NCBI GenBank assembly: GCA_945874695.1 | Contig: CAMCHP010000024.1 | Span: forward strand, 1 to 38,464 | Reading direction: 5' to 3' | From: Chryseobacterium gleum | Lineage (GTDB): Bacteria; Bacteroidota; Bacteroidia; Flavobacteriales_D; Sanyastnellaceae | Length of the DNA stretch: 38,464 bases | Shown here: in pieces, positions 1 through 38,464 of the stretch | Layout: every line of letters begins with the position of its first letter | Position numbering within the stretch: position 1 is the stretch's first letter | Translations under genes and position numbers: made by a program | The notes under the pieces: model-generated | What the model was told of the DNA's origin: nothing | The model's database searches: none | The model's input: the letters and a program-made list of their open reading frames with translations, nothing else

Positions 1-533
1 TGAATGCCTTATTTGGAGCATCCGACCGACAGGTCGAGAAAAACGAAATTGGCGCGCTCGACGCGGTGCTTGTTTTTTCGCCACTGCCAGCCGTTGAAGT
101 TCTTCAGAAGCAGCTTCCTGAAGCGAAGTTGTTTTGCAACACGGCCTTGGTACTTGACTCGGTGCTGCGTTACCCGCGCTTTGAAGGCGATGTGCAGCTG
201 TTTTGCGACCTCTCAGCCTCTTTCATGGATATGGTAGTTGTGGCTGATAGCCGCTTGCTTTTTTGCAACAGTTTCGATATCAGCAGCGACGAAGATGCCC
301 TGTATCACAGTCAAAACACTCTCCAGCAACTCAATCTCACTGCACGTGAAACGGTGTTGTACCTTTCTGGAAGCATTGCGGTGGGCGGCGAACGCTATAA
401 GCTGTTTCAAACTTACTTTAGCAAAGTAAATATTCACTTTGGTTTTCAAATGCCGAAAGTCGCAGCAGCTTTAGCTGATTTGCGCAAGCAAGAAGTTATG
501 TCTCTTTTGAATCAGTACATATGCGTATCATAG
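1..533 (+). CDS. DUF3822 family protein, 5' end missing
   Basis: The reading frame is open from base 3 to the stop at 531-533, and the start lies before the window. The visible ~176 residues resemble DUF3822, a Bacteroidota family with an actin-like (ASKHA) fold and no established role. That family is usually about 250-270 residues, so roughly the C-terminal two thirds are present. Typical features are the FSPLPAVEV stretch, the long middle segment with FCNSFDIS, and the LSGSIAVGGERYKLFQTYF segment near the end. It overlaps rsmD by 13 bases, the neighbour seen in many Bacteroidota genomes, which supports the call and suggests translational coupling. A GTG at 66 could be mistaken for a start, but the frame continues upstream with coding-like sequence. 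Confidence 0.75.
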   Translation, partial: NALFGASDRQVEKNEIGALDAVLVFSPLPAVEVLQKQLPEAKLFCNTALVLDSVLRYPRFEGDVQLFCDLSASFMDMVVVADSRLLFCNSFDISSDEDALYHSQNTLQQLNLTARETVLYLSGSIAVGGERYKLFQTYFSKVNIHFGFQMPKVAAALADLRKQEVMSLLNQYICVS

Positions 534-1060
534 GCGGAAAATTCAAGGGGCGACGCTTCACTCCACCCTCGAATTTCAGTGGACGACCGACCACAGATTT
601 TGCACGGGAGGCTTTGTTCAATCTCTTGCGTAGTCGGGTAGATTTGGACGGTTGTGTGGTGCTTGATCTTTTTGCAGGCACCGGCGCAATGAGCTATGAA
701 TTCATTTCACGGGGTGCCTCATCGGTGACCGCAGTTGAAAAAGACCCTTCTGCATGCCGCTTTATCAAGACCACCTTCGATATTTTAGAAAACAAGCGCG
801 CCTTTGTTTTGCGCGACGACGTTTTTAAGTTTCTCGAACGCAACCTTGGCAAGTTCGATGTCGTTATTGCTGACCCCCCGTTTGATTTGGAACAAGTTGC
901 AGGTTTGCCAGAGCGCATTCAAAAGGCCGCACTGCTCAATGCGGGAGGGTTGTTGGTGCTTGAACACGGACCAGAGCATAAATTTGATGGCCATGTCGGG
1001 TTTCAAGAATCGCGGCGATATGGCGCTGTGCACTTCTCTTTTTTTAACTTCGAAGTATGA
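521..1060 (+). CDS. rsmD: 16S rRNA (guanine(966)-N(2))-methyltransferase RsmD
   Basis: A 179-residue class I SAM-dependent methyltransferase that modifies G966 of 16S rRNA during 30S assembly in the cytoplasm. The N-terminus MRIIGGKFKGR is the family hallmark. The SAM-binding glycine motif LDLFAGTGAMSYE is at about residues 48-60, the acidic end of the next strand (VEKD) at 72-75, and the catalytic motif IV DPPF at 118-121. Length is normal for the family (about 180-200). ATG 521 lies inside the end of the DUF3822 gene. The stop overlaps the start of coaD, an order (rsmD-coaD) found across many bacteria. No missing motifs were seen. Confidence 0.96.
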   Translation: MRIIGGKFKGRRFTPPSNFSGRPTTDFAREALFNLLRSRVDLDGCVVLDLFAGTGAMSYEFISRGASSVTAVEKDPSACRFIKTTFDILENKRAFVLRDDVFKFLERNLGKFDVVIADPPFDLEQVAGLPERIQKAALLNAGGLLVLEHGPEHKFDGHVGFQESRRYGAVHFSFFNFEV

Positions 1061-1527
1061 AGCGCATCGCAGTTTTTCCAGGATCGTTTGACCCGATCAC
1101 CCGCGGCCATGAGAACATTGTGCGCCGCGCTGCGCGCTTGTTCGATGAGATCGTCGTCGCGATCGGTAGCAATTCTTCAAAGTCGAGCATGTTTACGCTT
1201 GAACAACGCACGGCATGGCTTGAGGAAGTGTTTCTTGACTTACCCAACGTTCGTGTGACATCGTACGATGGCCTGACCATTGATTTTGCATCGCGAATTG
1301 GGGCAAGGTATTTGCTGCGTGGTGTTCGCAACGGCGGTGATTTTGAGTACGAGCGTACCATTGCACAAATGACAAAGGCCATGGCGCCTGAATTGGAGAC
1401 TGTGATTTTATTCACAGATCCTGAGTTTGCGGCAATAAATTCGACCGTTGTGCGTGAAATACTTAAAAACAATGGCGATGTATCGCAGTTTATTCCTGCT
1501 TCTGTGCGCATTAAGCGCGGTGACTGA
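1057..1527 (+). CDS. coaD: Phosphopantetheine adenylyltransferase (PPAT)
   Basis: A 156-residue nucleotidyltransferase for the fourth step of coenzyme A synthesis: 4'-phosphopantetheine plus ATP gives dephospho-CoA. The N-terminal FPGSFDPITRGH contains the T-x-G-H nucleotide-binding motif at residues 15-18. The C-terminal part contains INSTVVREI, which corresponds to the usual ISSTxVRE motif with Asn in place of the first Ser. Length matches the family (about 155-165). ATG 1057 overlaps the rsmD stop in an ATGA arrangement, so the two are probably coupled. The following gene starts inside the last ~55 bases of coaD in another frame. Confidence 0.96.
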   Translation: MKRIAVFPGSFDPITRGHENIVRRAARLFDEIVVAIGSNSSKSSMFTLEQRTAWLEEVFLDLPNVRVTSYDGLTIDFASRIGARYLLRGVRNGGDFEYERTIAQMTKAMAPELETVILFTDPEFAAINSTVVREILKNNGDVSQFIPASVRIKRGD

Positions 1528-2911
1528 GCTATCTGCGGGTGATGTGCGCATTGAAGGGCAAGCGCCTGACTTTGCGGGCAAGCAGTTTCATGTACACTAT
1601 CCAAGCGATTTCTTAAGCCAAGTTCCTACGACTTTGGGCACCGTTTTAGTTGATGATGAAGGCCGCTTTGCGATCGATTTGGCGCTGCCTCATACCGCCC
1701 GTATAACCTTCGAGTCGGGCGCTTGGTTCAGTGAGTTTTACGTAGAGTCGGGAAGGAGTTACTCCATCCGGCTGTTTAAGCCGAAAACACCCACAGCCCA
1801 AGCGTTCGACCACAACCGATTGGTGTTGGCTTTTGATCGCCTGCCGGCGGATGACCCCAATGCCGTGATGGACTTTTTTTACCGCGGACATGATTCATTG
1901 CTGGCTGCGGTTGAGCTTGAACTCGCAGTTGAGTTGGGGAAAGGATCACGTGAAGCTCTGAAGCCTGATTCTGGGGTCGTTTTTCTTGATTCAGCGAGCA
2001 TTTCGCTTCGATTTGCGACGTTCAAGACGGCTTGTTTGGCACAACTCGGACCTGCCAGCGATCCGTTCACAAATGAATTGCTGGAAGCCGCTTTTGGCCA
2101 GCTTGCGCTTTCTTTAGGCGAGTCGAAGCCACAAGTGTATGCAAAGTACATGCAGAAATCACCCGACTTGCGGAATCCGGAGGTTGTCGCGCTTTTCAGA
2201 CGGTTGCATACGCAGTTGTTGAATGAACCAGCGGTGAAATCGGCAGCGTTGTTGACAGCGATTCAAATGGGGCAATGGGTTGAAGCTTTGGCAGCGATCA
2301 CGGCTGATTATGCGCTTGTTTCGAGCGATTTAGAGCGTGAACTGTTGATTTTGCATACCCTTCAAGCACAATGGTTTGCCGCCAACGAACTGCGCAAGGG
2401 TAGTTTGGCAATGCTGGAGCGCGTTGCAATGCAAAGTGAGCATTGGGGCGCCCTGGCCGGGCGGATGCGCACCTCGCTTGTACGTGGAACCGCACAGTCA
2501 GCTGTTCTGTTGCCGACTTTAGAACTTATTGGTGTTGATGAGCAACGCCTTGATTTGCGCAGTTTGGATGGTGAGGTGGTTTACCTGAGTGTGGTAAGTT
2601 TAGCCAGTGCGGCATCTCAACGCGAGTTGGCTGCGATGGAATCTGTGGCCCGCAAATTCGGACGGCAAGTACGGTTTATAACCATCGTTGTGGATGACGA
2701 TTTAGAGTTGGTACAGCGGTATTTGGGCGCCAATCGCAATCAAAACTGGACGTTTTTGTTGGGCGGCATGCATCCTGAGTTGCGTTATCACCTTCGCTTG
2801 CGAACGGTGCCGACTTTTTATTTGATCGGCCCCAATGGTCAACTCATGAATGACCAGTCGCGAAGTCCGAGTGAGGGAATTCACGACACTTTTGTCCGAA
2901 TGTTTAAATAA
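1472..2911 (+). CDS. Exported thioredoxin-fold protein lacking the CxxC site
   Basis: About 479 residues. Starts at 1472 or 1478 are preferred because both give a signal peptide (MAMYRSLFLLLCALSAV...SAG); the frame also extends to a TTG at 1448. The start lies inside coaD, an unusually long overlap of about 50 bases. The N-terminal region after the signal peptide looks like the beta-rich DUF4369-type domain often joined to TlpA-like proteins in Bacteroidota. The last ~120 residues have a thioredoxin-like pattern: a strand-helix-strand region, then LRTVPTFYLIGPNGQL, where TVP is the cis-proline loop. No CxxC is present, so redox activity is unlikely; a structural or binding role in the periplasm is an inference. 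The stop is 2 bases before the convergent Nudix gene. Confidence 0.7.
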   Translation: MAMYRSLFLLLCALSAVTELSAGDVRIEGQAPDFAGKQFHVHYPSDFLSQVPTTLGTVLVDDEGRFAIDLALPHTARITFESGAWFSEFYVESGRSYSIRLFKPKTPTAQAFDHNRLVLAFDRLPADDPNAVMDFFYRGHDSLLAAVELELAVELGKGSREALKPDSGVVFLDSASISLRFATFKTACLAQLGPASDPFTNELLEAAFGQLALSLGESKPQVYAKYMQKSPDLRNPEVVALFRRLHTQLLNEPAVKSAALLTAIQMGQWVEALAAITADYALVSSDLERELLILHTLQAQWFAANELRKGSLAMLERVAMQSEHWGALAGRMRTSLVRGTAQSAVLLPTLELIGVDEQRLDLRSLDGEVVYLSVVSLASAASQRELAAMESVARKFGRQVRFITIVVDDDLELVQRYLGANRNQNWTFLLGGMHPELRYHLRLRTVPTFYLIGPNGQLMNDQSRSPSEGIHDTFVRMFK

Positions 2912-2912
2912 T

Positions 2913-3542
2913 TCAGCTTTTCGTATCGCGCGTCAGGATGTCTTCAACCAAATCGGCGACGCTAGGGAAGCTGAGTTTGGTGAGTTCGCGCCAATGCTTG
3001 CGCTCGACCCATCTCGCCTCGGTGATGTCTTCTTCGAATTGCGGTTGTGGCTCATTGGGATCGAGAGATCGCATTAAAAACCAATGGGTCGGTTTGAGAA
3101 TAAGTCGATCGTGTTCTTTGTAGATATGGTAACTGATTCCAAGCGGCGCATCAATCGAAGGCGGGTCGATGCCACATTCTTCAGCGACTTCGCGTACGGC
3201 TGCTTCCCGAGGTGTTTCACCGGCATCAATCTTTCCTTTGGGCAAATCCCAATGCCCGCGTCTAAAGATAAACAGTGCTTCACCTTTGGAGTTGATCACA
3301 AATCCGCCTGCCGCCTCTACAATGGTATGCATGGCTTTTAGCTCAGCCAGGAGGTTTTCTGGCACATCGTTGTAGGCGTAAATCGCGCGGATATCAGGTT
3401 CAGTGTTCAGTAAATTCAGCAGATGGCTGAGTTCTTCTTTGCCACTGCAGTGGAAGTGCAGATGTCCGTCACGCAATTCGACAGTTGCCCCTTGTCGGCG
3501 ACGGATAATGAGTGGGCGACCTGAGATGAAAACTTTATACAT
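2913..3542 (-). CDS. Nudix hydrolase with N-terminal extension
   Basis: About 209 residues from ATG 3542; ATG 3551 would add three residues, and a longer frame to 3665 runs back into pyrE and is unlikely. The Nudix box is complete: G103, E109, R117, E118, E121, E122 and G124 fit G-x5-E-x7-R-E-x2-E-E-x-G, so Mg-dependent hydrolysis of a nucleoside-diphosphate-linked compound is expected. The substrate cannot be told. About 80 residues precede the catalytic fold (MYKVFISGRPLIIRRR...), a Bacteroidota-type extension of unknown use. The gene is divergent from pyrE, a common arrangement in this phylum, and could take part in nucleotide clean-up, which is an inference only. Confidence 0.88.
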   Translation of the reverse strand: MYKVFISGRPLIIRRRQGATVELRDGHLHFHCSGKEELSHLLNLLNTEPDIRAIYAYNDVPENLLAELKAMHTIVEAAGGFVINSKGEALFIFRRGHWDLPKGKIDAGETPREAAVREVAEECGIDPPSIDAPLGISYHIYKEHDRLILKPTHWFLMRSLDPNEPQPQFEEDITEARWVERKHWRELTKLSFPSVADLVEDILTRDTKS

Positions 3543-3545
3543 TTG
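3538..3545 (+). promoter_or_regulatory. Possible -7 element for pyrE
   Basis: TACATTTG matches the Bacteroidota -7 consensus TAnnTTTG exactly. The expected start point would be about 3550-3552, at the pyrE ATG itself, which would make the message leaderless or nearly so. That and the lack of an obvious -33 TTG keep confidence low. Confidence 0.3.
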
Positions 3546-3549
3546 CTGC

Positions 3550-4191
3550 ATGAAAGTTAAGGAGGAGTCGGGCTTAAAGGTAGCAGAATTTTTGCTCCAG
3601 ATTAAAGCCATCGAATTGAATCCTGAAACGCCCTTTACATGGGCATCAGGATGGAAGTCACCCATTTATTGCGACAACCGCAAGAGTTTGTCGTACCCCA
3701 AAATTCGCACCTACATTCGTCAAGAGTTCGTGAATATTATTCAGGAGCGCTATGGTAAGCCAGACGTTATTGTAGGCGTGGCAACTGGAGGTATCGCCAT
3801 AGGCGCATTGGTCGCTCAAGATTTGGGCTTACCTTTTGCTTACGTTCGCGCATCGGCAAAGGGCCATGGCCTGCAGAATTTGGTTGAGGGTGCAGTCGAA
3901 GCGGGGCAAAATGCTGTTGTAATCGAAGACCTTGTTTCAACGGGCAAGAGTTCGTTGAACGCCGTTGAAGCTTTGAAGCAAGAGGGGCTTAAGGTGAAAG
4001 GCATGGTAGCCATTTTCACTTATGGCTTCGATGTGGCGCTTGAGCAGTTTGAGAAAGCGGGGGTTCCGTTAGCGGTATTGACTGACTACGAGACCCTCAT
4101 GAAACAAGCCTTGAAATCGGGCCATGTAACCGATAGTCAAATCGAATTATTGCGTTCATGGCGCGAAAATCCCGCAGAGTGGGGAAAATAA
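3550..4191 (+). CDS. pyrE: Orotate phosphoribosyltransferase
   Basis: A 213-residue type I phosphoribosyltransferase that converts orotate and PRPP to orotidine 5'-phosphate, step five of pyrimidine synthesis. The start at 3550 was chosen over the longer frame because the protein then begins MKVKEESGLKVAEFLLQIKA, like other Bacteroidota PyrE proteins. The TWASGWKSPIYCDNR segment (about 30-44) holds the orotate and PRPP contacts, and the PRPP-binding loop VVIEDLVSTGKS is at 123-134. The dimer-loop RASAKGHG is at about 100-107. The gene is followed after 6 bases by an SRPBCC gene, probably in one transcript, and is divergent from the Nudix gene. Confidence 0.96.
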   Translation: MKVKEESGLKVAEFLLQIKAIELNPETPFTWASGWKSPIYCDNRKSLSYPKIRTYIRQEFVNIIQERYGKPDVIVGVATGGIAIGALVAQDLGLPFAYVRASAKGHGLQNLVEGAVEAGQNAVVIEDLVSTGKSSLNAVEALKQEGLKVKGMVAIFTYGFDVALEQFEKAGVPLAVLTDYETLMKQALKSGHVTDSQIELLRSWRENPAEWGK

Positions 4192-4197
4192 AGGTAT

Positions 4198-4599
4198 ATG
4201 GCATCGATTGAAAGCAAAGAAGTACGTTTGAATGTAGCGCCAGAAGAGGTATTCGCGTTTGTGAAAGACCTCCGCAATTTGATTGAACTACTCCCAAAAG
4301 ACAAGGTAAGTGATTGGCAGGGGAGTGAAGCACAATGCACCTTTAAAGTGGCTGGTGGCTACAAGATTGGTTTAGAGCACAAGTCTGAATCAGCGCCGAA
4401 TCGCTTGGTGTTGAATTCAACAGAAGGCTCAGCAATGCCTTTTGAGCTCGACATTCATTTCAATCCAGATGGATCGGGAACCTCTGCGGGCATGTCGGGG
4501 AATTTGGATGTGAATCCGTTCATGCGCATGATGGTTGAAAAACCATTGAAAAACCTGTTCGATTACATCGCTGAACGTCTTGAAAAGCGCTTTAACTAA
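4198..4599 (+). CDS. SRPBCC (START/polyketide-cyclase fold) family protein
   Basis: A 133-residue single-domain cytoplasmic protein with no signal peptide or membrane segment. The order of segments fits the helix-grip SRPBCC fold: a first strand (ESKEVRLNVAPEEVFAFVKD), a beta meander with FKVAGGYKIGLEHKSES, and a long C-terminal helix (PLKNLFDYIAERLEKRF). Such proteins bind small hydrophobic molecules, but no ligand can be named. It follows pyrE by 6 bases, a pairing common in Bacteroidota. Its 3' end overlaps the convergent birA gene by 8 bases. Confidence 0.75.
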   Translation: MASIESKEVRLNVAPEEVFAFVKDLRNLIELLPKDKVSDWQGSEAQCTFKVAGGYKIGLEHKSESAPNRLVLNSTEGSAMPFELDIHFNPDGSGTSAGMSGNLDVNPFMRMMVEKPLKNLFDYIAERLEKRFN

Positions 4600-5338
4600 G
4601 ATCGCGAATTAACGATACCTCGTCGAGGCTGCAATAGCGATCACCGCTGTTGAGGCGGAAGAGGGCCATGCCATCATCATCGACACGAATCAGTGTCGCA
4701 GGTTGTAAACCATCGATAAAGTTGTAGGTTCGAACCTCGCCCCGCGCAAATAAGTGCCGGTTGTATTCTTCAGCAATTGAGAGCGGATTGGTTCGAAGTT
4801 TCAGGTATCGAGCTTCTAAATTCGAATGAAGACGTTCAAGGACCATTTGGAGTTGAACCTCTCCTTTTTGATGCTTGATCAGTGCATCACAACCGGGGTG
4901 GGTGAAAATCTGTTGATTCACATTAAGGCCAATGCCTATGACTGCGGCGGTCAAGAACTGGCCTCTCACATGGCTTTCAATAAGGATGCCCGCAATTTTA
5001 CCGCGTCGGGTGAACACATCGTTTGGCCACTTTATTCGACTGTCGATTTCGAATTCGAGCAATAGATCACGCACGGCCAGTGACGCGATCATATTGAGCA
5101 TAAACGATTTACCTGCTGATAGAAAATGAGGATAAAAAATATAACTGCAAAGCAGGTTTTTACCAGGTTCACTTTCCCAATACTTACTTCTGCGCCCCCT
5201 ACCGGCAGTTTGTGCCTCTGCCACAATGACCGATCCATCAGGCCATTCCGACAGATGAACCAGTTTGGCAGCATAGTTGTTAGTGCTGTCGACAGAAGCA
5301 AGACGCTCTGATTTATGTCCAGTGAATAAAGTGTTCAT
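4592..5338 (-). CDS. birA: Biotin--[acetyl-CoA-carboxylase] ligase (short form)
   Basis: A 248-residue biotin protein ligase that makes biotinyl-AMP and transfers biotin to carboxylase carrier domains. The start at 5338 (MNTLFTGHKSERLASVDSTN) was chosen because the frame up to 5410 runs through the divergent promoter region. The family signature SVDSTNNYA is near the start, the biotinyl-AMP loop GRGRRSK at about 46-52, and KWPND and GKIAGILIE follow in order. There is no N-terminal winged-helix domain, so this form is an enzyme only and not a repressor, as is common in Bacteroidota. It is divergent from rsfS over a 90-base gap with overlapping promoter elements. Confidence 0.93.
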   Translation of the reverse strand: MNTLFTGHKSERLASVDSTNNYAAKLVHLSEWPDGSVIVAEAQTAGRGRRSKYWESEPGKNLLCSYIFYPHFLSAGKSFMLNMIASLAVRDLLLEFEIDSRIKWPNDVFTRRGKIAGILIESHVRGQFLTAAVIGIGLNVNQQIFTHPGCDALIKHQKGEVQLQMVLERLHSNLEARYLKLRTNPLSIAEEYNRHLFARGEVRTYNFIDGLQPATLIRVDDDGMALFRLNSGDRYCSLDEVSLIRDLS

Positions 5339-5388
5339 GGTACTGAATCCTCGATCAAACGCGGATTTTGCGGGAAAATTCAATCGTC

Positions 5389-5396
5389 TAAAAGTA
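5389..5396 (-). promoter_or_regulatory. Possible -7 element for birA
   Basis: On the minus strand this reads TACTTTTA, one base off TAnnTTTG. It would place the start point near 5383, about 45 bases ahead of the birA ATG. It forms half of a palindrome shared with the rsfS element. Confidence 0.35.
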
Positions 5397-5404
5397 TTAC
5401 TTTT
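5390..5404. repeat. 15-bp palindrome between birA and rsfS
   Basis: AAAAGTA-T-TACTTTT is a perfect inverted repeat with 7-base arms around one central base. Each arm is the core of a -7 element, one for each direction. It may be only the consequence of two back-to-back promoters, or may also be an operator. Confidence 0.6.
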
Positions 5405-5405
5405 G
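5398..5405 (+). promoter_or_regulatory. Probable -7 element for the rsfS-ftsH-psd operon
   Basis: TACTTTTG is an exact TAnnTTTG match, 22 bases before the rsfS ATG, with an expected start point near 5411. A TTTTG at 5366-5370 lies somewhat farther upstream than the usual -33 spacing. Confidence 0.5.
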
Positions 5406-5427
5406 TGCACACATCAAGGGTGTCTGA

Positions 5428-5802
5428 ATGAAGAAAAAAAACCAAGTCCCGGCTGAACAATTGCTGGAAGTTATCGTTAATGCAATACAGGATGTCAAAG
5501 GAGAAGACATTCGCAGTTTCGATTTAAGGAATTTATCGCATGCGGTAGCAGACTTTTTTGTGGTGTGCCATGGTAACTCCCATACCCAAGCACAGGCAAT
5601 CGCGCGAAGAATTGAAGAAGAAACCGAGAAAACTTTGAATCAATCGGTTTGGCACCGCGAAGGTGTTCAAAACGCAGAATGGATTTTGCTAGACTACGTC
5701 GACATTGTTGTTCACGTTTTTTACCGCGATGCCCGTCCATTCTACGGTTTGGAAGACTTGTGGGCCGATGCGAAAGTTCAAGCCTACCAATATGAAATCT
5801 AA
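5428..5802 (+). CDS. rsfS: Ribosome silencing factor RsfS
   Basis: A 124-residue protein of the RsfS/Iojap family, which binds ribosomal protein L14 on the 50S subunit and blocks joining with 30S when nutrients are short. The family pattern is clear: the ADFFVVCHGNSHTQAQAIA segment (about 46-64), the WHREG motif near 79-83 followed by AEWILLDYVDIVVHVF, and the terminal RPFYGLEDLWADAK. Length is typical (about 105-130). It is the first gene of a five-gene operon, with ftsH 18 bases downstream; rsfS followed by ftsH is a common Bacteroidota order. Confidence 0.95.
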   Translation: MKKKNQVPAEQLLEVIVNAIQDVKGEDIRSFDLRNLSHAVADFFVVCHGNSHTQAQAIARRIEEETEKTLNQSVWHREGVQNAEWILLDYVDIVVHVFYRDARPFYGLEDLWADAKVQAYQYEI

Positions 5803-5820
5803 GCTTAAGACAAGCGAACT

Positions 5821-7851
5821 ATGTCAGTAGATAAAGAAAATCGAAACCAAGAAGGTGGGCAGCCCAAGCGGCCAATGAACTTCTATTGGATTTACGCGGT
5901 TATTGGTGCTGTTTTGATCACCATGCTCATGTTGAACAGCGGGTCTTCAGGCAAGCGCATTCAGTTCGATGAGTTCGTGGCGATGGCCCAAGAAGGCAAG
6001 ATCAAGCGACTTACTCAGAATGGCGAGCGTGCCACCATCTATCTCAATCCTGAGGCCATTGCCAACGACACCGAAGGGGAAGACCCCATGATGCGCAAGC
6101 TATATAGCGGTGCCGATTACTGGTTTTACATTCCGCCGGGTGACGAGTACAAGGCCGAGCTAAAGAGTTTACAGCAGACTTACAAGTTTGAGCATGTTTA
6201 TGAGCCCGTCAATGAATGGGGGCAACAGATCATCACGTGGGTATTTTTCTTAGGCATACTCATTGTCGTTTGGGTGTTTTTGATGCGCCGAATGGGCGGA
6301 GGAGGTGCCGGCGGTGGGCAAATATTTAACATTGGCAAATCAAAGGCCCAACTCTTTGAGAAAGGAAAGGGAACCAATGTGACCTTCAACGACGTGGCTG
6401 GTTTGGATGGCGCCAAGGAAGAGTTGAAGGAGATTGTGGAGTTTTTGAAGAAGCCAGGAAAGTACACTGAACTGGGCGCGAAGATTCCAAAAGGAGCGCT
6501 TTTGGTGGGCCCTCCTGGAACAGGTAAAACCTTATTGGCGAAGGCCGTAGCTGGCGAAGCGCAGGTGCCATTCTTTTCGCTCTCAGGTTCAGACTTTGTT
6601 GAGATGTTTGTTGGCGTGGGCGCTTCGCGTGTGCGTGACCTCTTTAAACAAGCGAAAGAAAAGGCTCCAGCGATCATTTTCATTGATGAAATTGATGCCA
6701 TTGGCCGTGCCCGTGGTAAGAATGTGAATATGGGTTCAAACGATGAGCGTGAGAACACATTGAACCAATTGTTGACCGAGATGGATGGTTTTGGAACCAA
6801 CATCGGGGTAATTATACTTGCAGCGACCAACCGCGCCGATATCCTTGACAAAGCATTGATGCGTGCAGGTCGTTTTGATCGGCAGATTTACGTTGATTTG
6901 CCTGATCTCAACGAACGAAAAGCCATTTTTCAAGTGCATTTACGTCCGATTAAGGCCGATAAGTCAATTGATATTGACTTCCTTGCACGTCAAACGCCAG
7001 GCTTCAGCGGTGCTGATATTGCGAACGTTTGCAACGAAGCAGCTCTCATTGCAGCACGTACCAACAGTGAAATGGTGGGTAGACAAGACTTCTTGGATGC
7101 TGTAGACCGCATTATTGGTGGTTTGGAGAAGAAGAATAAAATCATTTCTCCCAAAGAGAAGGAGACAATTGCCTACCACGAGGCTGGACACGCCATGGTG
7201 AGCTGGTTGCTTGAACATGCATCACCCTTGGTTAAGGTGACCATCGTGCCCCGAGGTCAGAGCTTAGGTGCCGCCTGGTATTTGCCTGAGGAACGTTCGA
7301 TTACTACAACGGAGCAAATTTTCGATGAAATGTGCGCTGCTATGGGTGGACGTGCCGCGGAAGAGGTCACTTTCGGGAAAATTAGTACGGGTGCTTTAAG
7401 TGACCTCGAGAAGGTAACAAAGCAGGCCTACGCCATGGTATCGATATATGGATTGAATGACCGCATTGGTAACCGAAGCTACTACGATCGCGGTGGTGAG
7501 TCATCTTTTGTAAAGCCTTACAGTGAGGAGACTGCGCGCATCATCGATGAAGAAGCAAGCAAGATCATTGAAATGGCATACGAACGGGCGAAACAAATTC
7601 TGCGCGAGAACCGCGATAAGTTGAACGTTTTAGCCAAGACCCTGCTTGAGCGTGAAGTGATTTTCAAAGAAGACCTGATCGAGATCATCGGTAAACGTCC
7701 ATTCGAAACTGAAGAAACCTATCCGCTGACGAAAGAAGAGGAAACTGCATTGGAAGCGCAATCTGAAGAAGCAGCGACCGACCTTGCAGCGGATGAACAA
7801 CCCGTAAATGGCTCGACGGAAGACCCAACACAGAACCAAACTTTGGTCTAG
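5821..7851 (+). CDS. ftsH: ATP-dependent zinc metalloprotease FtsH
   Basis: A 676-residue inner-membrane AAA+ protease that degrades misassembled membrane proteins and short-lived regulators. There are two membrane segments (about residues 20-38 and 135-155) around a periplasmic domain. Next come the Walker A GPPGTGKT (about 229-236), Walker [12 protein letters not shown], the second region of homology [21 protein letters not shown], and the zinc site H453-E-A-G-H457. The C-terminus ends in an acidic Gln/Glu/Asn-rich tail, usual for the family. The stop TAG shares its last base with the GTG of the next gene. Confidence 0.98.
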
Positions 7852-8054
7852 TGGAAGGGTGGGTTTGTGTTTTTTCCAGTGGTGATCACTTTCAAACTAC
7901 GATCAAGCAGCACTTGCTTGAGTCGCACGAAATTCAGGTGATTCAACTGAGTAAAAAAGACAGCAATTACCTTTTTGGTTACTTTGAATTGCTCGTGCGC
8001 AACGAAGATGTGATGCGCGCGAATCACTTACTTGCGGCATCAGGCGATGAGTAA
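7851..8054 (+). CDS. DUF2007-like small protein
   Basis: A 67-residue protein starting at GTG 7851, which shares one base with the ftsH stop. The sequence (VCVFSSGDHFQTTIKQHLLE... and GYFELLVRNEDVMRANHLL) resembles DUF2007, a ferredoxin-like single domain sometimes labelled putative signal-transducing protein. No function is established. The pattern 'rises as a strand, helix, then a strand ending in V-x-x-x-D-x-x-x-A' fits that fold. It overlaps cdsA by 8 bases and lies between ftsH and cdsA, so it is very likely translated from the operon message. Confidence 0.7.
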   Translation: MEGWVCVFSSGDHFQTTIKQHLLESHEIQVIQLSKKDSNYLFGYFELLVRNEDVMRANHLLAASGDE

Positions 8055-8853
8055 TTTCTGGCAAAGGCTCATCACGGGCATTGTTTTCTTGGTGATCATG
8101 ATTTCGACCATGTTTTTGGATGCAATCGCTTGGTTTGCCTTCACGGCCTTTGCTGCATTGGTCGGACTTTCAGAATACCACAGTATTCTTCGTGCGGGAA
8201 ATTTACCTGTACCCTTAAAGGCTTTAGGTTGGCTGTCGGCAAGCGTGGTTATGCTCGTTACTTGGTTTGCCATCGATGATCCAAAATATTGGATGCTTGT
8301 ACCGTTCGCATGGGCCCTTGTGTTGGCAGTTGAACTTTTCCGCAAAGATGAAGATGTATTTCTGCGGATGGTGTTGGCCTTGTTTGGTCAAGTGTTGATC
8401 GTATTACCTTTTGCTCTTTTAACCACGTTGTCAACGATTGATGGCAGCTACAAGCCTTGGCAAGTATTAGGTTTTTTCATCTTGCTTTGGGTAAATGACA
8501 CGGGGGCTTATGTCTTCGGGCGCAGCTTTGGTCGACATAAACTTGCACCACGCCTCTCACCCGGGAAGACGTGGGAGGGGTTTGCTGGTGGGGTACTTGT
8601 AACATTTGGTGTGGCGGCATTACTGCCAATGTTTACAGCAGTCAATTCGAACCAAGACTGGTTTATGTTAGCTGCGATCGTAGCAGTTTTTTCGAACGCA
8701 GGCGACTTAGCAGAAAGTGCACTCAAACGGCGCTGTGGTGTTAAAGATTCAGGCAAAATACTTCCTGGGCATGGTGGTATTCTTGATCGGTTTGATGGCG
8801 TGTTGTTGTCAGTTCCGCTGATCGTCGCATATTTGCTTTTTACAAACTACTGA
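8047..8853 (+). CDS. cdsA: Phosphatidate cytidylyltransferase
   Basis: A 268-residue multi-pass membrane enzyme that makes CDP-diacylglycerol from phosphatidate and CTP, the branch point to all phospholipids. ATG 8047 (MSNFWQRLITGIVF) was chosen over an upstream TTG-type extension. About eight hydrophobic segments are visible. The SPGKTWEGFAGG motif and the C-terminal family signature, S-A-L-K-R then K-D-S-G followed by PGHGGILDRFD, carry the Mg/CTP-binding residues. It overlaps the DUF2007 gene by 8 bases and is followed one base later by psd, so CDP-diacylglycerol production and phosphatidylethanolamine production are co-expressed. Confidence 0.95.
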   Translation: MSNFWQRLITGIVFLVIMISTMFLDAIAWFAFTAFAALVGLSEYHSILRAGNLPVPLKALGWLSASVVMLVTWFAIDDPKYWMLVPFAWALVLAVELFRKDEDVFLRMVLALFGQVLIVLPFALLTTLSTIDGSYKPWQVLGFFILLWVNDTGAYVFGRSFGRHKLAPRLSPGKTWEGFAGGVLVTFGVAALLPMFTAVNSNQDWFMLAAIVAVFSNAGDLAESALKRRCGVKDSGKILPGHGGILDRFDGVLLSVPLIVAYLLFTNY

Positions 8854-8854
8854 T

Positions 8855-9505
8855 ATGTATCTGCATCGAGAGGGTCGGAATATTCTTATTCCCGCGTTTA
8901 TCATTTTAATGGCTGTTTTAGCCGTGACCTATGCAACCCTAAGCGGCTGGCTATTTTGGGCCATTGCCGTGGTTTCGCTGGTTATTTTTCTTCTGCTGGC
9001 TCAGTTTTTCCGCGTACCTAAGCGTACACCCCGCGCCGAGAGCAATGAAATCATCTGTCCGGCCGACGGTAAGGTGGTCGTGATTGAAGAAGTTGAGGAA
9101 CATGAGTATTTTAAGGATCGCCGCATCCAAGTCAGTATTTTCATGTCGCCATTGAATGTGCACGTCCAATGGACGCCCATGACAGGTGTGGTATCGTACG
9201 TTAAGTACCACAAAGGACTTTACCTCGTGGCTTGGCACCCCAAGAGTTCAACAGATAACGAACGCACCACCATGGTGATTCGCGGCGACAAACATGAAGT
9301 GTTGTTTCGCCAAATTGCAGGTGCTGTGGCGCGTCGTATTCGCTATTACTTGAAGAAGGGGCAACAGGTGGAGATCGGAGAGGAGTGCGGCTTCATTAAA
9401 TTTGGTAGTCGTGTCGATATTTTTTTACCAATCGGTACTGACGTTGCGGTTCAATTGGGTCAAGTCGTGAAGGGTCGTGAGACTATTTTGGCTCGTTTGA
9501 ACTGA
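8855..9505 (+). CDS. psd: Phosphatidylserine decarboxylase proenzyme (short, PSD-A type)
   Basis: A 216-residue membrane-anchored enzyme that converts phosphatidylserine to phosphatidylethanolamine. Two hydrophobic segments occupy about residues 9-50. The conserved core has CPADGKVV, SIFMSPLNVHVQW and H-P-K-S motifs. Near the C-terminus, KFGSRVDIFLP contains the G-S pair where self-cleavage makes the pyruvoyl cofactor; the GSR form is that of the short bacterial class, where E. coli has GST. It is the last gene of the rsfS operon and is followed by a strong hairpin. No pssA gene is in the window. Confidence 0.94.
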   Translation: MYLHREGRNILIPAFIILMAVLAVTYATLSGWLFWAIAVVSLVIFLLLAQFFRVPKRTPRAESNEIICPADGKVVVIEEVEEHEYFKDRRIQVSIFMSPLNVHVQWTPMTGVVSYVKYHKGLYLVAWHPKSSTDNERTTMVIRGDKHEVLFRQIAGAVARRIRYYLKKGQQVEIGEECGFIKFGSRVDIFLPIGTDVAVQLGQVVKGRETILARLN

Positions 9506-9526
9506 GCATAATATTAAGGCGCATTA

Positions 9527-9556
9527 AAAAGGGGATTGTGATCACAATCCCCTTTT
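9527..9556. terminator. Bidirectional hairpin terminator after psd
   Basis: A perfect inverted repeat: AAAAGGGGATTGTG pairs with CACAATCCCCTTTT around a short AT loop, with T-rich sequence following on the plus strand. It lies between the convergent ends of psd and the T9SS protein gene, so it can stop transcription from both sides. Confidence 0.9.
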
Positions 9557-9578
9557 CTTTTTGAACTTTTCTATGATC

Positions 9579-11456
9579 TTAATCGATCATCAATTTTTTC
9601 GAGATCGTGCCTCCCAAGGTGCTTACTTGTACGATGTACGATCCTGCGGCTAATTCTTGTGTGTTCACGCGAACGAAGCTTTGCGCGTTGAGTCGCTCAA
9701 ACACTACTTTTCCAGCCAAGTCGTAAATATGCAGTTCAGCCGTACCGAGTTTATTCAAAACAATATTCACCACTTCTTGCGCAGGGTTCGGGAAAATCTC
9801 AAGATCACTCGGTTCAAGTGCTTCTTGAATCGCTGTGTACTCAATGTCTTCACCGGCTTCGCACGCTTCAAATTGGTCAAGGGCAACGCGCAAGAAAACC
9901 ATGTCGTTGATTACAGCGGGATGCTCCTCGCCACGGATGTGTAAACCGGGCTCAAAGTCGCGTTGGTAAACAATGTGAACCTCATTACTGATGTCGGCAC
10001 CAATTGATCCAAAAACTGATTCATAATAGTCGAATTCAACATCGGGCGTTAGGTTACAAGCGGCCTCAGTGCTCCAAGTTGCACCACCATCAAGTGAGCG
10101 CACAACATGAATGTGGCGGAAATTGAGGCTTCCAGTGGAATGCGACTCCATTGCAGCGCTATATGAAACATAAATTGAACCATCTTCTGTCACTCCCGCG
10201 CTTGGCATTGCAGCCAAGTTGGTGAAATAGAGGGCGATACCATCGAGGTCGAGCGTGCCGCTGCCATCAAGGTCATAAGTATAGGCAATCACTTCACGCA
10301 TGTTGTCATCCATGTCTTCATTCCAATACGCCAAGCCATTTACACCCGGGAAATATTGGAAATTACCATCTGTAAGGTCAGTGTCAGCATAGTACATCTC
10401 GCCATAAAACACATGCACTTTGCCATCGTTGTCAATGATTACATCACCTGCACCATCGGTGTTAAAGAACTCTTGAAACAAGCCGTCTTCATCCCAGTCT
10501 TCCCCTATTTCTGGTAATCCACTGTCAACCACATACAGGTCAACCGGAAAATCAACCAGTGAACGATATGTCCAGGTGTTACCGTTATCTTCAGAAATCA
10601 TTACAAAGCTATCTGCGAAATCATTGAAAACCGCAAAGGCTACCTTGTTCCCACGAGCGTGGATGGCATAGGCATCTGCACTTAGGTTAACAAAGAAATC
10701 AGCTCCTAATTCTGGAAATTGTTGCCCTTGGATTTCCCAAGTGTCTCCTGCATCTGTCGATCGGAAGTAGAGCAAGCCGCCGTCTTGACCATTGTATTCA
10801 ACACCGCCATTCGCTACCGGGGTGGTTACACAAATCACGTGGAGCGAATTGCCATCTTCTCCTCCAACTGCTGCGCGTGGCCAAAGTTGACCAAACTCCT
10901 CGCCTGCGGGCAGGTCAGTGTCAACCCAGTTCGATGAACCTGCGTTGCGATATACCATGTGCAAAGGTGTGTTTACACCTGCATGGCTGATGGAAACAAC
11001 ACGTCCGGATGCGGTTTCTAAAAGGCCTGGCCAGCCTGTACGCACGTTTTCAAGGCGCTCATACGGTTCTTCATTCCATGAACCGCCAACGTATTCATTG
11101 AATCCTGTGCCGCGGTCTTCAAAGGCAGTCTGGGTCAAACCAAACGTCCATGCCGCGCGCAATTCATCATCGTTTGTAACTACACGACGCTGCACCGCAC
11201 CGTTGGTTTGAAGGTCATAAATCGTAATTCCGATGAGCTCTTGCACCACCGTCACATCCCGATTACTGGTGACTTCAATGTCGCCTACATGATGATGGCT
11301 CACAGGAATGTTCGCAATGGGCTCGTCACCAACGAATTTCGTCTTGTTAAGTACCTGAGGTACCCGTTGAGCGACGGGAATTTGTGGAGCAGTAGACTGC
11401 GCTCCTGCAGTAAAGGCTGCCAACAAGGCCGCAAAGAAAAAGTAATGTTTAGACAT
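9579..11456 (-). CDS. T9SS type A-sorted Asp-box (sialidase-like propeller) protein
   Basis: About 625 residues from ATG 11456 (signal peptide MSKHYFFFAALLAAFTAGAQ). Three Asp-box motifs are visible: STDAGDTW (about 231-238), SEDNGNTW (about 287-294) and SLDGGATW (about 450-457), the S-x-D-x-G-x-T-W turn of beta-propellers found in sialidases and other BNR proteins. The last ~75 residues are a type A type IX sorting domain (LEIFPNPAQEVVNI ... GKVVFERL ... GSYIVQVSTLGGTISKKL), so the product is sent across the outer membrane and probably anchored on or released from the surface. Sialidase catalytic arginines cannot be assigned, so enzymatic activity is not claimed. The gene lies 71 bases behind DUF4197. 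Confidence 0.88.
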   Translation of the reverse strand: MSKHYFFFAALLAAFTAGAQSTAPQIPVAQRVPQVLNKTKFVGDEPIANIPVSHHHVGDIEVTSNRDVTVVQELIGITIYDLQTNGAVQRRVVTNDDELRAAWTFGLTQTAFEDRGTGFNEYVGGSWNEEPYERLENVRTGWPGLLETASGRVVSISHAGVNTPLHMVYRNAGSSNWVDTDLPAGEEFGQLWPRAAVGGEDGNSLHVICVTTPVANGGVEYNGQDGGLLYFRSTDAGDTWEIQGQQFPELGADFFVNLSADAYAIHARGNKVAFAVFNDFADSFVMISEDNGNTWTYRSLVDFPVDLYVVDSGLPEIGEDWDEDGLFQEFFNTDGAGDVIIDNDGKVHVFYGEMYYADTDLTDGNFQYFPGVNGLAYWNEDMDDNMREVIAYTYDLDGSGTLDLDGIALYFTNLAAMPSAGVTEDGSIYVSYSAAMESHSTGSLNFRHIHVVRSLDGGATWSTEAACNLTPDVEFDYYESVFGSIGADISNEVHIVYQRDFEPGLHIRGEEHPAVINDMVFLRVALDQFEACEAGEDIEYTAIQEALEPSDLEIFPNPAQEVVNIVLNKLGTAELHIYDLAGKVVFERLNAQSFVRVNTQELAAGSYIVQVSTLGGTISKKLMID

Positions 11457-11527
11457 GTCAGAAAGTTTTGGTTCTCGCCCCCAAGATACAACAGAATCCA
11501 AAACGATTGATCACCGCATTCAATCAA

Positions 11528-12268
11528 TCACAACGAACCGAAAACTCGCTTTAGAAGTTCGGTTGCACGTGCCTGAGGGTCTTGTCTGATAAGCAATTCC
11601 TCAGCTTCGATGTGTACGAATAATCCGCGAATTGCGCGTTCGGTAATGTAAGCTTCCAAATCAGGGTTAACATTTTGACCGCCGCTAAATAGATTGTAAG
11701 TGTTGTAAATCGTCACCAACGGTTCCCAATACGATGTAAGTTCAACGGCATCGATGGCAGTTCGAACCTTTGGTGAAAAACGGGTTTTTAGTTCGGTTTC
11801 CGTCGCATTGCGTAAAAACACGGTCGCGGCATTGTTATTTCCACGCAGAATAGCAAAGCCATCTTGAACGCTCATTCCGCGAATTGCCTGAACAAACACT
11901 TCACGTGCTTCTTTCGAGGCACTTTCAGCCGCGCGATTCATGGTCATTTCAAAATCGTCTACCTTTTCTTTAAATCCATATTGAACCGCAGTGTTTTTAA
12001 CCTTTATCGCTTCTTCTGGAAAAGGTATAAAGAGCAGCGGATTTTTATAGAACCCGTCAACCGCTGATGCTTTATTCCCCGCTGCCTGTGCGCCTTGAAC
12101 GAGTGCTTCGCGCAAACCGGCAATCACCTCATCGTTGGTTAGGCTGGGGTTTCCACCTGACGGTGGGATGAGGATGTCGCCCAAAGGCTTGAGCTCTGCA
12201 CATGACATAAAAGTCATAACCGAGATTAAAATGGCTAACGCCAATGGGAGAGTAAGGCGGTTTTTCAT
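11528..12268 (-). CDS. DUF4197 domain lipoprotein
   Basis: A 246-residue protein with a lipoprotein signal: MKNRLTLPLALAILISVMT followed by FMSCAEL, where the Cys would be lipidated. The mature part fits DUF4197, a mostly helical family of unknown function: TNDEVIAGLREALVQGA near the start, KNPLLFIPFPEE, the long helical middle with GMSVQDGFAILRGNNNAAT, and a C-terminal GLFVHIEAEELLIRQDP. Length is typical. It has its own probable promoter and precedes the Asp-box T9SS gene, with which it may share a transcript. Confidence 0.88.
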   Translation of the reverse strand: MKNRLTLPLALAILISVMTFMSCAELKPLGDILIPPSGGNPSLTNDEVIAGLREALVQGAQAAGNKASAVDGFYKNPLLFIPFPEEAIKVKNTAVQYGFKEKVDDFEMTMNRAAESASKEAREVFVQAIRGMSVQDGFAILRGNNNAATVFLRNATETELKTRFSPKVRTAIDAVELTSYWEPLVTIYNTYNLFSGGQNVNPDLEAYITERAIRGLFVHIEAEELLIRQDPQARATELLKRVFGSL

Positions 12269-12294
12269 GGCTTAAAGGTAAAGAAGTTTGATGG

Positions 12295-12302
12295 CAAATG
12301 TA
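12295..12302 (-). promoter_or_regulatory. Probable -7 element for the DUF4197 gene
   Basis: Minus-strand TACATTTG, an exact TAnnTTTG match, 26 bases before the ATG at 12268. A second near-match, TACCTTTA, lies almost at the start codon and is less likely. Confidence 0.5.
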
Positions 12303-12433
12303 CCTTCACATCGCATTGGGATGTTGAATTTGAACTGAATTTGATGGTTTCAGAACGGCGAAATTTTGAAGCCAAGCAGGGTTGACTCTAAACAGTTTCG
12401 ATGATTTGAACCAAGAAACTGGCATTAAAAAGC

Positions 12434-12441
12434 TAATTTTG
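12434..12441 (+). promoter_or_regulatory. Probable -7 element for the TonB-dependent receptor gene
   Basis: TAATTTTG is an exact TAnnTTTG match, 18 bases before ATG 12460. It argues that translation begins at 12460 and not at the upstream in-frame TTG at 12382. Confidence 0.5.
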
Positions 12442-12459
12442 AGCTCGAAGTTAGATCAG

Positions 12460-14709
12460 ATGCTCAGCAGTCGCCTCTTCATTTTGAGTCTTTTTTGCCT
12501 GCTTACCCAAGCATTGCATGCACAGGAGCCTGTAACTGGCATCGTTATGAATCAAGATGATGTGCCATTAATCGGCGCTCAGGTACATTGGGCCGACGAA
12601 AACATAGGAGCGCTCACCGATTCTGAAGGCCGATTTACGATTGCAGCACTGGGTGAAGGTAAGCACAAGCTTGTTGCCCGTTTTGTGGGTTATTTGCCTG
12701 ATACCTTATTGGTTTCTGCCGGATTTGAATGCACCTATTACCTCAGTTCTTTAGCTGATCTCGAAGCCGTTGAGATTATTGAACGCGGCGATGGCGTTGT
12801 GCTCTCAAATTTGTTGCTTGTTAAAACCGAAGTCATTACGCAAACTGAACTACGCAAAGCGGCTTGCTGTGACCTTGCCGGGTGTTTTGAAACCCAAACC
12901 ACAGTTCAGCCGCAGGTGACCAACGTTCTCACGAATGCTAAAGAATTGCGCATTCTCGGTCTCTCTGGGGTTTATAATCAAGTGCTCATCGATGGTTTAC
13001 CAATGATTCAAGGCTTGAGCTACACCTACGGCTTGAGCGGAATTCCCGGAACCTTGGTCGATAACATTCACGTATCTAAAGGCGCCAACAGCGTGGTTCA
13101 AGGATTTGAAAGCATGGTGGGGCAAATCAATGTGGAAACGAAGAATCCAGACGATACTGACCGCCTGTTTTTAAATGGATACATCAACAGTTTCGGTGAA
13201 CGCCACTTGAATGCGCATGTTGGCTTCAAAAAAGGAAAGTGGAGTAACATGACGGCCTTTCATACGGTTCAGCCGGCGCGGGTGATTGATCGAGATAATG
13301 ACCGTTTCATGGATCTTCCCCAGCTCACGCGTTACATGGTTTTTAGCAGAACCCACGTGGGCAAAGAACAAAGCAAGGGTTTTTATGGACGTATCAATCT
13401 GCGCTATTTGCACGAGGAGCGTTTAGGTGGTCAGGTGAACTTTGATCCAGCATCGCATCTAGGCAGCACAGAGTCATACGGGCAATTGGTAAACATAGGT
13501 CAGCCTGATATAAATGTGAGATTTGGGTATCGCGTCAATGAACGTACACAGGTGGTGCTGTTATCTTCGGCATTCATGCATCGGCAAGATGCCTGGTTTG
13601 GCACCGTTCGTTTTGACGCATTGCAACACAATGCCTATGCCAACCTGCAGCTCGAACACGATTATGGTTCGGTTCATGGGGTGAAAGCAGGTGTCAGCTA
13701 CCGCCACATGACGTTAAGGGAGAACATCAGCTTTAGCACACCACTCGATCGAACTTATGACGGGTTATATCAACGCGTTGAGAACATCCCTGGGGTATTT
13801 GTAGAAAACACTATGGGTTTCTTCAATAACCGCTTATCATGGATCGCCGGCGTTCGCACCGATCATCACAACACTTTCGGTACCATAACCACGCCGCGCA
13901 GTTTGCTCAAATACGATATTTCGGAGCAAACCAACATTCGTGCAAGCGCAGGCTATGGATGGCGAACAGTGAATGTATTCAGCGAGAATAATTTGCTCAT
14001 GGTGGGTTCTCGTGAAGTGGTTTTCGAAGAGCAACTCAGGCCCGAGGCTGCAATGAACTATGGACTGAATTTGACCCATCATTTCAACACCGATGATTTT
14101 TCGGGCTATGTAAGTTTCGACTATTACCGCACTTCATTCGAGAATCAGGTTTTCCCCGATTATGATCGCGATCCAATGCGCGCATTTGTGTCTAACTTCA
14201 CGGGTGTTGCCGTTAGTGAAGGATTTCAGGCTGAGGCATCTTTGCGCTTAGGCCGGCGAATCGATCTCAAGACTGGCTACAACTATTTATACGTGTACAG
14301 TGAGGTCAATGGCGCGCGTCGTCAGCTTCCTTTCAACCCCATGCACAAAGTGGTGAACACAATCAGCTTCACGCCGCTCAATGAAAAATGGCACTTCGAC
14401 GCAAATATTCATTCCTACGGGAAACAACGTCTGCCCGACACCTCACAGAATCCTGAAGCATTCCAAACCGCAGATTTCTCAGATCCTTACACGGTTTTTA
14501 GCGCACAATTCACAGCGATTTTAAATCGTTTTGAGGTTTATTTGGGCGTTGAGAATATCTTAGACTTTAGGCAGTTGCAACCCATTCGGGGATGGCAGGA
14601 TCCGTTTGGGCCATTTTTCGATACATCATCGGTATGGGGCCCCACACGCGGTCGTGAAATTTACATTGGAGTTCGATTTGCAATTGGCCAAGGCTCAAGT
14701 AAAGCCTAG
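12460..14709 (+). CDS. TonB-dependent outer membrane receptor, possibly for metal
   Basis: About 749 residues with signal peptide MLSSRLFILSLFCLLTQALHAQ. A carboxypeptidase-regulatory-like beta-sandwich follows (about 24-105: VTGIVMNQDDVPLIGAQVHW). Next is the plug domain with LRILGLSGVYNQVLIDGLPM and ISVxKG-type segments (IHVSKGANSVVQGFESMVGQ), then a long beta-barrel to the aromatic C-terminus. The sequence KAACCDLAGCFET (Cys at about 136, 137 and 142) matches a Bacteroidota receptor subgroup often found beside heavy-metal proteins, so a copper-like or other metal ligand is a reasonable inference. No metal-binding partner gene lies next to it here. No clear TonB box was found. Confidence 0.9.
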   Translation: MLSSRLFILSLFCLLTQALHAQEPVTGIVMNQDDVPLIGAQVHWADENIGALTDSEGRFTIAALGEGKHKLVARFVGYLPDTLLVSAGFECTYYLSSLADLEAVEIIERGDGVVLSNLLLVKTEVITQTELRKAACCDLAGCFETQTTVQPQVTNVLTNAKELRILGLSGVYNQVLIDGLPMIQGLSYTYGLSGIPGTLVDNIHVSKGANSVVQGFESMVGQINVETKNPDDTDRLFLNGYINSFGERHLNAHVGFKKGKWSNMTAFHTVQPARVIDRDNDRFMDLPQLTRYMVFSRTHVGKEQSKGFYGRINLRYLHEERLGGQVNFDPASHLGSTESYGQLVNIGQPDINVRFGYRVNERTQVVLLSSAFMHRQDAWFGTVRFDALQHNAYANLQLEHDYGSVHGVKAGVSYRHMTLRENISFSTPLDRTYDGLYQRVENIPGVFVENTMGFFNNRLSWIAGVRTDHHNTFGTITTPRSLLKYDISEQTNIRASAGYGWRTVNVFSENNLLMVGSREVVFEEQLRPEAAMNYGLNLTHHFNTDDFSGYVSFDYYRTSFENQVFPDYDRDPMRAFVSNFTGVAVSEGFQAEASLRLGRRIDLKTGYNYLYVYSEVNGARRQLPFNPMHKVVNTISFTPLNEKWHFDANIHSYGKQRLPDTSQNPEAFQTADFSDPYTVFSAQFTAILNRFEVYLGVENILDFRQLQPIRGWQDPFGPFFDTSSVWGPTRGREIYIGVRFAIGQGSSKA

Positions 14710-14796
14710 GTCTGCAGCGCTTGCTGTTCTTCTTTTACCTCATTTCTGAAGCATCGCGAACTTCATTTGTAATCACGCAAGGAAATATGCCAAAAG

Positions 14797-14804
14797 AACT
14801 TTTG
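14797..14804 (+). promoter_or_regulatory. Possible -7 element for cinA
   Basis: AACTTTTG, one base off TAnnTTTG, 34 bases before the cinA ATG. The 129-base gap behind the receptor gene holds nothing else convincing. Confidence 0.3.
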
Positions 14805-14838
14805 CTTCAACTAACTTGCTCCCGTATTTAGAACAATC

Positions 14839-16098
14839 ATGCACGCAGAGATCATCACCATAGGGGACGAAATTTTAATTGGTCAAACGGTTGATACCAA
14901 TTCAGCTTGGATGGCCAAAATGTTGAATGAAATAGGTGTTTCAATTCATCGGATCACAAGCATCGCTGACGAGCGTGAAGCCATTCTTACAACCTTGGCT
15001 GAGGTCGGGGAGCGGGCACAATTGGTATTGATTACAGGTGGTTTAGGCCCCACACGAGACGACATCACCAAATCAACCTTGTGTGAATATTTCGAAACGC
15101 ACTTGGTTATGAATGATGCCGTGCGCGAGCGGATAGAGGCATGGTTTGAGCGACGCGGTGTGCCTATTTTGGAAGTAAATCGCAAACAGGCTGAGTTGCC
15201 TGCAGCTTGTGAGATCGTAGAGAATTTGCGTGGCACCGCACAAGGGATGTGGTTTGAGCGCGATGGGGTGGTGTACGTTGCCATGCCCGGGGTACCTTAT
15301 GAGATGCAAGGTATTGTTGAGCTGCATTTGCTCGATAAAATTAAAGCGCGTTTTGAACGTCCGCACATCGAGCACTACACGATCATGACCTCGGGCATTG
15401 GCGAGAGCTTACTTGCGAATATGGTTGCCGATTGGGAAGAGAGTTTGGAGGCAGAAGGCATCCATATTGCTTACTTGCCCTCACCAGGCATTGTAAAAGT
15501 TCGCCTTACAGCGATCGGACCTGATGCAGAGGCCATCCGCACGGCAGTGCGAAAAAAAGCTGAAGAATTTGAGGCACTTGCCGGTAGCTATATTTTCGGA
15601 TACAACGACGAGCCGTTGGAGGTTGCCGTGGGGCGGCTTTTAAAAGAACGCGGGCTTACTGTGGGTTGTGCTGAAAGCTGCACGGGAGGTCGTATTGCTG
15701 CTGCTTTGGCAAAGCACCCAGGGAGTTCAGCGTTTTTCTTGGGTGGAATTGTGGCGTATGACAACCGTGTCAAAGAAGCGCTTTTGGAGGTTGATGCCGT
15801 CACGCTTGCCGCGCACGGTGCCGTAAGTGAGGCGACAATTCGCGCAATGGCAGAGGGCGGAAGAAAGGCCTTGGGGGTTGATTTTGTTGTAGCTACAAGC
15901 GGCGTAGCGGGGCCCGATGGCGGCTCTGAACAGAAGCCCGTCGGTTTAGTTTGGATGGCTGTTGCAGGACCGAAACGCACGGTAGCATGGGTGCAAAACT
16001 TCAACAGTGATCGCGAAAGAAACATCGTTCGAGCGACCCAAGCAGCATTAACTTTGCTTAAAAATGAAATTTTAGAAATAGAACTTGCCGTTTCGTAG
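14839..16098 (+). CDS. cinA: CinA-family nicotinamide mononucleotide deamidase-related protein
   Basis: A 419-residue two-domain protein. The N-terminal half (about 1-170) is the MoaB/MogA-like COG1058 domain: MHAEIITIGDEILIGQTVDT, then LVLITGGLGPTRDDITK and MPGVPYEMQ. The C-terminal half (about 255-415) is the CinA amidohydrolase domain with AESCTGGRIAAALAKHPGSS and TSGVAGPDGGSEQKPVG. In characterised relatives the two domains have ADP-ribose pyrophosphatase and NMN deamidase activity, which serve NAD recycling; the older link to competence does not apply clearly here. Full-length, with no damaged motif. It is followed by rpmB after 54 bases, which carry a separate probable promoter. Confidence 0.94.
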   Translation: MHAEIITIGDEILIGQTVDTNSAWMAKMLNEIGVSIHRITSIADEREAILTTLAEVGERAQLVLITGGLGPTRDDITKSTLCEYFETHLVMNDAVRERIEAWFERRGVPILEVNRKQAELPAACEIVENLRGTAQGMWFERDGVVYVAMPGVPYEMQGIVELHLLDKIKARFERPHIEHYTIMTSGIGESLLANMVADWEESLEAEGIHIAYLPSPGIVKVRLTAIGPDAEAIRTAVRKKAEEFEALAGSYIFGYNDEPLEVAVGRLLKERGLTVGCAESCTGGRIAAALAKHPGSSAFFLGGIVAYDNRVKEALLEVDAVTLAAHGAVSEATIRAMAEGGRKALGVDFVVATSGVAGPDGGSEQKPVGLVWMAVAGPKRTVAWVQNFNSDRERNIVRATQAALTLLKNEILEIELAVS

Positions 16099-16107
16099 AG
16101 AATTTCG

Positions 16108-16115
16108 TTTCTTTG
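16108..16115 (+). promoter_or_regulatory. Possible -7 element for rpmB
   Basis: TTTCTTTG, one base off TAnnTTTG, followed by CACTCC, with an expected start point near 16121 and a leader of about 30 bases. Confidence 0.4.
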
Positions 16116-16152
16116 CACTCCTTTTACAGGAACCTATAAAAAAGATACAGTC

Positions 16153-16392
16153 ATGGCACGGGTTTGTGAACTCACAGGAAAACGAATGATGGTCGGAAAC
16201 AATGTTTCTCACTCTAACCGTAAAACAAAGCGTCGTTTCCTGCCCAATTTGGTTACGAAGAATTTCTACCTTGCTTCAGAAGACAAGTGGATTTCACTCA
16301 AAATATCTACATCAGCACTTCGTACCGTGAACAAAATCGGTATTGACGAGGCTGTGCGTCGTGCTCGTGGAAACGGCATGATTATCAAGTAA
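16153..16392 (+). CDS. rpmB: 50S ribosomal protein L28
   Basis: A 79-residue basic protein of the large ribosomal subunit. It begins [20 protein letters not shown], followed by [12 protein letters not shown] and [18 protein letters not shown], the Bacteroidota L28 pattern. Length is normal. In many Bacteroidota rpmB is followed by rpmG (L33), a small DUF4295 gene and ftsY. Here it is followed at once by a terminator and an opposite-strand gene, so it forms a single-gene unit. Confidence 0.97.
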
Positions 16393-16421
16393 GCTTATAC
16401 GGGAGTCACCCCTGAATATAG

Positions 16422-16450
16422 AAAAGCGCTTCACATGGAGCGCTTTTTTT
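16422..16450 (+). terminator. Rho-independent-type terminator after rpmB
   Basis: AAAAGCGCT pairs with AGCGCTTTT around an 8-base loop (TCACATGG), followed by a run of T. It lies 30 bases past the rpmB stop. The stem also serves the convergent ydcF-like gene only weakly. Confidence 0.85.
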
Positions 16451-16461
16451 GTGCCCTATGC

Positions 16462-17088
16462 TCAGTACTTCCACCAATAATACAAGTGTTTGAGATACTC
16501 ATTATTTACCATGATTAGCCCTTCTTCGCTTTGCCACCATAGCTCGGGATTGTAGTTTAACGGCGTTGCGGCAGCAAAAGCAAGTTTCACGTTCGTACCT
16601 TCGAATACCTGCATGAACACGTTGCGCACACGCCGCAAATGAAACAGCGAGCTGAGTATGGTAAGCTGTTCCACGCCATTGGCTGCACACCATACTTTGA
16701 GCGTAGCTGCTTCTTCGAAGGTGCTGGTGTTATTCTCAAGCAGAGTTATGCGGTCGAAAGGTACGCCCCGTGCAACCAAGAATCGCTTTGTTAGCTGGGC
16801 TTCTGTGAGTAAAGTGTCGAGCGCGAGCAGCGAAGAAGGAACATTACCACCCGTGCATACAATGTGTGTTGCACGGCCGTCTTCAATCCATGGTAAAGCA
16901 GCCGAGCCACGCTCAAAACTATTGCCACCAAGAATAACAAGAAATGGGGTAGGGGCGGTACTCGTTTCAACGGTTAAGTGCGAGCCCAACGCCTGTAGAA
17001 TTGCTGTTCTAAAGATGAACGCAGCACCAATCATAACAACGAGCACACCGGCCGTAATTGCAATTTTTCGGCGACGATTTATTTTCAT
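16462..17088 (-). CDS. YdcF/SanA-like (DUF218) membrane-anchored protein
   Basis: About 208 residues from ATG 17088 (MKINRRRKIAITAG); a GTG at 17124 is possible but would overlap the previous gene. One N-terminal membrane segment (about 8-28) precedes a periplasmic DUF218 domain: FLVILGGNSFERGSAALPWI, HIVCTGGNVP, the acidic pocket segment LLENNTSTFEEA, and TILSSLFHLRRVRNVF. The family (ElyC/SanA/YdcF) is linked to envelope integrity and to late peptidoglycan or lipid-carrier steps in enterobacteria; the exact reaction is unknown. It is the third gene of the fabG unit, 22 bases behind the VWA-like gene. Confidence 0.8.
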   Translation of the reverse strand: MKINRRRKIAITAGVLVVMIGAAFIFRTAILQALGSHLTVETSTAPTPFLVILGGNSFERGSAALPWIEDGRATHIVCTGGNVPSSLLALDTLLTEAQLTKRFLVARGVPFDRITLLENNTSTFEEAATLKVWCAANGVEQLTILSSLFHLRRVRNVFMQVFEGTNVKLAFAAATPLNYNPELWWQSEEGLIMVNNEYLKHLYYWWKY

Positions 17089-17110
17089 GTACAGCGGTAG
17101 TTGGGTGTCG

Positions 17111-19207
17111 TTAATACGTTCCACTCCATTTACGGAGGAGCCACTCGAGGCTGAGCAGGGCTAATAAAATGACCAGGATTACCCAAAGGTGAATGGCATC
17201 AGACAGTTTGGTACGTTCGTACGAAACGGTAACCAAGTCTTCAGAACTCAAAATGGCTTGCGCCAAGGCATCGAGTTGGTCAGGTGTGTACAACGAACCT
17301 CCATTTTCTTGAGCTAAGCGATTCAGCAAGCCGTGATCGGCCTCCATGCGTGCTGATTCAAGTTGCAGTGCAGTGAGAGTCAACTCACCGCGTTCTTCGA
17401 TGATTTTACCGCCTACACTCGTCTTTGCTAACCACGTATAATCACCAGCCGGAAGCGTACCCAAATCTGCGCGGTAGCCGTTTCCAGATCGTCCGAAACC
17501 AAAGGTATATACCTCGTCATTAGCATTGCGGATCTCAAGTTGAACCTCAGGGTCGGTGATTACTTCATAAGCGGCATTGTATACCTCTGCCATAAAAATT
17601 ATCCGCTCATTCTCACGCACGTCGCGGGGAGCCGTTACACGAAATTGGCGGCGATCATCACGACTGGCTAAATACTGTACGATGCTCGACATCAATTTGT
17701 CGAAGCGTGTATGGTTGCCATTTTTTAAGAATTGGACCAGTCGCCAACGCCAAATTCCTTCGCCAGCAATCAATCCAAATTTTACGCCATTGACTTGATT
17801 AAAACCAACAAGCGTGGTTTCGGTTTCGATCGGTCCAATGCGGCGTAACAAGAAAGGAACTGAACCAGGGGCCGACTCCAAATCACCAAAAGGCACCGCC
17901 AATGGGGGGAAATCTTTGATCATTTGATTGGCCTCATCATCGAGTGTGAAAAGAGAGAACCCTTTTGAGGCAACCGCTTGCACATCGGTTGTTGCGTTTC
18001 CGCGCGCACCAACAAACGAGTACCCCAATTTCATCGAATTAAATCCTTGCAAATTGGTTTCAGCACCAACGACCACTAAAAACGGTTGCGATGCGACCAA
18101 ACGCTCTGCCAGAAAGGCATTACCGAAGCCTGATTTCGATGGAATTTGATGAAAAACAACCAAGCTGTAATCAGTTATTTTTCCAGTGAATTCTTGGGCT
18201 GTGGCAACTGTTACTTGATAGTTTTCATTGCTCTCGATTGATTTTCGCAAGGCAGCAATATCGGGGTGGGGTGCAGCTGCAAGGATGAGAACTTTCTGCC
18301 GGTTTTCAAGGACATCGATGTACACATCGCGGCGGTTGTTCACCAGAGTAACTTCATTTTTTACGCCCTCGATGCGGATGGTGTACCGTTGCAAACCGCT
18401 GCCGCGTGCTTCAAGTATGGCTGTGCGTGTATCAAGCAGATAATCGTTACCGATGGTAAGGCTTTCTGAATAAACCGTTTGACCATTGTGTTCAATTGAG
18501 ATGCGCGTGAGCATGCCTGCAGCTTTGTGCGCCTCACTCACGATCTGAATGGGGAAACGGTTTCCTAGGTAGGCCAATCGATTGGTGTTGGCTTCAACAA
18601 TGCGCAAATCGCGTTTAGGGGTGGTGTCGCCCAGAGCCACAGTGTAAACCGGTGCATTGAGTTTTTTTCCTGCATAAACCGGATCGGCTCCCGCATTGTA
18701 TATTCCGTCACTGGCAATAATTACGGCGCCTATGTTTCGGTTGCTATGGCGGTTGTATAAGCCGTCTAGCAACTTCGAAAAGTCGGTCACTTTAGCGCTG
18801 TAATCAAGGCTATCGAAGCGTGTTTCGCCATTCAAGGCATCCCCAAATGTGTAGCGAACCACTTGATATTGTGACTCAAGTTTTGCAGCAAATTGCTCGA
18901 GGTTTTGTTTCCAAGTGCTGGTGTAAAAAGCACTATCGGCAGTTTGCGCAATCGACTCGCTGTTATCTTGTGCAATCAAGATGATGGGCGGCTCGATGTC
19001 ACGTTCAATGGTTTTAATGAGCGGACGTACAAGAAGTATTGCGAGAATGGACAACGTAACAAATCGAAATACCCCTAAAAGTGTGCGTAAGAGCGGTGAC
19101 AGGTGTTGATTCTGTCGATCACGCCGGTAGAAAACAAAAGCAATCCCCGCTGCAGAAATGATGCAGATGAGAAGGAGCCAAGAGGGGTATTCGAAAAGTA
19201 TTTTCAC
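17111..19207 (-). CDS. VWA-like membrane protein (BatA/YfbK-like architecture)
   Basis: A 698-residue protein with two N-terminal membrane segments (about 10-25 and 44-62) and one near the C-terminus (about 675-692, LWVILVILLALLSLEWLL). Between them is a domain with IILIAQDNSESIAQ (D-x-S-x-S, MIDAS-like) and AVIIASDGIYNAGADP, typical of von Willebrand A folds. Then come beta-sandwich regions and VLILAAAPHPDIAALRKSI, a class I glutamine-amidotransferase-like start. Proteins of this build are widespread in Bacteroidota and are thought to be envelope proteins; no enzymatic role is known. It is 12 bases behind fabG. Confidence 0.75.
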   Translation of the reverse strand: MKILFEYPSWLLLICIISAAGIAFVFYRRDRQNQHLSPLLRTLLGVFRFVTLSILAILLVRPLIKTIERDIEPPIILIAQDNSESIAQTADSAFYTSTWKQNLEQFAAKLESQYQVVRYTFGDALNGETRFDSLDYSAKVTDFSKLLDGLYNRHSNRNIGAVIIASDGIYNAGADPVYAGKKLNAPVYTVALGDTTPKRDLRIVEANTNRLAYLGNRFPIQIVSEAHKAAGMLTRISIEHNGQTVYSESLTIGNDYLLDTRTAILEARGSGLQRYTIRIEGVKNEVTLVNNRRDVYIDVLENRQKVLILAAAPHPDIAALRKSIESNENYQVTVATAQEFTGKITDYSLVVFHQIPSKSGFGNAFLAERLVASQPFLVVVGAETNLQGFNSMKLGYSFVGARGNATTDVQAVASKGFSLFTLDDEANQMIKDFPPLAVPFGDLESAPGSVPFLLRRIGPIETETTLVGFNQVNGVKFGLIAGEGIWRWRLVQFLKNGNHTRFDKLMSSIVQYLASRDDRRQFRVTAPRDVRENERIIFMAEVYNAAYEVITDPEVQLEIRNANDEVYTFGFGRSGNGYRADLGTLPAGDYTWLAKTSVGGKIIEERGELTLTALQLESARMEADHGLLNRLAQENGGSLYTPDQLDALAQAILSSEDLVTVSYERTKLSDAIHLWVILVILLALLSLEWLLRKWSGTY

Positions 19208-19219
19208 GGGCGTGTTGAA

Positions 19220-19966
19220 TTACATCAACATGCCGCCATCGACATGGATGACTTGTCCTGTAATGTATGTGCTCATGCCTGAGGCTAAAAAGAGTGTGAG
19301 ATTCGCCACATCTTCGGGCGTTCCTCCGCGCTTCAAAGGGATGGCTTCACGCCATTCTTGCACCACTTTTTCGTCAAGTGCGCCTGTCATTTCAGTTTCG
19401 ATGAACCCGGGAGCAATGGCATTGCAACGAATGTTACGGGAACCAAGTTCCGCAGCAACCGATTTTGTAAATCCGAGAATGCCCGCCTTCGAAGCTGCGT
19501 AATTGGCTTGGCCTGCATTTCCTTTGACACCCACTACGGAGCTCATGTTAATGATGGAGCCACTGCGCGCCTTGAGCATAGGTTTCAACACCGCTTTGGT
19601 GAGGTTGAATGCAGATTTCAAGTTAACCGACATCACTTCATCCCACTGATCTTCGGTCATGCGCAACAACAAGGTGTCACGTGTAATGCCTGCGTTGTTG
19701 ACCAAAACGTCGATGGTGCCAAAAGCAGCTACTACATCGTCTGCCAGTTTTTGAGCCGCTGTGAAGTCAGCCGCATCTGATTTAAATCCTTTAGCCTTTC
19801 CGCCTAGCGCCTCCAGTTCGGCCTCGAGCGCGCGTGCTTTTTCATCAGAAGATACATACGTAAATGCAACGGTAGCACCTTGAGCCGCAAAAGCCTCAGC
19901 TATACCTTTACCGATTCCGCGTGTGGCGCCAGTCACTATGGCCACTTTGCCTTGGAGAAGTTTCAT
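19220..19966 (-). CDS. fabG: 3-oxoacyl-[acyl-carrier-protein] reductase
   Basis: A 248-residue short-chain dehydrogenase that reduces 3-oxoacyl-ACP with NADPH in each round of fatty acid elongation. The cofactor site TGATRGIG is at about residues 12-19 and NNAG at about 90-93. The catalytic Ser is in SSVVGVKGNAGQANYAASKA, with the Y-x-x-x-K of the active site at YAASK. The tail ITGQVIHVDGGMLM is the canonical FabG ending. It heads a transcript that continues into the VWA-like and YdcF-like genes, and has its own probable promoter overlapping an inverted repeat. Confidence 0.96.
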   Translation of the reverse strand: MKLLQGKVAIVTGATRGIGKGIAEAFAAQGATVAFTYVSSDEKARALEAELEALGGKAKGFKSDAADFTAAQKLADDVVAAFGTIDVLVNNAGITRDTLLLRMTEDQWDEVMSVNLKSAFNLTKAVLKPMLKARSGSIINMSSVVGVKGNAGQANYAASKAGILGFTKSVAAELGSRNIRCNAIAPGFIETEMTGALDEKVVQEWREAIPLKRGGTPEDVANLTLFLASGMSTYITGQVIHVDGGMLM

Positions 19967-19988
19967 GCGTTTGGATTTAGAAGTGGGC

Positions 19989-19996
19989 CAAAGATA
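19989..19996 (-). promoter_or_regulatory. Probable -7 element for fabG
   Basis: Minus-strand TATCTTTG, an exact TAnnTTTG match, 22 bases before the fabG ATG. It overlaps one arm of the inverted repeat at 19993-20019. Confidence 0.5.
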
Positions 19997-20019
19997 GGCA
20001 ATTCTATTTGCTGCCTATC
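19993..20019. repeat. 8-bp inverted repeat at the fabG promoter
   Basis: GATAGGCA (19993-20000) and TGCCTATC (20012-20019) are exact inverted copies around an 11-base spacer. Read on the minus strand it lies just past the stop of the Fe-S gene and could end that transcript, or it could be an operator for fabG, because one arm covers part of the -7 element. Confidence 0.6.
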
Positions 20020-20038
20020 GGCAGGATGGGTGAAGATG

Positions 20039-20836
20039 TCACAACAAATCTGCTGCCTCAGCAATGAGTTCAGCGACATCTTTCACGACGATGTTGTCTT
20101 CCTGGTTGAAGTTTTTAACGCCATCTGTCATCATGGTATTGCAAAAAGGACAACCTGTAGCAATGATGTTCGGTTTCACCTCGAGTGCATCTTCTGTGCG
20201 TTCAATGTTCACCTCTTTATCACCCTTTTCAGCCTCTTTAAACATTTGCGCACCACCGGCACCGCAGCATAATCCATTTGATTTGCAACGACGCATTTCT
20301 ACTAACTCGCTGTCAAGCTTCATCAAGGCTTCACGGGGCGCTTCATACACATCGTTCGCCCTTCCGAGGTAACACGGATCGTGAAAAGTTATTCGCTTCC
20401 CTTTGAAATCGCCGCCGCCACTCAGTTGCAGCTTACCCTCTTTCATCAACGCGTTGATCATTTGGGTATGGTGAATCACTTCGTAATTCCCGCCCAATTC
20501 GGGGTATTCATTTTTAAGGATATTGAAGCAATGCGGACAACCAGTGACAATCTTTCGTATGCCGTAGCCATTCAAAACTTCGATGTTTTGCATGGCTTGC
20601 ATTTGGTATAAGAATTCATTGCCTGCGCGTTTTGCAGGATCACCAGTACAGCTCTCTTCTGCACCGAGCACTGCAAATTTCACACCGCTGTGGTTCAGTA
20701 CACGTGCAATAGCTTTCGTGATGCGTTTGGCGCGATCATCGAAACTGCCTGAGCAGCCGACCCAGAATAAGACTTCAGGTGCTTCGCCTTGTGCGGCCAT
20801 TTCGGCCATGGTTGGTATATGTAGCGCTTGTGCCAT
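20039..20836 (-). CDS. CCG-domain (Fe-S)-binding protein, HdrB/GlpC-like
   Basis: A 265-residue soluble protein of the heterodisulfide-reductase/glycolate-oxidase Fe-S family. The cysteine motifs occur in order: VGCSGSFDD, a Cys at ESCTGD, TGCPHCFN, DPCYLGR, LCCGAGGAQ and TGCPFCNT. In relatives these CCG motifs bind a non-cubane 4Fe-4S cluster and pass electrons to a partner dehydrogenase or quinone. No signal peptide, so it acts on the cytoplasmic side. It starts 6 bases after the membrane Fe-S gene, and the two surely form one complex. The electron donor and acceptor are not shown by the sequence. Confidence 0.88.
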   Translation of the reverse strand: MAQALHIPTMAEMAAQGEAPEVLFWVGCSGSFDDRAKRITKAIARVLNHSGVKFAVLGAEESCTGDPAKRAGNEFLYQMQAMQNIEVLNGYGIRKIVTGCPHCFNILKNEYPELGGNYEVIHHTQMINALMKEGKLQLSGGGDFKGKRITFHDPCYLGRANDVYEAPREALMKLDSELVEMRRCKSNGLCCGAGGAQMFKEAEKGDKEVNIERTEDALEVKPNIIATGCPFCNTMMTDGVKNFNQEDNIVVKDVAELIAEAADLL

Positions 20837-20842
20837 TGGTAA

Positions 20843-22210
20843 TTAGCTTTTTAATTCATCAACCCATTTGCCGCGATCGACTGCAGGAAACGCCCAAGGC
20901 GCACCGTTGTTTTCAACATTGTTGAACATCGCAGTGATTGATTCGGGTGACTTACTTTCTTCCATGATCAAATGCCTGCGCAAATCGATAATGATGCTCA
21001 CGGGATCAATGTTAACCGGACAAGCTTCAACACAAGCATTGCAGGTTGTGCAGGCCCACAGTTCTTCTTCACTGATGTAATCACGGAGCAACGACTTGCC
21101 ATCTTCTACCGGTTGGCCGCTTGCATCGCAGGTTTTTCCGACTTCTTCTAAGCGATCGCGGGTATCCATCATGATTTTACGGGGCGATAGCAGCTTACCC
21201 GTTTGATTTGCCGGGCAAACCGAAGAACAACGTCCGCATTCGGTGCAAGTGTAGGCATCAAACAACTGCTTCCACGTTAAGTCTGTTACATCTTTGGCGC
21301 CGAATTTGACGGGTGCGGCATCGGCCGGTGCTGCTGCATAAGGATCGGCAGACGGATCAAGCATCAATTTGACTTCACGGGTCACTGCATCCAAGTTGGT
21401 GAGTTGACCTTTCGGTTCGAGTTTGCTATACCACGTATTGGGGAAAGCCATCATGATGTGGAAGTGCTTTGAATATGGCACATACACCAAGAATCCTAAA
21501 ATCCCTATGATATGAAACCACCACATAAAGCGTTCGAGCACGACGAGTGAATCGGCTCCCATCCCGCTGTAAAGCGGAGATAAAAATTGACTCACAGGAA
21601 ATGCCCCTGCTTGTAGGGCGTAATGACTGAGTTGTTCACTGATTTCAGCACCAGATGCCGCCAGCATGGCAACATGCTGTTGTAGCAAATGATCGGCAGC
21701 ATTCATGCTTAAGAAGGCAAACATGAGCAACACTTCCACGACCAAAATGATGTTCGCATCGGATTTTGGCCAACCGGCGAGCTCTTTACTACGGAAACGT
21801 TTGATGTAAATCACGTTGCGGCGAATCAAAAACACGACGCAAGCCAGAAGAACACCTGCAGCTAGAATCTCAAATGAACCAATCAGCACATCGTATACTG
21901 GGCCGAGTCCGAGTTGTGCGAAGATTCGATGTTGCCCGGTTAAGCCGTCAATTACAATTTCGAGCACCTCGATATTGATGATCACAAAGCCTAAATAGAT
22001 CAAAAAGTGCAAAAAGCCTGCCACCGGTCGCTTGACCATTTTTGATTGCCCGAGGGCAACCCAAGCCATCACTTTCCAACGATCGCTCTTGCGGTCATTA
22101 CGCGCTTCATCGCGTCCGAGCAGAATGTTTCTTCGCACTTCACGAATACGCCGAGCGAAGAAGTACACGCCGGTTGCGAAAACGAGTAGAAAAAGGATTT
22201 GTGCGATCAT
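20843..22210 (-). CDS. Membrane (Fe-S)-binding oxidoreductase subunit, HdrD/NarI-like
   Basis: A 455-residue protein with about five membrane segments in the first ~270 residues (a NarI-like or cytochrome-b-type region containing several His). A C-terminal soluble part follows with two 4Fe-4S motifs: CTECGRCSSVCPANQ and CTTCNACVEACPVN. The pattern suggests transfer of electrons between a quinone and the soluble CCG partner encoded 6 bases downstream. The pair, behind an MCE gene and an amidase gene, is a conserved Bacteroidota order. The link between envelope synthesis and electron transfer is positional only. Confidence 0.88.
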   Translation of the reverse strand: MIAQILFLLVFATGVYFFARRIREVRRNILLGRDEARNDRKSDRWKVMAWVALGQSKMVKRPVAGFLHFLIYLGFVIINIEVLEIVIDGLTGQHRIFAQLGLGPVYDVLIGSFEILAAGVLLACVVFLIRRNVIYIKRFRSKELAGWPKSDANIILVVEVLLMFAFLSMNAADHLLQQHVAMLAASGAEISEQLSHYALQAGAFPVSQFLSPLYSGMGADSLVVLERFMWWFHIIGILGFLVYVPYSKHFHIMMAFPNTWYSKLEPKGQLTNLDAVTREVKLMLDPSADPYAAAPADAAPVKFGAKDVTDLTWKQLFDAYTCTECGRCSSVCPANQTGKLLSPRKIMMDTRDRLEEVGKTCDASGQPVEDGKSLLRDYISEEELWACTTCNACVEACPVNIDPVSIIIDLRRHLIMEESKSPESITAMFNNVENNGAPWAFPAVDRGKWVDELKS

Positions 22211-22222
22211 AGCGGCTAACTG

Positions 22223-23272
22223 TTACTGTTCAGAAGCTTCGCGCGCCTTGAGTTCGGCATCAACGATTTCCTGGATTTGCTTCAATTCTTTTTTCGAGAG
22301 TTGGTCTTTGGGCTTCTTACCAAAAACCGAAACACTCACATACCGCCAAGGGTTCATGTAGAGGTCATTTATGAGGTATTGAACCTCTAAATTGGTCTGT
22401 ATGAGTGATTGATGCAACGAATCGGTGTTGAGCAGCATGGCAATACTTCCTTCGCCGTTGTTCACTTTGTCCATCACTTCAGCAAAATCACCAAGTGCGC
22501 GATCGGCCTTATTCAGCGTAGCCGCCAAGTCAACACGCGCAAGAGAGTCGGTAACCGCATCAAGATTGCTTACAATGTTCGATATACGTGCATTGTTTGC
22601 CCGTAAATTGTACGTGATGGAGTCAACATTATTGAATATCGAGGTGAGGGTCGAACTATTCGCCGCAATGGTATTATCAAGCCGATAAGATGTTTTCTCG
22701 AGATTTTCCATGGTGCGTTGCAAACTCTCGAATACCTTCGGAAGGCCTTGTGTTGCGTCATCTTCAAAAAAGGCTTGCAAGTTGAGGAGAATGTCATCCA
22801 CACCTTGAATAAGTTGGTCGGTTTTTTTCTTCAGCGGCACCAGTTCAATGCGCACTGCCTCGGCAATGCTCATTTCAATTTCAGAGGGCAGGGTGTCGTT
22901 TTTCATGGCTATAACCGACGAGTCTCCAAGGAGCAATTCGATCGCTTTCGAGCCAAAGAAATCAGAGCTTATGATGCGAGCCGTGGTGTTGATCGGCACA
23001 TTGAGTTCGTCTTTGTCGATCATAAATGAAACCAACAAGCTGCCATCACCTTTCGGGTGAAAACCTACATTTTTCACTTGCCCTACTTTGAATCCGTTCA
23101 AAATAACCGGATTCGCAGGCCCGAGCCCATCTACATTGTCGTATACCGCGTAAAAGGTGCGCTGATTGATAAACAAGCTAATCCCTTTCAGGTAATTCAC
23201 TCCGACAACGAGCAGAACCAAACTGATCAATACAATGGTTCCGATTTTAAATTCTTTCGAGACGCCTTTCAA
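22223..23272 (-). CDS. MCE/MlaD-family lipid-transport protein
   Basis: A 349-residue protein with one N-terminal membrane segment (EFKIGTIVLISLVLLVVGVNYLKG at about 6-29) and a single MCE domain: FYAVYDNVDGLGPANPVILNGFKVG through DELNVPINTTARIISSDFFGSKAIELLLG. The rest is a long helical region (about 150-300) with Asn- and Ser-rich stretches, likely a coiled coil. In the MlaD family such proteins form a hexamer that carries phospholipid between membranes together with an MlaE/MlaF ABC transporter. No such transporter gene is in this window. It lies 11 bases behind the amidase gene. Confidence 0.88.
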   Translation of the reverse strand: MKGVSKEFKIGTIVLISLVLLVVGVNYLKGISLFINQRTFYAVYDNVDGLGPANPVILNGFKVGQVKNVGFHPKGDGSLLVSFMIDKDELNVPINTTARIISSDFFGSKAIELLLGDSSVIAMKNDTLPSEIEMSIAEAVRIELVPLKKKTDQLIQGVDDILLNLQAFFEDDATQGLPKVFESLQRTMENLEKTSYRLDNTIAANSSTLTSIFNNVDSITYNLRANNARISNIVSNLDAVTDSLARVDLAATLNKADRALGDFAEVMDKVNNGEGSIAMLLNTDSLHQSLIQTNLEVQYLINDLYMNPWRYVSVSVFGKKPKDQLSKKELKQIQEIVDAELKAREASEQ

Positions 23273-23283
23273 ATGTTCTAATC

Positions 23284-24471
23284 TTAAGGTTTTGCTTCAA
23301 GCGCTTCAGCAAGTGAGATGCGTTCCGTGTTTCGAAAAGCAATCACGAAGGCTCCCGCAAAGCCATGTTTTCGCAATACTTCCTGCATGTGTTTCGCTTC
23401 AGTGTAGTTTGAAGTGAGGCCAACTGCATACTTGTAAAGTCCGTCGCTAAAATACTCATCTACCTGCGATAGACCGCGGAAATTTTCAGGTTTTAATCCA
23501 ATTCTTTCCGACGAAGTCGCAATTTGGATTTGGAATGTGATTTTATTTTTTTCCGCATTGCGCTTTATTTCAGCGAGCCATGCGTTATCTGACTCATTTT
23601 TAGGCTTTTCGCCTTCGGCGGATGTGAGGGTCGATCGGTTAGGTGCGGTTTCTGCCGCAGGAGCCAATCCGTCGATTTCAAGTTTGTACTGCTTGAAAGC
23701 ACGGAAGATTGCCGATGACATGTAGGTTTTTCCTTGTTCACTGTTCAAGAAATCTTCTTCATCAGGATTAGTAAGAAAGCCCATTTCGATCAAAATGCTC
23801 GGCATGGTGGTGAAGCTGATCACGTAAAAGCCGGCTTGTTTCACACCGCGGTCAACGCGCCCAACGCGATCGCGAAACTGTTCTTGTACATACGAGGAGA
23901 GTTGCAGACTCTGATCGAGGTAAGCGTTTTGGCGCAACGTGAGTGCAATGTAAGTGTCAGGGTCATTGGGGTCAAAGCTGTAATTCTCTTCGTAGTTTGC
24001 TTCCCGGTAAATGGCTGCGTTTTCTTTCATCGCGACACGCAGCGATTCTTCAGTTTTGTGCATGCCCATAACAAAAGTGCTCGACCCTTTTGCTGTGGGT
24101 TTGGTGAATGCATCACAATGCACCGAAATGAACAAGTCGGCGTCGGCTGTATTGGCGATTTTGACGCGTCGATTGAGTTCGATGAATGTGTCGTCTTTTC
24201 GGGTATAAACGATCTCAACATCGGGGAATTGTTCTTTGATCAACTTCCCCAATTGCAAAATCACCTCAAGTGTGATGTCTTTTTCGGTTTTTTTGTAGCG
24301 ACCGGTGCCCAAATTTCCAGGGTCAGACCCCCCGTGTCCGGCGTCAAGTACCACCTTGCGTAACACGCCTTTTGGCGCATGCGGGGTAAACCCAACAAAA
24401 ATACCGAGCATACTCACAAGAAAGAGCAATGTTACTCGTTTCTTTAACGTTTCATTCCATTGTGATCGCAT
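23284..24471 (-). CDS. N-acetylmuramoyl-L-alanine amidase with C-terminal SPOR-like domain
   Basis: About 395 residues from ATG 24471 (MRSQWNETLKKRVTLLFLV, a signal-anchor region). The Amidase_3 domain has VVLDAGHGGSDPG, then DDTFIELNRRV and LFISVHCDAF, and ends with the IEMGFLTN motif. The His, Glu and His ligands of the zinc ion and the catalytic Glu can all be placed. It cuts the bond between N-acetylmuramate and the stem peptide, as in cell separation. The C-terminal ~85 residues (ITFQIQIATS...GLYKYAVG...GFAGAFVIAF) look like a SPOR domain, which binds denuded glycan at the division site. It heads the MCE-Fe-S operon and is divergent from lptD over about 60 bases. Confidence 0.9.
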   Translation of the reverse strand: MRSQWNETLKKRVTLLFLVSMLGIFVGFTPHAPKGVLRKVVLDAGHGGSDPGNLGTGRYKKTEKDITLEVILQLGKLIKEQFPDVEIVYTRKDDTFIELNRRVKIANTADADLFISVHCDAFTKPTAKGSSTFVMGMHKTEESLRVAMKENAAIYREANYEENYSFDPNDPDTYIALTLRQNAYLDQSLQLSSYVQEQFRDRVGRVDRGVKQAGFYVISFTTMPSILIEMGFLTNPDEEDFLNSEQGKTYMSSAIFRAFKQYKLEIDGLAPAAETAPNRSTLTSAEGEKPKNESDNAWLAEIKRNAEKNKITFQIQIATSSERIGLKPENFRGLSQVDEYFSDGLYKYAVGLTSNYTEAKHMQEVLRKHGFAGAFVIAFRNTERISLAEALEAKP

Positions 24472-24504
24472 AGATGACTTCTCCAGCATGTAGGGACTTT
24501 TCAG

Positions 24505-24512
24505 TAGCTTTG
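24505..24512 (+). promoter_or_regulatory. Probable -7 element for lptD
   Basis: TAGCTTTG, an exact TAnnTTTG match, 18 bases before ATG 24531, with an expected start point near 24518. It supports 24531 over the in-frame upstream start at 24474. No matching element was seen for the divergent amidase gene in this gap. Confidence 0.5.
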
Positions 24513-24530
24513 GCACCGCGTTATGCCCCA

Positions 24531-27209
24531 ATGTTCAAAAGTAATTCCCAAACGGGAGGCTTGACAACGGTGCTGGGTCGAATTTTCCCCCTGCTGCTGT
24601 TGATAATACAAGCCTTGACCGTTTCAGCCCAGCAGGAGGGAAATAGGGTACCTGCACCTGTGTTGTTAACTGATACAACGATCGTGCCGCAAGTGCCACT
24701 TGACTCGTTGCGCGCAGTTAACAGCGACTCCACGCTTGTTATTAACGATACCTTAGACACGAATCGTACGTCAGACAGCGACCTGCTCGATGCGTCGATC
24801 TTCTATGATGCACGTGACACAATCATACTCGATGCACTCACCAACAGTGTTTTCTTGTATGGGGAGGCCATTGTCAAGTATGAAGGAATGACCTTAACGG
24901 CTGCATATATTCAGTATAACTTTAATAACAATGAAGCTTGTGCAACAGGGATGCCTGACTCATTAGGCGTGCTTCAAGGAAAACCTGTGTTTGATGATAA
25001 CGGTCAATCGTTTACCCAAGAATCACTGTGTTACAACTTCAAAACTAAGAAGGGCTATAGTTTAAAGTCAGTAACGCAAGAAGGAGATGCAGTTTTCCAC
25101 GCAGGCCAATCGAAGCGGCATACCAACGCGTGGATTCACATCAAGAATGGCAAGTTTACAACTTGCGATGCCGAAAATCCGCACTTCCATTTTCACCTGA
25201 CTAAAGCAATCATTGTCCCCGATAAAAAAATTGTAAGCGGCCCCCTTTACCTAAAGGTTCGAAAGATTCCGCTGCCACTTGCGCTTCCCTTTGCATGGTT
25301 TCCAAACAAAAATGAATCGACGCACGGTGTAGTTTTCCCAGCCTATGGCAACGCCAATGATCTCGGCTTTTTTTTGAAAGATGGCGGATACTACATACCC
25401 ATTGGCCGATTCGCTGACACACGTATTCTGGGTGATATTTATTCGCGCGGGAGCTGGAGCGTGCGCAATGTGACCAACTACCGAAAACGGTACCGATATA
25501 ACGGGTCATTCAATGTTTCGCGCACGGTTGTTCGACGTAGCATTCCTGAATTGCCAGATTTTAGTAAGGCAACAGAATTCTTTGTGCGATGGAACCACAC
25601 CCAAGACCCGAAAGCTCGCCCAGGTTCGAATTTCTCGACCAACGTAAACTTCGGTACAGCGAATAACTTTAGAAACAACCTCAACAGCACCCAAAACGAC
25701 TTCCTCTCGAATACCTTTACCTCGAGTGCGCAGTGGAATAAGTCGTTCAGTGGTTCTCCGCTCAGCTTAGCGGTGAATGCACGGCATTCGCAAAACTCGC
25801 TCACTGGTAACGTTGAATTGCTGCTACCTGGTGTTACGCTCAACAGAAACCGTACAAACCTCCCCATTTCGAAATGGTTAGGTAAGAAGGTCACTTCGCG
25901 CAAATGGTACGATCAGATCGGATTCACCTACGCCGCCAACTATGAAAATCTAATCACTGAGCAGGCGAGCGATTTCAGACTTGACCGCATGGGCCAATTG
26001 GCGCGCAGCGGACGTGACGGAATTCGGCAGAGTGCAACACTGTCTAGTCAAGCCAAAATTGGTTTTGTGACATTTACACCCCAGTTCAATTACAATGAGT
26101 ACTGGGCGTTCAAATACGTTACGCCACAAGCTGACCCCGAAGATGGAACTTTTGCCTTGGATACCTTAAATGGATTTCGCTCAGCGCGTGATTGGCGTTT
26201 AAGTGGGAGTTTAAATACCCGCTTTTATGGAACATTCAATGTGAAAAACGGCAAGAATTTGAAGGCCATTCGACATGTAATTACCCCACAAGCGGGTTTA
26301 TCGTATGTGCCAGCATTTTCGAGGTCTAGTGCGTTTTATGCAGGCGACGAGGGTACGCTAACCGATTATGACACCTTTCAAATCGCGCGGTTTCGTCCGA
26401 CGAATTCGAACGAGCAGTTCAACATCAATTTCTCTTTGGCCAACAACTTAGAAGCCAAGATTCGCGATAAGAAGGCGGGAGGCAAAGCAACAAAAAAGGT
26501 CAAGCTCATTGAGAATTACGCGATCAAGGGCAGTTACAACATGATTGCTGACTCCCTCAATTTAAGCGACATCTCAATGGGTGGTTTCACTACGCTGTTC
26601 AACAATGTCACGCTCAACGTGAATAGCACCCATTCAGCCTACGATCGCGATGCCAATGGCAATCGTATCAATACCTTTTTGGCCGAATCGCAGGGGCGCT
26701 TACTTCGACTCACGCGCGCTTCAGCGGCATTGAGTTTGAACTTCAGGAGTAAAAACCGATCGAATTCAGAACGCGGTCCGAAAACCGAGCAAGCCGAGAT
26801 CCCCGAGGAACAACTCGAATTGATTGAGCAAAATCGAAATCAATTTGTCGACTTCAATGTGCCCTGGACACTCAGTTTAGATTATGCCATGGGTGTTAAT
26901 AAACGATGGAACTCGGTTCTTGGTCAAGATGAGAATGACCTTACCCAAAGCATCTTATTCAGCGGTGATTTCACGGTGTTTGAACGCTGGAAGATCGGAT
27001 TTGACAGCGGGTACGACCTCGTCGAACGCGAATTAACACCAACCTCAATCAACGTCTATTGGGATCTGCATTGTTGGGAACTGACATTCAATTGGATTCC
27101 GTTCGGACTGCGAACGAGCTTTAGCGTTCAATTGAATGTGAAGTCGTCTCTGCTTAAAGACCTTAAGCTTCAAGCGCGAGGCGGTGGAAACAACAACCTC
27201 TTGTGGTAG
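24531..27209 (+). CDS. lptD: LPS-assembly outer membrane protein, LptD family
   Basis: About 892 residues. It begins with signal peptide MFKSNSQTGGLTTVLGRIF...VSAQ. The N-terminal part is an OstA-like beta-jellyroll (about 95-260): DTIILDALTNSVFLYGE, GMTLTAAYIQYNF, and the cysteine-bearing GKFTTCDAENPHFHF. A large beta-barrel follows (LPLALPFAWFPNKNESTHGVVFP, then strands through the Trp- and Tyr-rich C-terminus). In the known pathway LptD inserts lipopolysaccharide into the outer leaflet. This is the Bacteroidota form, which differs from the E. coli protein. The stop abuts the convergent pabA gene. Confidence 0.85.
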   Translation: MFKSNSQTGGLTTVLGRIFPLLLLIIQALTVSAQQEGNRVPAPVLLTDTTIVPQVPLDSLRAVNSDSTLVINDTLDTNRTSDSDLLDASIFYDARDTIILDALTNSVFLYGEAIVKYEGMTLTAAYIQYNFNNNEACATGMPDSLGVLQGKPVFDDNGQSFTQESLCYNFKTKKGYSLKSVTQEGDAVFHAGQSKRHTNAWIHIKNGKFTTCDAENPHFHFHLTKAIIVPDKKIVSGPLYLKVRKIPLPLALPFAWFPNKNESTHGVVFPAYGNANDLGFFLKDGGYYIPIGRFADTRILGDIYSRGSWSVRNVTNYRKRYRYNGSFNVSRTVVRRSIPELPDFSKATEFFVRWNHTQDPKARPGSNFSTNVNFGTANNFRNNLNSTQNDFLSNTFTSSAQWNKSFSGSPLSLAVNARHSQNSLTGNVELLLPGVTLNRNRTNLPISKWLGKKVTSRKWYDQIGFTYAANYENLITEQASDFRLDRMGQLARSGRDGIRQSATLSSQAKIGFVTFTPQFNYNEYWAFKYVTPQADPEDGTFALDTLNGFRSARDWRLSGSLNTRFYGTFNVKNGKNLKAIRHVITPQAGLSYVPAFSRSSAFYAGDEGTLTDYDTFQIARFRPTNSNEQFNINFSLANNLEAKIRDKKAGGKATKKVKLIENYAIKGSYNMIADSLNLSDISMGGFTTLFNNVTLNVNSTHSAYDRDANGNRINTFLAESQGRLLRLTRASAALSLNFRSKNRSNSERGPKTEQAEIPEEQLELIEQNRNQFVDFNVPWTLSLDYAMGVNKRWNSVLGQDENDLTQSILFSGDFTVFERWKIGFDSGYDLVERELTPTSINVYWDLHCWELTFNWIPFGLRTSFSVQLNVKSSLLKDLKLQARGGGNNNLLW

Positions 27210-27782
27210 TTACTTAAAGTCTATTGCAAGCCAATTCTCCAAAATTTGCAGGCCTTTCGGGGTCATAATCGATTCAGGGTGAAACTGTACGCCGCGCAAC
27301 GGGAAATGCTGGTGACGGGTTGCCATTACCCAACCGAATTCATTGCGTGCAATCACCTCTATGCCTTCTCCCAAATGTGCTTCATCGACAACCCAAGAAT
27401 GGTAGTGGCCTGTTACGAATTCTTCGCCCATACCCTGAAATAAGTTGTCTTCACCAACCGTGCGTGTGATGCTTTGTCGTCCATGCCATACCTGATCAAG
27501 GTTGTGCAACTTCCCACCGAAGTATGTGCTCATGGCTTGATGCCCCAAACAAACGCCCAAGATGGGTTTGGTGCGATGAAACTGGTGAATGACATCCATG
27601 AGAATCCCCGCCTCGTGGGGTAAGCCCGGTCCTGGACTCAAAACGATGCGATCAAAATGACCCACCTCAGCGAGCGAAATATCGTCGTTGCGGCGCACCG
27701 TAGCAATCACACCCAGTCTCGCGAAATAATCGAAGAGGTTGTAAGTGAATGAGTCGTAATTATCGAGAAGTAGAAGCTTCAA
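27210..27782 (-). CDS. pabA: Aminodeoxychorismate/anthranilate synthase glutamine amidotransferase subunit
   Basis: A 190-residue class I glutamine amidotransferase that supplies ammonia to a PabB or TrpE partner for p-aminobenzoate (folate) or anthranilate (tryptophan). The start is TTG 27782 (LLLLDNYDSFTYNL); no better start lies upstream. Catalytic Cys78 is in GVCLGHQ, and His168 and Glu170 in HPESI; the oxyanion strand SPGPG is at about 49-53. No partner gene lies nearby, so PabA and TrpG cannot be told apart. Divergent from ridA over 29 bases with interlocking promoter elements; convergent with lptD (stops adjacent). Confidence 0.92.
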   Translation of the reverse strand: MKLLLLDNYDSFTYNLFDYFARLGVIATVRRNDDISLAEVGHFDRIVLSPGPGLPHEAGILMDVIHQFHRTKPILGVCLGHQAMSTYFGGKLHNLDQVWHGRQSITRTVGEDNLFQGMGEEFVTGHYHSWVVDEAHLGEGIEVIARNEFGWVMATRHQHFPLRGVQFHPESIMTPKGLQILENWLAIDFK

Positions 27783-27787
27783 TTCCT

Positions 27788-27795
27788 TAGCTTTG
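27788..27795 (+). promoter_or_regulatory. Probable -7 element for ridA
   Basis: TAGCTTTG, an exact TAnnTTTG match, 16 bases before the ridA ATG at 27812. Confidence 0.5.
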
Positions 27796-27798
27796 GTG

Positions 27799-27806
27799 CA
27801 AAAGTA
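27799..27806 (-). promoter_or_regulatory. Probable -7 element for pabA
   Basis: Minus-strand TACTTTTG, an exact TAnnTTTG match, 16 bases before the TTG start at 27782. It supports that start. Confidence 0.5.
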
Positions 27807-27811
27807 CAGGA

Positions 27812-28192
27812 ATGAAAGAGATTGTGACTACTGCCAATGCACCTCAGCCTATTGGCCCATACAGCCAAGCAGTTCGCGTTGGAAACATGCTGTTTGTAAG
27901 CGGCCAAGTTGCCATTGATCCTGCCTCTGGCGAGGTCAATCGTGGCAATGCTGCCGAGCAGGCTGAACAAGTCATGAAGAATTTGGAAGCCGTGCTCGTG
28001 GCGGCAGGTTTCACCTTTGCAGATGTGGCCAAGACGACTATTTTCTTGAGTGACATGTCTCTTTTTGCAGCCGTAAATCAAGTCTATGGCAAACATTTCG
28101 TTGCCAATTACCCAGCACGTGAAACGGTGGCTGTAGCCGGTTTGCCCTTGGGCGTTGATGTAGAAATTTCTGTAATTGCTGTGCGCACTTAA
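27812..28192 (+). CDS. ridA: RidA family reactive-intermediate deaminase
   Basis: A 126-residue YjgF/YER057c/UK114 protein that hydrolyses 2-aminoacrylate and related enamines made by PLP enzymes such as serine/threonine dehydratase. Matches include NAPQPIGPYSQAVRVGN, LFVSGQVAIDP, the catalytic Arg in NYPARETVAVAGLP, and the closing DVEISVIAV. Length is normal for a trimer-forming member. Its start lies 29 bases from that of pabA in the opposite direction. A 55-residue ORF follows 45 bases downstream. Confidence 0.95.
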   Translation: MKEIVTTANAPQPIGPYSQAVRVGNMLFVSGQVAIDPASGEVNRGNAAEQAEQVMKNLEAVLVAAGFTFADVAKTTIFLSDMSLFAAVNQVYGKHFVANYPARETVAVAGLPLGVDVEISVIAVRT

Positions 28193-28237
28193 TCGAACAA
28201 ACGCTTACCTCTCGGGGTTTTACTAAAAACGATCGCT

Positions 28238-28405
28238 GTGCTTTTCAAAAAGATACTGTACTACCTCAATCCCTTGAACCTATTCAAAAAGGAAAAAGAG
28301 GCCAACGTGAACCTGCGCGTTATGCACGGAATCAATAAGATTTCGTTTGTGATGTTCCTAGTATGCTTAATTTATATGGTTGTTCGCTGGGCGATGCGCG
28401 GTTAA
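28238..28405 (+). CDS. Small single-span membrane protein (DUF6728-like)
   Basis: A 55-residue reading frame from GTG 28238 to TAA 28403-28405. It has a basic first half (LFKKILYYLNPLNLFKKEKE), a NVNLRVMHGINKIS segment, and one hydrophobic span (FVMFLVCLIYMVVRWAM). The pattern MHGINKIS followed by a membrane segment and RW resembles DUF6728, a small Bacteroidota family of unknown function; that match is from memory and tentative. Its stop overlaps the stop of the convergent PorP/SprF gene by 4 bases, and it follows ridA by 45 bases, which fits a co-transcribed pair. Confidence 0.65.
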   Translation: MLFKKILYYLNPLNLFKKEKEANVNLRVMHGINKISFVMFLVCLIYMVVRWAMRG

Positions 28406-29397
28406 CGCAAGCGGATGCGATTTCCGGGGAACCACCCGGTCCAAATCAAGCTGATTTCCCAAGCGCTCTGTAGCCGTTGAATTTGCTGCAACCGGCTCGC
28501 GGTGATGTCATATGACAAACCTATACGCAGCGCGCGTTGGTACTCGAATCCGGCTGACACAAGCACCGCATCGTCCCACCGATAATGAAGACCTCCGAAA
28601 ACAGCGTTGCTGGCAAGGGCATTGGTATACTTTGAATCACTGCCCAAACGGTAAACCGCGCGTGCTCCAGCTACAGCGGTAATTGCACCTCCTTGTTTTG
28701 CAGCAATGAAGTCATAATCGACCAGTACAGGCCCGTAGATTTCGCGCCACGTAAAATCAATTTGGTGACGGATTAAAACACGATCTAGCGTATTGGCTAA
28801 AAAGCCGTTCGGCTGGAAGTAGTGCCATGCTGCATAGCCTGCGTTGAAGTGCTTGTTTCCTCTTCGTCGGTATTGCATGCCAAATGCTGCATCCATCGAG
28901 GTGGCACGATCTTTTCCAAAAAGCTCACCGCTGGGTAACGAGGGGTCATGCGCAATGCCATTGAACTGCGAATCCCAGGCAAGCCCATCAAAGTCTATGG
29001 TGCGCTGTCTGTATCCGGCCGTTAGGCCGAAACCTAAAAAATCTTCAGAATTCAGCACCAAGTGAAAAGCAGCTTGGCCAGCCACTTCAAAGTTTCGCAT
29101 TTCAGAGCCTGCAGCTCGGTCATTGCGGACGAACAAACCGAATCCGTTTGAACCACCCTTTCGTTTGAATGCGGCCAGCTCCATTGCCGCGGTTGTGGTT
29201 ACATAGGGTTGCGTAACGCTGCCCCACTGGTTGCGGTAGTTCGTCGCAGCTCGGTAATCTCCTTCGATGTCGCCAGTAGCAGCAGGATTGATAAGACTGG
29301 ACAAGGTCCAAAATTGGCTCACGATGGCATCTTGCGCGATGGTATGCGCACTTGCTAACAGGGCTAGGGCTAGCACGATATGTCGCAGTTGCCTCAT
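28402..29397 (-). CDS. PorP/SprF family type IX secretion system membrane protein
   Basis: A 331-residue outer-membrane beta-barrel protein with signal peptide MRQLRHIVLALALLASAHTIAQ. The PorP/SprF pattern is clear: DAIVSQFWTLSSLINPAATGD near the mature N-terminus, YRNQW, and GFGLFVRNDRAAG, then alternating strands to ISLIWTGWFPGNRIRLR. Members of this family assist secretion and surface attachment of type B-sorted adhesins, as SprF does for SprB in gliding Flavobacterium. Its ATG overlaps the stop of the large adhesin gene (ATGA), the classical SprB-SprF pairing. Convergent with the small membrane-protein gene. Confidence 0.93.
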   Translation of the reverse strand: MRQLRHIVLALALLASAHTIAQDAIVSQFWTLSSLINPAATGDIEGDYRAATNYRNQWGSVTQPYVTTTAAMELAAFKRKGGSNGFGLFVRNDRAAGSEMRNFEVAGQAAFHLVLNSEDFLGFGLTAGYRQRTIDFDGLAWDSQFNGIAHDPSLPSGELFGKDRATSMDAAFGMQYRRRGNKHFNAGYAAWHYFQPNGFLANTLDRVLIRHQIDFTWREIYGPVLVDYDFIAAKQGGAITAVAGARAVYRLGSDSKYTNALASNAVFGGLHYRWDDAVLVSAGFEYQRALRIGLSYDITASRLQQIQRLQSAWEISLIWTGWFPGNRIRLR

Positions 29398-32300
29398 CGA
29401 ATCAATACGATATTACCGCGTTCCTCAAGTGTCAAACCGTCGTTCAACCGCGCACGAAGGAGCCAAATGTAACTTCCCGATGGCATGGTTTCACCCCTGA
29501 ACTGGCCGTCCCAACCGCGGGCGACGTCTGTCGTTTCAAATACGAGCTCACCCCACCGGTCATATACTGTGAACGAGAGCTCCAAAAAGCCTTGTCCGCG
29601 CACAAATAAAATGTCGTTCAAACCATCTCCGTTGGGCGAGAAAATATCAGGAATGAAAATCGGAGTGGGTGGCAAAATGCAGATGTCGGTCGTATAAGTC
29701 GATAAGCAATCACCTTCATTGTAGAGCAGAAGGGTCGCCGTATAATTTCCGGGCTCTGGGTAGGATACGGTTAAAACCTCGCCCGCACTGTACGAATTCA
29801 CATCACCGTTACCCAAATCCCAAAGGCCAGTAATGCCGTTTTGACTGAAGTCAATGATTTCGATCGGTTGCGAATCCCATGGTATGCAGCTGGCATTTGG
29901 ATTCGTACTGAACAACGCACTCACAGGCGAATAGCTTGGTACCAAGATCAGGGAGTCGAAGCTGCAGCCTTCGACGACATCAACAATAGCCAGCTCTACG
30001 ATGCTTCCTGCGCTAGTGTTGAAGCTATTTGCATCGGTTTCGCCGGGGCCACTCCACGTGATTTCAAAGGTTCCGTCTTGGGTCAATTCAGCACTTGCGA
30101 ATGCACCTTCCTCTCCAAAACAAAGCAAGTCGCTGGTGGTAACAAGCGGTTCAATTGGAGGCAATACAGCAATCCAAATGGAGTCGGTCACGGGGTCTGA
30201 ACACCCGTCGTCGAGGGTGAGGTAGTAGTACTGGCTTTGCGCAGGACTTACACTATTCGTAGAGACTCCAAACAAATCATCACTCCATGTGTAGGTGTAG
30301 AATGTTGCTTCACCACCGCCAGCTGCGCTGCCCGAGACCTGTGTTCCAGAGCCCGGACATAAGGTTTCATCAACTGCAGTGAGTGCCACTTCAAGCGATG
30401 GATAAACAAAAACCGAAATCGTTGTATCACTCGAACAGAAGGCACCTGTGTAGCTATAACTCAAGATGTGTTCGCCTTCACCAGCGAGTGCGGGGTTGAA
30501 TGCGCCATCGGTAGCAACTCCACCCGCACTGCCTCCTTCAGGAAAATAAGTGACTGGAAAGTCACTGTTTTCAAAACAATAAGCAGCCTCGAGCCCTGAA
30601 ATGGTTGCTTGTTGAAAGGCCTCAACCGTGACGAAGACGCTGGCGGTACAGCCCGCTGGGGTACTCCAAATCACTTCGTTTTCGCCCGGATTTGCAGTCC
30701 CAGGATCAAACAAACCGGTAGCTGAATCAACCACACCCGATCCAAGCCAAGAGCCTCCTGAATTCACGGCCGAATTTAAAAGCACGGCATCTTCAGTTGA
30801 GCAAAACCCAAAGGGCCCAACTTCGAACGTTGTGGGGTGTACAATCATGAGTAAACTGTCGGCGCAACCGTTCGCCGTGTATGTAATCCAATGTTCTCCG
30901 TTTCCGGCTAACGCCGGGATGAAGCCGAATAGATCATCTTCCTGAACCACCCCAGCGCCCGTCCATCCGCCTCCAAAAGGAGTGCGTTGGGTATTCTCTT
31001 CATCCAAGAGCAAGCCTTCATCATCAGCACACCACCAAAGGGTATCGATGGGGATGGTTGTTTGTCGGTTGTAATAATAAATGGTGTCACTGCACCCGTT
31101 GGGGGCGTAGTAAATCAGCGCGGTCCAATAATCATCGGGTAAACTGCCTGGGGCATAAAGTCCAGTTTCACTATTTTGGATGCCATCGCCTTCCCAATAT
31201 CCGCCGGTAGGCGAAAAATCAGGCGTAGGCACAAAGGGTGCTTGCTCAGGACAGCTGCTGCGCACCCGTGAACCGGTGAAAATTTCTTTCACAGTGACCG
31301 TAAACAATTGATCACAACCTTGAACGGTATACAAGAGGTTGTACGTTCCTCCTGGAACCTCCTCAGGTGCAAATACACCCAAAAGCGAGTCGATGATCCC
31401 GGGGCCGGTCCACAATCCTCCCAACGGAGAAAACTCCAAGGTATCAGGGAAGTTAGATTGGCAGAGGGTATCTAATTCAAAAACCCCCGTGATGTTGGCC
31501 ACATTCATTAAGAGTGTATCAGAGCAGCCGGCAAGGGTATAAATGAGTTCATAACTCCCTTCTGTAGAGGGGTTGAAAAGGCCTTCCGGGGTAACGAAGT
31601 CGCCAGTCCACAAACCACTTGGTGGATTGGGTTCGAGAAGAAATTCCGGGGCGCCAGGGCATGCAGCTAAAACGCCACCGGCATCGATGGGAGCAATTTC
31701 GATGAATAAGCTATCATAACAGAACTCGCTGAACCCATAGTAAATGGTATTGATTCCGACGTTTGCAAGTTCAGGATCAAAAAAACCAGACAGCTCATCA
31801 ACACCGTCTCCGAGCCATGTCCCACCGGGTGTTGATGCGGTGAGGGTGAACGGTGTAGCTGTTTGACAAAGCAAAGTATCATTGAGGAGGATCGTCGGAT
31901 TCAATACTTCAAGCGTGAAGCTTTCAGTTGTCGACTGTCCGGTGGCAATTTCGGTAATCACCACCGTGTAAGTGGTACTTTCTTCAATGCAGACTTGGTG
32001 CGGACCCGCAGTAGGAGGGAGTGCTTGGTCCCAAAGAAAGCTATGATCATTGCATCCTTCGACGACCGCCGTAAGCTCGACGCATTGGTTCGCGCAAATG
32101 ATATCTTGAGTGGCTTCAATGCTGCCGAGCACACCACAATTGGTTACATCAAAGGTTGTTGCGAGTTGGTAAATCCAGATGCTATCGCACACATCAGGGA
32201 TGCCCATGCGTATACCCACGCTGTAAGCGCAATTGTACGCGAAAGGTTCGTTCAAGGTAATCTGGGCCGTGCTGCCTTCGCCGTTGGTGCAAAGCACAGA

Positions 32301-32891
32301 AGCCGCAATGACCTCTATTTCGCTGCTTCCGAGAACTGTTACACTATCAGCTGATAACCAGTCACATCCAATGGGGTAGCTAAAGTTGACTGTGAAGCTG
32401 TTGCTGTTGCATAAGGGTTCAGCTGGCACCGTGATGAGCGGTGGATCAGGTGGTCCTACAATGGTATTCCAGAAAATGTGAAATCCGCAATAAGCGGCAC
32501 TTTGATCAGATGTAAATTGGAAGGTAACCGCACCGCTTGTTGCAACCACCCCAGGTGGAATGAATCCAGTTCCATTGATCGTCGCAAGCAGGGGAGCGCC
32601 TGTCGAAGTTCCGTCATAAATGTAGAGGAAGTCGAATCCATTTTCGATGCATACTTCTGAAAGAAAGGAGACTTCAATGCTTACACCGCCGGTTTCAACT
32701 GTAAAAACTAAATTCTCATTGTTGCCGTATTCTTCGCCGTCACCGCCGGAGTCAAAAAGGAAGCCATCACAATCAGTAACCAAGGTATCAGCCATGAGAT
32801 ACTCTGGCGCTTCTTGCGTGAATCCATTGATATGAATTGCTAAAAGGCTAGCTAAAACGAGCAACCAGTTTTTATCACAAAACAGTCTCAT
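29394..32891 (-). CDS. Giant type B T9SS adhesin with CUB domain and tandem repeats
   Basis: A 1165-residue surface protein, signal peptide to about residue 26 (WLLVLASLLAIHINGFTQ). A CUB-like domain occupies about 36-145 (four Cys; FLYIYDGTSTGAPLLATING). Two Ig-like regions follow (146-335). Seven tandem repeats of 65-75 residues run from about 337 to 832, each with GG-x-W-x-G-x-G, then G-x-F-x-P and a late Cys. After them come two more Ig-like units, a PKD-like domain (about 985-1070, SYPEPGNYTATLLLYN), and the gliding-motility C-terminal sorting domain (1080-1165: FSPNGDGLNDILFVRG, YDRWGELVFE, GWDGQF, G-x-Y-x-W). It is likely displayed on the surface with the PorP/SprF partner. Confidence 0.92.
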   Translation of the reverse strand: MRLFCDKNWLLVLASLLAIHINGFTQEAPEYLMADTLVTDCDGFLFDSGGDGEEYGNNENLVFTVETGGVSIEVSFLSEVCIENGFDFLYIYDGTSTGAPLLATINGTGFIPPGVVATSGAVTFQFTSDQSAAYCGFHIFWNTIVGPPDPPLITVPAEPLCNSNSFTVNFSYPIGCDWLSADSVTVLGSSEIEVIAASVLCTNGEGSTAQITLNEPFAYNCAYSVGIRMGIPDVCDSIWIYQLATTFDVTNCGVLGSIEATQDIICANQCVELTAVVEGCNDHSFLWDQALPPTAGPHQVCIEESTTYTVVITEIATGQSTTESFTLEVLNPTILLNDTLLCQTATPFTLTASTPGGTWLGDGVDELSGFFDPELANVGINTIYYGFSEFCYDSLFIEIAPIDAGGVLAACPGAPEFLLEPNPPSGLWTGDFVTPEGLFNPSTEGSYELIYTLAGCSDTLLMNVANITGVFELDTLCQSNFPDTLEFSPLGGLWTGPGIIDSLLGVFAPEEVPGGTYNLLYTVQGCDQLFTVTVKEIFTGSRVRSSCPEQAPFVPTPDFSPTGGYWEGDGIQNSETGLYAPGSLPDDYWTALIYYAPNGCSDTIYYYNRQTTIPIDTLWWCADDEGLLLDEENTQRTPFGGGWTGAGVVQEDDLFGFIPALAGNGEHWITYTANGCADSLLMIVHPTTFEVGPFGFCSTEDAVLLNSAVNSGGSWLGSGVVDSATGLFDPGTANPGENEVIWSTPAGCTASVFVTVEAFQQATISGLEAAYCFENSDFPVTYFPEGGSAGGVATDGAFNPALAGEGEHILSYSYTGAFCSSDTTISVFVYPSLEVALTAVDETLCPGSGTQVSGSAAGGGEATFYTYTWSDDLFGVSTNSVSPAQSQYYYLTLDDGCSDPVTDSIWIAVLPPIEPLVTTSDLLCFGEEGAFASAELTQDGTFEITWSGPGETDANSFNTSAGSIVELAIVDVVEGCSFDSLILVPSYSPVSALFSTNPNASCIPWDSQPIEIIDFSQNGITGLWDLGNGDVNSYSAGEVLTVSYPEPGNYTATLLLYNEGDCLSTYTTDICILPPTPIFIPDIFSPNGDGLNDILFVRGQGFLELSFTVYDRWGELVFETTDVARGWDGQFRGETMPSGSYIWLLRARLNDGLTLEERGNIVLIR
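30396..31883 (-). repeat. Seven tandem GG-x-W-x-G repeats within the adhesin
   Basis: Seven successive units share W-x-G-x-G, G-x-F/Y-x-P, a Y or W strand and a Cys near the end. They are diverged at the DNA level, so they are old or under diversifying change, not a recent expansion. The seventh has lost the W-x-G core (GGSAGG). Confidence 0.75.
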
Positions 32892-33343
32892 TCACTCTCG
32901 ACGATTAGAACCGGTGGCGTAACGATTGCGTTGCTCCAATTGCCAGCGCGATCTTTGATTTGAAGCGTAAAGGTTGCTTCTTCTGAGCTTCCATTGCCAA
33001 GAATGAATAGCGGGTTCAGCGTAACAGTGTAACTGCCTTCAATTTGAAGTTCTTCTAAGTCGGGTGTCATTGGAGGAACATGATACCAGTCGTAATTGAG
33101 CAGGCGACTGTCTTTCACGCGCAGGGTGTTCACGTCTGGATTTGGCGATCCCAAATCTCCATCCCCATCTTTAAACTTGATCACGACCTCAACGGCATTG
33201 GTGAACTGCACCACTTCCGATTCAGAAATGGAAACGAAATCTAAGGAAGGAACACGCTCAATGGGTGCTTCCTTTTTGCATCCGCCCGTTAGGGCGAAAA
33301 CCAAAAATAGCAGCGTAAAACGTTGATAACCCATGCTGATCAT
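32888..33343 (-). CDS. Small lipoprotein of unknown function
   Basis: A 151-residue protein; ATG 33343 overlaps the stop of the previous gene (ATGA), and ATG 33334 is an alternative. The signal peptide ends in LTGGC (Cys22), a lipobox. After a short linker (KKEAPIERVPSLDF) there is a beta-rich domain with VVIKFKDGDGDLGSPNP, a Ca-loop-like acidic stretch, and FTLQIKDRAGNWSNAIVTP, an Ig-like strand pattern. I do not recognise a named family. It overlaps the adhesin start by 4 bases (32888-32891), so it is translated just before that gene. Confidence 0.8.
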   Translation of the reverse strand: MISMGYQRFTLLFLVFALTGGCKKEAPIERVPSLDFVSISESEVVQFTNAVEVVIKFKDGDGDLGSPNPDVNTLRVKDSRLLNYDWYHVPPMTPDLEELQIEGSYTVTLNPLFILGNGSSEEATFTLQIKDRAGNWSNAIVTPPVLIVESE

Positions 33344-34299
33344 AAGATTTGCAAAGTAAAGAGTGCGGTAATTACAGCATTGCTTCCCGTGTTGGGTAAT
33401 TGTGTTGGCTCAGGCTGCGCGCCGTCATCGAAGGTTGTGCGCAAGAACAATGTTGTACCTGAAGCATAAGCGCTTAAGTTCACCGAAGCTCTGTGCCAAT
33501 AGGTGACAGAGGGGGTAGTAAAACCGGGCGCAGTGATTGAAGCACCGCTGACGAAACTTAGTGGTGCGGCGGTTGGAAGCAACTCCAAGGTTGTTGCGAC
33601 TTGCAATTCATTCACAGCCATATTCTGCGGCGCGGTATTGTCATCGGTTACGGCAACCCAAATGTCGATTGTTGTGGCAGGAACGAGAATCGGACTTACG
33701 CCAACACTTTCAGGGTCACGCTCATACGGGGTTGATGTGGTGCCGGATGGAAACACCAGCAAGCCTTCAATGGTAGGCGGAAAATCGACACTACCACTCC
33801 CAGGAATATTGCCATACATATCAGGTGCGCCTGCGTTAATCCATGCGCTGAGGGCGGCTAAATAGTTATCGCGCTGAGCGTCCCAATCTGAATCAGCATC
33901 GACCACAAGCGGCATCATGCCTGATGTATTCTCAATTTCATTGGTCAGGCGTTCATAAAGCAACGATGCGCTTACATTTCCCGGCACCACCCGGTAATCA
34001 AACGAAAACTGAGCGTCATTGGCAATGACCGGATGGTTAACCAAGGTATTGTACGATGAAGATATTGTGTTGAAGTGGGGTTCAAATGTTCCGTCATGGC
34101 AGCCACTGTTTGCGCATGTCGGCTTGAACACTTTGGCATGCAACCACGCAAAGTTGTCGGCTGGCAATACATCTGCGGGAAGCTGTACGTCGACATTTGG
34201 TTCAATCTCCGCGTACGGATTGACAACCTCTTCAGGTTTGCAAGCCACGAGCACGACGGCAAGTACAGCAATGAAGGAGATGTTTCGCAATGCTCTCAT
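33340..34299 (-). CDS. Lipoprotein with CX4CH cytochrome-like (PSCyt-type) domain
   Basis: A 319-residue lipoprotein (lipobox LVAC, Cys20). Residues 50-160 follow the planctomycete-cytochrome pattern: PTCANSGCHDG, with Cys62, Cys67 and His68 in a C-x4-C-H spacing, then RVVPGNVSASLLYERL, then GMMP (Met128 or Met129, a possible distal ligand), and LSAWINAGAPD. In the usual form the motif is CxxCH; CX4CH does bind haem in some cytochromes c3. The remaining ~150 residues are beta-rich and end in LQIL. Whether haem is attached is an inference. Downstream of DUF1501 with a 4-base ATGA overlap. Confidence 0.8.
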   Translation of the reverse strand: MRALRNISFIAVLAVVLVACKPEEVVNPYAEIEPNVDVQLPADVLPADNFAWLHAKVFKPTCANSGCHDGTFEPHFNTISSSYNTLVNHPVIANDAQFSFDYRVVPGNVSASLLYERLTNEIENTSGMMPLVVDADSDWDAQRDNYLAALSAWINAGAPDMYGNIPGSGSVDFPPTIEGLLVFPSGTTSTPYERDPESVGVSPILVPATTIDIWVAVTDDNTAPQNMAVNELQVATTLELLPTAAPLSFVSGASITAPGFTTPSVTYWHRASVNLSAYASGTTLFLRTTFDDGAQPEPTQLPNTGSNAVITALFTLQIL

Positions 34300-35630
34300 A
34301 TTAAATCGAACAAAGAATTGGTACCATTGGCGACCATGCCCGCAGCTTGTACTTCGGGTTTAACGCCTAATATGTCAGCCACGGTCATCATGCTGTCGCT
34401 GACGCCACCGACCGGATTGTTCTCACTGCCAACCACAAGATTAGCTGGAACATTCGGGCCAACCATCAGGGTGAAAACGCGCAGCGAATTGGCATCGCTG
34501 TGATCGTAAGAACGCCAATCATTCTCATCAAGAATGTTGTTCGGTTGAAGATTTCGACCACATTCCGGGGTGCAGATCAACGTGGTGTTGCCGGCCATTT
34601 CAGGTATTTGGGTCTGGATGAAGTTCCAAAGGTGACCAACCGCGTGATCTGCGCGGTGCAAGTTGCCAAGGTATCCTGTGAAATCAGAATGGCAGGTATC
34701 AACAGCATTGAGGTTGATTACGGTTAAGGCGGGTTTAAATTCCCGAATGACTTCACACGCATAACCAACAGTTGCTGCATCACCATTGTCGGTCACAGGA
34801 GGCATGGCGATTGTACCATTGTTCGTTCGGGTGAACATTTCTTCCATGAAAGCCTTGATTTGCTGCTTTTCTTGGTCGGTGTTCCCTAAATTGTCAAGTC
34901 GGCCGCCATATTGCTCAAAGCTGTTATCGAGGAAATACTTCAACTGATACATCGGTGCCAACTCATTTTCGGGGTGGTAAACCTTCGCATCACCCAAGAA
35001 GGCTTGACACGTTTCATTGAAGGTAATGGTAGGGGCGAAGAAGTTCGCGCCATAGGCCGAACCGTAATTGCTGTGTCCAGAGTAGTTCAAAAGCGGAACT
35101 GAGTTCATGATTCCGTTGCCTACAAACCACACGTCGGTTGCGTTATAGCCACCATGGCGACGGAGGTACTCAAAAATGGTCGGATTCAACGGCCGCTGTT
35201 TCAAGCCTTGGGTGGTTACGGTACTTCCTTGAACCAAAGAGTTTAGTCCGCCAAAATGCCCGGCGCTCAAGGCCGAAACTTCAGGAAATAGGGTGCCTTG
35301 TGACTGCAGGGTACTTGATAAAAGCGAAGGAATAGGGTTCAAACCACCAAGCCCAGTGCCATAAACGATCTTTTGCGTGGGCGCATCACCTGTTAACATG
35401 TTGTACATGATGTTACCGGCATAGGGTTCATTTTGCTGACTGCCATCTAAGTAGCGCTGCAAAACGCTCTCTTGTTGACGAACACCTCCTGCAAACATGA
35501 CAAGCACCACATGGCCACTCATTCGCCGACCCGAAGCCGCGAACAACCTTCCGCTCGGGAGAATATACGGCGCAGCGATTGCAGCTGCCGCCGCAGCACC
35601 CGTTTTCTTTATAAAGTCACGTCGTTTCAT
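34296..35630 (-). CDS. Tat-exported DUF1501 protein
   Basis: A 444-residue protein with a twin-arginine signal (MKRRDFIKKTGAAAAAAIAAPY) that argues for export of a folded or cofactor-bearing protein. ATG 35630 was chosen because the signal begins there. The mature part is DUF1501, an alkaline-phosphatase/sulfatase-superfamily fold: HVVLVMFAGGVRQQESVLQR near the start, and DENDWRSYDHSDANSLRVFT toward the C-terminus. Its substrate is unknown. In planctomycetes DUF1501 genes accompany DUF1549/DUF1553 and cytochrome-domain genes; here a similar set is encoded by separate lipoproteins. It begins 4 bases past the stop of the 165-residue lipoprotein. Confidence 0.9.
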   Translation of the reverse strand: MKRRDFIKKTGAAAAAAIAAPYILPSGRLFAASGRRMSGHVVLVMFAGGVRQQESVLQRYLDGSQQNEPYAGNIMYNMLTGDAPTQKIVYGTGLGGLNPIPSLLSSTLQSQGTLFPEVSALSAGHFGGLNSLVQGSTVTTQGLKQRPLNPTIFEYLRRHGGYNATDVWFVGNGIMNSVPLLNYSGHSNYGSAYGANFFAPTITFNETCQAFLGDAKVYHPENELAPMYQLKYFLDNSFEQYGGRLDNLGNTDQEKQQIKAFMEEMFTRTNNGTIAMPPVTDNGDAATVGYACEVIREFKPALTVINLNAVDTCHSDFTGYLGNLHRADHAVGHLWNFIQTQIPEMAGNTTLICTPECGRNLQPNNILDENDWRSYDHSDANSLRVFTLMVGPNVPANLVVGSENNPVGGVSDSMMTVADILGVKPEVQAAGMVANGTNSLFDLI

Positions 35631-35634
35631 ACGG

Positions 35635-36132
35635 TCAGTAATAAAGGTATTCGTTGGATAAGGCAAATGAGAAATAGACAATCTCCGGAGTTACATACGG
35701 ATTGGTCGTGATGAAATTCCGAACGTAAAGTTTCTCTGCTTCAGTCGGATAGCGCACGTAGAATCGAATGTAGGTGTCTTCAATGAAAGCATCCAAATCA
35801 AGGTTCATTTCTTCCACGGTTGGAATGAGCACATCGGGTTCATTCATGAAGTTACTAATGATCACTTCGCGCGCCAATTCTTTGTCTCCAATCGATTCAA
35901 TGCAGGTGTTGATCGAGAAAATATCATTCGCCGATAAAGCCGTTTGAAACAAATTGGCATGCAGAATGGCCACATATTGCTCGTTGGTTTTCATCTTCTC
36001 TTTCCCCGCACTCGAGGGATAAAGCTCAACGTCATTCAAAAGAAAAAGCGGTTCGGGCTCTTTCTTACAGCCTGCAGCAAGCACGAGGCACAGCACAGGC
36101 ACGATGCATTTAATTAAACCCTGCATACTCAT
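35635..36132 (-). CDS. Lipoprotein with DUF4214/DUF1549-like end module
   Basis: A 165-residue lipoprotein (LAAGC lipobox, Cys22); ATG 36132 overlaps the previous gene by 23 bases, ATG 36126 is an alternative. The C-terminal part (about 121-164) reads YIRFYVRYPTEAEKLYVRNF, ending with FALSNEYLYY. This R-x-P-T-x-x-E ... S-N-E-Y pattern resembles the helical module of DUF4214 and the tail of planctomycete DUF1549/DUF1553/DUF1800 proteins. The first half is helical and carries the same register without the RxP. No function is known. It lies between a related 302-residue lipoprotein and the DUF1501 gene. Confidence 0.75.
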   Translation of the reverse strand: MSMQGLIKCIVPVLCLVLAAGCKKEPEPLFLLNDVELYPSSAGKEKMKTNEQYVAILHANLFQTALSANDIFSINTCIESIGDKELAREVIISNFMNEPDVLIPTVEEMNLDLDAFIEDTYIRFYVRYPTEAEKLYVRNFITTNPYVTPEIVYFSFALSNEYLYY

Positions 36133-37018
36133 CTGAAATTAAAATGGTGCGTTGAACAGCACTGAAATCAAGGTTGTTTTCCAAGGTCTCAGCAGCAATG
36201 AAAACTTCTTGTGAAGTCGGATTTCGTGAGAGTAAAGATTGATAGGCCCAAATGACCATACCCTCGTAAAACTCACCCGTAGAGGTCAGAATTTGAAGAT
36301 ATTCGAGTTTGGTTTGGGCGACCATACCAAATAAAACCGAAGGTTCATTCAATTCTACAATTTGATACGCCTGGTCAAATTCAGGTTGCGTAGGAAATCG
36401 AAAGAACGAGTCGTCAAATGACGCATTGATGAAGTTGAATGCATTCATGTTGATGTCGTCATACACTGCATTAAACATCATTCTGCGGGCAAGTTCAGCG
36501 ATACTGATTGCATCATTCTGGTAAGAAATTCGCCCCACCATGAGTGAATCCAAACGCAAAGCCTCGGCCATGTTCATGGCATAGCTGGTCATATCACCGT
36601 TCAATGAATCCAATATCGCATTGCCGCGATACAGGCCATAACGCTCGTTAAGCAAAGCTTCTGAAGCCCCTTCGATATAACGCGCTTTTAAATTTTCGTA
36701 TAACTTAACAACGTAGGCGCGTCGATAACTGCTGTCACCGTCAATGAATTCAGTGCTAAACATTAGCCGATCAACAAGTTGAGTGCGCGAGCTTGCGCTC
36801 AAATTGTTCGTACGCAAGAAGGCGCGATCGCTTTCCATTTCAGCATCTAAAGGCTCGCGACCAATCAAATCGATATATACACGATTGATGTAATTGTTAA
36901 GCACTACCGTCGAAACCCCAGCGTATTCAGGAATCGTATTGTCTTCGAATACAACTGGTTCTTTTTTACACGATGCCAAAAGCACGAGCGAAATAAAGAG
37001 AAAGAGTAAAGGCCTCAC
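36110..37018 (-). CDS. Lipoprotein with repeated DUF4214/DUF1549-like modules
   Basis: A 302-residue lipoprotein (lipobox LLASC, Cys17) and the first gene of the unit. Three segments share a pattern: about 47-91 (VYIDLIGREPLDAEMESDRA ... LMFSTEF), about 206-250 (FRFPTQPEFDQAY ... STGEF) and about 258-301 (SLLSRNPTSQEV ... ILISDEYAGF), that is F/R-x-P-x-x-x-E followed ~35 residues later by S-x-E-F/Y. The second fits least well. This resembles DUF4214 or DUF1549-type helical modules. Not a recognised enzyme; an adaptor or anchor role is an inference. It overlaps the next gene by 23 bases. Confidence 0.75.
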   Translation of the reverse strand: MRPLLFLFISLVLLASCKKEPVVFEDNTIPEYAGVSTVVLNNYINRVYIDLIGREPLDAEMESDRAFLRTNNLSASSRTQLVDRLMFSTEFIDGDSSYRRAYVVKLYENLKARYIEGASEALLNERYGLYRGNAILDSLNGDMTSYAMNMAEALRLDSLMVGRISYQNDAISIAELARRMMFNAVYDDINMNAFNFINASFDDSFFRFPTQPEFDQAYQIVELNEPSVLFGMVAQTKLEYLQILTSTGEFYEGMVIWAYQSLLSRNPTSQEVFIAAETLENNLDFSAVQRTILISDEYAGFN

Positions 37019-37036
37019 ATTTGCACGTTTTGATCT

Positions 37037-37049
37037 CGTTAAATTAACG
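37037..37049. repeat. 13-bp palindrome upstream of the lipoprotein/DUF1501 unit
   Basis: CGTTAA-A-TTAACG is a perfect inverted repeat with 6-base arms. It lies 19 bases before the first lipoprotein ATG and just downstream of a possible -7 element, a position suited to an operator. Confidence 0.5.
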
Positions 37050-37061
37050 CTTTTTAAGAAT

Positions 37062-37069
37062 CAAAAGTT
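37062..37069 (-). promoter_or_regulatory. Possible -7 element for the lipoprotein/DUF1501/adhesin unit
   Basis: Minus-strand AACTTTTG, one base off TAnnTTTG, 43 bases before the first ATG at 37018. The 75-base gap is the only sizeable break before the unit. Confidence 0.3.
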
Positions 37070-37093
37070 GCAGCAGGTAAGAATAAATAATGC

Positions 37094-38464
37094 TCACTTC
37101 ACATGAACAATTTGTTGTCGTTGAACACCATCTACATTTCGTAAATGCACGTAGTAAACACCTTGTGCCAGTGTGTTCAAGTTGATTTCCGCCTGAACGG
37201 CGGGATGGGGATGTACATAAACAAGTCGTCCGAGGGCATCATAGAGCATAAGCTCAGCAATAGCTGAGCTTGAACGTATGTAAAGAACATCTTGCGCCGG
37301 GTTTGGATAGATTTGCGCCAAATCCGAAGTTCGCTCAGCGACAGAAACAACAATCACTAGAATCGCTGCGCCCTCTGCGATACATCCGTCTGGAGAGATT
37401 GCAACCACATGGTATTCGCCATTATCAATCGGCGACCACGAACTGTCAGTCTGATTTGGGATCAAATTCCCATTCAAATACCAGGCCAATGTGTTACCCG
37501 TGCAATTGGAACAACTGAGCACGTTTATGTCTTCATTGTAGCTTAACTCTGGTTCCTCAGGTAGTGGGTATACCTCAATCGGACCTAATTCGTAGCTGCT
37601 AAAATTGCCACTCACCTCATATTCATAAGTAACAAAGTAGGTTCCTGGCTCATCAAAGTCGAGGGTGAATGTGTCAACGCAGGTTGATTCGATTAAGGTA
37701 CCATCCAAATAAAATGCGCAACTACCACCCTCTGAGAGTGCCGTTTGATTGAAGAATGTTACTGAATGTGGTAAACAACCGGTCGAATCAGTTGAGCTCA
37801 AAAAGGCAACGCTGTAGATGCACGATCCGTCATTCACATTGGAATCAGGATTGAAGTTTTGGGCATTTGGGTCGTTGCAACCCGGGTATTCACATGAGCC
37901 GTCATCGACGGTAGCGTTGGCATTGAAGTTGGCTGCATCCGGATCGGTACAACCGCTGAAAAAACAAGATGCATCTTCAAAGTTTGCCGCTGGATTATAA
38001 TTATCAGCATTTGGATCGATGCACCCAGAAAATCGGCATGAACCGTCGTCAGTATCCGCCGCGGGATCGTAATTCATTGCCGATGCGTCAAGACAACCGG
38101 GAATACTGTTACCGGGGAATAAATGTGCGCGAACAATTGGTGCTTTTAACAAGTAGAACAAACCGTTGATCTCCGGATAGCGAATGAGGGAAGCTTGCGC
38201 CGTTGCATCGCCACTTCGGCCTACATAAAAGCTGCTGCCCACATCACTGCCGACCATCACAGTGTACATGAATTCAGGATCGGTGATGATGTCTTCTTGG
38301 AATTGTAAATGCACAATGCGCTCCGTACCAATTTCATTGATGTCCCAGGCATTCACCTCGTAGGGGTCGGTAATTCCAATAATGCTGTCGCGCGAAATGT
38401 TGTAAACGATCCCATAGATCATAGCTCCGGGCTGTGTAGGTGCTGTCAAGGCAACCCCAATACT
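37094..38464 (-). CDS. T9SS type A-sorted protein with Cys/Asp-rich repeats, 5' end missing
   Basis: The frame is open to the right edge, so the start is outside; at least 456 residues are visible. An N-terminal part with YTVMVGSDVGSSFYVGR is followed by four repeats (see the repeat entry) of the G-C-x-D-x-x-A-x-N-Y-x-P-x-A-x-x-x-D-G-S-C type. These resemble thrombospondin type 3-like calcium-binding repeats and are common in Bacteroidota secreted proteins. A PKD/Ig-like region (FFNQTALSEGGSCAFYLDG ... DEPGTYFVTYEYEVSG) and a Cys-containing Ig-like unit follow. The tail is a type A sorting domain (IYPNPAQDVLYIRSSS ... GRLVYVHPHP ... GVYYVHLRN). Secreted or surface-bound; function unknown. Confidence 0.88.
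   Translation of the reverse strand, partial: SIGVALTAPTQPGAMIYGIVYNISRDSIIGITDPYEVNAWDINEIGTERIVHLQFQEDIITDPEFMYTVMVGSDVGSSFYVGRSGDATAQASLIRYPEINGLFYLLKAPIVRAHLFPGNSIPGCLDASAMNYDPAADTDDGSCRFSGCIDPNADNYNPAANFEDASCFFSGCTDPDAANFNANATVDDGSCEYPGCNDPNAQNFNPDSNVNDGSCIYSVAFLSSTDSTGCLPHSVTFFNQTALSEGGSCAFYLDGTLIESTCVDTFTLDFDEPGTYFVTYEYEVSGNFSSYELGPIEVYPLPEEPELSYNEDINVLSCSNCTGNTLAWYLNGNLIPNQTDSSWSPIDNGEYHVVAISPDGCIAEGAAILVIVVSVAERTSDLAQIYPNPAQDVLYIRSSSAIAELMLYDALGRLVYVHPHPAVQAEINLNTLAQGVYYVHLRNVDGVQRQQIVHVK
37814..38098 (-). repeat. Four ~24-residue GC-x-D...DDGSC repeats
   Basis: The units read GCLDASAMNYDP..DDGSC, GCIDPNADNYNP..EDASC, GCTDPDAANFNA..DDGSC and GCNDPNAQNFNP..NDGSC. Each has two Cys and several Asp/Asn, the pattern of small calcium-binding repeats. 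The second has Ala in place of Gly before its last Ser-Cys. Confidence 0.85.

Follow-up and report, generated by a model that had tools for sequence, protein, structure and literature searches.

The window analysed here is a stretch of 38,464 nucleotides from an uncultured member of the Bacteroidota, in which seven genes, designated A to G, are packed on the minus strand between positions 28402 and 37018. Gene A (36110-37018) encodes a 302-residue lipoprotein with weak likeness to DUF4214 and phycobilisome-linker domains, and gene B (35635-36132) a 165-residue lipoprotein with weak likeness to DUF4214. These are followed by gene C (34296-35630), whose product bears a Tat signal and, based on a predicted model and alignment, an alkaline-phosphatase-superfamily fold with an altered active site; gene D (33340-34299), encoding a 319-residue lipoprotein comprising a PSCyt1-like region (with CX4CH and Met-Pro motifs) and then a C-terminal beta domain; and gene E (32888-33343), encoding a 151-residue lipoprotein to which single-sequence scans assigned no Pfam or NCBIfam family. 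The series is completed by gene F (29394-32891), encoding a 1165-residue T9SS type B surface protein, and gene G (28402-29397), encoding a 331-residue PorP/SprF protein, the presumed shuttle and anchor for F. Genes A and B overlap by 23 bases, B and C are separated by a 4-base gap (the C start codon ATG comes after the CCGT that follows the B stop TGA, 35637-35635), and the C/D, D/E, E/F and F/G junctions are 4-base overlaps. This ATG was taken as the start of C, the mechanically called ORF beginning further upstream at a TTG. The close packing of the seven genes, together with each of their junctions, had been described in an earlier sequence-only reading of this DNA, with which the ORF coordinates agree.

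To this gene set we related loci from other genomes, of which a scan of GTDB contigs with C provided at least 21. In total 72 loci entered the gene-order analysis, and the removal of L079, L100, L101 and five duplicates left 64 distinct loci. When each gene was counted only over loci with enough DNA, the core A-B-C-D-E was complete throughout (A in 57/57, B in 61/61, D in 55/55 and E in 52/52); the ORF step alone had yielded 54/57, 56/61, 55/55 and 48/52, respectively, and a six-frame search recovered every apparent loss. The gene-neighbourhood comparison across Bacteroidota genomes that the sequence-only reading had proposed therefore returned one conserved unit, with A-E intact wherever the DNA suffices, and no break in their order, among the 64 distinct loci. 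That reading had also named a usual separation of the core from the adhesin as the case that would refute its unit; instead, F lies immediately behind E in 40 of 47 loci, the others being L045, where F is upstream, and L049, L067, L083, L096, L098 and L099. A PorP/SprF gene follows F in 30 of 39 loci (29 as called, plus one recovered in L072), and none was found at that place in the other nine. Junctions as called were overlapping or no longer than 30 bases in 48/55 (A/B), 47/57 (B/C), 54/63 (C/D) and 40/49 (D/E) loci. The genes surrounding the unit were surveyed in 43 long loci of at least 14 kb, 39 of which extend 9 kb or more beyond C on its downstream side. Counted at any position, the flanking genes of the window rarely recurred (RidA in 5/43, TrpG in 5/43, LptD in 3/43), indicating that the conservation of A-G does not reflect general synteny. 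Gene H (37094-38464), an upstream T9SS gene situated 75 bases from A, was considered as a further member but is not supported as one, H-like sequence occurring at any position in just 17 of the 43 long loci.

Inheritance of the unit was also followed across 299 genomes of the order, where a search with C gave 99 matches at an E-value of 0.001, comprising 52 strong (at least 160 bits) and 47 weak (at most 42 bits) matches; the two weak matches inspected, L100 and L101, are stand-alone phosphatase-fold genes. In these genomes A was found in 53, D in 51 and strong C in 52, with C and A together in 51 and C and D together in 50, and the exceptions (G223, G207, G263, G213 and G215) represent partial matches or matches near contig edges. 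F (at least 147 bits) was identified in 46 of the 299 genomes, 42 of which possess C (Fisher p 7e-37, uncorrected for relatedness). These co-occurrence figures are all inflated by shared descent, as are the pairwise-distance correlations with C over 36 loci, which lie between 0.73 and 0.81 for the four other core genes, compared with 0.49 for F. The four genomes with F and without C (G180, G213, G231 and G233) are all MAGs of 77-88% completeness, and of ten genomes with C and without strong F, three (G006, G137 and G199) have an F of less than 147 bits beside C. F and C were also seen on separate contigs in some genomes (e.g. F on G119:C5 and C on G119:C40), and two or three C genes occur in others (G031, G047, G691, G692 and G696). 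Among 395 genomes sampled across the phylum, full-length C was restricted to G000 and G009; partial C matches, reaching at most some 75 bits, were detected in 38 others, and in the six of these that were inspected none of A, B, D or E was found nearby.

The A-E order persists down to 35% C identity while the flanking genes vary, and the order and content of A-E are far beyond chance. That unrelated envelope genes became neighbours by chance, a reading for which nothing speaks beyond the commonness of short gaps in bacteria, is thus exceedingly improbable and was ruled out by the kept order, the co-inheritance and the changing flanks. No paper describing the cluster A-G was present among the literature matches listed (titles and abstract openings, mostly of open-access scope), and the unit is apparently a conserved cell-envelope gene set not previously described.

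A distant subtype (L046-L049 and L096-L099), sharing 35-45% C identity, helps to distinguish the core of this unit from its accessory part. In this subtype A-E are ordered wherever the DNA suffices, different genes lie behind E, and F is absent from the four distinct loci with enough DNA (L049, L096, L098 and L099). Since the distant subtype keeps A-E without F, we regard A-E as the core and F/G as an add-on.

The add-on pair shows the features expected of T9SS surface export. F matches TIGR04131 (51.7 bits against a cut-off of 35, E 7e-14) and CHU_C (E 5e-16, above cut-off), as well as CUB above its cut-off, with Big_5 and PKD falling just below theirs. Its C-terminus is Arg in 40 of the 41 F sequences listed, among which the type A sorting pattern was not encountered; the F of L077 is apparently truncated and that of L060 is split. 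G, directly downstream of F, matches PorP/SprF models (E 1e-32 and 5e-42; 144 bits against a cut-off of 90.55), and the genome encodes a T9SS translocon (SprA, 2382 bits against a cut-off of 200). By their predicted domains, F and G are a T9SS type B cargo and its shuttle of the standard kind, and scores above cut-off bear out the sequence-only assignment of F as a type B adhesin partnered by a PorP/SprF protein. The same genome contains 11 PorP/SprF genes and 46 CHU_C matches, 43 of them above cut-off, and F/G is therefore one of many such proteins. As described in the available excerpts of two studies, type B cargo requires a PorP/SprF shuttle, often encoded immediately downstream, and can be retained together with PorE-like partners (PMC12618676, PMC9143113), with complexes of PorE, PorP and type B cargo being known (excerpts of PMC9143113). 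Such complexes, and the position of F directly behind E in most loci, raise the alternative that A-E form a biogenesis or anchoring device for F, comparable to PorE with PorP-anchored cargo. We consider this unlikely, because the distant subtype retains the core without F, and because a genome with so many above-cut-off CHU_C and PorP/SprF proteins has a single C.

Turning to the lipoproteins of the core, all 19 aligned members of B, of D and of E have the lipobox cysteine, and in A it is almost always kept; the four lipoproteins may face the periplasm. As single sequences, A and D produced Pfam or NCBIfam matches below threshold, and B and E produced none. The likeness of A to DUF4214 falls below cut-off (19.4 bits against 23.2), with matches at an E-value of at most 0.5 in 10 of 19 A members; at the same threshold DUF4214 matches were likewise seen for 10 of 19 B proteins (best 8e-5), the B protein of the window not being among them, and 5 of 19 A members match PBS_linker, the best E-value across linker-type matches of A and B being 1e-8. 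A solved-structure search with A returned phycobilisome-linker rows beside unrelated HSP82 rows. The earlier suggestion of a DUF1549-like protein in this part of the unit was not supported for A or B: A scored 17.7 bits against DUF1549 (PF07583), whose cut-off is 29.8, and 14.5% and 16.6% in profile comparisons, and the profiles of A and B gave no support for DUF1549, DUF1553 or DUF1800 (for the last of these, 17-20% for A and 0.4-0.5% for B). Homology of B to A or to E is without profile support as well, the A-B profile score dropping from 93.7% to 10.1%, and the B-E score from 91.2% to 1.2%, upon removal of signal peptides. E, conserved across loci (52/52) without a family match, gave nothing against solved structures at an E-value of 0.5.

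D displays a profile relationship to a known module component. Compared with the PSCyt cytochrome region of eight proteins, six of which were scanned and all six assigned as PSCyt1-PSCyt2-PSD1 by Pfam, the D profile scored 96.3%, and 94.0% once signal peptides were removed (hhalign, with figures from local mode). The D protein of the window has no match to Pfam PSCyt1 (PF07635), which is matched by one of 19 homologues at an E-value of 0.048; 13 of 19 members match an NCBIfam diheme cytochrome family weakly. The candidate heme motif is CX4CH in 60 of 61 sequences and CX6CH in L097, with CXXCH in none of the 61, and Met-Pro is found in 60 of 61. The D family thus appears to comprise uniform CX4CH cytochrome-like proteins. 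In sequence searches of solved structures the sole match was FoxE (E 0.0037). The model of D consists of helices followed by a beta domain, is least certain around CX4CH (pLDDT blocks of 56-64), and yielded no Foldseek match at an E-value of 0.001, its best rows being weak beta-sandwich matches. Judged by its region profile, D is predicted to be PSCyt1-like, in keeping with the sequence-only reading, which named a CX4CH lipoprotein and the cytochrome-like domains of planctomycetes, and presumably carries one heme, although the CX4CH motif could form a disulfide instead of a heme site. The PSCyt1-like region, the Met-Pro motif and the FoxE match might suggest that the unit serves in redox or electron transfer, with D as the active component and C as a scaffold. 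With a single candidate heme site per unit, and that of the unusual CX4CH type, we regard such a function as quite improbable.

For C, both the export route and the fold could be predicted. A Tat signal was identified (TIGR01409, E 3e-4), and an AlphaFold2 model (pLDDT 78) superimposed on the alkaline phosphatase PafA with a Z score of 26 (295 residues, rmsd 3.7 Å); Foldseek matched the model to a sulfatase (E 1e-9), its fold matches consisting of sulfatases and phosphatases. The predicted model accordingly places C in the alkaline phosphatase superfamily. Residue conservation was examined in an alignment of 65 rows, 64 of which have a residue at each site, with sites numbered as the ATG-based count plus 2. 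An Asp-His-His set (D313, H316 and H379) is present in 64/64 sequences, as are E56, H127 and R361. Conversely, the first metal-Asp position, an Asp in canonical relatives, is glycine (G50) in 64/64, and no conserved Thr, Ser or Cys occurs at the place of the nucleophile in these 64 aligned sequences. Position 358 is Glu in 58 and Asp in 6, and position 359 is Cys in 52, His in 11 and Gln in 1. Here the corresponding positions of PafA and other canonical enzymes are taken by us to act as metal ligands and nucleophile. Two features of canonical alkaline-phosphatase catalysis, the first metal Asp and the Thr/Ser/Cys nucleophile, are therefore missing from C, a loss which suggests that C probably serves in binding or catalyses an unusual reaction, rather than acting as an ordinary phosphatase, sulfatase or other standard hydrolase. 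The C family would then represent a clade of the phosphatase fold whose active site is altered in a conserved way.

Less probably, C would be active as a hydrolase of phosphoesters or sulfate esters within an ordinary nutrient-acquisition operon, in which F would bind a polymer that C trims. The C profile matches those of stand-alone canonical phosphatase-fold relatives at 99.9%, with signals in place or removed; hits to Phosphodiest, Sulfatase and Metalloenzyme were obtained for three such relatives (L100, L136 and L138), and five of the 19 C homologues also have a Phosphodiest hit (best E 9e-6). Together with the sulfatase and phosphatase fold matches, the residues at positions 358 (E/D) and 359 (C/H), which could substitute for the lost ligands, would be compatible with hydrolysis. 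Arguing against it are the invariant glycine and the lack of a conserved nucleophile noted above, and the A-G set includes neither a glycoside hydrolase nor a transporter.

The description of C as a Tat-exported DUF1501 protein with a phosphatase/sulfatase fold consequently holds for its Tat signal and, by the model, for its fold, but, judged by Pfam, not for its family. The C protein of the window has no match to Pfam DUF1501 (PF07394) at an E-value of 0.1, and one of 19 homologues matches at 0.13; the sole PF07394 match of the genome is another gene, located elsewhere beside a DUF1800 protein. On these Pfam results, membership of C in the family was rejected. Profile scores of C against DUF1501 were 87.0% and 95.3% with Tat signals and 40.5% and 12.1% without. 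This collapse, like those of the A-B and B-E comparisons, indicates that the scores came largely from the signals.

Taken together, these findings lead us to propose, tentatively and with a probability of roughly 0.4, that the unit specifies an envelope complex built on the general plan of PSCyt/DUF1501 modules and coupled to a displayed adhesin, with D as an electron carrier. C would be exported in a folded state via Tat and held in an outer-membrane complex by the linker-like A and B together with D and E. A polymer at the cell surface or outside the cell might be the target of this complex, D donating or accepting an electron, and in most members F, shuttled and anchored by G, would bring complex and target together. 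The occurrence of the core without F implies that coupling to the adhesin is not essential for the core. Going beyond this proposal, C, keeping one metal set and lacking a nucleophile, may work with linker lipoproteins and a CX4CH cytochrome as a third type of module, a Bacteroidota surface machine that modifies a surface polymer with the aid of redox chemistry and is targeted by its own T9SS adhesin. This bolder reading seems to us rather doubtful; if true, it would place the unit beside the PSCyt/DUF1501 and DUF1800/DUF1501 modules.

In PSCyt modules the DUF1501 Tat protein is described as having a phosphatase fold. Modules of PSCyt1-PSCyt2(DUF1549)-PSD1(DUF1553) with DUF1501 occur in Planctomycetes, Verrucomicrobia and some Bacteroidota, and, as in A-E, a Tat protein is encoded with a PSCyt1-type cytochrome region. 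In contrast to these modules, of which eight Bacteroidota examples were compared (L171-L178), the A-G unit has its cytochrome-like region as a separate CX4CH lipoprotein, lacks a DUF1549/DUF1553 partner, has a C outside PF07394, and adds an adhesin and shuttle. The shared plan is clearer than common descent of C and DUF1501. Pairs of DUF1800 and DUF1501, one of which lies in the same genome, ahead of a T9SS type A protein, resemble the unit in the adjoining of a Tat protein and a secreted partner; however, A and B are without DUF1800 profile homology, and no cytochrome has been described in those pairs. F and G share the defining domains and usual order of the SprB/SprF and PG1035/PorP pairs, whereas the pairs described in the excerpts of PMC12618676 and PMC9143113 are without the five core genes, although PorE-like partners do occur. 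With PafA, sulfatases and phosphodiesterases C shares the predicted fold and the Asp-His-His set, but not the first metal Asp or the nucleophile. PSCyt/DUF1501-type modules are widespread without an assigned function, and the function of PSCyt and DUF1501/DUF1800 modules is left unexplained in the excerpts available of PMC5615132 and PMC5122149. Because the unit is compact, inherited as a block, composed of small, separately expressible proteins and usually tied to a displayed adhesin, it opens the function of such modules to experiment.

Within f9, one family of the order searched, the A-E core was identified in a single genome (G295:C169), where the Tat-exported alkaline-phosphatase-superfamily protein C is 54% identical, and matches to C were weak or absent among the remaining f9 genomes covered by the C search. 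This lone f9 core may represent either transfer or contamination. Two or three C genes per genome were also identified in G031, G047, G691, G692 and G696, and these copies of C belong to two subtypes. On visual inspection of one locus without the adhesin gene F (L048:7183-15507), the genes downstream of E resemble a cytochrome/respiratory cluster, and in one homologue of lipoprotein D, that of locus L097, the CX4CH motif is replaced by CX6CH.

Upstream of the unit lies gene H (window 37094-38464), which is incomplete and runs off the contig end. It possesses a type A T9SS tail and, as judged by eye, about four repeats of 30 residues each with the pattern GC.D..A.N....A..DDGSC.

DUF1501 was also found in other contexts, with ten matches in genome G360 alone. 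The window's own genome encodes one DUF1800-DUF1501 pair of the canonical kind, after which comes a T9SS type A protein (L135:4313-8312; G000:C20), and PSCyt1-PSCyt2-PSD1 plus DUF1501 pairs of the planctomycete type likewise occur in Bacteroidota (loci L171-L178).
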